From positions 1 through 56,199 of the forward strand of contig JAVHLL010000016.1 in NCBI GenBank assembly GCA_031082155.1: 56,199 nucleotides of DNA. The letters are read 5' to 3'. Under the pieces are notes generated by a model, which had not been told where the DNA came from, did no database searches, and saw only the letters and a list, made by a program, of their open reading frames with translations. This stretch comes from Thermodesulfovibrionales bacterium (GTDB lineage Bacteria > Nitrospirota > Thermodesulfovibrionia > Thermodesulfovibrionales > SM23-35). A program made the position numbers and the translations under genes. Positions 1 through 56,199 of this stretch are shown here, piece by piece (position 1 is the first letter of the stretch; each line of letters begins with the position of its first letter).

Positions 1-1925
1 TGCGAAATAAGGGGAATAGCGGCTATGGCGTTCAGATCACCGGGGACATCGGAAGTGATAAAACTGTTGTATGCCTTTCCGGTAGAAATAACATGACCGC
101 TGATTCCTTCACCTGCGGGCAGAGATTGTCCTGTCAGGGTTGTCCACCTTCCACGGGCAAGTTCTATCACTGTTCTTCCACTGACCATGTCCCGCATGGC
201 AAGAGAAGCTCCTTCTGCTTTTATCAGATCATCAACCTGATCGAGGATGATCGGCAGCATTTCCGACTTATTTTGCGCAGCCCTCAGGGAATTCGCAACA
301 GAGATGATGGCTTCCATTTCGTGCTCATACCGTTTGCGTTCAGTAATGTCTATCCAGTAGCCGATAATCTCGGCAGGTGCTCCCTCTTCATCCCGCAAGA
401 GTCGGAATTCGTTAAGCATCCACCTGTATGCTCCATTCTTATGTTTGAACCTGTACTCAAGCATATGATGCCCGCTTTGGGAGAACTCAGCAAGACCTTC
501 AGACACTTTCCTGCTGTCTTCGGGATGAATTTTGGTTCCCTGGAAATGTGGTAAATCAAGGAATTCATGAGGTTCGTACCCAAGCACCGAAAATACATTT
601 TCACTAATGAAGGTAAGTCTGTAATCCCCGACTGCTTCGGTGGTATAAATTACTGCAGGTGTAGCGGCAAGCAGAAACTGTAAACGCTCTCTCGTTTGCC
701 GGAGATTCGCAGTGCGTTCTTCCACGAGTTCCTCGATGTGCTCGTGATACTTCTCTATTTGGTACTCTATCCTCTTTTGCTTTCTTATCCTCCACATACT
801 GTTCATAATTAACGCAAGGTGGATAACGTCGAATTCATTATAGGGATCTTCCTTATTGCAGACGCCTGCTGCGGCCACGATCCTGCTTTCATCGAAAATC
901 GGGATGCTCATATACCGTGTTATGGGCAAATGATTTTCCGGATATCCTTTCCTGTCAGCCATAGTTTGAAGATCATTATAGATAACTGGTTTTCTGAGAC
1001 GGATACTATCTCCCCATACTCCTGCTTTCTCAGAAAAAGAATGTGACATCTCCCGCGCGCCGCATTTCTCCAATGCCTCGCCTGACCATAAACAGAGGTC
1101 TGAACTGTTCTTCTCATCATCAACGAAAAGCAGATATCCCAAAGAGCTTCCGGTCAGCCTCACCCCATCGCCAAGGGCAATCTTCGCGAATTCTCTTTCA
1201 GAACTTACCTTCACTTTTTCGAGCTTCAGCAATGTCCTGAAACGCTCTTCATTCAATTTCAGCGCTTTTTCAACCCGTTTCCGTTCGTTGATTTCTTCTG
1301 CGATACCCTCAATGGTCTCATTCGTCAGCTTCCTGAGGGATTGGAAAATATCCAATTGCGATAAATCTGAAACTCTGACATCCAGGTCCCCCTTTGAGAC
1401 CTTATGCAGGACTTCAAAGTATTCTGCGAGACAGAATGCAAATTCATGAGATTGGTCAATAATCTCTCCAATGTTTTGTGCAGTAAGATTCACGATCTGC
1501 TTCAAAAGAGAGATAAGCTCTACTTCCGATTTTTCCGGAATCCTTACGGCAGGATCTCCGGCAGAGATCTTCTTTAATGCCTCGAATACCTCAGAAAGGC
1601 TTATTGCCAGTTCCAGACTCATGGTTTCGACTTCTTTGTTGCTCATTTCCACTATCTTTCGCAAGCCCTGGAATTGCCTTTTTATTTCCTGAAACGTCTC
1701 TGGCATATCAGAGGGCTTTCCATTCTTCCTGAAAATATCGCACTCAAGGCAGATTTCCATCTTCTCCAGAAACTCTCCTCTTATCTCTCCACTGCAATGG
1801 GTTTCTGAGATAAGCCAGCACTTCATTCCCTCAGCACTGTACCCCGGACAGGCAGTTTCCTTACAATCGAACACTTCCCAACATTTCATTGTCATTGCTT
1901 CATCAATTTCATCTTTATTTTTCAT
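1..1925 (-). CDS. Multi-domain redox/signal sensor (two-CW, HAMP-like, GAF, PAS, GAF), 3'-truncated by window edge
   Basis: The frame is open from the ATG at 1925 to the window edge (641 codons) and lacks its C-terminus, so the output domain is unknown. Read by eye, residues 14-63 form a cysteine-rich module (CW..C..C....CW..C....CLEC) of the kind called two-CW. Residues about 105-215 hold two HAMP-like segments (SAGDPAVRI and SKGDLDVRV). A GAF domain follows at about 240-375, a PAS domain with the PAC ending DITERKR at about 412-535, and the start of a second GAF from about 545. There is no membrane segment, so it is probably cytoplasmic. The start lies 7 nt after the stop of the diguanylate cyclase upstream, which implies co-transcription. 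Likely a histidine kinase or cyclic-di-GMP enzyme in full length; the catalytic part is not visible. Confidence 0.8.
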   Translation of the reverse strand, partial: MKNKDEIDEAMTMKCWEVFDCKETACPGYSAEGMKCWLISETHCSGEIRGEFLEKMEICLECDIFRKNGKPSDMPETFQEIKRQFQGLRKIVEMSNKEVETMSLELAISLSEVFEALKKISAGDPAVRIPEKSEVELISLLKQIVNLTAQNIGEIIDQSHEFAFCLAEYFEVLHKVSKGDLDVRVSDLSQLDIFQSLRKLTNETIEGIAEEINERKRVEKALKLNEERFRTLLKLEKVKVSSEREFAKIALGDGVRLTGSSLGYLLFVDDEKNSSDLCLWSGEALEKCGAREMSHSFSEKAGVWGDSIRLRKPVIYNDLQTMADRKGYPENHLPITRYMSIPIFDESRIVAAAGVCNKEDPYNEFDVIHLALIMNSMWRIRKQKRIEYQIEKYHEHIEELVEERTANLRQTRERLQFLLAATPAVIYTTEAVGDYRLTFISENVFSVLGYEPHEFLDLPHFQGTKIHPEDSRKVSEGLAEFSQSGHHMLEYRFKHKNGAYRWMLNEFRLLRDEEGAPAEIIGYWIDITERKRYEHEMEAIISVANSLRAAQNKSEMLPIILDQVDDLIKAEGASLAMRDMVSGRTVIELARGRWTTLTGQSLPAGEGISGHVISTGKAYNSFITSDVPGDLNAIAAIPLIS

Positions 1926-1931
1926 TTCAGC

Positions 1932-3374
1932 TTATCCCTGTATGAGGTACACTCTGTTTCTCCCTTCGCCTTTTGCCGCATACAATGCATTATCACCCCT
2001 TTTCACAAAATCATTCATGTCCTCATTTTGGGGATTAAACGCAGCAATTCCTATGCTCACAGAAGTTGTAATCGTTTCTCCGCTCTTCACCTTCAAGCCA
2101 AACTCTTCAACATTTGCCCTTATACGTTCCGCAAGTTCCTGAGCGTTTTCTAAAGGAGTTTCCGGCAGAACCATAAAAAACTCGTCACCCCCGTACCTGC
2201 CGATGATATCAGTCTTCCTGAGAGATTTATTCAGCAGGGAAGCGATTGCCTGCAAAACTTTATCTCCATGATCATGTCCGTATGAGTCGTTGATTTCCTT
2301 AAAATAATCAACATCACAGACCATGAGGGCCAGCTTCGAACCATACCTTTTTGACCTTCTGGTCTCTTCCTCCAATTTTTCGATAAGAGCTCTTCTGTTC
2401 AATAACCCGGTAAGATCGTCAGTGCGAGAGAGATGCTGAAACCTGTCAATCAGAATATCTCGCTCAGTTTCCGTCCGTTTTCGCGCAGTGATGTCCCGGG
2501 TGTATTCTATGACATTCGTTACCTTGCCGTTCTCGTCGAATATTGGATACGTATGAATCTCAACCCATATTGGCGCCCCCGATGGGAGCATCGTCAATTT
2601 TTCTTTCATCTGAGGGGCACCCGTGTAAAATGTTTCCTGAACAACGCAGTCATTGCACACATCTGTTCTGTTGTGGAGAATTTGAAAACACCGGTTCCCG
2701 ATCAGTTCGTCGACCGTCTTTTCCCGCATGCGTGCATATGATTCATTTGTTTTTTCAAAGCGATAGTCGCAATGAATAATGCAGAAAGGATCCTGAATGC
2801 TCTCGAATATCGTATTATAAAATTCCTCTGAATCTCTGAGTGCAATTTCATTCTTCTTAATATCCGTGATATCAAACGCGATCTGCAGCCTTACAAAACA
2901 CTTGCTTGGCCAGCGTATAGCTTTATCAATGCAATGATACCAGCGCCCTGTTATGGTGTCATAAAAATCCCATAAAATAGGGACGCCCGGTTTTCCATGG
3001 ATAAGGAGACGGTCGTTTGTACAACAACGGCAGGGCTCATCTGATCCCCCATGAAAAGCTTCATAACACTTCTTCCCGACGATGTTCTTGCCATAGAGTT
3101 TCTTCACTTGTTTATTGACACGCAAAAGCGTATAGTTCTGCATGTCAGAGACATACACTAATCCTTCCACTCCGTCCATGACCGCAAACATCTCGTCCAT
3201 TATCTCTTTGGCGGCTTCGATTTCGAGTATATGGACAGGCTCCCGAACCATCTTTTTCCTTAACACCTTTTCAGACACACCTTTTTTCTTTCCGGTTTTG
3301 CCCATACTGCAATTAAGCAAAAGATATACCAGATATCTATAAATTAAAAATAAGCAGTTGCTATAATGTAACAA
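1932..3374 (-). CDS. PAS-PAS-GGDEF diguanylate cyclase
   Basis: Predicted to make cyclic di-GMP from two GTP under control of two PAS sensor domains. Two PAS domains (about 60-175 and 180-300, the second ending DITARKR) are followed by a GGDEF domain (about 315-480). The catalytic GGDEF is intact at 395-399 and the inhibitory I-site RKTD lies five residues before it, so product inhibition is expected. Both PAS domains carry a cysteine cluster (CYEAFHGGSDEPCRCC and CFQILHNRTDVCNDC). The start is ambiguous. A TTG at 3374 has a GGAG six bases upstream and adds a hydrophobic 22-residue segment that could be a membrane anchor. An ATG at 3305 gives a soluble protein starting MGKTGKKK. It sits directly upstream of the truncated sensor. 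Confidence 0.9.
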   Translation of the reverse strand: MLHYSNCLFLIYRYLVYLLLNCSMGKTGKKKGVSEKVLRKKMVREPVHILEIEAAKEIMDEMFAVMDGVEGLVYVSDMQNYTLLRVNKQVKKLYGKNIVGKKCYEAFHGGSDEPCRCCTNDRLLIHGKPGVPILWDFYDTITGRWYHCIDKAIRWPSKCFVRLQIAFDITDIKKNEIALRDSEEFYNTIFESIQDPFCIIHCDYRFEKTNESYARMREKTVDELIGNRCFQILHNRTDVCNDCVVQETFYTGAPQMKEKLTMLPSGAPIWVEIHTYPIFDENGKVTNVIEYTRDITARKRTETERDILIDRFQHLSRTDDLTGLLNRRALIEKLEEETRRSKRYGSKLALMVCDVDYFKEINDSYGHDHGDKVLQAIASLLNKSLRKTDIIGRYGGDEFFMVLPETPLENAQELAERIRANVEEFGLKVKSGETITTSVSIGIAAFNPQNEDMNDFVKRGDNALYAAKGEGRNRVYLIQG

Positions 3375-3568
3375 TAAATACTCCCCAAGCGCAACTGCGA
3401 ACTGCTCGTTTTCTGCACGATAATCCGGATAACTGCTTAAATACTTATTCTCAGAATTGACTATAGGAACCTGGGAAATGCATATTGATAAATGCGAAGG
3501 AAATACGCCGGATGAATCGGTATGCCGGCGTCGTCATCATGCCCTGCTCTTGCGGGATAATTCTCTTG

Positions 3569-6316
3569 TTATAGTGAAGTATTATGGAGAATTTCGTATA
3601 TCTTCGTTAAGAACTCATGGGGCGAAATAGGTTTCGGTATAAAATTCAGGCCGTTCTCCCCCATGCCTTTTCTTTGTTCAATATCAGAAACATAGCCGCT
3701 TGTAAAAATTGCCTTCATCTCAGGTCTTATTTTCTTTATCTCATCATAAACTTCTTTCCCGCTCTTTTTCGGCATTATCGTATCAAGAATAATAAGCTGA
3801 ATTTTTTCCTTGTGTTCATGAAAAACCTTTATCGCGTCCTCTCCGTCTATTGCTATCAGAACTTCATATCCATATTTCTCAAGCAACTTCTGCATGAAGC
3901 TTCTGACCTGGATATCATCCTCTGCCACAAGAATTGTCTCTTCACCCCCTTTTATGTGGGTGGGCTGTTCCTGCTGTGCAACTTCAAGAACTGATGGAAT
4001 TAAAGGCAGATATATCTTAAATGTGGTGCCTTTGTCAGGCTCACTGTATACGTTGATATATCCCTCGTGTTGTTTAATGATTCCGTATACCATCGCAAGT
4101 CCGAGTCCTGTCCCCTTGCCCACTTGCTTGGTTGTAAAAAATGGCTCGAATATCCTTTCTTGCGTCTTTATATCTATTCCGTGGCCTGTATCCTCAAACG
4201 AAATTACCGCATATATTCCCGGCTTGCCATACCCATGGGCTGCGAGATACTGATCGTCAATTTTTAACAAATCAGTTCTGATGGTTAACTTCCCTCCGTC
4301 AGGCATTGCATCCCTTGCGTTTGCAGCAAGGTTCATCAGTACCTGCTCAATCTGGTTCGCATCTGCCATAATTATGACGTCTTTATCGGCAAGACTTGCA
4401 GACAATTCTATGTCTTCCCCGATAATCCTTGATAACATCCGCTCAATGCCCTTGATGATTTGATTGAGATTCACGGGCTTTGGATTCATTACCTGTTTCC
4501 TGCTGAAGGCGAGAAGGGCATGGGTTAAGCTTGACGCTCTCTGCGCCGCGTTGAGTATCGGCGCTATATTATTTTGCAAGGGGCTGTCTTTCCCTATCTC
4601 CATCTGGAGAAGATTCGAAAAGCCTATGATTGCGGTAAGAATATTGTTGAAATCATGAGCAATGCCCCCCGCAAGCTGACCAATGGCCTCCATCTTCTGT
4701 GCCTGAAGAAGCTGCTGTTCGAGCTTCTTGTGCTCCGTGGTATCTCTGGAAACCTCGAGCACTGCTGCGGGATTTCCCTCTTTATCCCTTAACGCCATAT
4801 TCGCGGTGCAATGAAAGTGCAGTATTTGCCCGTTTTTGTCTGTTACCTGGGTATCATGCTCATGCGCCTTGCCATCCTGAAACGCCTTGAGCACACTACA
4901 GGGGTAAGGTTCGCAGGGTTTTTCCCTCCGGTGATATGCTTCATAACATTTTCTGCCTATAACATCGTCTCCAAATATTTTCTTAGCAATAGTATTGGCC
5001 CAGACAATAGTAAGGTCTCTGTCCATCATACTCATATGGTCGCCAATTGAATGCAGCATGGCGTCGAGCTTCTCTTCACTCTCCCTCAAAGCGTTTTCAA
5101 CTCTCTTGCGTTCGGTAATATCGACATTCACTTCAGCCACCAGCCATTCGCCTTTCTCATTCTGGAAGGGCTTGCTTATAACCTGTATCGGCCTGTTATT
5201 CTCCTTCACGAGGAATTCCTCAGTAACCGTGGCGGTCTTTGTCTCCAGAGATTTCAGTATGCCGCAGTCAGGACATGGTTTATCCCGGTCCATAAAGTAT
5301 GCATAACATTTCCTGCCGGTAAAGTCGCCGTACTTTTTTGCCCACTCCGGGTCGACATACCGGACATTATATTCTGCGTCTATAATGTCGATGCCCGTAT
5401 TTGTTGCGCCCAGGATAAACTCGATCTGTTGTTTTAATAACCTCAACTCTTCTTCTGTTTTTTTCAGGTCCGTTACATCCGTACTGATCTCCACTACGCC
5501 TGTAATGTCCCCCCGGGAATCTTTCACAGGATGACCCCGAATAAACCAGGTCTTTCCATCAGGAGCAGCGCGTTCGATCGCGACTGATTTACCAGCTGCG
5601 AGGATATTCTCATGGAAAGGACATTCCGGACACGGCTCATTCCTTTTATGCAATACTTCATAACAGGTGCGGCCCTTTATCTCTTCTTCAGGCAAGGATG
5701 CATATTCCATAAAGGTCCTGTTCGCCCACAATAGTTTCATGTCCTTATCGCGGTAGCTCATCCTCTCATGCATTGCGTCAAGAATTACCCTCTTCTCATT
5801 TTCTGACTTTCTCAGCGATTCTTCGGTCCTGGTAAGTTCTTCAAGCGCACGGGAAAGTTCAAGGTTCTTTTCTTCCAGGGTTACATGAGAAGTTTCAAGG
5901 TCCCACATAACTTTTTTCAATGAAGTTATGTCCCGGAATGAATAGAGATAGCCAATAATCCTGCCTTCCGTGTTCTTGATGAGAGAGGCGCTCACCAGTG
6001 CGGGGATGGTCCTCCCGGTGGCAGTTTTGAGTGTTGTCTCAATATTAAAGATATTCTGGTCCGCATCCAGGGCTTTTTTCACAACACATTCAGTTTCGCA
6101 TATCCCCGTCTTCAGAACATCTTTACAGTACATGCCGCAGGCTTCGTATTCCTTGAACCCGGTTATCTTTTCCGCTTCCAGATTAAAGTAGACTATGCGC
6201 ATCTGGGGGTCGGTAAAAAATACGGCATCCGGCAAAGAGTGCAGGACGACAGATGCACTTATGTCTTTCGGCCAGGTATTATGTTTCGTGAATTCTTCTG
6301 TTGTGCGACGCTTCAT
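3569..6316 (-). CDS. Four-PAS hybrid sensor histidine kinase with C-terminal receiver
   Basis: A 915-residue soluble hybrid kinase. Four PAS domains lie at about 20-137, 175-287, 295-405 and 415-530. A HisKA domain follows with phospho-acceptor His554 in GIAHDFNN, then the HATPase domain (N-box NLAANARDAM near 662, DTGHG at 709-713, GTGLGLAM near 735). The receiver domain is at about 792-910 with phospho-Asp845 in LIILDTIMP. PAS2, PAS3 and PAS4 each have a cysteine motif of the form G-R-x-CYxxx...PCxxC; PAS1 has a related CGMYC...CETEC cluster. No transmembrane segment is visible, so it probably senses a cytoplasmic redox or ligand signal. Its stop is 194 bp from the diguanylate cyclase start; all point the same way. 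Confidence 0.93.
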   Translation of the reverse strand: MKRRTTEEFTKHNTWPKDISASVVLHSLPDAVFFTDPQMRIVYFNLEAEKITGFKEYEACGMYCKDVLKTGICETECVVKKALDADQNIFNIETTLKTATGRTIPALVSASLIKNTEGRIIGYLYSFRDITSLKKVMWDLETSHVTLEEKNLELSRALEELTRTEESLRKSENEKRVILDAMHERMSYRDKDMKLLWANRTFMEYASLPEEEIKGRTCYEVLHKRNEPCPECPFHENILAAGKSVAIERAAPDGKTWFIRGHPVKDSRGDITGVVEISTDVTDLKKTEEELRLLKQQIEFILGATNTGIDIIDAEYNVRYVDPEWAKKYGDFTGRKCYAYFMDRDKPCPDCGILKSLETKTATVTEEFLVKENNRPIQVISKPFQNEKGEWLVAEVNVDITERKRVENALRESEEKLDAMLHSIGDHMSMMDRDLTIVWANTIAKKIFGDDVIGRKCYEAYHRREKPCEPYPCSVLKAFQDGKAHEHDTQVTDKNGQILHFHCTANMALRDKEGNPAAVLEVSRDTTEHKKLEQQLLQAQKMEAIGQLAGGIAHDFNNILTAIIGFSNLLQMEIGKDSPLQNNIAPILNAAQRASSLTHALLAFSRKQVMNPKPVNLNQIIKGIERMLSRIIGEDIELSASLADKDVIIMADANQIEQVLMNLAANARDAMPDGGKLTIRTDLLKIDDQYLAAHGYGKPGIYAVISFEDTGHGIDIKTQERIFEPFFTTKQVGKGTGLGLAMVYGIIKQHEGYINVYSEPDKGTTFKIYLPLIPSVLEVAQQEQPTHIKGGEETILVAEDDIQVRSFMQKLLEKYGYEVLIAIDGEDAIKVFHEHKEKIQLIILDTIMPKKSGKEVYDEIKKIRPEMKAIFTSGYVSDIEQRKGMGENGLNFIPKPISPHEFLTKIYEILHNTSL

Positions 6317-6325
6317 GCCCTGTAT

Positions 6326-6919
6326 CTACCGCTCTGCAATAAACCTGCAGATTAAATCGCCCGTTGAGCGGCAGGTTACTTCTCTGGCCTTAAACATCCC
6401 CATGCCGGACGGATAGGGATCACTATAGACGAGGTCCATATAAGAAGCAGTGCACGCGCTGAACATATAGCATCTGCCATAGGGCTGCGGGCCGTATTTT
6501 TCGATATACCGGCCGGGATCATATGCATTCTTCACCACTGTCACCAGCCGCTCTCCGGGGATGATCTCTTCAATTTCGATGTAGCCGATACCAAAGATAT
6601 TCGTAAACGCAACAAGCGCAGCGACTTCATCTTCCGGAGTGGAAATCATCGGCGTGATATGTTCCCGCCAGTGCATGGAAGCCCGTATGCCGTGAAAGGT
6701 ATGATAGCCGCATTCGAGAACAGCTTCGTATAATTTTTTTTCGATCGCATATACTGAATGAGTATTCATGCCATGTATCGCCTGAGACACGACCTTGAAG
6801 TAGAATTCATTGTAATTCATTGCTGCATAGACGCCAAAAGCAGCCATGATGCCCTTCTCGTTGCTTTCGATTTGCAACTTTGAAGCTATTTCAATAACCT
6901 TTTTGCTGTCTATCGCCAT
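6326..6919 (-). CDS. V4R-like small-molecule-binding protein (second of pair)
   Basis: A 197-residue soluble protein with no signal peptide. The pattern, including the cysteine-containing end (GRCYMFSACTASYM...EVTCRSTGDLICRFI), resembles V4R (4-vinyl-reductase/hydrocarbon-binding) domains, where an RxTxxGDxxCxF-type ending is usual. Its ATG overlaps the stop of the preceding V4R-like gene by one base, so the two are translationally linked. It lies just upstream of the hybrid histidine kinase, separated by 9 bp, which suggests a ligand-binding partner in that signalling route. The family call rests on pattern memory, not on a search; the ligand is unknown. Confidence 0.55.
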   Translation of the reverse strand: MAIDSKKVIEIASKLQIESNEKGIMAAFGVYAAMNYNEFYFKVVSQAIHGMNTHSVYAIEKKLYEAVLECGYHTFHGIRASMHWREHITPMISTPEDEVAALVAFTNIFGIGYIEIEEIIPGERLVTVVKNAYDPGRYIEKYGPQPYGRCYMFSACTASYMDLVYSDPYPSGMGMFKAREVTCRSTGDLICRFIAER

Positions 6920-7431
6920 TATTCCTTCACCGTGAGGAGAAATTCACATTGTTCCTGCCCGGATATCATACACATGGTCTCCTCAACGCGGTACGTATCA
7001 AGCGGTTTTTCATACACTGCAGAGAGTATTCCACTCAGAAAACCGCAGGTCAAATGACACACAGGGGTTGTCCGTCGCTCGTATTTCGCCAGCCAGCCTG
7101 TCACATAATATGAAGAGTCGGCATATGCCTTGCCGCCTGATCCGCTCAATCTCGAAAGGTCAATCCGCCCGAATCCCATAAACCGATACAGTTCTGCAGC
7201 TGTCTTCAATTTCTCCTCTGCGGGAGCGCCGCTCAGATGATTCAGGATATACCGGGTAAAATTATCATGGAACTCTTCCTGTGCAGCCTGGATAATGAGG
7301 GAACGCGCATCTATCCCTTCCATTTCCTCAAGGGCTTTTACAAGGCCGCAGTTAAAGTGATGGCAGTGAAGAGATACTCCTATGCCGTCGAGCTTTAAAA
7401 CATTCATTTCCGGCTCGAATTCAAGCAACAT
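6919..7431 (-). CDS. V4R-like small-molecule-binding protein (first of pair)
   Basis: A 170-residue cytoplasmic protein. Its C-terminal half (CHLTCGFLSGILSAV, then EETMCMISGQEQCEFLL) has the typical V4R-domain ending, with a cysteine-containing strand before the C-terminus. Those domains bind small hydrophobic ligands or tetrapyrrole precursors, or serve as sensor modules beside kinases and transcription factors. An N-terminal HCHHFNC stretch at residues 22-28 could bind a metal; that is inference. First gene of the signalling group 7431-1, reading away from the cytochrome genes, with a 139 bp gap to the 7-heme cytochrome stop. Confidence 0.55.
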   Translation of the reverse strand: MLLEFEPEMNVLKLDGIGVSLHCHHFNCGLVKALEEMEGIDARSLIIQAAQEEFHDNFTRYILNHLSGAPAEEKLKTAAELYRFMGFGRIDLSRLSGSGGKAYADSSYYVTGWLAKYERRTTPVCHLTCGFLSGILSAVYEKPLDTYRVEETMCMISGQEQCEFLLTVKE

Positions 7432-7570
7432 AAACTCCTAAATTTAAGTATAAGCTACTTTTAGTTGAAAAGCTATAGAACGGGTAGAATCATTCATCAT
7501 CACCGAATCAGATAAAACTTTCAGCCCGATCGGGATAGGACAGGGCCATATCCTCTTCCTCTATCATCTA

Positions 7571-8821
7571 TCAGAAACCGCCGCGACCGCCCCCATGATA
7601 GTGACAACCGGCGCAGCCGGGTTTGCTCGAATTGTGGGTAGCCCGTACATGGCAGGCGCTAAAGCAGAAACTCTGCCAGGAGGCGTCTGAGGTATTGGGT
7701 ACGGAGATGGAGACACCGTTTACGGATGACCGGATCAGATCGATATTGGTCGGAGAACCGTGCGGCTCATGGCAATCGAGGCAGGAGAGGGTACGGTAAC
7801 CCCCATTTACATAGGGACTTCTGGCATAGTTGATTCCTCCGTTTAGGGCACCATGTCCATCCGCAGTAACAACAGCGCTGGCGGTCTTCCAGCTCAATTT
7901 CCGGATGGCCCTGGGCGTGCCGGGTAGTCGCGGATTGGTGCTGTTAATGGTATTTAAGTCATTATGACAGTCAGTACAGAGCCTGACGTAATTGGGCAGA
8001 TTGGAGCCATTGGCAGTGGTGTTGTTGGCAGGTTCATAGGCTGTCGTTGAGCCATACCAGTAGGGGGCCTGGTAGTCTGCGTAGGCCGCATTCATCCTCT
8101 CCGTCAGGTCATCGCCCCACTTATTATTATGGTCGCTCGGCCTGGAGATGGCCGATTTGGCGGCATCATAGGGAGTATTTTTGTTCCGTTGCGCTATATG
8201 GGGATTGTGGCAAGCGTCACAGGGATTTATATTTGCCGGTAGCGACCAAGCAACACCATCGGCATCGTACATGGTTTTTCCTAATGCCTGGGATACAATA
8301 TCAGGTAAATGATGGGAAGAGCCTGTTACCACGGTGTGACTGAAGGCCGCAAGTATATTGCTGTCGTAAGAACCGGCATTGGTGTTGCCGCCGAAATTGT
8401 AGCTGTAACTTCTATTGAGAGAAATACCACCACTTTGATATGACCCTACACTTGTATGGCAGTCGAAGCAGAAATTAACGGTCTGACTGGTATGGTTTTC
8501 ATCGAACAAAAGAAATTTATCAGGGCCTGAAGCGCCACCAGTGTTTGGCGCCGGCTCAGATCCGCCGATGCCTGCATGCTGTTCATGGCAGTGGGCGCAG
8601 TTACCTTGTGTATAATCTGCAGGAAATCCTGTAGCACTCCGTTTGACACCGTAAATAGTGTTCCCATGGGCAGAATTGAGGTAGGGGCCGCTATTTGCAA
8701 TGTTAGGATAGAATAACCAGCAGAAAAGAATACCTCCACACAGCATAACGCATAGAGTTAAGAGCTTAGAGCTTAGAGTAAATTTCCGGGATTTTTTGTA
8801 AAACCACTTATCTTTCGGCAT
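7571..8821 (-). CDS. Exported 7-heme-motif c-type cytochrome (six CXXCH, one CX3CH)
   Basis: A 416-residue protein with a basic N-terminus and a hydrophobic stretch (LLTLCVMLCGGILFCWLFY, about 20-38) acting as signal peptide or anchor. Heme attachment motifs in order: CAHCH, CFDCH, CDACH, CTDCH, CLDCH, CFSACH (CX3CH) and CAGCH. The C-terminus is histidine- and glycine-rich (CAGCHYHGGGRGGF). Long Asn/Ser/Tyr-rich linkers between hemes suit an extracytoplasmic, possibly surface, electron carrier. The start has an AGAGGA ribosome site just upstream. It is the last gene of the cytochrome array. The sequence encoding its hydrophobic core is a simple repeat (AAGAGCTTAGAGCTTAGAG on the plus strand). 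Confidence 0.85.
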   Translation of the reverse strand: MPKDKWFYKKSRKFTLSSKLLTLCVMLCGGILFCWLFYPNIANSGPYLNSAHGNTIYGVKRSATGFPADYTQGNCAHCHEQHAGIGGSEPAPNTGGASGPDKFLLFDENHTSQTVNFCFDCHTSVGSYQSGGISLNRSYSYNFGGNTNAGSYDSNILAAFSHTVVTGSSHHLPDIVSQALGKTMYDADGVAWSLPANINPCDACHNPHIAQRNKNTPYDAAKSAISRPSDHNNKWGDDLTERMNAAYADYQAPYWYGSTTAYEPANNTTANGSNLPNYVRLCTDCHNDLNTINSTNPRLPGTPRAIRKLSWKTASAVVTADGHGALNGGINYARSPYVNGGYRTLSCLDCHEPHGSPTNIDLIRSSVNGVSISVPNTSDASWQSFCFSACHVRATHNSSKPGCAGCHYHGGGRGGF

Positions 8822-8902
8822 AAATCCTCTTATTTCTTAAGATTTGTTTATTTAAAATGATTTTGTCACTTATTCTCTCTTTCGTTTGCTCCATGCTCTA
8901 TG

Positions 8903-10111
8903 CTAATTCTTCGACGTATGACATACATTACACCCGTTCGTCTGGCCATTTTCCGGCCAGCCCTTATAATCCCACCTCATCAAATGTTCGAAGTTTGTCG
9001 CATGAGCTCCATGGCACGACAGGCACATGATAACGTCTGTTCCTGGTTGTACGATATCACTGGCAGCAGCAGGAACGGTTGTCCTTGCTACCGGGGCTAT
9101 CACACTGTAATATACATATCCGGCATATTCTTTTGTTCCCTTGAGAAATACGTCGGTCGGATGGCGCACAAAGGGTGAAGAAACGTCGTTCCCAATTCCT
9201 TCCAACGTATAAAAATTGCCATGACAGGTGCCGCAAAAATTACTCATCGTCCCGCTTGCCGGTTTTGCAACCATTACCGATACCCCCGGAGGAACCCATT
9301 CGCTGATATGGCAGGTGCCACAGGCGCTGGTGAGCGGAGTTGTCGCGCCAAAGTATTCATTGTGACTGTCCGGGGCATTGTTTTGCCATTTCGCTACCCC
9401 CGGATTCTCAAGACCTTTCACATTCCGCAAAAACCTGTAACTGTTGTAATTCTCTGTCGGATTATCAAGTCGCCCCTCCACATTTCCGTGATGGGCCCCT
9501 CTAAGACTGTTATATTTCGTAGAAGAGCTGTTTCTTGTCCCATGGCATCCCCTCGTTCCCGCACAGGTAAGGTTGGTGTTCCTGATACCATGGTCATGAT
9601 ATTGACCGGGAGGAATTGTCAAAAAATCATCGAGATTTCCAAGATCGATTACATTATGGCCTTTTCTGTCAGATGCTCCATTCCCTTTTGTGCCAATGAT
9701 ATACGCAAAATTTCCCGCTGCAAGATCTCCCGACGGATCAGTATGATACACCTGGGGAATATTGTTGCCTTCCAACGCAACGATTTTGTTTGCAGTACCC
9801 ATGCCATGGCATCCTAAACAGGTCCCCCGGAGTAAAAAACTTATGGGATTCCCGGTCCCCCTCCATGGTTGACCGTCAGCTCCATATGTCGCCATGGCCT
9901 GTCCGCCCTGGCTGTTATGCATGGTATGGCAGTTACTGCAGACGCCGGTAACCTTCGCCTCCGAAGGCAAAGCGAAGAGCAGGGAGCAGAGAGCAGAGAG
10001 TAAAAAACATAAGGCGTTTATTGAGTTTATAATATTTTTTGAGTTTGTTGAGTTTTTTAACACAATAAACCCGATGAACTCGATAAACTTTATAAACTTT
10101 TTGTTCTTCAT
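8903..10111 (-). CDS. OmcS/OmcE-like multiheme cytochrome, nanowire candidate 4
   Basis: A 402-residue exported cytochrome. Six CXXCH motifs (CSNCH, CLGCH, CGTCH, CGTCH, CLSCH, CNVCH) plus one CAGTRGCHG (CX5CH). It shares landmarks with three other cytochromes at 23.2-27.1 kb: CHTMHNSQGG near the N-terminus, GHNV, the CX5CH motif, an AHH pair before YRFL, RHPTDV, CLSCHGAHAT with LMRWDY, and a C-terminal CxxCHT. These resemble what is remembered of Geobacter OmcS and OmcE, which polymerise into extracellular heme filaments. The N-terminus (KFIKFIEFIGFIVLK, then LCFLLSALCSLLFALPSEA) is encoded by tandem repeats, so the true start is uncertain; cleavage after SEA is likely. Confidence 0.85.
   Translation of the reverse strand: MKNKKFIKFIEFIGFIVLKNSTNSKNIINSINALCFLLSALCSLLFALPSEAKVTGVCSNCHTMHNSQGGQAMATYGADGQPWRGTGNPISFLLRGTCLGCHGMGTANKIVALEGNNIPQVYHTDPSGDLAAGNFAYIIGTKGNGASDRKGHNVIDLGNLDDFLTIPPGQYHDHGIRNTNLTCAGTRGCHGTRNSSSTKYNSLRGAHHGNVEGRLDNPTENYNSYRFLRNVKGLENPGVAKWQNNAPDSHNEYFGATTPLTSACGTCHISEWVPPGVSVMVAKPASGTMSNFCGTCHGNFYTLEGIGNDVSSPFVRHPTDVFLKGTKEYAGYVYYSVIAPVARTTVPAAASDIVQPGTDVIMCLSCHGAHATNFEHLMRWDYKGWPENGQTNGCNVCHTSKN
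9985..10105. repeat. Simple repeats (GAGCAG-type and GAGTTTNTTGAGTTT-type) inside a signal-peptide coding region
   Basis: The plus strand reads AGGGAGCAGAGAGCAGAG followed by runs of GAGTTT/TTGAG and, after a short gap, the complementary AACTCGATAAAC, which could form a hairpin. The block encodes the first 45 residues of the cytochrome on the minus strand. Related blocks occur at 16925-17005 and 17735-17790. Confidence 0.7.
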
Positions 10112-10154
10112 ACCCTTAGCTCTTTGCTTTACGCACCTTGCTATTAACTCTTTG

Positions 10155-11429
10155 CTATTTCTTATGGCACTGAATGCATAATTGTCTCTTCCTGTCGAAA
10201 TGGAGCATGAATTCGGCCCTGGCAGAATGCATGCTGTGGCAGGTGATGCAGGTTACCGGCTGCCCGTTCCGCGGGTCCTTGATATCAGGTCCGAGCGGAT
10301 GGCTGATCTTGTGCTGAGTCGAATGGCAGCGGGAGCATGTTTTGACAACATCTCCGGAAAAATAGAGCGGGCTCTGGGAATGGGGAGGGATGTGGCACTC
10401 GAAGCATTTCCTTTCCTTGACCGGGACACACCGTATCGACTTAAATGCCTTCTCCATGAACATTGTCCTTTTCTCCGTATTCTCGTGGCAGCTCACACAG
10501 ATAAGGGAAGCTTTTACAGTAAACTTACTGCTCTTCGACGCATGGTGGTTATGGCATAGCGTACACCCGCCTTTTGCTTCTTTGATGTGTACATCGTCCC
10601 CCTTCAGTTTTGTCGCATCAAGTTTATGACAGCTTATACACAAACTTTGACCCGAGGTCTTTGTAGTGATTCGCGCGCCGGCCTTTATCGGATTGTGGCA
10701 GGTCTCGCATTTTTCCTCAAGGAAAGCTTTATGGCCACAGGGACCGAGCAACCCGTTATACGGGGACGCATGACCGGTGTGACACTCTATGCAGTCCATT
10801 TTTTCCGTCGCATAGGTTATTGATATGCCACTGGACGTGCACTTCACTGTGTGGCATGTGACGCACACCTTATGCGTTTGCTCAGGCATCAGATTTTCTA
10901 CTGTGGATGCATGGGGTTCGTGACAGGAAGAACATTTCCCCTCCTGGAAAGGCACATGGACATGCGCGTTCTTAAGCCTCTGGCTCAGGGCCTCATGACA
11001 ACTCCAGCACAGATCTTTCTGGTTCTTGACCAGAAGCTTCGGGTATTCCCCACTATGTGCATTATGGCAATCGGTACATACTCCTTTTTTAAGCGCATTA
11101 TGCACAAATTTCTTGTTCAGCGAATTTTTTACTTTTTCATGACAACTGAGACATAGGGGAGATATCTCCTTCTTTACCAATCCCTTCATATTCCCTGCAT
11201 GGGAGTCATGACAGGCTGTGCATTTCCCTTCGCGAAAGGGAAAATGAACTTGAGGCCGCAGAAGTTCCTCCTTCACCTTTGCGTGGCACTTGTAGCAGAG
11301 ATCAGGGATATTCTCTTTTAAACCGGTCTGTGCATATACAGAACCACTACAAGTGAAAAACAAGAGAAGGCATAAGACGCAGGATAGAAAGTTTACCCCG
11401 TTTTTTGAGTTTAATTTTCTGTTATTCAT
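10155..11429 (-). CDS. Periplasmic 16-heme c-type cytochrome (doubled CXXCH repeats)
   Basis: From the ATG at 11429 the protein has 424 residues. A signal peptide (FLSCVLCLLLFFTCSGSVYA) is followed by sixteen CXXCH motifs, mostly in pairs spaced about 20-25 residues apart with HxPFxEGKCxxCHDPHAS-type linkers, the doubled-CXXCH pattern. Linker histidines (VHFPF, VHVPF, HNALKKG) would be the sixth heme ligands. The start is chosen because ATG at 11429 overlaps the stop of the 26-heme gene (CATGAATAA) and is preceded by GGTG; an upstream start would add 25 residues inside that gene. Likely forms, with the 26-heme protein, a long periplasm-spanning heme wire feeding the beta-barrel. No extra domain is visible. 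Confidence 0.9.
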   Translation of the reverse strand: MNNRKLNSKNGVNFLSCVLCLLLFFTCSGSVYAQTGLKENIPDLCYKCHAKVKEELLRPQVHFPFREGKCTACHDSHAGNMKGLVKKEISPLCLSCHEKVKNSLNKKFVHNALKKGVCTDCHNAHSGEYPKLLVKNQKDLCWSCHEALSQRLKNAHVHVPFQEGKCSSCHEPHASTVENLMPEQTHKVCVTCHTVKCTSSGISITYATEKMDCIECHTGHASPYNGLLGPCGHKAFLEEKCETCHNPIKAGARITTKTSGQSLCISCHKLDATKLKGDDVHIKEAKGGCTLCHNHHASKSSKFTVKASLICVSCHENTEKRTMFMEKAFKSIRCVPVKERKCFECHIPPHSQSPLYFSGDVVKTCSRCHSTQHKISHPLGPDIKDPRNGQPVTCITCHSMHSARAEFMLHFDRKRQLCIQCHKK

Positions 11430-13386
11430 GACACACCTTGCAGTCACCTTTTGCGAACGGACTGTGCTTGATGTTTCGCAGGAGGCCGGGTTTCTCAGTA
11501 ACATGGGGTTGGTGACACCCGAGACAGGATTGTATATCCGTCAGCGGTTTTATATGTATTGTTTGCAATTTCGCAGCATCGGCTGAATGGCAATCCATGC
11601 AGACGGCAGGGTCTTTCTGTTTCAGCAGGCTGCGCAAATCGGCGGAGTGGGAGCGGTGGCAACTCAGACAATCTCCCTTTTCCATGCCGATATGCCCTTT
11701 CCTTACTGTGGTGGTAATTATTCGCTCATGACATGAGAGACAGAGTTCTCTCGGTCTGTTATAGAGAAGTGGTTTAATTTTTGTCCCGTGGGGACTATGG
11801 CAGCCGGTACACCTGCCTTCTTCGACAGGCATATGCTTAGTGGCGCTTGCGATCATGTCTTTCTCCATGTTCTTGTGACATCCATAACAGAGGGAAGACA
11901 TAGGTTTCAGGGTGCTTCCCGGAAATTCACTCGCATGAGGGTCATGACAGGCCCCACAGTCTTTCTCCCTGAAAGGCTTATGCATCTCATTCTCCTTCAA
12001 ATCAGGGAATGTCTTCTCATGACAGTTCATGCACAATTGCTGTGACTGTGCCTGCAGCAAACGGCTGTTTTGTGATGCATGGGGTTTATGACAGGAGGTA
12101 CACTGTTTATTATTGACCGGGGTATGAATATATGTCTTGAAAAACTCCTTTTCCTCTTTCTTGTGACAGGTGTAACATAATTCAGTCGGGGGAGTTTTCA
12201 GGAGATTCGCCTGATTACTGCCGTGTGAATCATGACACCTGTTGCATTCAACTTTTGAAAACGGCTGATGCACATGCTGCTCTTTTAACTGCTGTTCCGT
12301 TTTTCCATGGCATTGGAAGCAGATCTGCTTCTCCGATGCGTTGAGGGAGTAAGAATATTGTGAGGCATGCGGGTCGTGGCAGGCAGTGCAACCTTTGTCT
12401 TTGATCGGCGCATGCACATTTCCCAGCTTCATTAACTCCTCTTTTTTCTTGTGACAGTGGATGCAGAGAGCATTTTTGTCCCTTATCGTAACCTTCGGAT
12501 AGTCAGTTGCATGGGGATCGTGACAATCCCGGCATTTCCCCTTATCAAGAGGGCTGTGCCGGTAAGTCTTTTTGAATCCGGCCTCTTCCTTTGTATGGCA
12601 GGTGTAGCAGAGCTTGGAATCTGTTGCGAGAATACCGAACGGATTGGAATCGGTAACCGGATTATGGCATGCGCTGCACTTCCCTGCCTGCAAAGGCGAA
12701 TGGACCGATTCCCTGAGCAAAGCGGTATTCGACGAACTGTGGGCGGTATGGCATCGGCTGCAGGTGCTCTTCTCAACCGGATAGTCCCTGTGGGCCTTTC
12801 TGAATTTCTCCGCATTCAGGGTATGGCAGGATGCACAGAGTGCCGGCTCCGGCTTCACAAGATTGTTCTCATAGGGCGAACCATGGGCGTTATGACACAC
12901 GTGGCAACCCTGTTCGAGGGGTTTATGCTGTTTCGTCCTGACAAAAGAGCCTTTCTTATGGCAGGTGAAACACTGTTCGCTCCCTGTCTTTTTCTGAAGA
13001 TACGTATAGTCCGAAGCGTGTGCGCTGTGACAGGGACGGCACTGGTTCTGTTTGAGCGGCGTGTGCACATGGGCTGTGCCATCGAGTGTTGTAGCCATGG
13101 TCTTATGGCACAGGAAACAGAGTTTCTTCTCGTCTCTCTCCTTGAGAGTGAGGACCGCAATCTTCCCGTGACGGAGATGACACGCCTCGCAGTCACGCTT
13201 TTTCATCGGGTCATGCACATATTTTTTCTGAAATTCGCTCATGGTATTTTTATGACAGTCCAGGCATGGTTTCGCCTGGAAGCCCTTTTTGCGGACCGTA
13301 TCTTCGGTAGCACAAGCGAAAATAAAAATAACCGGGAGTAGCAGTACACCAAAGACTATTCCCCTGAGTGGTTTCTTCTTTTGCAT
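11422..13386 (-). CDS. 26-heme c-type cytochrome lipoprotein (doubled CXXCH repeats)
   Basis: A 654-residue protein from the ATG at 13386; an alternative in-frame ATG at 13404 overlaps the stop of the PPIase gene by four bases. GAAAGGG nine bases before 13386 favours the shorter form. The signal ends in a lipobox-like IFAC, so membrane anchoring by lipid is likely. Twenty-six CXXCH motifs were counted, filling the whole chain; alternate motifs sit in linkers such as HSPLDKGKCRDCHDPHATDYP. Each repeat of about 45 residues carries two hemes. There is no non-heme domain. The repetitive linear architecture suits a rod-like electron conduit across the periplasm or through the outer-membrane barrel encoded nearby. 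Confidence 0.92.
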   Translation of the reverse strand: MQKKKPLRGIVFGVLLLPVIFIFACATEDTVRKKGFQAKPCLDCHKNTMSEFQKKYVHDPMKKRDCEACHLRHGKIAVLTLKERDEKKLCFLCHKTMATTLDGTAHVHTPLKQNQCRPCHSAHASDYTYLQKKTGSEQCFTCHKKGSFVRTKQHKPLEQGCHVCHNAHGSPYENNLVKPEPALCASCHTLNAEKFRKAHRDYPVEKSTCSRCHTAHSSSNTALLRESVHSPLQAGKCSACHNPVTDSNPFGILATDSKLCYTCHTKEEAGFKKTYRHSPLDKGKCRDCHDPHATDYPKVTIRDKNALCIHCHKKKEELMKLGNVHAPIKDKGCTACHDPHASQYSYSLNASEKQICFQCHGKTEQQLKEQHVHQPFSKVECNRCHDSHGSNQANLLKTPPTELCYTCHKKEEKEFFKTYIHTPVNNKQCTSCHKPHASQNSRLLQAQSQQLCMNCHEKTFPDLKENEMHKPFREKDCGACHDPHASEFPGSTLKPMSSLCYGCHKNMEKDMIASATKHMPVEEGRCTGCHSPHGTKIKPLLYNRPRELCLSCHERIITTTVRKGHIGMEKGDCLSCHRSHSADLRSLLKQKDPAVCMDCHSADAAKLQTIHIKPLTDIQSCLGCHQPHVTEKPGLLRNIKHSPFAKGDCKVCHE

Positions 13387-13400
13387 GGCATTCAACCCTT

Positions 13401-15056
13401 TCATGTCTTTACCTTCTTTTCGAACGCACTGATTTCATCGGAATAAATATGTATCCGTGCGTCGGCCTTGAGTTGGTTCACATATTTTTCCATAAGGGTG
13501 TCGAGTTGTTCTGAAAAACATGCTCTGGTGACGGCCTCTTTCACTTTTTCAAGCTCTTCGACCATCCCCCCTTCCTGTCCCCGTATCATGAATACTCTGT
13601 ACATCTGGTCAAGCTGAACGACAGGACTTGCCTCACCTGTCCTGAGTGTGCCGAGGAGATCTCTTGCCTGCTCAGGCAACTCTTTTTTCGTCTGACATCC
13701 CGCATCTCCTCCCTTATCTGCATAGGGACCAACAGATTTCCTCTTTGCAAGCCAGCTAAAATCCGCGCCGCCGGAAAGACTTTTCACTATCTCTTCCGCC
13801 TCTTCACGGTTCTTTACCGTGATCTGCTGGATTTTGTAGCACACAGGCTTCCTGAAATCATCTTTATGCTGGGAGTAATAGTCCTTCAACGTCTGCTCTG
13901 TTATTTTGATCTGGGGGAAAATAATCCTCTTGATGAATATGTCTTTGAGGAGTTGATCCTCATACCGGCGGATGCTCCTCTTCATGTCGGGGTCGTTCTC
14001 ATAATGCCGGCTGAGCGCTTCCTGGTCCACCAGTTTTCTCTCAATCCAGCTCTCAACGAGTTGTTCTTTGGATTTTCTGTTTTTCAGTGGTACTGACGAG
14101 AAAAAATCCGATACGGTGAGAACTGTTTCGTTCATGGTTACCAAAGGGGTCCTGTCCTCAAGCCACTTTTTTCTTTCTTCTTCAGACCCATTCAGGTTCA
14201 CCTCAGCCAGCAGTTCGTGATTAATCGTCACGTTCGCCTTTCCTCTGAGATATGCAAGATACTCATCGCTTCTCTTTTTTTCTTTCTGTTCCCTGAGAGC
14301 TTTTTCGATCCTTTTTCTGGCTCTCTCGCATTCCTGAATAGGCGCCTCTTCCCTCCGGACTAACCTTGCAATATAGTATTTATCGCCTATTTTTATCGCA
14401 TCGCTTGTTTCTCCGGGCTTCAGGACAGAGACTGCATCGCGAAGGAGAGGCGACATCGACTGATATTCAAGAATAGTTTCAGCGCCCTTTTGCTGAGAGG
14501 GATGCGTTGAATATTTCTTTGCTGATTCAGCAAAATCACTCTCGTGTTCCAGTTCATTGAGGATTGTCTGTGCTTTTTCCTCCGAATCAGTCTCTATGAT
14601 ACCCAGGACGAAGCGTTCATAATTCTTTCTGTAAAATTCCTCAAACTCCTGCGCTGTAACCGAGACCTTCCTGACAATCTCTTCGCTGTGGAGCTTTACA
14701 ACAGATTCCCTCAGGATATATGCCTCTACAGCCTGCCTCACATCGGGATACTGGTCTATTCCCGCAGTGCGGGCCTCGTTCATGATCAGCCTGTCGTCTA
14801 CAAGTTTATCAACATACTGTCGTATATCAAGAGTCCCTGCAGATGAAAGGTCTTCTCTTCTGTGGGCAATCGTCAGCGCATACGTCAGGTCTTCTTCGGT
14901 AATGGGTGTGCCGTCCACAACAGCCAGCACCGTTTCTCTTTCTGAAAACGTTGCGCAACCAGAAAAAACAGTAACCAGTAAGCAGCAAGCAGCAAGCAGT
15001 AAGATGCTATTTACTACTGACTGTTGACTAATGACTATTGACTTTTTTATTGCCAC
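13401..15056 (-). CDS. Double parvulin-type peptidyl-prolyl isomerase lipoprotein (SurA/PpiC-like)
   Basis: A 551-residue exported chaperone. A GTG start at 15056, eight bases after GGAG, overlaps the upstream gene by 10 nt. The signal peptide ends in a lipobox (TVFSGC, Cys34). Two tandem units follow, each a SurA-N-like helical domain and a PpiC/parvulin domain: about 40-270 (VVDGTPITEEDL...SAKKYSTHPSQQKGAE...MSPLLRDAV...IGDKYYIARLV) and about 300-535 (TMNETVLTVSDF...LAKRKSVGPYADKGGDAG...LPEQARDLL...YRVFMIRG). It presumably folds the cytochromes or the beta-barrel of this locus. The signal region is encoded by short TTGACTAATGACT- and AGCAAGCAGCAAGC-type repeats (14970-15045). Confidence 0.88.
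   Translation of the reverse strand: MAIKKSIVISQQSVVNSILLLAACCLLVTVFSGCATFSERETVLAVVDGTPITEEDLTYALTIAHRREDLSSAGTLDIRQYVDKLVDDRLIMNEARTAGIDQYPDVRQAVEAYILRESVVKLHSEEIVRKVSVTAQEFEEFYRKNYERFVLGIIETDSEEKAQTILNELEHESDFAESAKKYSTHPSQQKGAETILEYQSMSPLLRDAVSVLKPGETSDAIKIGDKYYIARLVRREEAPIQECERARKRIEKALREQKEKKRSDEYLAYLRGKANVTINHELLAEVNLNGSEEERKKWLEDRTPLVTMNETVLTVSDFFSSVPLKNRKSKEQLVESWIERKLVDQEALSRHYENDPDMKRSIRRYEDQLLKDIFIKRIIFPQIKITEQTLKDYYSQHKDDFRKPVCYKIQQITVKNREEAEEIVKSLSGGADFSWLAKRKSVGPYADKGGDAGCQTKKELPEQARDLLGTLRTGEASPVVQLDQMYRVFMIRGQEGGMVEELEKVKEAVTRACFSEQLDTLMEKYVNQLKADARIHIYSDEISAFEKKVKT
14968..15046. repeat. Tandem short repeats encoding a signal peptide
   Basis: Plus strand: AGTAAGCAGCAAGCAGCAAG, then TACTGACTGTTGACTAATGA and ATTGACTTT. 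The block supplies residues about 5-25 of the PPIase lipoprotein on the minus strand. It matches the repeat style found at 37395-37470 and 39491-39555. Confidence 0.7.
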
Positions 15057-16099
15057 GTTACCGTCTCCATATCTTTAACAATTTTTGATAGTATTTTGTA
15101 AGCCACATTTTCCGCTGACCGTATTCTTCCCCAGTCGAGCATTACAATGTCGTCATCGCCCCTGTATTCATAGCGGTTGCACCAGAGTATTCTGTTTTTC
15201 CGGGCGTCGATAAGGCGGGCGCTTATTGATGCTTCCGGCGGCATATTTCCTTTGCCTTCGCTATATGACTCGACCGTCCCCACAAGAATGCCGTCCACCC
15301 CGGTCATTTCTGCCAGAGTATCCTTATTCGTATAATCCAGTTCCCCCTTACCTCTTATCCGGTTTTCAACCATGAACCGTCTTACTTCACCGAATTCCAC
15401 AGCCTCGAACATCTTGTTCTTGGACAGCGCTGAAAGAAAAAGATATGTTGCAATCATACCCGCGTTGTCTCTCCTGCTGTCGTTTTTAAACGGGATAACC
15501 GCAATTTTGTATGTCTTCCCGCTCTCTTTTTTGAGCGGATATGCGGCGAGGGAATCGAATAACGCATCCAATACCCTGTCCGTGAGTTGCCCGATCTCTT
15601 TTATTGTGCCAAGTCCCAGGACAGTTGTGAAATCTTCTCCGGTGAATGCTGCGTTATCTGCCCAGAGAATACCGCAGTCCGCAGTGCGAACAAGCCTGGC
15701 CGACAGACCGACTATGGGTTTCTCACCGTTCGAAAACGAATTGACCGACCCCAGCACGATACCTCTGACATCAAGCTCCCGGCCCATCTTACCCGCGGCC
15801 TCTCTTCCGATGCAGCCGGTGGTCCTGATCCTCTCCCTGAGTAAAAATGCGTCAAGTGTTGCCTCATCGATAACCATAAATCCCTTATCTTCAAGTCTGC
15901 TCCTTATTTTGGGCATGAGAAATTTCAACGCATTTGGATCCTCAGTGAAATTTTCAAAGGGGAGCAACGCTATCCTCTCTTTTCCTTCGGCTGACCCTGC
16001 GAATCTAATGCCCTGAGAGAACATAAAAAACCCAATAAAGACGGGTAAAAGGCAGAGGGTTCGGAGCAAAGGGCCAAATATATTTTGACGGTTTCTCAT
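15047..16099 (-). CDS. Exported protein with two CsgG/LpoB-like domains
   Basis: 350 residues from the ATG at 16099, chosen because AAAGGG precedes it by nine bases; an in-frame GTG at 16153 would add 18 residues. The signal peptide (LLRTLCLLPVFIGFFMFSQGIRFAGSAEG) lacks a lipobox. Two copies of an alpha/beta domain follow: about 38-170 (IALLPFENFTEDP ... DVRGIVLGSVNSFS ... GILWADN) and about 200-345 (IAVIPFKNDSRRD ... GVDGILVGTVESYS ... ILWCNRYEY). The core of each, I-A-x-[LI]-P-F-x-N then G-[IV]-[LV]-x-G-x-V, is the CsgG/LpoB/TolB-N type fold used by periplasmic lipoprotein adaptors. It is fused by overlap to the PPIase gene. The precise role is unknown; a secretion or assembly adaptor for the cytochrome complex is inferred. 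Confidence 0.75.
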   Translation of the reverse strand: MRNRQNIFGPLLRTLCLLPVFIGFFMFSQGIRFAGSAEGKERIALLPFENFTEDPNALKFLMPKIRSRLEDKGFMVIDEATLDAFLLRERIRTTGCIGREAAGKMGRELDVRGIVLGSVNSFSNGEKPIVGLSARLVRTADCGILWADNAAFTGEDFTTVLGLGTIKEIGQLTDRVLDALFDSLAAYPLKKESGKTYKIAVIPFKNDSRRDNAGMIATYLFLSALSKNKMFEAVEFGEVRRFMVENRIRGKGELDYTNKDTLAEMTGVDGILVGTVESYSEGKGNMPPEASISARLIDARKNRILWCNRYEYRGDDDIVMLDWGRIRSAENVAYKILSKIVKDMETVTWQ

Positions 16100-16236
16100 T
16101 CCATTCAACCCTTTGCTCACAACCTCCTGTCCGCTGGTCTTAGTGCTGCGCACCCTGCACTCCGTCTTGTAATCTGTAATTCCATCATGCTATAGAGCCT
16201 CAAGAACCGATAAAATTTTCAAGACTTCTTCTCTCA

Positions 16237-16304
16237 GTCATTCCCCGACTTGATCGGGGAATCCAGAGAAAGGCCTGGATTATCCGGTCAAGCCGGATAA
16301 TGAC
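16237..16304. repeat. Bipartite GTCATTCCCC hairpin element (68 bp)
   Basis: Left arm GTCATTCCCCGAC-TTGA-TCGGGGAAT-CCAG and right arm CTGGATTATCCGG-TCAAG-CCGGATAATGAC face each other across 8 bp, so each arm is a hairpin and the outer ends are inverted (GTCATT/AATGAC). The left arm is almost identical to the arms flanking the GIY-YIG gene at 50220-50588. Confidence 0.85.
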
Positions 16305-16326
16305 AACAAGAAAACCTATCATGAGT

Positions 16327-16905
16327 TCAGTGATACAAGGTCTGTATCGCCTCCCTGACAACCTCCAAAACCGTTTCGCTCATGGTATCCGCCCTTGCGC
16401 CAAAATGCTTTGCCATAAAACTGGCCCCTCCCTTTGTTTTGGTGACAGACCAGATAATGCTCCCCGAACTGGCGTCAGCCATCATAAGGGTAATGGCGAC
16501 CTCGGGTGCAGATACGTTCCCTTCCCTGATCTCGCCATATTTATTGACCGCCCCCAGGATGATCCCCTGAACATGCAGGGATTTCCCGATAGACTTCATA
16601 TGCTCCGAATTCGGTGACTCTCCTGACTTGAACTTGAGCGACGCCAGTGCAGCGTTGACATCCCCGGGGGAGACAACTTCAACGAGGTTCGAGGCAAGCA
16701 GTTCGCTGATGACAACCTGTCGCACTGCATCCGCAGCAAATTTATCATTGCTGAAATTATCGAGAGGCAGCACGGCTACCCGCTTGATGAAACTAAAATC
16801 TATATTCTGGTCCAGATAAAAAGAAGAGTTTCCCTTTCCACCGCATCCGGAAATGGATAATAAAATGATAACGCTTAGTAGAAACAATCGCTTCAATAAT
16901 TTCAT
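16327..16905 (-). CDS. CsgG/LpoB-like lipoprotein (single domain)
   Basis: A 192-residue lipoprotein. The ATG at 16905 has GAGAGG nine bases upstream; an earlier in-frame ATG at 16923 is possible. Lipobox LSISGC gives a diacylated Cys about residue 21. The mature domain follows the CsgG/LpoB pattern: VAVLPLDNFSNDKFAADAVR, then VVSPGDVNAAL, HVQGIILGAVNKYGEI, APEVAITLMMADASSGSIIWS and a C-terminal ETVLEVVREAIQTL helix. Paralogous to the genes either side. In the CsgG family such proteins form or regulate outer-membrane secretion pores or activate envelope enzymes; here the context is a cytochrome/beta-barrel operon. Confidence 0.78.
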   Translation of the reverse strand: MKLLKRLFLLSVIILLSISGCGGKGNSSFYLDQNIDFSFIKRVAVLPLDNFSNDKFAADAVRQVVISELLASNLVEVVSPGDVNAALASLKFKSGESPNSEHMKSIGKSLHVQGIILGAVNKYGEIREGNVSAPEVAITLMMADASSGSIIWSVTKTKGGASFMAKHFGARADTMSETVLEVVREAIQTLYH

Positions 16906-17006
16906 TCTGTTAAAACCTCTCATAGTTTATTGAGTTTCTTGGGTTTATTGAGTTTGCCAGGTTTCTTGTGTTATAACTCAACAAACTCAACGAACTGTGT
17001 AAACTC

Positions 17007-17573
17007 TTAAAACAATGTCCTTATTGCTTCTTTGACTACCTTTCCCGCCGTCTCACTCAACGACATCCCTTCTGACCCGAAATGTCTGGTCCAGAAATCC
17101 GGTCCTCCTGACGTATGCCGTACCGACCAGACAATATTGCCGGAAGAAACCTCGATGAGGCGCAGATTAATGGTCACTTCAGGGTATGAGACAGAGACGC
17201 CTCTTCCCGTGCCATATGTTTCAACAGCCCCCATCATCACCGCTGATGCATCGAGTGTCTTCCCTATTTCCTGGAGTTCCTTCACGCTGATTGCGGCAAG
17301 CGATTTCACCTTCAACTCCCTGCAGAGCTTTGTTATCTCACCGGGTTCAATCACCTCTACGTCCCGTGAAAGCAATTCTGTCAGGACTATCCTCCTTATC
17401 TTCTCGCCGGCATGCTCATCACCGGTAAAATTCTCGAACGGCATCACCGCTATCTTCTTCAGCCCGCTCGTGTCCGTATTCTTTTTAACAAAATGCTTCG
17501 GCCCGCATCCTCCTGCGAAACATAGTAAACATATAAGAAGCAAGAAGCTTACCAGAACAAGACGGTTTAGCAA
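17007..17573 (-). CDS. CsgG/LpoB-like lipoprotein (single domain, repeat-extended 5' end)
   Basis: The mature domain (IAVMPFENFTGDEHAG ... VEVIEPGEITKL ... DASAVMMGAVETYG ... SYPEVTINLRLIEVSSGNIVWSVRHTSGGPDFW) is clearly paralogous to the neighbour at 16327, including the same C-terminal SETxxxVVxEAIxTL helix. The frame is open back to 17831, but the 5' 258 bp lie in two nested inverted-repeat elements and simple repeats, so the upstream start would be spurious. A TTG at 17573 gives MLNRLVLVSFLLLICLLCF and a weak lipobox (AGGC), a normal lipoprotein leader. No good ribosome site is visible, so the exact start is uncertain. Confidence 0.7.
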   Translation of the reverse strand: MLNRLVLVSFLLLICLLCFAGGCGPKHFVKKNTDTSGLKKIAVMPFENFTGDEHAGEKIRRIVLTELLSRDVEVIEPGEITKLCRELKVKSLAAISVKELQEIGKTLDASAVMMGAVETYGTGRGVSVSYPEVTINLRLIEVSSGNIVWSVRHTSGGPDFWTRHFGSEGMSLSETAGKVVKEAIRTLF

Positions 17574-17590
17574 AGTTACATGGTCGACCC

Positions 17591-17723
17591 AAATCCAGCG
17601 ATAAGAATTGTCATTGCGAGTGTAACGAAGCAATCTCGTCTTCTCATGGGAGATTGCCACGCACCTTTCAGGTTCTCGCAATGACACATTTATCAAACGT
17701 TTGAGATACGAATCGCTGGATTT
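17591..17723. repeat. Nested inverted-repeat element
   Basis: Outer inverted repeat AAATCCAGCGAT (17591-17602) and ATCGCTGGATTT (17712-17723) encloses an inner GTCATTGCGAG...CTCGCAATGAC pair (17610-17685) with further internal complementarity (GCAATCTC/GAGATTGC). No gene inside. Confidence 0.8.
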
Positions 17724-17790
17724 GGAGTCTATATGGTTTACTCTGTTTACACGGTTTTCTTGGTTTACTGAGTTTTCCGATTCAAACAAC

Positions 17791-17925
17791 TGAGGCTCTT
17801 GCAAAAGTCCTAAAACAGGCCAATTTGTCATTTCGAGTGAAACGAGAAATCTTTTATAATCAATGGGGTATAAGATTCCTCACCTTCGTTCGGAATGACA
17901 ATCTGTAACTTTTGCAAGAGCCTCA
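17791..17925. repeat. Nested inverted-repeat element with TGAGGCTCTTGC ends
   Basis: A perfect 18-bp inverted repeat (TGAGGCTCTTGCAAAAGT at 17791-17808, complement at 17908-17925) encloses a second GTCATTTCG...CGGAATGAC pair (17827-17899). It lies between the beta-barrel gene and the CsgG-like gene. Confidence 0.85.
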
Positions 17926-17949
17926 ACTGTGTAAACTTTTTAAACAGTG

Positions 17950-20280
17950 TTACCAGAACCTGCATGTGAGATTGCCTCCCAGGTTATGTGTTTCGGTCTT
18001 TTTCTCGTCTTCGCTGAGGGTGTAATTATAGGTAAGCTGGAAATCGATGAACCTTGTCATATACCATAGAACATACCCGCCCATAGTATGCGTGTTGGCG
18101 GATGCTGTTTTCTCATATCTGTGCTCATACCGGAGGTTCATCCTGACCGCAGGCACTACCAGCCAGTCGACGAATGCCCCTTCAGAAATGGTTTGTTCCC
18201 CTTCCGTATCGTTAATCCTGAAGTTTCCTGAAAGACTAATGAACCTTCCGGGACGGTAGGTAACGATAAATGCTCCGTCATGGGAATGTCCGGATGTATC
18301 TCCGGAAAGGAAACTCAACCCGTAGCTCAGGTTTGCCGTCAGGTTCAGCGTGAGCCGTGCATCAAGGGTTCCCCTCACATACCATGTGGTGTTCTGCGTC
18401 TTTTCTGGAGAAGATGCAGGATTTGATAGATGGTATACCGGATAAGTCTTCGCGTTCGTATACCCGACGTCAGTAATCATATTCACATCCCTGTGCAGCC
18501 GCGATCCGATCGTAAGGAGCAAAAGGTCACTGAGCGATTGTTTCTGATCAAAACTGTAGCTGTATGTCCTGATTAGGGAGAGATTGGTATCGAGCGTAGG
18601 GAGAGGGGACGAACTGAACGTAAGGGAATAGGAATCCGACTTTATTTCGGTCTTGTTCGGATCATCCTCAGCCCTGTTGTCAAAAGCCTCGTTTCTCTGA
18701 ATTCGTGCTGTTGTTGTCAAAAAATTGGTGGTAAGCCATGTGGCGCTCGCGCCATAGGTCCTTGTCACATTGCTTTTCAGACTGGTATTTTTTTCGCTGT
18801 CAAGTTTGCTGATAATGTTTGCGAAGGCCCCTCCTATGGAACCCGGGACCGACTCAGGCTCCTGGTCGTTCCGGTTCAGGTAGTAGTTCAGGGCAAAACT
18901 CAGCCTGGTAACCGGTCTGTACGTTGCGCCAAAGTTGATTCCGTGGGTGAAAAACGTACTGATTTCAGTATTTTTGCCTTTCCCGAAGGTTTCCGTTCCC
19001 CATGCCTCTATCTCGGTGACGAACACATCGTTTATGGTTGCGGTATCCATTGTAACCGCCTTCAGGTATCGCGCATCCTGTGCAGAAGAGAGTTGCATTT
19101 CGTAGCGATAGATATGGTTAAGCGCATCGAACAACGTTATGGTTATTGTCTGAACAGATACTTCGGTCCAGGTATTGGGCAGATTGGTATTGCTTCTGTA
19201 AACTCTCCAATTGGCCGGATTGACTAAATTTATATCATTCCTGATGTCTTTATTCACATAAAGGTAAAGGGCGTCGACTGATTTGCCGGATTCGTTTAGA
19301 ACCCCTATATTGTGGTACCTGCTCCCGTTCTGTCCGATATTGATTGTGCCGCCTGAAGTCGTCGCAGGTGAATCATAGTTGCCGTCAGTAAGCGTAGGGG
19401 TCGGAACAAGCGTGTCTACCGGCGGTTGAATCTGCGTCCCGAGCCCGTACTGGCCGGATAAAGGCGTCCTCCTGACCTCTATGCTGCCGCTTTGTCCTGC
19501 GAAGCTCTCGGTCTTGTTCCGGGTATAGTTGCCCTGATACCCCGCTGTCAGACTGATGCGGTTGTTCAGAAGCGATTTGTTGTAACCGATGTTGTACATG
19601 CTGTTCAGGTTATTATTCACTGTGTTATAGACAGTTTTCAGGGGCGTCTTGTTCTCATTCCATTTGTATGAGACGTTGTACGAGAATTTCAATCCCCTGT
19701 ATGTCAGGTCGTGCCATGACGTACCAGTGAATTTCGTATCGGTGGAATCTGTCCCTCTGGGAGAGAGATAATCATAATCCCTCTGCCTGTCGAACTGGAC
19801 AGAGAGATTCGGCAATTCGTAGGGTCTCACCGTGAAACGGGAATAATAGAATTCGGTGGTCCTTCTGCTGTCATTCTGGAGATTTGCCGTGTCCCACTGC
19901 TCAAGACGCCTTGCCCCCAATTCAATTCCGTACACAGGATGCCTGAAAAACAGATCCAAACCCGGCTCCACAGCCCTCAGGTAATCCGCTGTCGTCTCCC
20001 CTCCTGAATCGGTAATATGGGTATTGGTGAGTGTCGTCCTGAGGTTCAGATGATACGAGAGAAGAGGAGTGACGCTCTTTTCGAAACGGAAATAATAGTT
20101 CTGATTAAGGCTGTCGGATTCGTTCACCTTTTGATCGTCCTCGTATCCTTTCAGATTCGTATAATTCATATTAAGCCAGGCGCTGGGTCCATCGGCGTAC
20201 GCAGCCTGAGCATACAGGACCATGGCGCTAAGCGCCAGGAGCAGAATCTGAATCGCTGCAAGTTGTTTCTTGAGCCCCAA
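17950..20280 (-). CDS. Outer-membrane beta-barrel (porin-like) protein with inserted galactose-binding-like domain
   Basis: A 776-residue protein with a TTG start at 20280 supported by GGAGGAG six bases upstream. A classic signal peptide (QILLLALSAMVLYAQAAYA) is followed by alternating aromatic/polar beta-strands throughout and a C-terminal aromatic (CRFW), the signature of BamA-inserted barrels. Residues about 295-440 break the pattern: GGTINIGQNGSRYHNIGVLN, YVNKDIRN, WTEVSVQTITITL, ARYLKAVTMDTATINDVFVTEIEAWG. These look like an F5/8-type C (discoidin/jelly-roll) domain inserted in a loop. Lying among 16- and 26-heme cytochromes, it is the natural candidate for the porin sheath of an outer-membrane electron conduit, analogous in role to MtrB/PioB or Geobacter OmbB; sequence relation to those was not established. 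Confidence 0.8.
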   Translation of the reverse strand: MGLKKQLAAIQILLLALSAMVLYAQAAYADGPSAWLNMNYTNLKGYEDDQKVNESDSLNQNYYFRFEKSVTPLLSYHLNLRTTLTNTHITDSGGETTADYLRAVEPGLDLFFRHPVYGIELGARRLEQWDTANLQNDSRRTTEFYYSRFTVRPYELPNLSVQFDRQRDYDYLSPRGTDSTDTKFTGTSWHDLTYRGLKFSYNVSYKWNENKTPLKTVYNTVNNNLNSMYNIGYNKSLLNNRISLTAGYQGNYTRNKTESFAGQSGSIEVRRTPLSGQYGLGTQIQPPVDTLVPTPTLTDGNYDSPATTSGGTINIGQNGSRYHNIGVLNESGKSVDALYLYVNKDIRNDINLVNPANWRVYRSNTNLPNTWTEVSVQTITITLFDALNHIYRYEMQLSSAQDARYLKAVTMDTATINDVFVTEIEAWGTETFGKGKNTEISTFFTHGINFGATYRPVTRLSFALNYYLNRNDQEPESVPGSIGGAFANIISKLDSEKNTSLKSNVTRTYGASATWLTTNFLTTTARIQRNEAFDNRAEDDPNKTEIKSDSYSLTFSSSPLPTLDTNLSLIRTYSYSFDQKQSLSDLLLLTIGSRLHRDVNMITDVGYTNAKTYPVYHLSNPASSPEKTQNTTWYVRGTLDARLTLNLTANLSYGLSFLSGDTSGHSHDGAFIVTYRPGRFISLSGNFRINDTEGEQTISEGAFVDWLVVPAVRMNLRYEHRYEKTASANTHTMGGYVLWYMTRFIDFQLTYNYTLSEDEKKTETHNLGGNLTCRFW

Positions 20281-20388
20281 GCAATCTCCTCCACATTATC
20301 GATCTCCCGTCCCCTAACCCATTCGATTCATTTATTTTTATATTGTTCCTTCTCAAAGATCTTGAAAATCTTTTAAGATCTTTTCCTG

Positions 20389-21990
20389 TCATTCTGGCTT
20401 CTCCGGAAACATCGCAATACCGTATGGCCTCCTGCCTACCGGAATAACCTTCTCTTCCCGCTTCGTTGTCTTGTCTACAACTGAGACGCTGTCTGACCCC
20501 CTGTTCACTACATATATCTTTCGCCCCTCAGGGTCCATGAGGAACGATCTTGGTTGACTTCCTACCGATATGGTTCCGATGACCGGTGACAACGATGTTT
20601 TCAGGGCACTCGATGCCTCTGAAAATGGCCTTAGCATTAGTATCTCTCCTGAAAATTCTTTCAAAAGATAGAGCCTGTCAAAATCAGGGTCGGAAATAAC
20701 CCCTGTCAGCGAAGCACCTACATTGCTCGTCTCGCTCACGGCCCCGGACTTGTTTCCGCCAATCACCTGTATGATGTCGATGAGGGAGAGGTTGTCATAC
20801 CCGTAATTCGCAACATAGACTTTGCCTCTTGGGTAATCCACGGTGAGCGCGATCGGGCTCCATTGGACATTGAGAGTGATTACCTCCTCAGGTCTCCCGC
20901 TTGCCCTGTCCATCTTGAGGATGGAAACATCACGTGAGTTTTTATTGGCGACATATACGTTGTAGTAGTTTCTTCGGTAATTCCTTATCGTATTCATATC
21001 GCTCATGCTCAGAAACCGTGAACTGGAGATAGTATCGACAGAAGGGTCAGCAACTATTGCTATAGGACCGTCCCCGACATTCGCACGGTCGAACTCCTGA
21101 TAGGTGGAAGCGTCTATGATCGAAACAGTGTTCGAACCGTAATTCGTTACGAAGATGAACTCTTTATCCGGTGCGACCCTCGCAACTGCAATGCCTTCAG
21201 GTTCTTTTCCGAAACGGATTGGTATCTCAACCTCAACCCGGTTATTCGTGGGGTCTATGACCGATATGCTGTTTGATCCCGAATTCGCGACATACACTCT
21301 CTGCCGCTCCTTGCTCTGGCTTACGGCAACGCCTCTCGGTTTTCTCCCCACCATGATCATTGCCACGACCTCACCTGTCTGCCTGTTTATGACGGATACA
21401 TTATCAGAGTCCTCGTTGGTCACATAAATGAGAAGACTGCTCAGTTCGGGTGTCTGCCCTCTCACATCAAATGCAGGACTGAAGAGATAGCCGTCTCCGA
21501 CCGAGGCGTCAGGGTTCCATTTCAGAAAAAGCGCGGTGTTCTGGTTTCTTTTTACTGCGATGTCTATTGCTGTCTCTATTCCTTCGGGCGGCAGAGCAAG
21601 GTGCGCTGCCCCGTCTTTTCTGTTCACCAGCGCCTGCCTGACAATGAGCTGGAGTTTCTTGTACCTGCCCTCAGGCAGCGCCTTCTCACCGAGCAATACC
21701 TGGCGTCCGGCAACCTCAGAAGACCGGATAGAAAGCGGAGCATTCATTACTTCAAGGAATGTGCCGTCTTCAGCCATGATATTGACTGCCGAAAGTTCAA
21801 CTGTCAGGTCGGTGGATATCCTTTCCGGTACTTTCAGAAAAAACGAAACCTGACCGCCGGACAACGACGAAGCGTCACTATATCTGTTGACTGACGCGCA
21901 ACCCACGCCGAAAACAAGCAGAGAGCAGAGAGCTATAAGCAACAAACGGCTACGGTTACGATGCCCGTTTCGTCTTGACTTTTTCGTCAT
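20389..21990 (-). CDS. Lipoprotein with DUF4382-like domain and YVTN beta-propeller
   Basis: 533 residues from the ATG at 21990, which gives MTKKSRRNGHRNRSR then LLLIALCSLLVFGVGC with a lipobox cysteine; the frame is open to 22059 but that part is repeat-encoded. Residues about 45-180 (mature) match the DUF4382 pattern (VSFFLKVPERIS, VELSAVNIMAEDG, LPEGRYKKLQLIV). From about 185 to the end are seven or more YVTN-type blades: IYVTNEDSDNVSVINRQTGE, VYVANSGSNSISVIDPTNN, IFVTNYGSNTVSIID, VYVANKNSRDVSIL, VYVANYGYDNLSLID, IYVVNRGSDSVSVVD. It is surface- or periplasm-anchored, probably a scaffold. Propeller proteins of NHL/YVTN type recur beside nanowire cytochromes. Confidence 0.85.
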   Translation of the reverse strand: MTKKSRRNGHRNRSRLLLIALCSLLVFGVGCASVNRYSDASSLSGGQVSFFLKVPERISTDLTVELSAVNIMAEDGTFLEVMNAPLSIRSSEVAGRQVLLGEKALPEGRYKKLQLIVRQALVNRKDGAAHLALPPEGIETAIDIAVKRNQNTALFLKWNPDASVGDGYLFSPAFDVRGQTPELSSLLIYVTNEDSDNVSVINRQTGEVVAMIMVGRKPRGVAVSQSKERQRVYVANSGSNSISVIDPTNNRVEVEIPIRFGKEPEGIAVARVAPDKEFIFVTNYGSNTVSIIDASTYQEFDRANVGDGPIAIVADPSVDTISSSRFLSMSDMNTIRNYRRNYYNVYVANKNSRDVSILKMDRASGRPEEVITLNVQWSPIALTVDYPRGKVYVANYGYDNLSLIDIIQVIGGNKSGAVSETSNVGASLTGVISDPDFDRLYLLKEFSGEILMLRPFSEASSALKTSLSPVIGTISVGSQPRSFLMDPEGRKIYVVNRGSDSVSVVDKTTKREEKVIPVGRRPYGIAMFPEKPE

Positions 21991-22145
21991 TCGGTTACGG
22001 CTACGAGGCCCGTTTCGTTTATCGGCTACGTTGTTCGTCTTTTCTGTAACCTTTACCATTTGCCGTTACCGATACGGGCTTCGTTACCGTTGCCGTTAAC
22101 CGATCTTTCTCGATACGGGCTTCGTAGCCGTAGCCGAAAAACGAT
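21940..22145. repeat. CGGTTACGGCTACG / GATACGGGCTTCGT repeat cluster
   Basis: Degenerate direct and inverted copies of GATACGGGCTTCGTAGCCGTAGCCG and CGGTTACGGCTACGAGGCCC fill the gap between the NHL and YVTN genes and run into the 5' end of the latter, where they encode an Arg/Asn/Lys-rich N-region. The adjoining 21912-21935 AAGCAGAGAGCAGAGAGC unit encodes part of the signal peptide (ALCSLLVF). Confidence 0.75.
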
Positions 22146-22149
22146 TAAA

Positions 22150-23124
22150 TTATTCATTCGGCTTGAACACCTCGATCCTGTCGTTGAAGGTGTCAGCGAC
22201 GAATATCCTGCCCTGAGAATCAACCGCTATATCTTTCGGGTACTGGAACCAGCCTTCACCCCATCCAAGGCCGCCAAATTCAAAAAGATATTTACCGTCT
22301 TTGTCGTAGACGTTTACGGTATGGCGCATATAATCCACTACATACATCCTTCCGTTGCGATTATCCACACCCACTGCATGGGGCCGGCTCAGCTTTCCCG
22401 TGCTGCCGCCCTTATCGCCGAATTTAAAAAGGAATTTCCTGTTCTCATCATAAACATAAATATGACTGACTTCCTCGCTCACAATATATATCCTTCCCTC
22501 TTTATCTATGGTTACATAGTTGACATTTACCTTCCTGCCTTCTTCCTCAGGTGAAAGAATATCTATAAACTGTCCGTCGTTATTCAGTATCACAATTCCT
22601 GGGAAAGAGTAACTGGCAACATAAATATCCCCTTTTTTATCCACAGCCAGCCTGTATGGTATAAAGGATTCGGCTCCTTCAAAGCCCTTTAAATAAATAT
22701 CCCTTGTCCATTTGAGGCAAGCATTGAAAACCGAGAGCCTGTGTTTCGGGTTCTCTTTCAAGCCTGCCTGAGCAACATAAAGATTGCCGCTCTTATCAAT
22801 TGTTAGACCCTGTGGCATATAAACTCCATCTGCTTTGCTAAGGGTAAATATGGGGAAAAAATCAGAGGTATAGATAATAACCCTCGCCTCATGATCTATA
22901 ATGTAAATTTCTTTCATAGTAGGTTCAGTAAAAATGAAAGATGGATACAATATCTTTTCGCCATTTTCATCCTCTCTTATTGCATCAAGATATGTAACTG
23001 GCAAACCTTGCGTCTGAGCATCAAGAGGAAAAGGGGTAAACAATATATTGCATAATATATACATCAAAATAATTTCTTTAAAAAGAAATCCATTTTTCAA
23101 AATAAATATTTTTTCTAATTCCAT
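22150..23124 (-). CDS. Exported NHL-repeat beta-propeller protein
   Basis: A 324-residue protein with an N-terminal hydrophobic segment (IILMYILCNILFTPFPLDAQ) ending in a likely cleavage site. Six NHL-type blades follow, each with a G-x-[IL]-[YF]-V-[AV]-x-x-x-x-x-x-[IV]-x-V-[FY] core: GNLYVAQAGLKENPKHRLSV, GDIYVASYSFPGIVIL, GRIYIVSEEVSHIYVY, GRMYVVDYMRHTVNVY, GRIFVADTFNDRIEVF. It is probably periplasmic or extracellular. It directly follows the best-expressed nanowire-type cytochrome gene (100 bp gap). NHL proteins are, from memory, regular neighbours of omcS/omcE-type genes; their role there is not known. The start has only a weak ribosome site. Confidence 0.88.
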   Translation of the reverse strand: MELEKIFILKNGFLFKEIILMYILCNILFTPFPLDAQTQGLPVTYLDAIREDENGEKILYPSFIFTEPTMKEIYIIDHEARVIIYTSDFFPIFTLSKADGVYMPQGLTIDKSGNLYVAQAGLKENPKHRLSVFNACLKWTRDIYLKGFEGAESFIPYRLAVDKKGDIYVASYSFPGIVILNNDGQFIDILSPEEEGRKVNVNYVTIDKEGRIYIVSEEVSHIYVYDENRKFLFKFGDKGGSTGKLSRPHAVGVDNRNGRMYVVDYMRHTVNVYDKDGKYLFEFGGLGWGEGWFQYPKDIAVDSQGRIFVADTFNDRIEVFKPNE

Positions 23125-23224
23125 AATTCTTATTCTTTATTTTATTTTTACAATACAAATAAAAAGGAGAGCTTATACCCCGCTCCCCTTTTTATTTGCC
23201 TTTTTCACACTATACTATCTCATA

Positions 23225-24208
23225 CTATCTCTGTCTGCTATGACATCCGAGGCAGCCTTCAGTTCCGCTACCACCCGCTATCTGCGTAGCATTATAATCC
23301 CACCTCAGGCAGTCATTATATTCAGTCCCATGTGCCCTGTGACATGAAAGACACGTAACCCTTGCATTTCCAACAGTTTCTGTTTCAGCATTAAATCCTA
23401 AAGGATGGTTTCTCATTGCATCGGCATCGCCTGTCCATTCAGTAGCAAAATTTACATATATATCCCACGTAGTAGGTATTGCAACATCAGTAGGATGTCT
23501 TATAAATGGGCTTGCCGCATTCGTGTCATCGCTTCCATGGAAATCGCTGTGGCATTTACCGCATAGCTCGCTTATGCTTGGCCCGCCAACTGTTGCGCTG
23601 TAAACATTATGAACAGTTCCCGAACCAGAGATTAGTGCTTCCTCATAATCAGCGGCCCCGGTGCCAAGAACAGCACTTGTACCAACATAAAGTATCCGGT
23701 AGGCAGAAGGATCATGATGTCCACCCTTTATGGCAACCATGTCACTAAGATCAGTCTGATTACCATGACACCCATTAGTCCCCGCGCAGCTTAATCCGTC
23801 TGTACTGCCGGTGTACCAGCTATTTTCAGCTGCAGCAATACCAGCGGGGGCATTGGTATTACCCAAAGAATGAGCAACATCATTGTTGTTCCCAACACTG
23901 TCAGTCACTGCAAAGAACCCTCCGGCCAGACAAGCGCTACTACTGAAACTTCCTGCAGTAGATTTGACAAAGGGATAGCCATTAACATATGGGTCTGCTC
24001 CACTTGTGGTATGACAGCCAATACAATCATTTGTTAACAAAAAATCGTATGGACCACCGCTACCCCAAGAAGCATCAGGAGAGCCACCCTGGCTGTAGTG
24101 CATAGTGTGACAATTGGCGCAAGGACCACTCACTGCGGCATGTGCAACTCCACTGATAAGCACAAGGGAGAGAAGTGCAACAAGACTTATAATTATTGTC
24201 CTTTTCAT
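23225..24208 (-). CDS. OmcS/OmcE-like multiheme cytochrome, nanowire candidate 3 (with leader ORF)
   Basis: A 327-residue exported cytochrome with a textbook signal peptide (MKRTIIISLVALLSLVLISGVAHA). Five CXXCH motifs (CANCH, CIGCH, CGKCH, CLSCH, CLGCH) plus CAGTNGCHG (CX5CH). Shared family landmarks: CHTMHYSQGG, GGHHDPSAYRIL, FIRHPTDV, CLSCHRAHGTEYNDCLRWDY. It has the strongest ribosome site of the cytochrome set (AAAGGAGGT eight bases before ATG) and its ATG overlaps the stop of a 20-codon leader ORF. It also has its own long upstream region with a plausible promoter at 24569-24597. It is the most compact of the four paralogs and a good candidate for an abundantly made filament subunit. 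Confidence 0.9.
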   Translation of the reverse strand: MKRTIIISLVALLSLVLISGVAHAAVSGPCANCHTMHYSQGGSPDASWGSGGPYDFLLTNDCIGCHTTSGADPYVNGYPFVKSTAGSFSSSACLAGGFFAVTDSVGNNNDVAHSLGNTNAPAGIAAAENSWYTGSTDGLSCAGTNGCHGNQTDLSDMVAIKGGHHDPSAYRILYVGTSAVLGTGAADYEEALISGSGTVHNVYSATVGGPSISELCGKCHSDFHGSDDTNAASPFIRHPTDVAIPTTWDIYVNFATEWTGDADAMRNHPLGFNAETETVGNARVTCLSCHRAHGTEYNDCLRWDYNATQIAGGSGTEGCLGCHSRQR

Positions 24209-24267
24209 CTCTTTTTACCTCCTTTCCTGTTCGATTTTGCCTCTTTTTTAAGGATATTGATAAGCAT
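24205..24267 (-). CDS. 20-codon leader ORF translationally coupled to nanowire-type cytochrome
   Basis: The ATG at 24267 is preceded by AAAGGAGGG (eight-base spacing). It reads MLINILKKEAKSNRKGGKKR and stops at TGA 24207-24205, so its stop overlaps the ATG of the cytochrome (ATGA). The cytochrome ribosome site (AGGAGGT) lies inside the last codons (GGA GGT). The strong site, exact overlap and very basic peptide (9 of 20 are Lys/Arg) support a translated leader for coupling or regulation. No homolog is recognised. Confidence 0.6.
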   Translation of the reverse strand: MLINILKKEAKSNRKGGKKR

Positions 24268-24437
24268 TGTAAAATCCCTCCTTTCTTTAATCATTTGTTA
24301 CTTATCTATTGCTAATTTAATGCACTGTGAATGTACCACCTCACGCAAGAAATATAAAGCAATTTATATGCCAATAAATTCATTCTCTGGTGCGCTGTCC
24401 CTCAAATAGCCATAACACTTTTTTCATCATGAACTCG

Positions 24438-24527
24438 TTAATGGTATCTATCCAGCCTAAAAAGCGAGATTCCGAAATAAGATCGGAATGACAAGCTATT
24501 TATGGCACAGCATATTAATACCATTAA
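24438..24527. repeat. 90-bp inverted-repeat element in cytochrome leader
   Basis: TTAATGGTAT (24438-24447) and its complement ATACCATTAA (24518-24527) enclose an inner hairpin GATTCCGAAATAAGATCGGAAT next to ATGACA, the same end as the bipartite elements elsewhere. It would be transcribed in the leader of the 23225-24208 cytochrome. Confidence 0.6.
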
Positions 24528-24568
24528 AAAAGCTATATGTAAATATAAATGTTTAGCTATAGCTATAT

Positions 24569-24597
24569 ATTAAGCTTTAATGGTCTGGTTTTGTCAA
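24569..24597 (-). promoter_or_regulatory. Candidate sigma70 promoter for cytochrome 23225-24208
   Basis: On the minus strand TTGACA (24597-24592), a 17-base spacer, then CTTAAT (24574-24569; TAATAT overlaps it). It implies a leader of about 350 nt before the cytochrome ATG, carrying the 90-bp repeat and the 20-codon ORF. TAAAGCTTAA here recurs upstream of the 26140-27105 cytochrome. Confidence 0.4.
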
Positions 24598-24952
24598 GAT
24601 TAATTTATCTTTTGCTATTTTTTAGTGAAGAGTTCAATCTCCTCCTTTATTAAGTCGGATGGGGGATGGTAAGAAGTGCATAACTAATGATGAGTTTTTC
24701 GGCAACAGCCGTGGTGCCATAATACGGGGAAAACAGATAAAAAATATGAGCAGACAAAGCAAGAGAGAACTTACCATGAAGGGAAATCCCCTGATGAGGG
24801 ACTTGTATGAAGAGATCGCCGGAAGGATTCCGGACACCCATTAAAAGGCCCTTTGTCAAGAGACAAACGATCCTGATCGGAATTACAAAAAAGAAACGGA
24901 TTATGCCTACAGGAATTCCAGAAGAACCAAAAAATGGAACAATAAGTTCTAT

Positions 24953-26143
24953 CTACTGTTTTTTCCTGGTGTGGCAGACGATGCAGCCGTTGCTGGAAGA
25001 TGTCATCTTCAGGGGATCATTGTTGTACTCCCACCTGAGAATATCAGGATACCGGGTGGCATGTGCTCGGTGGCAGGAAAGGCACATGACTATGCTGTTA
25101 GCATCGACAGCCTTTTCAGTGCCTTTTGGATCAAAATAGGCAACCGGAGCGACGAGACTGTAGAGCACATACTCCTGGTACTCAGAACCTGCATATCCTC
25201 CGTGAACGGTGCTGAACGCAATATCTGCGGGATGCTTTCTCCAGGCCGAGTTGTATGCATGACCGACCTCTTTGCTACCTCCCAGATTGGCATTCGGATG
25301 GAACCGTGCGTGGCACTCACCGCAGAGGTAGCTTATGGTGTTCAACGAATTATGGCCCGGGTCTCCTTTATAGCCGTTGTGGCGGTCAGGAGAAGCGAGA
25401 TATTCCCAGTCTTTATGCTCAATCCCGGTTATTCCGGACAGAAACCGGTAGCTCTTGCCCACGCTGATTCCGTCGAGAGCGCTGTCATCGGTATGGTGCG
25501 CGCCATGCACCGCTTTGTACGAATTTTCCTCTTTCCTGTTTCCATGACAGCCCCATGTTCCCGAACAGTCAAGTTGGTTCTGAGCCGGCCAGTAAGCCGG
25601 CCCCTCTCCCTCCGGTATCACAACGCCGGCAAGAAATCCCGGCGGCTGGTCCATAGGATGTTTTTCCTGCATGGATATCCCTTTCACATTATGTCCTTTT
25701 GTATAGTCGGGGCTGTATCCGTCTGCAACATAAGAGTAATTCCCGCTTGCAAGGTCTCCCTTATCCCGCCGGTGTATTATCTGGGGGATCCTTGTCTTCC
25801 CAAGCGTTATGATATTCTCTGCCCCGTCCGGGTTCTGCCCGTGGCATCCGACACAGCCTCCTTTTGTGAGCATTGGAAAGGGGCCTGTCCGGTTTCCGTA
25901 TGTCATCGGTCTTCCCTCGTAGCTGTTATGCATGGTGTGGCAGTCCCTGCACTTCCCTTTTGCCCGCGCTTCCGACGGTGTAGCGGAAAAAAACAGGGAA
26001 CAGGCAATAATTGCTGTCAAAACTGCGGAGAAAAAAATGCCCCCCAGTGTGGAAACGGGGGGCAAGGGGGGAGGAGTTAACAATGAAACATGCCTGTTTC
26101 TATTTTTATTCGTAGCAAAAAGTATGCTCAGTTTCTTCATCAT
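24953..26143 (-). CDS. OmcS/OmcE-like multiheme cytochrome, nanowire candidate 2
   Basis: A 396-residue exported cytochrome. A long N-region precedes a hydrophobic core and SEARA-type cleavage site. Five CXXCH motifs (CRDCH, CVGCH, CGECH, CLSCH, CIVCH) plus CSGTWGCHG (CX5CH). It shares CHTMHNS, GNYSYVADGY, GHNV, VHGAHH, YRFLSG, WRKHPADI, CLSCHRAHATRYPDILRWEY and a C-terminal CxxCHT with its three paralogs; it is closest to 8903-10111 in length and in the YVLYSLVAPVA segment. The N-region (TPPPLPPVSTLGG) is encoded by a C-rich hairpin repeat. Its start overlaps the stop of the upstream paralog by four bases, so the two are co-translated. Confidence 0.88.
   Translation of the reverse strand: MMKKLSILFATNKNRNRHVSLLTPPPLPPVSTLGGIFFSAVLTAIIACSLFFSATPSEARAKGKCRDCHTMHNSYEGRPMTYGNRTGPFPMLTKGGCVGCHGQNPDGAENIITLGKTRIPQIIHRRDKGDLASGNYSYVADGYSPDYTKGHNVKGISMQEKHPMDQPPGFLAGVVIPEGEGPAYWPAQNQLDCSGTWGCHGNRKEENSYKAVHGAHHTDDSALDGISVGKSYRFLSGITGIEHKDWEYLASPDRHNGYKGDPGHNSLNTISYLCGECHARFHPNANLGGSKEVGHAYNSAWRKHPADIAFSTVHGGYAGSEYQEYVLYSLVAPVAYFDPKGTEKAVDANSIVMCLSCHRAHATRYPDILRWEYNNDPLKMTSSSNGCIVCHTRKKQ
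26038..26074. repeat. G/C-rich hairpin repeat inside signal-peptide coding region
   Basis: CCCCCCAGTGTGGAAACGGGGGGCAAGGGGGG on the plus strand; CCCCCC pairs with GGGGGG. This composition is unlike the flanking gene and resembles intergenic palindromes, yet it is read in frame as part of the cytochrome N-region. Confidence 0.55.
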
Positions 26144-27105
26144 TTACCCGTGTGACAGATAAGACAGCCATCTTTTCCCTCTTCGCCTGTTACGATAGCG
26201 TCATAATCCCATCTGAGCATCGACTCGTAGGGGCTTGCATGAGCCATGTGGCACGAAAGACATATCACAGAGTCAACTCCCGGAACTATCTCGCTCTTCG
26301 AAAATTCAAAAGAGGAAGCCCTTGCAACCGGTGCATTCGTATTGTATTCCGTATACTCATACTCTTTGGGAAGGGTAACGCCCGTAGGGTGCCTGAACCA
26401 TGGCCCCGACTTTTCTTCCCGGTGAAACCCTCCGTGACAGCTTTCGCAGAACTGATCGATTGAAGAAGAATATTCATTGTGCTTCTGCGGTGTGCTGTTC
26501 CGGTTCCATTCTTCCTCTTCAAACCCGGTAACGCCTTTTACCGTACCGGTGTTTTTCAGATAGCGGTAGCTCCTTGCGGTAGTGGTTCCATCCACCGGCT
26601 GATCCACTGCATGATGGGTTCCCATGATCGCCTTGACAGGGTCTTCGATATTTCTGTTCCCATGACAGCCGTTGGAGCCTGAACATTTCAGGGTTTTCGT
26701 ATCACTATACCCGATAGTCGACGGGTCATTGGTTCTCACGTAGCCGGGAGGGTTATTATTGAACTTAGTATCGGAAGGTGAAACACCGGCAACATTGTGC
26801 CCCTTCCTTTCTCCGAAACCCCTCGCAAGATAGTAGAAGTTTCCCCCTGCAAGATGGCGGCTTGGTTTTACCGAATTATATACGACCGGCACCTTGCTTC
26901 TGCCGAATATCTTCACGGTATCCGGGTCGGCATTGGAATGACACTCGATGCAGAGCGTATAGGGCAACTCATACTGGGGCACACCGGGGAAAAGCACGTG
27001 ACATACTTCGCAATCACCTTTGACAACTGCAGCCGCAGTATTTATGATCAGAAATACAGTACCAGTGCAAATGAGCAGTAAAACTATCATTTTTTCTTTA
27101 TTCAT
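26140..27105 (-). CDS. OmcS/OmcE-like multiheme cytochrome, nanowire candidate 1
   Basis: 321 residues from the ATG at 27105, which gives a clean signal peptide (MNKEKMIVLLLICTGTVFLIINTAAA); the frame is open to 27177 but that extension is not signal-like. Five CXXCH motifs (CEVCH, CIECH, CESCH, CLSCH, CLICH) plus CSGSNGCHG (CX5CH). Family landmarks: GNFYYLARG, GHNV, GTHHAVDQ, YRYLKN, WFRHPTGV, CLSCHMAHASPYESMLRWDY, CLICHT. It lacks the HTMHNS following heme 1 seen in the others (CHVLFPG instead). First gene of the 20-kb cytochrome array. Confidence 0.87.
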   Translation of the reverse strand: MNKEKMIVLLLICTGTVFLIINTAAAVVKGDCEVCHVLFPGVPQYELPYTLCIECHSNADPDTVKIFGRSKVPVVYNSVKPSRHLAGGNFYYLARGFGERKGHNVAGVSPSDTKFNNNPPGYVRTNDPSTIGYSDTKTLKCSGSNGCHGNRNIEDPVKAIMGTHHAVDQPVDGTTTARSYRYLKNTGTVKGVTGFEEEEWNRNSTPQKHNEYSSSIDQFCESCHGGFHREEKSGPWFRHPTGVTLPKEYEYTEYNTNAPVARASSFEFSKSEIVPGVDSVICLSCHMAHASPYESMLRWDYDAIVTGEEGKDGCLICHTGK

Positions 27106-27533
27106 GACTATATTTCTCTGTGTAAATGCAAAAACAGTGCTCATTCCGGCGGTTCTCCGATACTCACGGACGAACACCTTGCCATAACAGAAGATTCAAC
27201 AGCGCCGGCTACAGAGCTTGGTCAAAAAATATTTGGTTTCTCCCAGAATATACGACATTTACTATTCTTAAGCTTTAGCTTAATTTATCAACAACTTCTT
27301 CTGCAAGTCAATATTAATTTCCATTCTCATTTCTGAAAAGAGATTCTCATTTTTGAAAACGCATGATTCAAGAAGGCAGTAATTGAGGGAACTACAAACT
27401 CGCAGTATTCAAAAAATTGGCGGCAGATGCGGTATGTAAGGAGATTTATCCCGAAAGCTTTCAGTCCTGGATCCCCCGAGAATGACAAACGTTGAGCGTA
27501 TTGACAGAGATTCATAAGGGGTAAAATGAAATA
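27106..27533. other. 428-bp intergenic region upstream of the cytochrome array
   Basis: Contains a candidate minus-strand promoter (27282-27311), the TTAAGCTAAAGCTTAA semi-palindrome next to it, and near 27455-27495 part of a repeat element (GGATCCCCCGAGAATGAC). No convincing gene; no terminator hairpin with a T-run was found. Confidence 0.5.
27282..27311 (-). promoter_or_regulatory. Candidate promoter for the cytochrome array
   Basis: Minus strand TTGACT (27311-27306), 18-base spacer, TAAATT (27287-27282). TAAAGCTTAA follows a few bases downstream (27277-27268) and is shared with the other cytochrome promoter candidate. Confidence 0.35.
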
Positions 27534-28283
27534 TTAGGGTTGCTGAACAGCGGAAGATTGCCTGGCAGGATTAATGACCCAGATGTTTCCGAAGTCCCGC
27601 TCCTGATATGCACGGGCAAGACCGAGTCTGATGAGTTCGAGAAGCGCAACAAAGGTGATGATAAGCTGAATCCTCGTCATACCCTCCTGAAAAAAGTCTT
27701 CAAACCTTACGGTATCCTGCCCTTCGAGAATTTCCATGATCACAGACATCCTGTCCTTCACCGTGAGGGTCTCTTTCGTAATCGAGACAATTTCCGGCGG
27801 GGCTTTCTCAAGTATCTTCTTGAAAACATCGAGGAGGTCAAAAAGATTTACATCGAAAAGATACAGTTCTCCCTCCTCTTCCTCTTCGTCAAGAAGCGAA
27901 TCCCTGCGGTAAACCTTTATCCATTCCTCTTCCCGTATTCTGAAATCTCCGGCAGCCTCTTTGAATTTCTGGTACTCGAGAAGTCTCTGGACAAGTTCCG
28001 CCCTCGGGTCTTCCAGTTCTTCGGCAGGCGCTTCTTCATCAGGCGGGAGGAGCATCCTCGATTTGATATAGATCAGCGTTGCAGCCATAACGAGAAATTC
28101 ACCGGCAATCTCGAGATTCAGTTCCTTCATCATTTCGATATAGTGAAGATACTGCCTCGTGATGAGGGCAATCGGAATGTCATAGATATCGATTTTGTTC
28201 TCCCTGATAAGGTGCAACAGGAGGTCAAAGGGGCCTTCAAACACGGGGATTTTGATATTGTATACGTCTTCCATGTGTAGCAT
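27534..28283 (-). CDS. scpA: Segregation and condensation protein A
   Basis: The 249-residue ScpA kleisin links the SMC heads and ScpB in chromosome condensation. Diagnostic N-terminus FEGPFDLLLHLIRENKIDIYDIPIALITRQYLHYI, then EIAGEFLVMAATLIYIKSRMLLP, an acidic middle, and the C-terminal winged-helix segment ITFVALLELIRLGLARAYQERDFGNIWV that binds Smc. Length is normal for the family. Either ATG at 28283 or 28274 could start; neither has a clear ribosome site. scpB is not adjacent. Divergent from the YkvA-like gene. Confidence 0.95.
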   Translation of the reverse strand: MLHMEDVYNIKIPVFEGPFDLLLHLIRENKIDIYDIPIALITRQYLHYIEMMKELNLEIAGEFLVMAATLIYIKSRMLLPPDEEAPAEELEDPRAELVQRLLEYQKFKEAAGDFRIREEEWIKVYRRDSLLDEEEEEGELYLFDVNLFDLLDVFKKILEKAPPEIVSITKETLTVKDRMSVIMEILEGQDTVRFEDFFQEGMTRIQLIITFVALLELIRLGLARAYQERDFGNIWVINPARQSSAVQQP

Positions 28284-28346
28284 ATTCTACCAGATTGCCG
28301 GAAATTTCGTCTTCCCGTTTCCACTATTAAGAGATACAATATCAAG

Positions 28347-28634
28347 ATGTGTGTTATGTTCGAAAAATTGAAATCTGTCGGCAGGAATGTGAAACATGAA
28401 CTCAGGGTGTACCAGTTTGTCCTGAAAGACAAAAGGACCCCGAAGATTTCCAAAATCCTCCTCGGTCTCGCTATCGGATATCTCCTCCTGCCCTTTGATC
28501 TCATCCCGGATTTCATCCCCGTGATCGGACATCTCGATGACTTGATTCTCGTCCCCCTCCTCGTCATCGCGGCATTGAAATTCATACCGCAGGAGGTAGT
28601 TGATGATTGCCGGAAAAGAGCGCTTCAAGTATAA
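28347..28634 (+). CDS. YkvA family (DUF1232) small membrane protein
   Basis: 95 residues with the DUF1232 core (KISKILLGLAIGYLLLPFDLIPDFIPVIGHLDDLILVPLLVIAAL, about 35-80), two hydrophobic helices separated by the PDFIPVIGHLDD loop. The family is widespread; its function is unknown. A second in-frame ATG at 28356 is an equally good start. It shares a 63-bp divergent region with scpA and is followed 33 bp later by the next gene. Confidence 0.88.
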   Translation: MCVMFEKLKSVGRNVKHELRVYQFVLKDKRTPKISKILLGLAIGYLLLPFDLIPDFIPVIGHLDDLILVPLLVIAALKFIPQEVVDDCRKRALQV

Positions 28635-28667
28635 TTGTTTTAAAAAGAAAGGAGTTCATTCCAGAGT

Positions 28668-29099
28668 ATGAATCCATCTGAAGACAGAAAACCCATCGAG
28701 CCGGCTAAAATTGTTGTCAGGTTTGCCGACGGTAAGATATTGAAAGGATTTACCCACGACTTTTATCCGAACAAATCGATATTTCATCTTTCATCAAACT
28801 TTGAAGATATCACGCAGGAAGGGGTCAAAATTCAGGTAAAAGACCTGAAAGCGGTATTCTTCGTAAAAGACTTCGCCGGTGACCCTTCATATGATGAGGT
28901 GAAAGAGTTCACGGAATCGGATCAGATTCATGGCCGGAAGATCGAGGTGGAGTTCAAAGATGGTGAATTACTGGCAGGCACAACGGTAGGGTATATTCCG
29001 GACCGTCCCGGTTTTTTCCTCTTCCCTGTCGACGCCGGTTCCAACAATGAGCGTGCCTTTATAGTAAGCGCTTCGATAAAAAAAGTACGCTTCAACTGA
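28668..29099 (+). CDS. Conserved hypothetical soluble protein (two beta-rich half repeats)
   Basis: A 143-residue protein with no signal peptide or membrane segment. Two similar halves: KIVVRFADGKILKGFTHDFYPNKSIFHL (about 14-41) and KIEVEFKDGELLAGTTVGYIPDRPGFFL (about 89-116), each followed by a strand pair ending in KAVFFVKDF or KKVRFN. The pattern K-[IV]-x-V-x-F-x-DG-x-x-L-x-G is that of small beta-barrel domains seen beside PilZ-type proteins; exact family not assigned. An AAAGGAG lies 13 bases before the ATG. Convergent with the nuoG-like gene. Confidence 0.7.
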   Translation: MNPSEDRKPIEPAKIVVRFADGKILKGFTHDFYPNKSIFHLSSNFEDITQEGVKIQVKDLKAVFFVKDFAGDPSYDEVKEFTESDQIHGRKIEVEFKDGELLAGTTVGYIPDRPGFFLFPVDAGSNNERAFIVSASIKKVRFN

Positions 29100-29138
29100 T
29101 AAAAACACTTCCGGCCCGGACAGTCTTAACTTGAACGG

Positions 29139-31193
29139 TTATACCGTTGCAGCCTCTCTCGCTTCCTTCAGCCACAGGAGGCGCGAACCATTGATGACCG
29201 AAGCGTTGATCGATTCGATGAAATCGCCCGGCGTGACTGCGACTCCTTCCCGTCGAACAAAGGGACTGAATGAGAGTTTTGTTTTCACCTTCGCTGCCTT
29301 TTTTACCTCGGCCTCGGTCGGCCGCTTGATCTTCTTGCCCATTCCCTTTGCGAGGGCGATAAAGATATCTCTGTGGGTTTTTGCATCTCCCGGAGGTTCA
29401 GTCACCTGTGCGAGGTATTTGATTCTTCCGAGGTAATCGACGATTGTCCCTGCGGACTCAAGAAATGCTGCAGAAGGGAGCACGATATCCGCTTGTTTCG
29501 CAAGTTCCGTAAGGTGTGAATTCTGCACAATGAGGAATTCAACACCCTCCGCCCTTTTCTGTAATGGTACTTCGCCAACCGTATAAAGGACTTTCACCGC
29601 GCTCTTTGCGTTCTGCTCTTTGCTCTCTGCGGTGCCGGTCATTTCTTTATATGTCTTTCCCTCTGCCTTCAGTCCCATCAGAGCGACGCCCCGCGCATTG
29701 CTTTCGAGAGGCATCGCAATAATTTTTCCTTTCAAGAGCGCGATATTTGCGGCTGCCTCGAACAGCGAAGGAGAGGAGAAAATAACAGGCGCATGTGCTT
29801 CTGAAATCATTGTTGCGGCCTTTTCGGTCTCTTCGGTAATCTCTGCATCCGCGACAGATTGCCCGATCTGTCCGGTCGCTTTAATGCCCTTCCCGATCAG
29901 CGCTTTTGCGAGACTTTTCAGGAGAGAGGGCATATCGCCCCTGAGGTCCACTGCCGCGAGACTCCCGATTTTCGTATCAGCAGAGTTGATAACAATAAGC
30001 TTTGCCCCCCTGTCTACTCTTCTTCTTATTGCGGCATCGAGAGCCGGAAGCACTCTCTCCCACTGTGAAGGGTTCACGTCAACAAGGAGGATGAGGTCCG
30101 TTTTATCTATATCTGCTGTCTGTGATTTTCTGAAAACATCACTCTCTCCGTAAAGACTGAGTGTAGTATCAAGATGCAACGTTTTCACCACATCGGCAGC
30201 GAGCCTGCCGAGGGTCAGTGCATCTTCGTTCTCTATTCCTGCCGTGCTGATGAATCCGGCATCCTGCCCCGCTTCTTTCAGTTTAGTCGCGGCAAGGGAA
30301 AGCGCCTCATCCCATGAAGCCTCTTTTAATCGACCGTTTTCTCTTATGAGCGGAGAGGTGAGGCGGGTATCTCCTTCCATACAATCGAAACCGAACCTTC
30401 CGTATGCGCAGAGGTATCTTTCAGCAGAGCCCGCAGGCGCCCCGGCGTTGATCTTCTGAATCTTTCCGTCCTTTGAACTCACCGTGATCGAACAACCGTT
30501 TCCACAGAGCAGGCATACGGACGCGACCTGTTCGTATTCCCATGCTCTGCCCTTGTGCTGGGGATCGGATTCCAGAAGAGCATTCACCGGACACACATCA
30601 ACGCAACTCCCGCAGAATGTGCATTCCGACTCCTGGAGAGGCTTGTCGCCGGCGGTGACAACCTTTGAATCAACCCCTCTTCCCATAAAATCGAGGACAT
30701 TCGTCCCCTGCTCCTTACAGACCCTCACACATCTGCCGCATAGAATGCAGTATTCAGGATCTCTCCTGATGAAAGGGTTTGCTTCATCAACCGGATACCC
30801 GAACTTTTTCCTCGTGAAGGATGATTCTTTCAGCTCGAAATCATACGCGTATTTCTGGAGGTTGCACACACCAGCCTTCGTACAGGTCATGCAATCAAGA
30901 GGATGCATGGAAAGAAGGAGGTCTATAACAAATTTTCTGACTTCCTGAACCCTCTCAGTCTTTGTATTGACTACCATCCCTTCCCGCACTCTTGTGTTGC
31001 ATGCGACGACCGGGGCCTTCAGTCCCTCGATTTCTACGAGGCAGAGCCTGCATGCCCCTACGCCTTTCATGCCTTTCATATAACAGAGGTTCGGTATATG
31101 AACCCCTGCTCGCTCGGCAGCATCGATGAGATTCATCCCTGACGGTACTTCAACCTCCTGCCCGTCTATCTGAAGTTTTACAATGTTAGCCAT
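29139..31193 (-). CDS. NuoG-like iron-sulfur subunit of NAD(P)H/ferredoxin oxidoreductase module
   Basis: 684 residues with AGGAGG before the ATG. N-terminal [2Fe-2S] domain (CYMKGMKGVGACRLC...C), NuoG His-Cys cluster (HPLDCMTCTKAGVC), two [4Fe-4S] ferredoxin motifs (CILCGRCVRVC, CTFCGSCVDVC), then a molybdopterin-oxidoreductase-like domain with a fourth cluster (CLLCGNGC...C, about 228-265) and a shortened remainder. No catalytic Cys/Sec of formate dehydrogenase was seen, so electron transfer rather than formate chemistry is likely. It is shorter than typical respiratory NuoG. Residues about 505-520 (TAESKEQNAKSAV) are encoded by a GAGCAAAGAGCAGAACGC-type repeat, apparently inserted in frame. 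Last gene of the acs/nuo operon. Confidence 0.85.
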   Translation of the reverse strand: MANIVKLQIDGQEVEVPSGMNLIDAAERAGVHIPNLCYMKGMKGVGACRLCLVEIEGLKAPVVACNTRVREGMVVNTKTERVQEVRKFVIDLLLSMHPLDCMTCTKAGVCNLQKYAYDFELKESSFTRKKFGYPVDEANPFIRRDPEYCILCGRCVRVCKEQGTNVLDFMGRGVDSKVVTAGDKPLQESECTFCGSCVDVCPVNALLESDPQHKGRAWEYEQVASVCLLCGNGCSITVSSKDGKIQKINAGAPAGSAERYLCAYGRFGFDCMEGDTRLTSPLIRENGRLKEASWDEALSLAATKLKEAGQDAGFISTAGIENEDALTLGRLAADVVKTLHLDTTLSLYGESDVFRKSQTADIDKTDLILLVDVNPSQWERVLPALDAAIRRRVDRGAKLIVINSADTKIGSLAAVDLRGDMPSLLKSLAKALIGKGIKATGQIGQSVADAEITEETEKAATMISEAHAPVIFSSPSLFEAAANIALLKGKIIAMPLESNARGVALMGLKAEGKTYKEMTGTAESKEQNAKSAVKVLYTVGEVPLQKRAEGVEFLIVQNSHLTELAKQADIVLPSAAFLESAGTIVDYLGRIKYLAQVTEPPGDAKTHRDIFIALAKGMGKKIKRPTEAEVKKAAKVKTKLSFSPFVRREGVAVTPGDFIESINASVINGSRLLWLKEAREAATV

Positions 31194-31393
31194 ATTTTCC
31201 TCCTCTGTACTATCATTAAGGATTTCAAAATTACAGTCCCATTCATTGAGAAAAATCTCCCTCTACCCTATGGGTCGTAGACGAGTTATATATCTTGCCC
31301 CTCTTTGCCAAATCCCGAAATATTTCGAGACCTTCGGCAAAGGCATGATAGGATCGATTGTATGGTTGTTCTGTACACACAATTTACGATAAT

Positions 31394-32008
31394 TTATGTA
31401 TTGATTAATTCCGCAACCTTCTCTGATATTACTTCTATCGCGTTCTCAGTGCAAACTGTTACACATTTCCCGCATTTGGTGCATCTCTTCTGTCGTATCT
31501 CAAAGGGAAGATAACCGGACCGATAGGGCGTCCTCTTTTCTCCGAGTATTGCGCCATATTCGCAGGCATCCGCACATTTCCCACACATAGTACACCGTTC
31601 AGGATTTATGATATATTTCACCAGGGTGACGCATTCCTGCTTCGGGCATAGGCCCGAGATGTGTTGTTTGAATTCATCCTCCGCACCGGTAAGAGTTTCG
31701 GTAAGGAACCTGCCTGTATCTTTCCCTTTCTTGCAGAAAGATCCCTCAATCATATTTCTCCCTATCCTCAAAAAGATAGAGACATCGGCATCGCTCACGT
31801 CGCCAAGGTGCCGGCTGATCTTTGTAAGCTTGACCTTTGCCTCATACGTTCCAAGGGCACAGGGATAACATTTGCCGCACATCGGCCCTTCAAGAAATTC
31901 AGTGATAAAGTAAAGGGCTCTTTGCACCGCGCATGCCTTCCCTTCAGCCTCTTTCCGAATATCTCCGAGTTTCTTCTCCTTTTCTTCTTCTATCCTTTCC
32001 TCACTCAT
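31394..32008 (-). CDS. NuoF C-terminal-type iron-sulfur protein fused to 2x[4Fe-4S] ferredoxin
   Basis: 204 residues, soluble. It carries the NADH_4Fe-4S motif of NuoF (CGKCYPCALGT, about 44-54, with the partner Cys in GSFCKKG near 91) but no FMN/NAD domain. Two ferredoxin motifs follow (CTMCGKCADACEYGAI and CTKCGKCVTVCTENAI). GGAGG precedes the start. It probably acts as an electron-wiring subunit between the two full-length NuoF-like proteins and the NuoG-like subunit. Gap to NuoG-like gene is 200 bp and holds no recognised feature. Confidence 0.82.
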   Translation of the reverse strand: MSEERIEEEKEKKLGDIRKEAEGKACAVQRALYFITEFLEGPMCGKCYPCALGTYEAKVKLTKISRHLGDVSDADVSIFLRIGRNMIEGSFCKKGKDTGRFLTETLTGAEDEFKQHISGLCPKQECVTLVKYIINPERCTMCGKCADACEYGAILGEKRTPYRSGYLPFEIRQKRCTKCGKCVTVCTENAIEVISEKVAELINT

Positions 32009-32044
32009 TCATCCTCCGAAATAGCTCTCTGCTCTTCAGCTGCA

Positions 32045-34399
32045 TCAGTACATAGTCTCCGCCATGTAACAGATCTCCGGAAGCAGATACGCAACGAGGT
32101 CGCGGAATGTGATCATTCCGATAATATTTCCGTCCTCGACAACAGGGATATGCCGTATATTCTTTCTGGAAGCTATCGCAATCGCAGCGCTCACGGCAAC
32201 AGTCGGCTCAAAAGTGATGATATCCCGCATGCAGATGCTTTCGAGTTTCTCGGACGTGGGAGTATTGTTGAAAACACAGCGTACTATATCCCGTTCTGTA
32301 AATATGCTCACCAGCTTGCCTTGTTCGTCAACCACAAAAACGCCGCTTACTTTCTTCTCGTTCATCAGGTGCACCGCGTTTTTGATGGTTTCGTCCTTCC
32401 GGATAGTGATTATCTCATAGGGCCGTGATTCCAGGATATCTTTCAGTCTCATCTTGCTTCTCCTTTCGATTACCTCCAGTTTCTCGGAAGGCAATTTGAA
32501 TTCCTCCTCAAGTCTGGCATATTTGGGCCTGGTAATCATGATTGCCTGCACCGGACAGACAGAATAACAGGCCTTGCATTTCGTACAGTAGTCGTGGTCG
32601 ATAAAGAAACTCTTCCTCGTCTCCTTAACCGCATCAAACGCACACGCCTGTTTGCACAGACCACAGAGGATACATTCATTATGATTTATAGTGAAAACAC
32701 CGAGGTTGCATACATTTGCCCTGCAGTATGTTTCCTGAATATGTTCTTCATATTCTTCCCGGAAATACCGGATTGTCGTAAGCACAGGATTCGGCGCACT
32801 CTGGCCGAGACCGCAGAGTGAACCCCGCTGTATCATTTTCCCGAGTTCTTCAAGCCTCTCTATGTCGCCGGGTTCGCCATTGCCTGCGGTGATCTTTTCA
32901 AGCAATTCCAGCATCCGATACGTGCCGATTCTGCAGGGAGGACACTTCCCGCATGATTCTGCCTGTGTGAACGAAAGGAAAAATTTTGCTATATCAACCA
33001 TGCAGTTATCTGCGTCCATTACCACCATCCCACCTGACCCCATGATAGAACCGACTTTGCGGAGCGAGTCAAAGTCAACCGGGAGATCAAGATGCTGTTC
33101 GGGAATGCATCCGCCTGATGGTCCGCCCGTCTGTATTGCCTTGAATTTCTTGTTTCCTAAGATACCTCCCCCGATATCAAAAACAATCTCGCGCAACGTT
33201 ATCCCCATAGGCACTTCTACGAGCCCCGTATTCCTCACCTTGCCGGTGAGGGCAAAGACCTTTGTCCCGGGAGAATTGACCGTCCCTATCGATAAAAACC
33301 ACTCTGCACCCTTCTCTATGATCGGAGGAACACAGGCAAAAGTTTCTACATTATTGAGATTGGACGGATAGCCCCAGGGACCTCCGCCCGTTTCCGAAAC
33401 CCTTGGCGGTCTCGCATGGGGGAACCCTCTTCTTCCTTCGAGAGAAGCAACAAGTGCAGTTGCTTCTCCGCAGACAAAGGCTCCCGCGCCTTCTTTGATA
33501 TACACCGTGAAATCAAACCCGGTCCCGAGAATGTTCTTTCCGAGAAGCCCCATATCTTCAGCCTGTTTGATCGCTATTCTGAGATTCCTGACAGCGAGGG
33601 GATATTCATGACGGACATAGATGAATCCGTAATGTGCATCGATTGCATATGCACAGACGAGCATCCCTTCGAGCAGGCTGTGGGGGTCGCCCTCCATGAT
33701 CGACCTGTCCATAAATGCGCCGGGGTCTCCCTCGTCTCCGTTTGCGATGACCATCTTTATTTTTCCGGGAGCCCTCCTTGTATGGGCCCATTTGACGCCC
33801 GCGGGAAATCCCGCGCCACCCCTTCCCCTGAGATTGGCCTTTGTAATTTCTTCAATCACCGCATCGGGTTTCATTGATGAGAATATTTTTTCCGCAGCTT
33901 TGTAACCTTCTACTGCCACATAATGAAGAATATTCGTCGGGTCTATCCTTCCATTATTCTTGAGCACAATACGCATCTGTTTCTTGTAGAACGGCACTTC
34001 CTCCATCTTTTCCACAGGCTTGTTGAGAAATGTATCCTTGTAGAGGAGTTTCCTCACAGGCATGTCTGCGGAGTAGGTGATAGAAATAATCTCGTCAACT
34101 TTGTCAGGTTGTACTTTCTGATAAAAATATCCGTATGGCTCCGCTCTCATAATAGGTCCTTTCTGGCAGAGACCCTGACATCCTGTCGCAACTATTTCAA
34201 CATCCAATTCTTTTTTCTCCGCAGTTTTCTTCAACTCATGGACCAGTCTCATCGATCCGTTCGCCTGACAGCCTGTGCCGCAACATACACTGATTCGTTT
34301 CTTGCCGGGAGCCAGCATGCCCTGCGCGGCAAGCCGGACCCGGAGGTCGGTAAGGTCTTTTATACTCCTGAGTTTCGCTGTTTTGCCTGTCTCTGTCAT
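32045..34399 (-). CDS. NuoF-like NAD(P)H/FMN flavoprotein with ferredoxin and CBS domains (copy 2)
   Basis: 784 residues from the ATG at 34399 (AAAGG nine bases upstream; an open frame to 34447 is probably untranslated). Domains: N-terminal thioredoxin-like [2Fe-2S] (CCGTGCQANGS...CQGLCQKGP), FMN/NAD-binding NuoF core (RGRGGAGFPAGVKW, GDEGDPGAFMDR, GAFVCGEATALVASLEG), NADH_4Fe-4S (ESCGKCPPCRIGT), two ferredoxin motifs (CILCGLCKQAC, CTKCKACYSVC) and a C-terminal pair of CBS domains (about 655-784). It oxidises or reduces NAD(P)H in HydB/HndC-type bifurcating complexes. The CBS pair suggests control by adenine nucleotides. Tandem paralog of the next gene upstream. Confidence 0.9.
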   Translation of the reverse strand: MTETGKTAKLRSIKDLTDLRVRLAAQGMLAPGKKRISVCCGTGCQANGSMRLVHELKKTAEKKELDVEIVATGCQGLCQKGPIMRAEPYGYFYQKVQPDKVDEIISITYSADMPVRKLLYKDTFLNKPVEKMEEVPFYKKQMRIVLKNNGRIDPTNILHYVAVEGYKAAEKIFSSMKPDAVIEEITKANLRGRGGAGFPAGVKWAHTRRAPGKIKMVIANGDEGDPGAFMDRSIMEGDPHSLLEGMLVCAYAIDAHYGFIYVRHEYPLAVRNLRIAIKQAEDMGLLGKNILGTGFDFTVYIKEGAGAFVCGEATALVASLEGRRGFPHARPPRVSETGGGPWGYPSNLNNVETFACVPPIIEKGAEWFLSIGTVNSPGTKVFALTGKVRNTGLVEVPMGITLREIVFDIGGGILGNKKFKAIQTGGPSGGCIPEQHLDLPVDFDSLRKVGSIMGSGGMVVMDADNCMVDIAKFFLSFTQAESCGKCPPCRIGTYRMLELLEKITAGNGEPGDIERLEELGKMIQRGSLCGLGQSAPNPVLTTIRYFREEYEEHIQETYCRANVCNLGVFTINHNECILCGLCKQACAFDAVKETRKSFFIDHDYCTKCKACYSVCPVQAIMITRPKYARLEEEFKLPSEKLEVIERRSKMRLKDILESRPYEIITIRKDETIKNAVHLMNEKKVSGVFVVDEQGKLVSIFTERDIVRCVFNNTPTSEKLESICMRDIITFEPTVAVSAAIAIASRKNIRHIPVVEDGNIIGMITFRDLVAYLLPEICYMAETMY

Positions 34400-34464
34400 A
34401 TAAAATACCTTTCTTTCTCTATTAAAGGCCAATCCGGAGATGCACAAAGAGACATACTATGCAT

Positions 34465-36798
34465 TTACTCCCTCGTCGCCATATAGAAAATCTCAGGGAG
34501 CAAATATGAAACCAGATCCCTGAATGTGATCATACCGATTATCCTTCCTTCCTCGACAACCGGGAGATGTCTGATCTTGTTCCGTGAAGCAACGGAAATA
34601 GCCGTACTTATCTCCATAGAAGGATCAAACGTGATAATCTGCCGCATCTGTACGATACTCCATAAAGTGTGATCAAAAGGGACGCCTTGAAAGACAGCTT
34701 GCGCAATGTCCCTTTCAGTGAACAGACTCAAGAGCGTATTGTTTTCATCCACCACGAACAATCCGCTCACATTCTTCTCGGTCATTATGCGCACCGCATC
34801 AGTTATAGCGCTGTCTTTATGAATGCTCACAATATCATAAGGTCTTGATTCCAGGATGTCTTTCAACGCCGTCCTGCGTCTCTTTTCAATAACTTCCAGA
34901 CGCTCAATCGGGATATCCAACTCCTCTTCAAGTCTTTCAAACATTGTCCTTACTATCTTCACTGCTTTTGTGGGACATACATTGTAACAGGCTTTGCATC
35001 TGGTGCAGTAATCGCGGTCGATAAAGAAACTTCTCCTCGTTTCCTTTACCGCGTCAAAAGCGCATGCCTCCTTGCAGAGACCGCAGAGTATGCATTCTTC
35101 CTCTACAATGACAAAGAGACCCAGGTTACATACCGTTGACCTGCAGTATTTATCAAAGATATGTTCCTCATATTCCTCCCGGAAATGCTTGATGGTGGTG
35201 AGTACGGGATTCGGCGCACTCTGGCCGAGTCCGCAGAGTGAGCCCCGCTGTACCAGTTTTCCGAGTTTTTCGAGCCGTTCGATATCTCCCTTTTCACCCT
35301 GACCTGAAGTGATCTTTTCCAGAATCCGGAGCATCTGGTAGGTACCGATCCTGCAGGGTGGACATTTGCCGCATGACTCTGCCTGTGTAAAGGACAGGAA
35401 GAATTTGGCCACATCAACCATGCAGTCATCTTCGTCCATTACCACCATCCCTCCAGAACCCATGATAGAACCGACTTTGCGGAGCGAGTCAAAGTCAACC
35501 GGCAGGTCAAGGAACTTTTCAGGAATACATCCGCCTGACGGACCTCCTGTTTGTACTGCCTTGAATTTCTTGTCTTCGAGAATACCGCCGCCGATGTCGA
35601 AAACGATCTCCCTCAGCGTAATCCCCATTGGAACCTCGACAAGGCCTGTATTATTGATTTTGCCTGCAAGGGAAAAAACCTTTGTACCGGAAGATCCTTC
35701 GGTTCCGATGTTCAAAAACCAATCCGCCCCTTTCTCTATGATCGGAGGAACACAGGCAAACGTTTCAACATTGTTGAGATTGGACGGGTAGCCCCAGGGA
35801 CCTCCGCCCGGTTCTGAAACCCTGGGGGGTCTCGCATGGGGAAACCCTCTTCTCCCTTCGAGAGATGCAACAAGAGCGGTTGCCTCTCCGCATACGAACG
35901 CTCCCGCGCCTTGTCTGATATGCACCATGAAATCAAACCCGGTACCGAGAATGTTCTTCCCCATAAGCCCGAGGTCTTCTGCCTGTTTGATCGCATTTTT
36001 GAGGGTCTTGATAGCGAGGGGATATTCATGACGGACATAAATGAATCCATAATGTGCATCGATTGCATATGCACAGACGAGCATCCCTTCGAGCAGGCTG
36101 TGGGGGTCTCCCTCCATGATAGACCTGTCCATGAATGCGCCTGGATCTCCCTCATCTCCGTTTGCGATGACCATCTTTATTGAACCGGGAGCCCTTTTCG
36201 CATGTGCCCATTTTACGCCGGCGGGAAAACCTGCACCGCCCCTCCCTCTGAGATTGGCCTGTCTCACCTCTTCAATTACCTGTTCCGGACTCATGGATGA
36301 GAACATTTTCTCAATTGCACCATACCCGCCGACGCCAAGATAATGCTGTATGTCAAAAGGATCAATATTGCCGGTATTACGAAGCGCAATTTTTCGCTGT
36401 TTTTTATAGAAGGGAACTTCGTCCCAGATGGCTGTAGGCTCTTCGAGAAAAGATTCCCTGAAAGCAAGTTCCCTCACCGGAGTTCCTGTGGTATATGTGG
36501 TCGAAATTACCTCATGTGCGTGTTCAGCATTGACTTTCTGGTAGTAGAACCCGTATGGTTCGGCCCGTATGATGGGACCTTTCTGGCAGAGTCCCTGACA
36601 TCCGGTCTTTACAATCTCGACCTCGATCCCGGTCTTGCGTGCTTCATCCTTTAACGCATCGGCGACCTTATGAGCTCCTAAGGTGCTGCAAGGAAGCCCG
36701 CAACAAACTTTCACCATATTTTTCCCGGGATTAAAGACTTCCTTTACGAGTACCTCTCTCAGCTTCTTGAGTTCTTCAATTGCATTTAGTTTTTGCAT
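34465..36798 (-). CDS. NuoF-like NAD(P)H/FMN flavoprotein with ferredoxin and CBS domains (copy 1)
   Basis: 777 residues, with the same domain order as copy 2: thioredoxin-like [2Fe-2S] (CCGLPC at 32-37, CQGLC at 67-71), NuoF FMN/NAD core, CGKCPPCRIGT, CILCGLCKEAC and CTRCKACYNVC, then two CBS domains (about 650-777). Long stretches are identical to copy 2 (for example GDEGDPGAFMDRSIMEGDPH), while N-terminal and CBS regions diverge, so this is a duplication followed by specialisation or concerted evolution. Preceded by the NuoE-like gene (100 bp gap). Presumably one copy pairs with NuoE-like and the other works with a different partner or cofactor. Confidence 0.9.
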   Translation of the reverse strand: MQKLNAIEELKKLREVLVKEVFNPGKNMVKVCCGLPCSTLGAHKVADALKDEARKTGIEVEIVKTGCQGLCQKGPIIRAEPYGFYYQKVNAEHAHEVISTTYTTGTPVRELAFRESFLEEPTAIWDEVPFYKKQRKIALRNTGNIDPFDIQHYLGVGGYGAIEKMFSSMSPEQVIEEVRQANLRGRGGAGFPAGVKWAHAKRAPGSIKMVIANGDEGDPGAFMDRSIMEGDPHSLLEGMLVCAYAIDAHYGFIYVRHEYPLAIKTLKNAIKQAEDLGLMGKNILGTGFDFMVHIRQGAGAFVCGEATALVASLEGRRGFPHARPPRVSEPGGGPWGYPSNLNNVETFACVPPIIEKGADWFLNIGTEGSSGTKVFSLAGKINNTGLVEVPMGITLREIVFDIGGGILEDKKFKAVQTGGPSGGCIPEKFLDLPVDFDSLRKVGSIMGSGGMVVMDEDDCMVDVAKFFLSFTQAESCGKCPPCRIGTYQMLRILEKITSGQGEKGDIERLEKLGKLVQRGSLCGLGQSAPNPVLTTIKHFREEYEEHIFDKYCRSTVCNLGLFVIVEEECILCGLCKEACAFDAVKETRRSFFIDRDYCTRCKACYNVCPTKAVKIVRTMFERLEEELDIPIERLEVIEKRRRTALKDILESRPYDIVSIHKDSAITDAVRIMTEKNVSGLFVVDENNTLLSLFTERDIAQAVFQGVPFDHTLWSIVQMRQIITFDPSMEISTAISVASRNKIRHLPVVEEGRIIGMITFRDLVSYLLPEIFYMATRE

Positions 36799-36898
36799 GG
36801 TACCCTATCCTTAAAAATGAATCAAGATACATTTATTCAGCGAAATATTTGCTCATGTGTTACTTTATATATAAGTTATAACTGCTTAATATAATGAT

Positions 36899-37387
36899 TT
36901 AATCAGTTTTTATAATCTGTATGAAATGCTGCATTTTTTTCTCGCCGATAATTTCGCCGACAACTTCCTCGTTAATTGTTGAAACCGGCGCAAGGCCGCA
37001 ACATCCGACACATCCTACGGTCTCCAGTGTCAAGGCAAGGTCCTCAGTCGTTTCTCCATTCTTCACATTAAATTCTTTTTCAAGCGCCGTAAGAACTTTT
37101 TTGGAGCCTCTCACATAACATGCAGTACCAAGGCAGACTTTCACCACTTTTTTGCCTCTTGGCTTAAAGTGGAACATTTTGTAAAAACTCGCCACGCTGT
37201 ATACTTCCGAAAGGGCTATGTCCAGTTTCCCGGAGAGTCTCTTCAACACGTCTTCAGGAAGGTAGCCGTTCTCCGCCTGTATCTGATGAAGGGCATGTAT
37301 CAGTACCCCCCGTGTTTTTTCATGTTCGCTGAGAATGTCCCCCACTTCACCGATCTGTTCATCAATACTCATCTCTTCTACTTTCAT
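36899..37387 (-). CDS. NuoE-like [2Fe-2S] subunit
   Basis: 162 residues from the ATG at 37387, fixed by TTTGGAGG five bases upstream; the frame continues to 37459 through a simple repeat that should not be translated. Family pattern: EKTRGVLIHALHQIQAENGYLPED, SVASFYKMFHFKPRGKKVVKVCLGTACYVRGS, and CVGCCGLAPV. The [2Fe-2S] ligands are Cys in CLGTAC and CVGCC. It is the partner subunit of NuoF in NAD(P)H-linked complexes. It lies between cooS and nuoF-like copy 1, implying that electrons from CO oxidation or for CO2 reduction pass to the NuoEFG-like module. Confidence 0.92.
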   Translation of the reverse strand: MKVEEMSIDEQIGEVGDILSEHEKTRGVLIHALHQIQAENGYLPEDVLKRLSGKLDIALSEVYSVASFYKMFHFKPRGKKVVKVCLGTACYVRGSKKVLTALEKEFNVKNGETTEDLALTLETVGCVGCCGLAPVSTINEEVVGEIIGEKKMQHFIQIIKTD

Positions 37388-37394
37388 CAAACCT

Positions 37395-37470
37395 CCAAAC
37401 TGCAGCAGGAACCAAGAAGTAAGCAGTAAGCATTCTTGACTGCTTGTCTTTGACTGCATAGTGTTTACTG
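37395..37470. repeat. Simple repeat between cooS and nuoE-like genes
   Basis: Plus strand AAGAAGTAAGCAGTAAGCATTCTTGACTGCTTGTCTTTGACTGC... and GTTTACTGTTTAGTGCC. Same style as repeats at 14968-15046 and 39491-39555; no coding role. Confidence 0.6.
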
Positions 37471-37487
37471 TTTAGTGCCTACCGTAT

Positions 37488-39473
37488 TTAATATATTCCT
37501 ATATGCGGTTTTGCCGCTTTTTCCAGTTCACGCCGTGCAGCCATATCCATCAGCACTCTTTCAGCGCCGAATTTCCCGGACTCATATTTCCTGAGTTTTA
37601 ACGTTTCACGGGCACTGTCTATGTAGTGCAATGCGAGGCTCAACACTTTTTCCGGATCAGGCTCGAAATGCAATGCGCCCCTGAAGCGTTCAAACCAGAC
37701 TTCGGTCATTATCCTCGTCACTTCCTTGCTCGCACCCACCGGAGATTCGCCTCCGAAAATAACAGGCACACCCGATGCTGCGAGATAGCAGCCGATTGCA
37801 ATAGCCTTTTCTGACATCCATTCAGGTGCGATACCGACTGCGGGCATACCCCCGATCTCATCGGAAAGACCGCCTTCCTCAGCCATAGCGGAGAGGATCG
37901 TCAGGATCCTTGAATTATCGACACAGGAGCCGAGGTGGAGTATAGGCGGAATTCCGATCGCCTCGCAGACTTCGCGCAAACCCTGGCCGGCATTTTCAAG
38001 GGCTGTCTCGGGAGTGAGATACCCCGCGGTTCCGCATGCGGCTGAACCGCATCCTGTCGATACAATAAGGACGTCGGCCTTGATAAGTTCCTGTGCGAGA
38101 AAGCGGTGAAGTCCCTGCGAGGGGACCCTGGGGTTATCACATCCCGCAAGACCAACAACACCACGAATTCTTCCGGCCATGATGGCCTCATTCAGCGGCC
38201 TGAAGGATGCCCTCCAGCGACCACCCTGCATATATTCTATATATTCGTGGGAGAACCCGGCGATAAGGGGGAACTTTTCCGTTCTGACACTGCCCGCCCT
38301 CTTCCTGTTTGTAAAATTGTCTATAGCAACCCTTACGATCTTTCGTGCTATTTCCCGTGCCCTGTGTTCATCGTATTCGATATGGGTCGCGCCCGGAAAT
38401 TTCGCCTTATGCGAAGTCGTGATCACCTTGGTATGGAATTTTTTGGAAAGCTCGGTCAATGCAGGCATGATGCACTGCACATCAACGCTTATCGCATCAA
38501 CCAGTCCCGTGAGAATCGCAAGCTCCTGGTTCGTAAAGCCTCCCGCAGTCGGAATCCCATGCCTCATCAGCACTTCATTGGCCGTACAGCACATCCCTCC
38601 CAGGTTGATGCCCTTTGCGCCTTTTGATTTTGCATATTCGATCAATTCAGGTTCATTTACCACATCCACAATTATTTCTGCAAGGGATGGTTCATGTCCG
38701 TGCACAACGAGGTTCACTTCATCCTCCTTGAATATACCGAAACTCGCTTCGCCTTTCACCGGTTTCGGTGTCCCGAAGAGCATATCAGTGATATCGGTGG
38801 AGACCATCGACCCGCCCCACCCGTCAGCAAGAGATACCTTGAGGACACTCAGGAGGAGACTGTCGGGGTCATGGTCAACACCCATATGCGTCCTGTGCAT
38901 GGCTTCCGTGATCTCCCTGTCGACGCCCCGGGGGACTATCCCCCACTTTTTCCATCGTTCACGGGTTTTCTGCGGCGCTCTTTTTATGTAATTCAATTCA
39001 CCTTTCTGCCGCCTGAAGTCTTCTATAAGCGCCATTGCAACCTCTCTCGCAACATCATTCACCGGCCGGCCCTCAAACTCGATCTCCAGGATTCCTGCAA
39101 GACGGTAAAGTTTCTTGACGTCATTTACCTTGAAATCCTTTGCCTCTCCGTTTGCTGCAGCGAGCAGAGTAAAGGCCATGTCACGCGCATGGTCGGAATG
39201 GGCCGCTGACCCAGCTGCCGCCATCCTCAGGAGGTTTCTTGAAGCAACCGTCGGGAGTGTAGCGCCGCATACCCCTCTGGCTTCCTCTTCCGCATGAGCT
39301 CCCACAAGCCGGCACGGTCCTATATGGCAGATTCTACAGCACGCACCTGTAGCGCCTACAGGGCATGGCTTCATCTTCTCCGCCCTATCAAAACAGGTCT
39401 CTATCTTCTGTTCTTCACTCCATTCGATGATCTTTTCTGCAGCCTCATTCGCGCTTTTTACAATCTTTTTCAT
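37488..39473 (-). CDS. cooS: Anaerobic Ni-Fe carbon monoxide dehydrogenase catalytic subunit
   Basis: 661 residues from the ATG at 39473 (GGTGGAGG five bases upstream). Interconverts CO and CO2 at the Ni-Fe-S C-cluster; in the acetyl-CoA synthase complex it supplies CO. N-terminal cluster cysteines are in CFDRAEKMKPCPVGATGACCRICHIGPCRL. Later ligands sit in GMCCTANEVLMRHG, VDVQCIMPAL, GLAGCDNPR, VSTGCGSAACGTAG and LHLGSCVDNSR. Length and order match bacterial CooS/AcsA. Located directly after acsB in transcription order, so the bifunctional CODH/ACS is expected. No cooC/acsF maturation ATPase is present in the window. Confidence 0.96.
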   Translation of the reverse strand: MKKIVKSANEAAEKIIEWSEEQKIETCFDRAEKMKPCPVGATGACCRICHIGPCRLVGAHAEEEARGVCGATLPTVASRNLLRMAAAGSAAHSDHARDMAFTLLAAANGEAKDFKVNDVKKLYRLAGILEIEFEGRPVNDVAREVAMALIEDFRRQKGELNYIKRAPQKTRERWKKWGIVPRGVDREITEAMHRTHMGVDHDPDSLLLSVLKVSLADGWGGSMVSTDITDMLFGTPKPVKGEASFGIFKEDEVNLVVHGHEPSLAEIIVDVVNEPELIEYAKSKGAKGINLGGMCCTANEVLMRHGIPTAGGFTNQELAILTGLVDAISVDVQCIMPALTELSKKFHTKVITTSHKAKFPGATHIEYDEHRAREIARKIVRVAIDNFTNRKRAGSVRTEKFPLIAGFSHEYIEYMQGGRWRASFRPLNEAIMAGRIRGVVGLAGCDNPRVPSQGLHRFLAQELIKADVLIVSTGCGSAACGTAGYLTPETALENAGQGLREVCEAIGIPPILHLGSCVDNSRILTILSAMAEEGGLSDEIGGMPAVGIAPEWMSEKAIAIGCYLAASGVPVIFGGESPVGASKEVTRIMTEVWFERFRGALHFEPDPEKVLSLALHYIDSARETLKLRKYESGKFGAERVLMDMAARRELEKAAKPHIGIY

Positions 39474-39490
39474 GCAACCTCCACCAAATG

Positions 39491-39555
39491 AGTCATTAGT
39501 CATCGGTCATCAGTCATCGGTCATCAGTCATTGCTTTTTACTATTGACTGATGAC
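39491..39555. repeat. GTCATCAGTCATCGG tandem repeat
   Basis: Six tandem units of AGTCAT(T/C)(A/G) type at 39491-39532, followed by an inverted remnant (ATTGACTGATGACTT). It fills the acsB-cooS gap, just upstream of the cooS ribosome site. A likely slippage-prone spacer. Confidence 0.8.
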
Positions 39556-39560
39556 TTTCT

Positions 39561-41759
39561 TTAAAACATCGGTTCCATCTCAAGTGCAGGATGTCCTGCG
39601 CTTGTCAGGAACTCGAGTAATTTCTCAGAGTCTTCTGCTATCGTTTCATCGGCGATCTTGTCAAGGAGGTCCGGCGCCCCTTCTTCGGCGGCCCTTTTAT
39701 CGAATGCCTCCTTCAGGCTTTCCTTGAGGTTCTTTGTCATCCATACGATCCGCTTGATGCCGCCGTCACCTGCGAGGAACTTTTTACTGATGATGAAATT
39801 TCTCCCTATACCCATAAATCCCGGGTTCTGTGTGCCGCCTCCCACCGTGCCGGCAAGTGTCGAGAACTTCATCCCCACGGGCGTCATCCCCGTATGACCG
39901 CGCTGGACGACCATAACGCCGTTCGCCTCGGGAACTATCGCGACGATGCTTTCAAAACACCCGCATGAGGTCATCGGGTTTTCCATAATGGTATAAAGGT
40001 TGAGTGTCTCTACTTTTCCGCCTGATGCCTTCACTAAATAATCATCGATTCCGGTATAGCGTCCAAACCGTGCGTCGATGAGGTCACCTTTTGCGATCGG
40101 CTGATTGCCGCCTGTGGGGTCTATCTCGAACGCCGCCTTGCAGTCAAGCCAGTTATAGGCGCCGCAGAGTCCAAGCCGTTCCGGACTGATCACACAGACA
40201 TGGCTTGGGGCAAAAGACTGGCAGAGGAGACACGAATAGAACAAGTCGACAGATTCGTCTACCAACCCGCCAAGCCTCTGGTCACGTTCCTTATAGGATT
40301 TCCGGGCCTCTTCCTGGATTCTCAGAACATCTTCCTCGTCCGTATAAATCGTCACCTGGACCTTGTCGACAATCGACTTGAATCTGGCATGCGTCATGGT
40401 GGCATTGATGACGCCGAGATGCTCAAGGGTAAATCCTTCTTTTTTTGCATTATGGCTGATCCTGAGCCAGTTGATATCGCGCTGGCCCATATGCCAGACT
40501 CCCTGTGCTTCGTTTATATTATGGTGTACTTTTCTTTCTATAACACCTTCAAAATCCTTCTGCATCTTCCGTCCCGCAATGTCTATAACGATAGCGAGCG
40601 GCATCTTTCCGCCCTGCTCATATTTCTCCTGCCAGTTGTTTCCCACGACCGAGATTTTGCCGTCCTCTATCTCCTCCATTTCGCGTGTTCTCACCCATTC
40701 AAACGACGGCGTGCGTGCTCCGCCGAATTCCATAAACATATCCTCTTTCCTGATCCTTTCACCTTCAAAGGCAGGACCGTACGCAACGGGAATCGGCGGT
40801 TTTTCTGTAATAATTTTCAGTCCGCGGACTTCAATGGCCTTCTGGACTATCCTGTCATGGTCGAATTCCTTATCGACCTCTTCATAGATACAGACTCCGG
40901 TTGGGTGGATGACCGGGACATCGGTATCGCAGATGGCAGGATATCCCATATTGATTGCCCCTGCGCCCGTCGTCCACTTGGTGTCGTCCAGTTCTCCCAG
41001 AACAAGCGCGAACGCGAAAACCCTGTCCTTGGTATATCTGAGATGCTCTCTGTAATTTCCCGGTTTTTTCCCTCCAAAAATAAGCGAGGCCCTTACCGAC
41101 CAGTTCAGCGGATATATGGTATGCTCCGTATCCGGACCAACCGGTACGATTCGCGTCTCCCAGCCCAGTTCAACTCCCTTTCTGAGAAGCTGTTTGGTCA
41201 CGCTGTTTCCGTGTACCTGACCGGAAAGGAACGTGAGGATATTTTTTTCCTGAAGTTCACGGACTATTTTTACGGCAGTATCATCATCAGGAGCAGCGCC
41301 TATGACCGCAGCAAAACCCGGCATCGTTCCGTCAACAAGCTGTATGCCGAGATTCCTTTGAACCGTATCCGTTATGAAGCCGTTATATACATATCCTGTC
41401 TCCGGATCGGTGACAGGTTCAAGGCCATGCACATACCGGAGGGCCATGATGATCTCCTCGGCAAAAAGCGTGGCCATCCCCGAATCGAGGGCTTCACCAA
41501 GATAGGGTTTCCATACCTCCGCTTCCGGATCGGGATGCAGCAATTCCTTTGCGAGGCCGAGCGCTGCCTTCATGTCGGACAATGTCTTCACCGCGAAGCC
41601 GGTCATCGCATAGATCATGGGGAGATAATATGCGGTATCGGGAAATTCGAACGGTGTGCTTCCCCCCTTTTCCGCAATCGTCTTTTCAAGCATCTCTTCC
41701 GCCTGTATGACAAGTGCCCGTGCACCGCTTATGGCTGCCGTGGCTATAACCTTAGACAT
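39561..41759 (-). CDS. acsB: CO-methylating acetyl-CoA synthase (CODH/ACS beta subunit)
   Basis: Makes acetyl-CoA from CO, a methyl group from the corrinoid protein, and CoA. The ATG at 41759 has AGGAGG five bases upstream; an adjacent GTG would add one residue. The A-cluster ligands are all present: with residues counted from that GTG, Cys511, Cys514, Cys523 and Cys533 hold the [4Fe-4S] cluster and Cys600-Gly-Cys602 bind the distal nickel. Spacing is identical to Moorella AcsB with a constant offset of five. The N-terminal CODH-binding domain is present, so this is the bacterial full-length form, not the archaeal CdhC. Between acsC and cooS. Confidence 0.96.
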   Translation of the reverse strand: MSKVIATAAISGARALVIQAEEMLEKTIAEKGGSTPFEFPDTAYYLPMIYAMTGFAVKTLSDMKAALGLAKELLHPDPEAEVWKPYLGEALDSGMATLFAEEIIMALRYVHGLEPVTDPETGYVYNGFITDTVQRNLGIQLVDGTMPGFAAVIGAAPDDDTAVKIVRELQEKNILTFLSGQVHGNSVTKQLLRKGVELGWETRIVPVGPDTEHTIYPLNWSVRASLIFGGKKPGNYREHLRYTKDRVFAFALVLGELDDTKWTTGAGAINMGYPAICDTDVPVIHPTGVCIYEEVDKEFDHDRIVQKAIEVRGLKIITEKPPIPVAYGPAFEGERIRKEDMFMEFGGARTPSFEWVRTREMEEIEDGKISVVGNNWQEKYEQGGKMPLAIVIDIAGRKMQKDFEGVIERKVHHNINEAQGVWHMGQRDINWLRISHNAKKEGFTLEHLGVINATMTHARFKSIVDKVQVTIYTDEEDVLRIQEEARKSYKERDQRLGGLVDESVDLFYSCLLCQSFAPSHVCVISPERLGLCGAYNWLDCKAAFEIDPTGGNQPIAKGDLIDARFGRYTGIDDYLVKASGGKVETLNLYTIMENPMTSCGCFESIVAIVPEANGVMVVQRGHTGMTPVGMKFSTLAGTVGGGTQNPGFMGIGRNFIISKKFLAGDGGIKRIVWMTKNLKESLKEAFDKRAAEEGAPDLLDKIADETIAEDSEKLLEFLTSAGHPALEMEPMF

Positions 41760-41859
41760 CACACCCTCCTATGGAAAAAACAAGTCAAAATTATCATTGC
41801 AAAAGTCAAAAGTTAAATTGCTAATTGTTACTAACGGCCATGAGTAAAGCTACATCGAT

Positions 41860-41923
41860 GTCATTCCCGCTTGTCGGGAATCTTTCTGAAAACCCGGAAA
41901 GATTGCGGACAAGCCGCAATGAC
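41860..41923. repeat. Bipartite GTCATTCCCG hairpin element (64 bp)
   Basis: Arms GTCATTCCCGCTTGTCGGGAAT-CTTTC and GAAAG-ATTGCGGACAAGCCGCAATGAC face each other across a short centre. Sits in the acsC-acsB gap (about 225 bp), which also contains an AAAAGTCAAAAGTTAAATTG simple repeat at 41785-41830. Confidence 0.85.
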
Positions 41924-41987
41924 AAAAAGCGATAGAAACGTTGCCTTACTTACGGCCGGCTTATTCATTGATAATTGTTCTGTATCG

Positions 41988-43331
41988 TTACGACATCCTT
42001 GTCTTCATAAACGCCGGGATCCCGTTCGCTTCTCTCGGTCCGACCGTGACCTTCCATCCGTCAAGCTTATCTTCGAGCGCCCCGCTCAGTATAGCAACAT
42101 AACCGGGGATGATCAGTTCTCTGTGGCTTACCAGAGAATCAGCGCCGCTTTCTTTTATGAACTGGGCAATTTTCGAGGCGGTGAATTTTCCTGCTGCCCA
42201 GGCAGTGAGAACGGAGAGGCCTTCGCAATCCATAACCGCGAGATAAGTCGGCACTCTGCTGTTTTCAACCTCGCCCGATACAATAAAATACGTAAGAGAG
42301 AAGTTAGTCGTGATAAGCAGCGGTGATTCCGCGGTCGGTTCACCGATTTTGTATACTTTTTGCTCCACCTGCATCGGCACCTGCGGGTCTGTATAGATAT
42401 TCTGACGGAGCGTGAAAAGCACAAGGTTTTTCCACTGTTCAATGCTGTTTAATACAACAATCGAAGAATATTTCGCAACACCGATGCCTGCGATCAGCGC
42501 TTCGGCAAGACTGTCATCACGATATGCAAAGGTGATGATCGGATATCCGAGGGGTTTATAATTTTTCTTTATCGCCGCACGCCGTATCAGGGTATTATGT
42601 TCAAGAATTTCTTTCGCAGTGCGGGCCCCTGAGTCAATCACCATGTCTTCTATTCCGAGGGATTTTGTCTTTTCGGTAAGGGCTGCGAGTTCCTCAAGCC
42701 CTTTTGCCGCCACTCCGAGAATTGTCTTATTCGTTTTCGCAACAGCCGCCATCGCTTCAAGATTGCCGGAATTCGCTCCGTAGATGACCGGTTTTTTGTC
42801 AGAATATATTTTCCCGGCAGCTTCGGCAGCCTGCGGGTCTGAAGTACAGAAAATTACAGGAACTTCCGGCGCCATCCCGGCAACCATCCCGGCAACAGAC
42901 CCGAATCTGACGGGATCGTTGGATTCATGAATAAGTGCGAGGGCATCAACTTTTAACTTCTGGCCTACTCTATCAATTTCGGAATGAAGCACTGTATCAA
43001 CCCTGTTCTTTATCTCATCATCTCCAAGGGTATCTCGTATCGCAAGGGCAAAGACACAGGGGTTCACGAACTTCTTATCATGCCTGAAGAGTACTGTTTC
43101 CTCACCCATCTTCACCGCTTTTTCCCCGATGCCCAGTGTGACCGGCCTGACCGGTGGAGCAGATGCTTCTCCGAGTTTCTGCTTTGCCTCTTCAGAGACA
43201 TCAGGACATGCATCGAGAGACGCCTGCCTCTGCGCAAGTTTCATTGCAAAGGCAAGACAGGTGGGGAATCCGCATTTCTTACAGTTCGTCTTCGGAAGGA
43301 GTTTGAATATTTCTACGCCGGTTAACGCCAT
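41988..43331 (-). CDS. acsC: Corrinoid/iron-sulfur protein large subunit
   Basis: A 447-residue gamma subunit of CFeSP, which carries the methyl group from methyl-tetrahydrofolate to acetyl-CoA synthase. N-terminal [4Fe-4S] domain with CKKCGFPTC...C (about 17-42), then a TIM-barrel domain and a C-terminal cobalamin-binding region (VPTYLAVMDCEGLSVLTAWAAGKF to the end). GGAGG six bases before ATG 43331. Lies 88 bp after acsD; the gap contains AATTATCAATTCTCATTTAT-type simple repeats. Needs cobalamin delivered by genes not in this window. Confidence 0.95.
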   Translation of the reverse strand: MALTGVEIFKLLPKTNCKKCGFPTCLAFAMKLAQRQASLDACPDVSEEAKQKLGEASAPPVRPVTLGIGEKAVKMGEETVLFRHDKKFVNPCVFALAIRDTLGDDEIKNRVDTVLHSEIDRVGQKLKVDALALIHESNDPVRFGSVAGMVAGMAPEVPVIFCTSDPQAAEAAGKIYSDKKPVIYGANSGNLEAMAAVAKTNKTILGVAAKGLEELAALTEKTKSLGIEDMVIDSGARTAKEILEHNTLIRRAAIKKNYKPLGYPIITFAYRDDSLAEALIAGIGVAKYSSIVVLNSIEQWKNLVLFTLRQNIYTDPQVPMQVEQKVYKIGEPTAESPLLITTNFSLTYFIVSGEVENSRVPTYLAVMDCEGLSVLTAWAAGKFTASKIAQFIKESGADSLVSHRELIIPGYVAILSGALEDKLDGWKVTVGPREANGIPAFMKTRMS

Positions 43332-43419
43332 TATAAACCTCCGGAATTATCAATTCTCATTTATCATTGTAAATTTTGCATTGCTCATTTTTAAATGTTT
43401 AACAGTTTATAAACAGAAT

Positions 43420-44361
43420 CTAAATAAGTTCATCTATTATTTTCCCTACCGCCTCAATTGCCTTCGGATGTCTCATGATGAGGAATCCGGCGCCTGAAAG
43501 AAGGAACGCGGTCGCAGTCATCGCCTCCCAGGCAATGCCTCTTTCTTCAAGGCTGCCCCACTGCGGAACGTCGTTTTCAGAAGCCTGTGTCTCTTTCACT
43601 TTCCATACATAAAGACCTACGTCGGCGAGTATCGGCTGCTGCATCGTCGCATCATTCTGGGTGAGCGCTGCAAGCCGTATCCGCTCCATCACTGAATACG
43701 TATATTCGAGACCATACCCGAGCGCTGAACTCATCGGGTCTGTAATAATTCTCTCCTTATCGAACCCCATCTGGGTAAGCAGGATATTCAACTGTTTTGA
43801 GAGATTGATATCGAGTTCCGACATGGCAATCAATTTGTGATTGTTTGCCATCGCAGCGGCGGCAATCGTTTTGTAATTGGCTTCCTGGGCCTTGCCGAGA
43901 ATACAGTTCCTGTCTTTTGCCGCTTCTGCAGCTGCAATCAAAACCGCGGAATCCTTTTCTGTGTGGTTGCTTCCCAGGATGATACAGGGGATAGTTATCG
44001 ATGACAATACCTCTTTTACCGTTTTTGCTGCATCTTCAGGAGAACGGTTCTCTCTGTCCGGATGTGTCCCGATAAGCCTGAGCGCAATCGCTCCTGCTCC
44101 CAGTGTTTCCTGACAGAATTTTGCCCATGATACCGGATCATTCGAGACGTCCTGAAAGGGCTTTTGCAGATATTCCGGCCAGTCATAGGGAGGGACATCC
44201 TGTATTTCATGGGCAATGAGAGGACGGTTGGGTGACGAACCCTCAAAGGTATGGAACGGAAGGATATTTTCACCTCCAAAGACAACTTCATGCGGGGCGG
44301 TACCGACCGATACAGGATAAACCTTTCCGGTATATGTCTCCTTAGATGGGGTAAACGTCAT
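43420..44361 (-). CDS. acsD: Corrinoid/iron-sulfur protein small subunit
   Basis: 313 residues from the ATG at 44361, set by AGAGGAGG five bases upstream; the open frame to 44400 is not needed. The CdhD/AcsD pattern is clear: HTFEGSSPNRPLIAHEIQDVPPYDWPEYL, VSWAKFCQETLGAGAIALRLIGTHP, ILGSNHTEKDSAVLIAAAEAA and TDPMSSALGYGLEYTYSVMERIRLAAL. Pairs with AcsC to form the heterodimeric methyl carrier. Between acsE and acsC in the operon; the 243-bp gap to acsE holds a bipartite repeat. Confidence 0.95.
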   Translation of the reverse strand: MTFTPSKETYTGKVYPVSVGTAPHEVVFGGENILPFHTFEGSSPNRPLIAHEIQDVPPYDWPEYLQKPFQDVSNDPVSWAKFCQETLGAGAIALRLIGTHPDRENRSPEDAAKTVKEVLSSITIPCIILGSNHTEKDSAVLIAAAEAAKDRNCILGKAQEANYKTIAAAAMANNHKLIAMSELDINLSKQLNILLTQMGFDKERIITDPMSSALGYGLEYTYSVMERIRLAALTQNDATMQQPILADVGLYVWKVKETQASENDVPQWGSLEERGIAWEAMTATAFLLSGAGFLIMRHPKAIEAVGKIIDELI

Positions 44362-44471
44362 GTTGCCTCCTCTTTTGGCAAGTCTGTCCTTGTACCCCAA
44401 GAAATACAGACTCTGCTCGAATAATTTTTTTCACAACACCTGTACTCCTTCAACGCATTTTCCGGTTTCAT

Positions 44472-44558
44472 GTCATTCCCGCTTGTCGGGAATCTTTCTT
44501 TTTCCTTTTTCAGACCAGTATGTATCGCAAAGAGAGATTCCGGACGAGCCGGAATGAC
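44472..44558. repeat. Bipartite GTCATTCCCG hairpin element (87 bp)
   Basis: Left arm GTCATTCCCGCTTGTCGGGAATC is identical to that at 41860; right arm GATTCCGGACGAGCCGGAATGAC. The centre is 42 bp of unrelated sequence. Located in the acsE-acsD gap. Confidence 0.85.
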
Positions 44559-44643
44559 ATTACTGGGGCTTGGTCAAGTCCCGGAATTTTGAGACTATAC
44601 TCCGTATCACCTTCTCTCCGTTTGATCTCTGTTTGACTTAATG

Positions 44644-45426
44644 CTACATTTCGAGATATGAATGGGCATACAAAGTATTGCCCATGATCACATCAATCGT
44701 CTTCACTGTCGGTGCTACCTCATGCGGGTCCGCAATTATCGCAGTGAGCCCTTCGTACATCAGCAGAGCAAGAAAATGATTGTTCAGTATGGGACGAAGC
44801 GGTTTCGGGCAGCCATTCGAAATATTACTCAGGCCAACTACCGTCTTCATGGGTGGGTCGTTCAACTCCTGGAACATCTTTACTGCCTTTATAACTTTCA
44901 ACGCATGATCCTGTGATGTTGCGATCTGGAGGACAAGGGGATCGAGGTAAATGTCTTCGAGCGGCACACCATATTCCATAGCCCTAGCCATGATCTCGGC
45001 TGCTATCGCTGCCCGTTCCTCTGCATCTGCCGGAAGACCTCCTTTTCCGACAGTCAGTCCGATTATCCGGGCGTTGTGCCGGGCCGCGAGTTCGAGCATG
45101 GGAAAGCGTTCGGGGTCATTCGAAGTAGAATTGATGAGCGCTCTCCCCCATTCATTATTGTGCACCTTGAGCCCAGCCTCAATCGCCTGCCGGTTTGTTG
45201 TATCAAGACATATAGGGAGGGGAACAACTTCCTGTATTCCGGTGACCATCCATTGCATCAGGTCTTCGCCTCCGTCTTCAGCAGGCCCTATGTTTGCGTC
45301 GATCATGCCTGCGCCTGCCTTCCATTGCGAAAGCGCGATCTCCTGTATGGGAGCTTTGTCCTTTTTCATCATTGCCTCACGCACCCTCTTGGCGATGATA
45401 CTGAGCTTTTCCCCTATGATCAACAT
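44644..45426 (-). CDS. acsE: Methyltetrahydrofolate:corrinoid/iron-sulfur protein methyltransferase
   Basis: 260 residues, a pterin-binding TIM barrel. Moves the methyl group from methyl-tetrahydrofolate to Co(I) of AcsCD. Family pattern: IIGEKLSI at the N-terminus, GAGMIDANIGPAEDGGEDLMQWMV, LPICLDTTNRQAIEAGL, GRALINSTSNDPERFPMLELAARH, VGLSNISNGCPKPLR (the N-S-S/N-S-N type folate-binding residues), and a C-terminal NTLYAHSYLEM. AAAGGGG lies eight bases before the ATG. It is the first gene of the acs/nuo operon; the 287-bp divergent region with the lipoprotein gene contains a strong hairpin. Confidence 0.94.
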   Translation of the reverse strand: MLIIGEKLSIIAKRVREAMMKKDKAPIQEIALSQWKAGAGMIDANIGPAEDGGEDLMQWMVTGIQEVVPLPICLDTTNRQAIEAGLKVHNNEWGRALINSTSNDPERFPMLELAARHNARIIGLTVGKGGLPADAEERAAIAAEIMARAMEYGVPLEDIYLDPLVLQIATSQDHALKVIKAVKMFQELNDPPMKTVVGLSNISNGCPKPLRPILNNHFLALLMYEGLTAIIADPHEVAPTVKTIDVIMGNTLYAHSYLEM

Positions 45427-45455
45427 GTTCTGAACACCCCTTTCTTCTGACTATG

Positions 45456-45479
45456 AGGGGCGATCTGAAAATCGCCCCT
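45456..45479. promoter_or_regulatory. Nine-bp stem-loop in the acsE leader
   Basis: AGGGGCGAT-CTGAAA-ATCGCCCCT, followed by TTTTGTTG on the plus strand. For plus-strand transcription it looks like a terminator, but no plus-strand gene precedes it. On the minus strand it would lie 30-53 nt before the acsE start, in the leader of the acs operon. It may block read-through or act as a leader structure. Confidence 0.5.
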
Positions 45480-45645
45480 TTTGTTGCACCATTAATTGTC
45501 GTATGAAAAATACTAATCTACAGGTCTCAGAAATGTAACATATAAAATACCATATTTTTTCCTCCACGTAAAGAGTTTTTTTTAGCATAGGTTAAAACGT
45601 CTTGATTTTTCTTTTGCCGGGGGGTAAAATCTTATGAGTTTTATG

Positions 45646-45674
45646 TTGACAAACATAGTACGTTGTACTATCTT
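45646..45674 (+). promoter_or_regulatory. Sigma70-type promoter of the collagen-like lipoprotein
   Basis: A perfect -35 TTGACA (45646-45651), 17-base spacer, and TATCTT (45669-45674). The gene start is 40 bases downstream with AAGGAGGTGA in between. Confidence 0.7.
45655..45671. promoter_or_regulatory. Perfect palindrome (candidate operator) inside the promoter
   Basis: ATAGTAC-GTT-GTACTAT, a perfect 7-bp inverted repeat lying in the spacer and overlapping the first bases of the -10 element. Its position is typical of a repressor site or of a spacer-remodelling activator. The cognate regulator is not identified. Confidence 0.6.
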
Positions 45675-45713
45675 TACATGACATAAGATATATGGAAGGA
45701 GGTGAAAATTTAA

Positions 45714-45935
45714 ATGAAGAAGGTTATAGCATTAATTTTGTCTTTAATGTTACTGGTAGCATTTACCGTAGGCTGCAAGCCGGCTGAAACACCGAAAACG
45801 GAGGCTCCGGTTCCGGCTCCGGCTGAGCAGGCAGCGCCGGGAGCGCCGGGAGCGCCGGGAGCGCCGGGAGCGCCGGGAGCGCCGGGAGCGCCGGGAGAAC
45901 CGGGAGCGCCGGCTCCTGAAAAGCCAGCAAACTAG
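45714..45935 (+). CDS. Small lipoprotein with collagen-like Ala-Pro-Gly repeats
   Basis: A 73-residue precursor. Strong ribosome site (GGAAGGAGGTGA) and its own promoter and terminator, so a monocistronic, probably abundant message. Signal peptide MKKVIALILSLMLLVAFTVGC with lipobox FTVGC. The mature peptide is about 53 residues: KPAETPKTEAPVPAPAEQA, then seven APG triplets, one EPG, and APAPEKPAN. A proline/glycine triplet chain on a lipid anchor would form a rigid rod or collagen-like helix; hydroxylation is not expected in bacteria. The DNA repeats are in phase and nearly perfect, so the copy number can change without frameshift. Function unknown. Confidence 0.85.
   Translation: MKKVIALILSLMLLVAFTVGCKPAETPKTEAPVPAPAEQAAPGAPGAPGAPGAPGAPGAPGEPGAPAPEKPAN
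45834..45905. repeat. Nine-bp tandem repeat (GCGCCGGGA)
   Basis: Seven perfect copies (45834-45896) and one variant GAACCGGGA (45897-45905), in frame as Ala-Pro-Gly. Perfect identity at the DNA level indicates recent expansion. Confidence 0.95.
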
Positions 45936-45946
45936 TTTGTTTATAG

Positions 45947-45989
45947 ATTCAGGGGGTGGATGTTTTCCATCCCCTGAATTTGCTTTTTT
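45947..45989 (+). terminator. Rho-independent terminator after the collagen-like lipoprotein
   Basis: A 14-bp stem (ATTCAGGGGGTGGA and TCCATCCCCTGAAT, one G-T pair) with a short T-rich loop, followed by TTGCTTTTTT. Starts 12 bases after the stop codon. Confidence 0.9.
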
Positions 45990-46032
45990 CAGGCAAACCT
46001 GGTATATTTTACATAGTGTTTTCTCGATCGTG

Positions 46033-46062
46033 AAGAGTGGGTCATCCCACTCTTTTATTTTA
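46033..46062 (+). terminator. Hairpin with T-run upstream of rimP (terminator or attenuator)
   Basis: AAGAGTGGG-TCAT-CCCACTCTT followed by TTATTTTAT. It lies 46 bases before the preferred rimP start, so it could end upstream transcription or attenuate the rimP-nusA-recG message. Confidence 0.6.
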
Positions 46063-46099
46063 TAAGGATATTGCGTATTCCGGTACGCTTACAGGTATT

Positions 46100-46555
46100 A
46101 TGGCTTACGATATCAGGCAGAAGTTGCTGGAAATGGCTCAACAGATAGCGTTGAGTCAGGGAGTGGGAATAGCGGACATAGAACTGCTGGGGAAGGGGAA
46201 AATATTGCTCAGGGTTTTTCTTGAGAAGGAAAACGGCATTACGCTCAACGACTGTGAACGGTTCAGCAAGAGCTTCGGGGCACTTATGGACGTCGAGAGC
46301 TCCTTGCCCGGTTCCTATACTATTGAAGTTTCCTCTCCCGGCCTTGACAAACCGCTCAGGACGATAAAGGATTTCGAAAACAACAAGGGCAAACTCGCCC
46401 GGATTGTTACTGCGGAAAAGATAGAAAACCAGAACTTCTTGCTTGGACGCATAGTAGAGGTACGTGACACGATTATACGGATACAGATAAAAGACCATGA
46501 AATCGATATCCCTTTTCATATGATCACAAAAGCGAGGCTGGAGATAGAACTGTAA
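46100..46555 (+). CDS. rimP: Ribosome maturation factor RimP
   Basis: 151 residues from the ATG at 46100; the frame extends upstream to 46037 through the hairpin with a T-run, so the later start is preferred although its ribosome site (CAGG) is weak. RimP pattern: LLRVFLEKENGITLNDCERFSKSFGALMD, SLPGSYTIEVSSPGLDKPL and a C-terminal SH3-like domain. Acts in 30S subunit maturation. Its stop overlaps the nusA start (TAATG), the conserved rimP-nusA arrangement. Confidence 0.93.
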   Translation: MAYDIRQKLLEMAQQIALSQGVGIADIELLGKGKILLRVFLEKENGITLNDCERFSKSFGALMDVESSLPGSYTIEVSSPGLDKPLRTIKDFENNKGKLARIVTAEKIENQNFLLGRIVEVRDTIIRIQIKDHEIDIPFHMITKARLEIEL

Positions 46556-47643
46556 TGTCAAAAGAACTCTGCTACGTCATCGACCAGATAAGCAGGGAGA
46601 AAGGCATCTCGAGAGAAGTCCTTATCGAGACCCTTCGCTCCGCCCTCCTCTCTGCCACGCGGAGAAAATTCAGCGGGAGGACGAATATCGACCTTCTGAT
46701 CGATCCTAAGACATGCGATATCAATGCATTCGAAATAAAGAATATCGTTGCGACCGTTACGAATAAAGACGAGGAGATCTCTCGCGAAGATGCGCGGAAG
46801 ATAACTCCCGATGCGCTGGAGGGAGAAACAATAAACATTCCTCTCGACCTTCACGATTTCAGCAGAATGGCGGCACAGACTGCCAAGCAGGTTATTTTCC
46901 AGAAGGTACGGGAAGCCGAGCGCGATGTGATCTACAGTGAGTTCAAGGACAAAGTAGGCCAGATTGTGAGCGGAGTGGTAATGAGAAAGGAAAGAGGTAT
47001 ATATTTCCTGAACCTCGGCAAAACCGAAGCGCTTCTCCCTGTCAAGGAGACTCTCCCGAATGAAAGCCTTAAGCGGGGCGACAATGTCCGGGTCTATATA
47101 GAAGAGGTCAAAGTCACCTCAAAGGGGCCCGTCATCCTGGTAACCCGTACAAGCCCGCAGTTCGTTGCTTCGCTTTTCAGCATGGAAGTCCCGGAGATCA
47201 ACGACGGTCTCGTCGTCATTCAGAATATCGTCAGAGAGCCCGGAGAACGGACGAAACTGGCGGTATATTCGAAAAATCCGTCAATCGACCCCGTAGGCGC
47301 GTGCGTCGGCATGAAAGGCACCCGTGTCCAGTCCATTGTTCGGGAATTGAGAGGAGAACGGATAGATATAGTCCCCTGGACCGAGGACCCCAGACAGCTT
47401 GTGTCAAGGGCATTGAGCCCCGCTGTCGTGGACAGGATAGGGATCAATGAAGAAACCAAGACAGCCATGGTGGTTGTCAACGACCTGCAGCTTTCCCTTG
47501 CAATCGGGAAAAAAGGCCAGAATGTCAGACTCGCGATGAAACTCACCGGCTGGGACATCGACATCATGAGCGAAACAGAATACTCGAAAATACGAATAGA
47601 AGAAGCGGACAAGACTTTTTCCTCTCCTTCTACGGATGGATAA
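46555..47643 (+). CDS. nusA: Transcription termination/antitermination protein NusA
   Basis: 362 residues, the compact form without the C-terminal acidic repeats of Escherichia coli NusA. N-terminal RNA-polymerase-binding domain (1-125, ISREKGISREVLIETLRSALLSA), S1 domain (about 130-200, GQIVSGVVMRKERGIYFLNLG), then KH1 and KH2 (DPVGACVGMKGTRVQSIVREL, LAIGKKGQNVRLAMKLTGW). The last eight bases overlap the recG start. In most bacteria nusA is followed by infB; here it is followed by recG. Confidence 0.95.
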   Translation: MSKELCYVIDQISREKGISREVLIETLRSALLSATRRKFSGRTNIDLLIDPKTCDINAFEIKNIVATVTNKDEEISREDARKITPDALEGETINIPLDLHDFSRMAAQTAKQVIFQKVREAERDVIYSEFKDKVGQIVSGVVMRKERGIYFLNLGKTEALLPVKETLPNESLKRGDNVRVYIEEVKVTSKGPVILVTRTSPQFVASLFSMEVPEINDGLVVIQNIVREPGERTKLAVYSKNPSIDPVGACVGMKGTRVQSIVRELRGERIDIVPWTEDPRQLVSRALSPAVVDRIGINEETKTAMVVVNDLQLSLAIGKKGQNVRLAMKLTGWDIDIMSETEYSKIRIEEADKTFSSPSTDG

Positions 47644-49723
47644 AGACCTCTCAGAATTTCCAATACAGTACATCAAGGGTGTAGGACCACAGCGAGCAAG
47701 ACTCCTTAACCGCATCGGCATCAGATCAGCAAAAGACGCCCTCTCTTACCTTCCCTACCGGTACGAAGACCGGAGCACGATAAAAAAGATCAGCACCCTG
47801 AGTTACGGCAGGATGGAAACAGCGGCAGGGAAGATCATTTCTGCGGAAGTAATCAGAGTTCCGGGGAGGAACCTGCGGATATTCGAACTCGTCCTCAACG
47901 ACGGGAGCGGTCTTTTAAAGGGGAAGTGGTTTAACCAGCCTTTCATGAAAAAAAACTTTCGGGTCGGACAGGAAGTGCTTTTTTCCGGCGTGATCAAAAG
48001 AAACCCTTACTGGGGCGGGTTCGAGATTGACAACCCCGAATTTGAGATTATCCACGACGGGGATGATGCGCATATCCACACCGGGAGAATAGTGCCCGTA
48101 TACAGAGTTACCAATGGTTTGAGCGTCAGACAGATGCGGTCAATAATGTTCACGGTAGTGCAGACATGTATGAGCGGGGTCCATGACTGTCTGCCCTCCG
48201 AGATCCTGCAAAAATACGGGCTGTCCGGACTCCCGGAAAGCACCATGAATGTCCATTTCCCCGTGGAAAATACCAACATCGACCTCCTGAACCGCGGACT
48301 CAGTGATTTCCACAGAAGGCTCTCTTTCGACGAACTCTTCATGCTTGAACTCGGTCTTGCCGTGATAAAGAGGGGGAGTGTATCCGAGAGGGGCATCTCG
48401 TTCAAGCCCGGGGGCAGGCTGCTCGCAAAGCTTACCGGTTCGCTTCCCTTTACCCTGACACAGGCGCAGGAAAGAGTGTTCAACGACATCAGCAAAGACA
48501 TGAACAGTCCTCAACCGATGAGCAGACTTCTCCAGGGAGACGTGGGGTGCGGCAAGACCATTGTTGCGCTTATGGCAATGACGGTTGCGGCAGAATGCGG
48601 CTATCAATCGGCGCTGATGGCTCCTACCGAAATACTGGCGGAACAGCATTATATCACTATTCGCCCTGCCCTCGAACATCTTGGATTGAAAGTCTGTCTC
48701 CTCACCGGGAGCAGGAAAGAAAAGCCGCTCGACGTCATTACTTCGGGAGAGGCGGACATTGTCATCGGCACCCATGCATTGATACAGGAAGGGGTCGTGT
48801 TCAAAAACCTGGGGATCGCGGTCATAGATGAGCAGCACCGGTTCGGCGTCATGCAGCGCGCGCTCCTCAGGAAAAAGGCGAAAAACCCTGACGTGCTCGT
48901 AATGACCGCCACGCCGATACCAAGGACACTTGCAATGACTGTCTACGGAGACCTTGATTATTCAGTCATTGATGAACTCCCCCCGGACAGAAAACCGGTA
49001 ACAACCCGCTCGTTCAATGCATCACAGAAAGAGCAGATCTATACGTTCATCAGGGATGAAGTGAGAAACGGGAGGCAGGTCTATATCGTGTATCCGCTCA
49101 TCGAGGAATCAGAAAAAACAGACCTCAGGTCGGCAATACTCGGCAAAGAAGCATTCGAGAAAGTATTCCCCGAATTCAGGATCGGACTGCTTCATGGCAG
49201 GATGAAGACACCGGAACGCGAGGAGGTCATGACGTCCTTCAAAGAGGGCGGCCTCGATATCCTCGTAAGCACCACAGTCATAGAAGTCGGGGTTGACGTG
49301 CCAAATGCGACGCTTATGATTATAATACATGCAGAGAGGTTCGGGCTCTCGCAGCTCCACCAGTTGAGGGGGAGGATCGGGAGAGGGACCCATCAGTCTC
49401 ATTGTATACTTGTTGTGTATAAGCCATATACCGACGAAGCGAGGAGAAGGATAGACATCATGGTGAAGACTCACGACGGATTCAGGATAGCGGAAGAAGA
49501 CCTGGATATACGGGGGCCAGGCGAATTCTTCGGCACCCGCCAGTCCGGTATGCCCGATCTCAGGATAGCAAATATAGTACGGGACGGCCTGCTGCTCAAT
49601 GATGCGAGAAGAGAGGCCTTTGCTCTTATCGAGAAAGACCCCGGTCTGGAGGGATATCCGCTCCTGCGAAGATCTCTCGAAACCTTCTGGAAAGGCAAGA
49701 TCGAGCTTTTCAAGACCGGATGA
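47636..49723 (+). CDS. recG: ATP-dependent DNA helicase RecG
   Basis: 695 residues. The N-terminal wedge/OB domain (IQYIKGVGPQRARLLNRIGI; about 1-230) binds branched DNA. Helicase motifs follow: Q-motif LTQAQERVF, Walker A LLQGDVGCGKTIVAL, DEQH box (VIDEQHRFGVMQR), MTATPIPRTL, and motifs IV-VI (GLLHGRMKTPEREEVM, LVSTTVIEVGVDVPNA, QLRGRIGRGTHQS). Reverses stalled forks and processes Holliday junctions. Normal length. Overlaps nusA by eight bases, so translation is likely coupled. Confidence 0.96.
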   Translation: MDKDLSEFPIQYIKGVGPQRARLLNRIGIRSAKDALSYLPYRYEDRSTIKKISTLSYGRMETAAGKIISAEVIRVPGRNLRIFELVLNDGSGLLKGKWFNQPFMKKNFRVGQEVLFSGVIKRNPYWGGFEIDNPEFEIIHDGDDAHIHTGRIVPVYRVTNGLSVRQMRSIMFTVVQTCMSGVHDCLPSEILQKYGLSGLPESTMNVHFPVENTNIDLLNRGLSDFHRRLSFDELFMLELGLAVIKRGSVSERGISFKPGGRLLAKLTGSLPFTLTQAQERVFNDISKDMNSPQPMSRLLQGDVGCGKTIVALMAMTVAAECGYQSALMAPTEILAEQHYITIRPALEHLGLKVCLLTGSRKEKPLDVITSGEADIVIGTHALIQEGVVFKNLGIAVIDEQHRFGVMQRALLRKKAKNPDVLVMTATPIPRTLAMTVYGDLDYSVIDELPPDRKPVTTRSFNASQKEQIYTFIRDEVRNGRQVYIVYPLIEESEKTDLRSAILGKEAFEKVFPEFRIGLLHGRMKTPEREEVMTSFKEGGLDILVSTTVIEVGVDVPNATLMIIIHAERFGLSQLHQLRGRIGRGTHQSHCILVVYKPYTDEARRRIDIMVKTHDGFRIAEEDLDIRGPGEFFGTRQSGMPDLRIANIVRDGLLLNDARREAFALIEKDPGLEGYPLLRRSLETFWKGKIELFKTG

Positions 49724-49730
49724 GGGACCT

Positions 49731-50045
49731 GTGTACAAGAGAATAAAAGAAAATTTCGACAACGGGCTGATGAAGCTGAAATGGTTTTCGCATATCCTTT
49801 CGGACAGGATGAAGATCGAACTGTCTGTCTTCAAATTACTCTACCAGGCTGAGCAGAGGGAGAAGAACAAGGAAGATCTTATGAAGACCATCGGCGAGCG
49901 GATGCTGGAACTGAAAGACCACTCCGAGAAATCCATCCTTAAAGACAGGGTTATTGCGGACGCAATGAACGAAATAGAAAAAATCAATCAGGAAATCGAA
50001 GAGATAAAAAAACAGGCGTCGGAAATCAGCAGCACAGGTAATTAG
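49731..50045 (+). CDS. Small coiled-coil protein of unknown function
   Basis: 104 residues from a GTG at 49731, seven bases after the recG stop with GAGGGA just before it; an open frame further upstream lies inside recG and is a shadow. Highly charged helical sequence: YKRIKENFDNGLMKLKWFSHILSDRMKIELSVFKLL, then heptad-like KIELSVFKLLYQAEQREKNKED and EIEKINQEIEEIKKQASEI. No signal peptide. Probably the fourth gene of the rimP-nusA-recG unit. Family not recognised. Confidence 0.7.
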   Translation: MYKRIKENFDNGLMKLKWFSHILSDRMKIELSVFKLLYQAEQREKNKEDLMKTIGERMLELKDHSEKSILKDRVIADAMNEIEKINQEIEEIKKQASEISSTGN

Positions 50046-50191
50046 TGTCTGTCTATGAACTCAGGTTTTGTCATCCTCCGGCTTGACCGGGGGATCCAGT
50101 CCCGAAAGCTTTCGGGATGAAAACACTGGATTCCCGCCTTCGCGAGAATGACGAATTTTTATCAGAATCGTACTTTATACACAGACACTAA
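50042..50191. mobile_element. 150-bp MITE-like element with perfect 11-bp terminal inverted repeats
   Basis: TTAGTGTCTGT (50042-50052) and ACAGACACTAA (50181-50191) are perfect inverted ends. Inside lies a bipartite GTCAT...ATGAC hairpin unit (50070-50152) with a central TCCCGAAAGCTTTCGGGA palindrome. No coding capacity. A second copy of the left 33 bp begins immediately after at 50192. Confidence 0.8.
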
Positions 50192-50219
50192 TTAGTGTCT
50201 ATCTATGAACTCAGGTTTT

Positions 50220-50588
50220 GTCATTCCCCGACCTGATCGGGGAATCCAGGTTTTCAGGAGTATCTTTTGGTCAATAAAAATTACTTCGTATATATACTGG
50301 CAAGCAAACAAAACGGCACTTTGTATATTGGAGTGACCTCTAATTTGTTTAAAAGGGTTTGGGAACATAAAGAAAAACTGGTTGAAGGTTTTACGAAAAA
50401 ATATGATATCGACAAACTTGTATATTATGAACAATTCCATGATGCTGAATATGCCATCAGGAGAGAAAAACAATTGAAAAAATATAATCGCGGATGGAAA
50501 ATGGATCTTATTGAGAAGTCAAATCCAGCTTGGAAGGATTTGTATAAAGAATTACTATCTGGATTCCCCGATCAAGTCGGGGAATGAC
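50220..50588 (+). mobile_element. GIY-YIG gene bracketed by 30-bp inverted hairpin repeats
   Basis: The left arm (50220-50249) and the complement of the right arm (50559-50588) agree at 29 of 30 positions; each arm is itself a hairpin around TTCCCCGA...TCGGGGAA. The arms nearly match the left arm of the gene-less 68-bp element at 16237-16304. The GIY-YIG stop codon lies within the right arm. Confidence 0.6.
50267..50587 (+). CDS. GIY-YIG nuclease domain protein
   Basis: A 106-residue single-domain GIY-YIG nuclease (UPF0213/YhbQ-like size). TTG start at 50267 with CAGGAG six bases upstream. Motifs: YFVYILASKQNGTLYIGVT (the Y-V-Y and Y-I-G core), NLFKRVWEHK with the catalytic Arg, and E in the RREKQLKKYNR region. 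Endonuclease activity on DNA is expected from the family. The C-terminal LLSGFPDQVGE is encoded by the right inverted repeat, so the terminal residues come from the repeat. Codon use is AT-richer than recG or pilD, as expected for an acquired gene. Confidence 0.88.
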   Translation: MVNKNYFVYILASKQNGTLYIGVTSNLFKRVWEHKEKLVEGFTKKYDIDKLVYYEQFHDAEYAIRREKQLKKYNRGWKMDLIEKSNPAWKDLYKELLSGFPDQVGE

Positions 50589-50637
50589 AGGAACAGCTCT
50601 TAAAAAGTTTCCAGATCAATTGAAACTAATAACATAA

Positions 50638-51414
50638 ATGAATAACATAATTCTTTATTTATTTACCTTTCTTGTCGGCTCTGCGGTCGGTTCGTTTCTG
50701 AATGTCTGCATCTACCGGATGCCGAGGAATATCTCGATCATATTCCCCGCCTCCCGGTGTCCGTCATGCAATACCCCGATAAACCCTTTGGATAATATAC
50801 CGGTCCTCAGCTATATCCTCCTTGGCGGGAAATGCAGGGTCTGCAAAGCAAAGATCGCATTCCGGTATCCTCTCGTCGAATTTCTCAATGCATCATTGTA
50901 CGTAATTGTTGTTTGGAGATACGGTCTCAACTGGGACGCGGTTGTATACTGCATTTTTTGTTCCGCACTCGTCGTCATCACTTTTATAGACCTGGATTTC
51001 CAGATCATCCCCGACAAGATCACCCTCCCAGGTATACCTGTTGCGCTTATCGCCGGCGCGTTCCTGCTGCCCGACCCTTTCACGCGATATTCTGCTCTCG
51101 GCGTCAAGGATTCGGTCATCGGATTTCTTGCCGGAGGCGGTCTTTTTTATCTTATCGCCCTGGTCAGCAGGGGTGGAATGGGGGGAGGAGACATCAAAAT
51201 GATGGCCATGGTCGGTTCTCTTACGGGATGGAAATCCGTGCTCCTCACGACATTTCTCGGCAGTCTCACGGGCTCCCTTGTCGGCATCTTTCTCATGATC
51301 TTCAAGGGCAAGGGAAGAAAGACAAAAATCCCCTTCGGACCCTTTCTTGCGCTCGGCTCTCTCATAACCCTCTTTTGGGGGCAGGAAATCCTTTCCTGGT
51401 ACCTCCGGCGGTGA
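50638..51414 (+). CDS. pilD: Type IV prepilin peptidase / N-methyltransferase
   Basis: 258 residues, integral membrane. N-terminal methyltransferase part with GSFLNVCIYRMPR and a zinc site of two CxxC pairs (CPSC and CRVC), then the A24 aspartic protease with catalytic Asp in FIDLDFQIIPD and in GGGDIK. Seven or so hydrophobic helices follow the usual pattern. Cleaves and methylates type IV pilins and pseudopilins at the inner membrane. No pilin genes are in the window. Ends five bases before the histidine kinase start, so probably co-transcribed with it. Confidence 0.94.
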   Translation: MNNIILYLFTFLVGSAVGSFLNVCIYRMPRNISIIFPASRCPSCNTPINPLDNIPVLSYILLGGKCRVCKAKIAFRYPLVEFLNASLYVIVVWRYGLNWDAVVYCIFCSALVVITFIDLDFQIIPDKITLPGIPVALIAGAFLLPDPFTRYSALGVKDSVIGFLAGGGLFYLIALVSRGGMGGGDIKMMAMVGSLTGWKSVLLTTFLGSLTGSLVGIFLMIFKGKGRKTKIPFGPFLALGSLITLFWGQEILSWYLRR

Positions 51415-51418
51415 TACC

Positions 51419-52666
51419 ATGGGTCCTGAAATAGCCCTCTTCTATTTAATCGTTTTCCTGTTCATGGGAGTTGCCGCATTCTCTCTCATCAAAATCATTA
51501 CAAGATATTATGGAGGGAAAAAACGTCCGGAGACCAAGGATGTCTCACAGGTAGGTTTTGTCGTGGACACGTTCCACGACCTTATGTCCAAACTGAAAGA
51601 GAAAGAAAAAGAGCTTGAAGACTTGAGACAGCAAGCGGAAGACAGGGCGACTGCAATAGAAGGATACAATGAGAACATCCTCCAGAGCGTACCGAGCGGC
51701 GTGATCAGTTTTGATGAAGATCTGCACATAACAAAGCTGAATTATGCTGCGGAAAAGATACTTGAAGTCAAAGGGGCAAGCGTAAACGGGAAACCCTATA
51801 CCGAGGTGCTCGGGAAATCGATAACCGACCTCCTCTCCGCAAAAAAGGTTATCGAAAGAAATGAAGTGCGGTACATAACGCCGTCCGGGCGAAGCATATG
51901 GCTGGGACTCACCTTTTCACCATTGAAAAACAGCGAGGGACAGACAATCGGCCAGATCCTCGTCTTTACCGACCTCACCCATCTCAAGGCGATCGAATCC
52001 CAGATGGAACTGAGGGATAAACTCTCGAGCCTTGGAGAAATATCGGCGGGGATCGCGCATGAATTAAGAAATCCCATGGGGGTCATTGCAGGGTATACGA
52101 AATTGCTGTCCAAAAAAATTGATGCTGCCCTGAAACCTACAGTGGATGCGATATCCGGTGAGATTACGGTCATGGACAGGATCATCTCTGATTTCCTCTC
52201 GTTTGCCAAACCTGCATCGCTTGCAATTTCCGAGATCAATCTCAGGAAAATGATCGGGGACTGCATCAGTATCGCAGTGGGAGAGAGAGATGATATAAGG
52301 CTTGCGGTGGACATCCCGGACCTGCCGGAATTCAGGGGCGATGAGGTGCTTCTCAGACAGGCGTTCATTAACCTTATTCAAAACTCTGTTGAAGCAATGC
52401 CGCAGGGCGGGAATCTTTCTCTCCGGGCATTCCGGACCGCAGATCCGGCAGGGAATTTCCTGAACATGGTGCTCTCTGATACCGGACATGGAATTCCCGA
52501 TGAGATAAAAAATAAGATATTTCTGCCCTTCTTCACCACAAAAGAGAAAGGGACAGGCCTCGGTCTGGCCATAGTCCACAAGATCATAATCTCGCATAGC
52601 GGGAGCATCTCGGTCGAAAGCAGCGGGGAAGGCACGACTTTCAAGATAAGGCTGCCTCTGCAGTAA
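51419..52666 (+). CDS. Membrane-anchored PAS sensor histidine kinase (NtrB/PilS-like)
   Basis: 415 residues. One N-terminal membrane helix (IALFYLIVFLFMGVAAFSLIKII), a coiled coil (KLKEKEKELEDLRQQAEDRA), a PAS domain (about 75-195), HisKA with phospho-acceptor His in GIAHELRNPMGVIAGY (about 214), and a HATPase domain (NLIQNSVEAMPQGG, DTGHGIP, GTGLGLAIV). There is no receiver. The partner regulator is not in the window. Adjacency to pilD hints at a PilS-like role in type IV pilus control, but this is inference. Confidence 0.88.
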   Translation: MGPEIALFYLIVFLFMGVAAFSLIKIITRYYGGKKRPETKDVSQVGFVVDTFHDLMSKLKEKEKELEDLRQQAEDRATAIEGYNENILQSVPSGVISFDEDLHITKLNYAAEKILEVKGASVNGKPYTEVLGKSITDLLSAKKVIERNEVRYITPSGRSIWLGLTFSPLKNSEGQTIGQILVFTDLTHLKAIESQMELRDKLSSLGEISAGIAHELRNPMGVIAGYTKLLSKKIDAALKPTVDAISGEITVMDRIISDFLSFAKPASLAISEINLRKMIGDCISIAVGERDDIRLAVDIPDLPEFRGDEVLLRQAFINLIQNSVEAMPQGGNLSLRAFRTADPAGNFLNMVLSDTGHGIPDEIKNKIFLPFFTTKEKGTGLGLAIVHKIIISHSGSISVESSGEGTTFKIRLPLQ

Positions 52667-52682
52667 ATATTCAGTTTCCGGA

Positions 52683-52858
52683 AAGTATGGTATAAGGCTT
52701 AATTTCCAAATCAAAATCACGGGTAATCTTGATGAGGCTGAAGTCGAAGCGGAAGCCTCAGCTCTCATTGTGATGACAACATTATAATTCATGCAAAGCC
52801 ACGCATTTTCTCAAAGGTAGTTTAGTTTGATTTGGAAATTAAGCCTTATACCATACTT
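52683..52858. mobile_element. 176-bp inverted-repeat element with 33-bp perfect ends
   Basis: 52683-52715 and 52826-52858 are perfect 33-bp inverted repeats (beginning AAGTATGGTATAAGGCTTAA). The 110-bp centre has no coding frame of note. No clear target-site duplication. Could be a MITE, or a long hairpin terminator for the histidine kinase. Confidence 0.8.
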
Positions 52859-53146
52859 CAATATTTTGGATGGCAATGAACTCACCCACTACTTGACAAA
52901 AAGCCTTTCTGAGTCATAAGGTAGAGGCGATAAATATATTCTAATACCCTATGACTATAAAGACAGGTCACAGTACTTTCACTCATTCTCATCTCCCGAT
53001 ACAAACCGGGAGACTCCGAGGAATTTTGCCTCTTTATTATCAAATTTATACACTGTCTGTGTATCGGCAAAATAAATCCGTTCAAATACCGTGCCCTGTC
53101 TTTAACTGAGAAAATCTATGATCGCAATAAATTAAGGAGTATCAAT
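52859..53146. other. Intergenic region upstream of panB
   Basis: Holds GTCTCCCGGTTTGTATCGGGAGAT (minus strand), a hairpin near 52996-53012, and a minus-strand frame of 67 codons (52882-53085) with no ribosome site that I do not regard as a gene. The panB ribosome site AAGGAG is at its right end. Confidence 0.5.
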
Positions 53147-53947
53147 ATGCAAAAAATAACGATTCAGGACTTCCTGAAAAAGAAACGCGAAAAACAAAAA
53201 ATTACCCTTCTTACCGCCTACGACTACCCTTTCGCAAAGATCGTTGACGAAGCAGGCATTGATGGGATCATAGTCGGTGATTCAGTGGGCATGGTCGTCC
53301 AGGGGCTCGAAACGACCCTGCCGGTCACCATGGATGAGATGATTTATCATACAAAGATCGTATCAAGAGCCGTGCAGAACGCAATGGTAATCGGCGACCT
53401 GCCCTTCATGTCTTACCAGACAAGCGTTGCAGATGGGGTAAAGAATGCGGGAAGGTTTCTTAAAGAAGCCGGGGCTTCAGTCGTAAAAATCGAAGGCGGC
53501 GCTGAAGTTGCAGAGCATATCCGGGCGATGACAAGATCGGATATCCCGGTTATGGCCCATATCGGGTTAACTCCTCAGTCCATCCACAGGATGGGCGGCT
53601 ACAAGGTACAGGGCAAAACAGAAGCCTCTGCGAAAAGGCTTCTCGAAGAAGCGCATATCGCTGAGGACGCAGGGGCTTTTTCCCTATTGCTGGAAGCGAT
53701 TCCGATGGGATTGGCTAAAAAAATTACAGAAGAGTTAAGCATCCCGACTATCGGCATCGGCGCCGGTCCTTTCTGCGATGGTCAGGTCCTCGTCCTCCAC
53801 GACGTCATCGGCCTGTTCGAACGCTTCCTCCCCAAATTCGCCAAACGATATACAAACCTGAAAGAATCAGCCTTTGAGGCCATTAAAGAATATAAGGAAG
53901 AAGTGGAGAAGGGAGTTTTTCCTTCAGAGGAACAGAGTTTTAAGTAA
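53147..53947 (+). CDS. panB: 3-methyl-2-oxobutanoate hydroxymethyltransferase
   Basis: 266 residues; first committed step of pantothenate (coenzyme A) synthesis, using 5,10-methylene-tetrahydrofolate. PanB pattern: [35 protein letters not shown] with the metal-binding [31 protein letters not shown] and [24 protein letters not shown] precedes the ATG. Normal length. panC and panD are not adjacent. Its folate-dependent reaction links loosely to the methyl-branch chemistry encoded at 44-45 kb. Confidence 0.96.
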
Positions 53948-53968
53948 GTCGAAATAGTAACGGAAAAT

Positions 53969-54316
53969 TTATTCTTTTCCGATTGTGATCTTTTTTGTTA
54001 AATTGTTTTTCCCATTGCGAACATAAATAAGAATTATTTCATCACCTTTATTCAAATCAGCGATGGTCTTAATTGCCTCACCCTTTTTCACACTGGTGTA
54101 TTTATCAAATACGTATTTATTCTCTACTTCTTTACCCTCCACTGCTTCTTTCAGGGTAATCGTCATGGAATCCGTATCAATGGAACTTATTGTACCATTC
54201 ACCTGTTTTGCTACTTTTACGCTCCCCATCATACTCCCCAAATTTCCTGCAAGAGAAGTTTGTATCAGAGAGAGACAAAGAAACAGAGAAAAACCTATTA
54301 CCAATATTTGTTTCAT
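53969..54316 (-). CDS. Exported small beta-rich protein of unknown function
   Basis: 115 residues with AAGGAGGT before the ATG. Signal peptide MKQILVIGFSLFLCLSLIQTSLAG. The mature part (VNGTISSIDTDSMTITLKEAVEGKE, then TSVKKGEAIKTIADLNKGDEIILIYVRNGKNNLTKKITI) has the G-x-I-x-x-I-D-x-x-x-x-x-I-T-L pattern of DUF5666/OB-like periplasmic domains. Convergent with panB with a 21-bp gap. Function unknown. Confidence 0.8.
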   Translation of the reverse strand: MKQILVIGFSLFLCLSLIQTSLAGNLGSMMGSVKVAKQVNGTISSIDTDSMTITLKEAVEGKEVENKYVFDKYTSVKKGEAIKTIADLNKGDEIILIYVRNGKNNLTKKITIGKE

Positions 54317-54478
54317 TTCATTACCTCCTTATTTCAAGTCCCGTTTGCATATTCCAGGAATCTTTGTTTTTATATTTTAAAATATTTGTTCATTCAGAGT
54401 AAAGTATTATTCAAGCCACAAGCGCTATGGACAGATTCCGGAAATAATATAAATCAATGTCATTTTGAAGACAAATGG

Positions 54479-54484
54479 TATACT
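54479..54484 (+). promoter_or_regulatory. Extended -10 promoter for the HEAT-repeat protein
   Basis: TGGTATACT (TGn plus TATACT) would start transcription near 54491, past the first in-frame ATG at 54475 and about 14 nt before the ATG at 54505. No good -35 is seen, as is usual for extended -10 promoters. Confidence 0.4.
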
Positions 54485-54504
54485 ATAAAATACAGAACAA
54501 TTCC

Positions 54505-55977
54505 ATGAAAAGTATAAGAAATTTCCATATTCTTGTTGTATCTTTTATCATTCTGTTCTTTGCTTCAGGTGGATATACTCAACCACAAATACCAAAAGAG
54601 AATATCTCTGAAACAACCTCTTCCGAAGTTAAAAAGCAGATCGAAAGGCTGTACGATGACAAAGCTTCTGAACGTGGGGCTGCTGCAGAAGCTCTGGGTG
54701 AAATGGGGCAACAGGCAGTTTCTGCCATCCCTTTTCTTATTGAACTGTTTGCCGATACCGATCCTATCATCCTTAAAGCTCAGGACGGAACAGCAGAAAT
54801 AACCTCTCCCAGTAAAAAAGCAGTAGCTTCTCTTATTAAAATCGGCCCACCAGCTATTGAACCTTTAATTGCCGCACTTCAGGACAAACGCACTATCATT
54901 CGATTCAACTCAGTGGAAGCCCTTAAAAAAATTAAAGATCCTCGTGCAGTCGAACCACTTATTCATGTGCTCAAGGACAACGATTCTGATGTACAGAAAA
55001 ATGCGGTTGAAGCACTTGGTCAGATTCGGGACATGCATGCGCTTGGTCCCCTCAGTTCTTTTCACCATAATTCCAAGTATTCACAAAAACAGGAAGTAGC
55101 GTTTGCTTTAAAGAACATCATCGACAAAATGAGAGAAAATCGCAATACGGAAGAGCTCATCAGGGCACTGAATAATTCTGAAGCAATTGTTCGCGAACTT
55201 GCGGCAGATGCGTTGGGACAGATGCAGGCCAGCCGTGCCGTTCAACCACTTATTACCTTATTGGAGGACGAGGACCCAGAGGTGAGGAAAAAAGCAGCGG
55301 TGGCACTTGGAGCAATCAAGGACCAGAAAGCTGTTGACCCACTTATATCCCTGCTCAGGGACAACAACGAAGAAGTCAGGGAAGGTGCAGTCAAAGCACT
55401 GCAGAACATCGGCGTTGTTGCACTGGAGACTCTTCTTAATGCTTTGAAAGATAAAAATGAATCTGTTCGCATAGCAGCAGTGAAGATCCTGAGCGGGATA
55501 AAAGATAAGCGTATGCTGACATATATGATCGATGCTCTTGATGATGAATCCTGGATAGTCAGACTTGAGGCAGCAAGAGCACTTGGAAAAATAAATGACG
55601 CTCAGGCGGTAGGCCCACTTATCAACGCACTCAGGGATAGGAACGCCTCTGTACATGATGCTGCAGAAAGGTCCCTCATATCTCTGGGTACTTCCGTTGC
55701 TGATCCTCTTCTTGTTCATGCTCTCAAAGAAGATGATATCCGTATTCGTTCGTCAGCAGCAAAAATACTTGGGGAGGTCCGTGATAAGAGTGCCATCATA
55801 TATTTAATTGATGCATTAAAAGATCAAACATGGGTTGTGAGAGCCGAAGCAGCTATTGCTCTGGGAAAGATCGGTGATGAACAGGCTCTGGGGCCTTTAT
55901 ATGATGCAACCAACGATAGAGATTCATATGTCAGAGATGTGGCAGCAGGGGCAATTCAGAAGATAAAAGACCAGTAA
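54505..55977 (+). CDS. Exported HEAT-repeat (PBS-lyase type) protein
   Basis: 490 residues from the ATG at 54505, chosen over 54475 because it gives a clean signal peptide (MKSIRNFHILVVSFIILFFASGGYTQ) and because the promoter would exclude the earlier ATG. About twelve HEAT/PBS-lyase repeats of about 31 residues fill the mature protein, with consensus AVEPLIxALKDxDxxVRxxAAxALGxIKD (for example DAQAVGPLINALRDRNASVH, EQALGPLYDATNDRDSYVR). The tandem helices form a curved scaffold for protein binding, here outside the cytoplasm. No catalytic lyase residues. Partner unknown. Confidence 0.85.
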   Translation: MKSIRNFHILVVSFIILFFASGGYTQPQIPKENISETTSSEVKKQIERLYDDKASERGAAAEALGEMGQQAVSAIPFLIELFADTDPIILKAQDGTAEITSPSKKAVASLIKIGPPAIEPLIAALQDKRTIIRFNSVEALKKIKDPRAVEPLIHVLKDNDSDVQKNAVEALGQIRDMHALGPLSSFHHNSKYSQKQEVAFALKNIIDKMRENRNTEELIRALNNSEAIVRELAADALGQMQASRAVQPLITLLEDEDPEVRKKAAVALGAIKDQKAVDPLISLLRDNNEEVREGAVKALQNIGVVALETLLNALKDKNESVRIAAVKILSGIKDKRMLTYMIDALDDESWIVRLEAARALGKINDAQAVGPLINALRDRNASVHDAAERSLISLGTSVADPLLVHALKEDDIRIRSSAAKILGEVRDKSAIIYLIDALKDQTWVVRAEAAIALGKIGDEQALGPLYDATNDRDSYVRDVAAGAIQKIKDQ

Positions 55978-56199
55978 TTCTGTATCGTCACCACAACCAA
56001 TCCAAATATATACCTCGAAAATTTCAAGGGAATGCATTTCCCTCCAAAAAACTACAGGGCATCTTTCACATTCCTTCCCTTGATGGGAGGGTTTTAGGGA
56101 AGAGTGTCAAAAGAGTCTTCTTGCGTCAACCCCAACAAGCCAGTGAAAGGTAGCGTAAAATCTTCTGTGTAAAAATCTTGAGGTAAAAAATAAAAGGGT
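55978..56199. other. Terminal 222 bp, no feature recognised
   Basis: A short imperfect inverted repeat (TTCCCTTGATGGGAGG ... TTTTAGGGAA) is visible near 56068-56100, without a T-run. No gene start is supported before the window edge. Confidence 0.4.

Follow-up and report, generated by a model that had tools for sequence, protein, structure and literature searches.

The gene for an OmcS-like multihaem cytochrome in the window (the whole analysed stretch of 56,199 nucleotides from a Thermodesulfovibrionales bacterium) is preceded by a 20-codon leader with its own strong Shine-Dalgarno (SD) sequence, and the SD sequence of the cytochrome lies inside that leader. Judged from the sequence and from its homologs, the feature is real and recurs. 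We consider the leader to be the 5' half of a tandem device for translation initiation, with a probability of roughly 0.6, in which loading at the first site would increase translation of the cytochrome. That selection maintains the paired arrangement is very probable. We give even odds to the broader proposal of a natural twin-start device that selection preserves in OmcS-like cytochromes of Nitrospirota and of further phyla, and which would act as a booster for an abundant protein, its pair of sites constant and single indels switching between fusion and coupling.

Anatomy of the leader and its genomic setting

The elements of the region are as follows, with SD1 and SD2 denoting the SD sequences of the leader and the cytochrome, and ATG1 and ATG2 the respective start codons.

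24358..24373, minus strand: sigma-54 (-24/-12) promoter TGGCATATAAATTGCT, a perfect match, predicted transcription start site near 24347
24277..24283, minus strand: SD1, AAGGAGG, 9 nt 5' of the leader ATG, read from the sequence
24205..24267, minus strand: leader ORF MLINILKKEAKSNRKGGKKR, 20 codons plus TGA, ORF length 63 nt, putatively translated
24217..24224, minus strand: SD2, AAGGAGGT, inside the leader and 8 nt 5' of the cytochrome ATG, read from the sequence
24205..24208, minus strand: ATGA, leader stop (24207-24205) over cytochrome start (24208-24206), read from the sequence
23225..24208, minus strand: OmcS-like cytochrome, 327 aa, Pfam Paired_CXXCH_1, with a family profile leading to OmcS

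On the minus strand the two sites read AAGGAGG-gattttaca-ATG (24283 to 24265) and AAGGAGGT-aaaaagag-ATG (24224 to 24206), and the leader extends from its ATG at 24267 to its TGA at 24207-24205. The original prediction had described two strong ribosome sites and a 20-codon leader before the cytochrome, the leader TGA overlapping the cytochrome ATG as ATGA, and the second ribosome site within the last leader codons (SD2 at 24224-24217), all of which are present. The site spacing of 63 bases given there needs correction: the distance is 59 nt, both from SD1 to SD2 and from ATG1 to ATG2, and the leader ORF itself measures 63 nt. The layout is that of a bicistronic (BCD-like) design, with a strong SD1 and start codon on a short ORF, SD2 embedded in this ORF, and a stop codon overlapping the gene start, the last of these being variable in relatives. 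The C-terminal part of the leader peptide is SD2 read as codons.

The sigma-54 element (TGGCAY-N5-TTGCW) is the sole perfect match in the window, where 0.13 are expected, and an RpoN gene is present in the genome. The predicted 5' end near 24347 lies about 65 nt from SD1, 80 nt from the leader ATG and 139 nt from the cytochrome ATG; with the box upstream, both ribosome sites thus share one predicted short 5'UTR. About 100 nt upstream of the box, at 24469-24489, lies an inverted repeat with T's behind it (ATTCCGATCTTATTTCGGAAT, minus strand), present a single time in 376 kb of the genome; it may terminate transcription of the upstream genes or serve as a site for an activator. In the related loci L046 and L055, a near-palindrome, GCTTAATTNTTAAGC, is kept just 5' of SD1 and downstream of the sigma-54 box.

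RNA structure around both sites is predicted to be weaker than in shuffled sequence (z = +1.1), with no alternative hairpin predicted at the leader, and an Rfam search of the window matched no riboswitch or other known RNA. Because the predicted structure is weak, the opening of a hidden SD2 or attenuation is unlikely, and a hairpin masking SD2 was rejected as an explanation; the L215 piece, which spanned coding sequence instead of the leader, does not enter this assessment. It had been claimed that translation of the leader must open or occupy the cytochrome site; occupation follows from the geometry, and opening is not supported by the weak predicted structure.

The cytochrome has a hydrophobic, signal-peptide-like N-terminus and six haem motifs, five CXXCH and one CX5CH. 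Its assignment to the OmcS-like class is based on these six motifs and on a seven-member family profile matching OmcS (6ef8, E = 3e-17); a search with the single sequence returned no convincing solved relative and did not match OmcS, and the AlphaFold2 model, with a mean pLDDT of 33, is too poor for use. The description "nanowire-type" holds as homology to OmcS, not as demonstrated filament formation. The CX5CH motif (23765-23788, residues 141-148), which replaces a CXXCH, is invariant in 7/7 aligned family members. In a well-supported grouping (99/95), the cytochrome falls with genes from Deltaproteobacteria-labelled MAGs and not with other Nitrospirota genes, and one genome of the same genus yielded no close homolog; horizontal transfer is possible from this grouping and the missing homolog.

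Two further cytochromes of the same family precede the gene, and an NHL propeller follows it on the same strand. Besides this NHL propeller, the downstream genes (17950-23124, minus strand) encode a YVTN-type propeller and a protein of 776 aa, which matches no Pfam family and is a possible outer-membrane beta-barrel. Together, the downstream genes likely form an electron-export cluster. Elsewhere in the window (28603-29099, plus strand), an ATGA overlap also joins a short ORF with the SD sequence AGGAGGT (MIAGKERFKYNCFKKKGVHSRV) to the start codon of an unnamed gene of 143 aa; as this short ORF begins inside the end of the ORF upstream of it, the overlap may be due to chance.

Recurrence and variation among related genes

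A strict rule was used to count twin sites, defined by an SD2 of at least 7 nt, an upstream ATG 20-110 nt away, an SD1 of at least 6 nt and a frame open through SD2. Twins were found in 14/46 OmcS-like genes with an SD2 of at least 7 nt, where dinucleotide shuffles predict 0.23, corresponding to an enrichment of about 60-fold in the family; in the shuffled upstream regions of strong-SD cytochromes, a twin appeared in about 0.5-1% of genes. In the control set, which covers 376 kb of this genome plus 400 kb from two further genomes, with start-choice rules similar but not identical to those used for the cytochromes, none of the 46 comparison genes, whose SD2 is just as strong, had a twin (three genomes; Fisher 2e-5 vs cytochromes), and a general genome habit was accordingly rejected. 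Within the 376 kb of this genome, the window cytochrome is the sole twin with a frame open through SD2 among 24 strong-SD genes. The rule was set after the first cases had been seen; with L001, L010, L034 and L040 removed, 10/42 remain. Clustering at 70% identity left twins in about 11/37 (p = 5e-5) and at 60% in about 5/22 (p = 0.0025), while at 50% three clusters were left and the test had no power (p = 0.06), so the independence of the cytochromes is limited. The arrangement is not required, since 32/46 strong-SD homologs, L035 among them, lack it by the strict rule.

A sigma-54 box lies upstream of 14/19 twin-site homologs (0.02 expected). We also considered twin sites as a general habit of sigma-54 genes and rejected it: the box is found in 8/607 control genes, and the strong twin only at this cytochrome.

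A search for the same short ORF upstream of related cytochromes had been suggested, and what recurs there is the pair of sites, with a peptide that varies. The comparison of homologs identifies SD1, ATG1, the open stretch through SD2 and ATG2 as constant, and the leader peptide and its ending as variable. All 16 leaders with an SD1 of at least 6 nt are open through SD2 and none stops early, as about half would be expected to do when shuffled; the mean probability that a shuffled leader stays open is 0.50, and the product, 2e-6, is overstated as the leaders are related to one another. Likewise, none of the 16 enters the gene in another reading frame, compared to 26% expected by chance (P = 0.008). 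The leader is most commonly fused in frame to the cytochrome (13/19). Three orthologs of L040 share the peptide MD[TM][RK]ARL[RK]ISKGKEV, and the leaders of L215, L216 and L217 end in a fusion, in a gap (TAA before the start) and in a TAATG overlap, respectively (identity to L040 of 83% for L216 and 71% for L217). Orthologs that are 71-83% identical keep SD1 and the leader, and in the comparisons with G441 the sequence farther upstream diverges. L162 and L204, from the same genus and 90% identical in coding DNA, differ by a 1-nt leader indel that makes one fused and the other ATGA-coupled and that also rewrites the remainder of the peptide; in L010 and L061, another pair from a single genus, both leaders end in ATGA and the C-termini are similar. 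In a well-supported group, the window gene has as its closest relatives L034, with a fused leader, and L035, without one, and no convincing match to the leader DNA of the window, nor a close ortholog of its leader, was found elsewhere in the class. The anatomy, its recurrence, the open frame and the interchangeability of the endings are thus read from the sequences and their comparison, in which ATGA is one interchangeable ending among several. As relatives keep both sites but vary the peptide between them, the leader peptide is probably incidental, a throw-away product.

Proposed mechanism and alternative explanations

In the proposed device, transcription from the sigma-54 promoter would leave about 139 nt of 5'UTR, with almost no predicted structure around the two SD-ATG sites, and the 59-nt spacing would leave room for two initiating ribosomes. 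Ribosomes loaded at SD1 would synthesize the throw-away basic peptide, cross SD2 and stop on the cytochrome ATG, where SD2 would allow the terminating or a following ribosome to begin the cytochrome. SD2 would also take on ribosomes directly, with loading at SD1 adding to it, so that all loaded ribosomes would reach the cytochrome and output would be raised or steadied. In relatives, in-frame fusion would give the same delivery, merely lengthening the signal peptide. Ribosomes from SD1 would have to end at or near the start or read on in frame, and hence none would be wasted; the wasteful frame is the one not seen. We infer the use of both sites, re-initiation and higher output from this arrangement, and hold it somewhat likelier that the twin sites raise translation than that they do not. 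Among the three roles originally offered, coupling device, attenuator or small peptide, coupling fits best, with a change of emphasis in that neither the ATGA nor the peptide is conserved; the other two are taken up below.

A different explanation is that the second SD-ATG is an evolutionary by-product, left by a duplicated start region or a migrated start codon without any gain in translation, with harmless fused or overlapping copies tolerated and harmful out-of-frame copies removed. The L034 leader visibly repeats its own gene start (ATGAAAACAACTATGATCACATTAACC vs ATGAGACAAACCATGATCAGATTAACA), the two sites show a weak overall self-similarity (p = 0.009), and a fused extension would be lost with removal of the signal peptide. 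We nevertheless regard this explanation, in its account of both origin and tolerance, as unlikely, since such leftovers are absent from other strong-SD genes (0/46), SD1 and the leader are kept in the orthologs described above while the upstream sequence diverges, and most leaders resemble their own gene start no better than those of other genes. That leaders generally repeat their gene start was rejected, as such a repeat is clear in L034 only.

Some SD sequences stabilize transcripts, the STAB-SD of Bacillus cry3A being an example. In the same way, a ribosome that sits at SD1 or translates from it could shield the mRNA near its 5' end with the ORF being incidental, which would suit both the short distance between SD1 and the predicted 5' end and the finding that the strong SD is the best-kept element of the leader. 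A stabilizer would need neither a start codon nor an open frame, yet both are present in 16/16 leaders, without a single early stop, and we think this explanation quite improbable.

A regulatory leader, either an attenuator or a nascent-peptide switch sensing, for example, basic amino acids or haem supply, would agree with a short, basic ORF that has its own SD. Neither alternative structures nor a regulatory peptide conserved across lineages were found, there is no Rfam match, the frame is switched within a genus, and many leaders are fused to the cytochrome; an attenuator is unlikely and regulation by the leader in general very much so. A functional small peptide is suggested by the sequence shared by the three close orthologs, but is hardly credible given that the peptide is unconserved between lineages, is mostly fused to the signal peptide and owes its C-terminal part to SD2. 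Relatives that lack or shift the frame while keeping the ribosome site had been named as refuting evidence; a functional peptide fails this test in the L162/L204 pair, and the closest relatives are split, L034 having a leader and L035 none. Chance in the window alone, apart from the pattern in relatives, is equally implausible despite the differing nearest relatives and the missing close ortholog of the leader, considering the rarity of twins in shuffled sequence and their enrichment in the family.

If the tandem device is real, evolution would have repeatedly reached the layout that engineers use for high translation, and would have placed it on cytochromes thought to be wires of mineral-respiring bacteria. 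It would offer ready-made parts for the expression of multihaem cytochromes, make the start-site annotation of these genes ambiguous, and turn the close ortholog pairs into natural experiments on fusion versus coupling.

Comparison with known systems

In the open-licence papers searched, no report of twin-SD leaders before multihaem cytochromes was found. The window protein resembles OmcS of Geobacter sulfurreducens in a profile match that spans most of the protein, in its six haem motifs, and in a shared CxxCHTMHNS start and RHP...CLSCHRAH motifs. It differs in that one haem motif is CX5CH and that the single-sequence search gave no match, and the likeness is one of protein sequence.

Synthetic bicistronic designs (BCD; Makoff and Smallwood 1990, Mutalik 2013), which raise expression, share the order seen in the window: a short peptide is translated from RBS1, its coding sequence contains RBS2, and its stop codon overlaps the gene start (PMC6302717). 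In contrast to these, the window arrangement is natural, serves a cytochrome with a sigma-54 box and has weak predicted structure at RBS2, and its relatives often have an in-frame fusion instead of an overlap. Part of the synthetic boost has been ascribed to the unfolding of structured RNA, which is not predicted in the window and argues against a boost of that kind here.

The nfORF/HESP booster of Cao, Goldberg and Amit (2025) likewise places a short nonsense ORF with an internal strong RBS just 5' of the target, and increases expression up to 20-fold in E. coli whether in frame or shifted (PMC13255528). One small insertion converts the in-frame into the shifted form and vice versa, comparable to the L162/L204 pair, and a minimum of 8-10 codons is required, a length that the authors tie to double occupancy (PMC13255528). 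The natural spacings, 36-81 nt, exceed this minimum. The nfORF was engineered in E. coli and its boost measured there, whereas a boost in the window is what the arrangement would predict.

Delivery of ribosomes by short ORFs is a proposed function in a 2025 review (PMC12548453). The closest natural case found is that of the mycobacterial coupled small ORFs (RTGA overlap; Shell 2015), which are proposed to raise ribosome occupancy and in which, as here, the stop overlaps the start and the linkage is conserved more than the peptide (PMC4633059). The mycobacterial ORFs start on leaderless transcripts, whereas the cytochrome and its leader have a strong SD at both starts, and fusion predominates among the relatives of the window gene.
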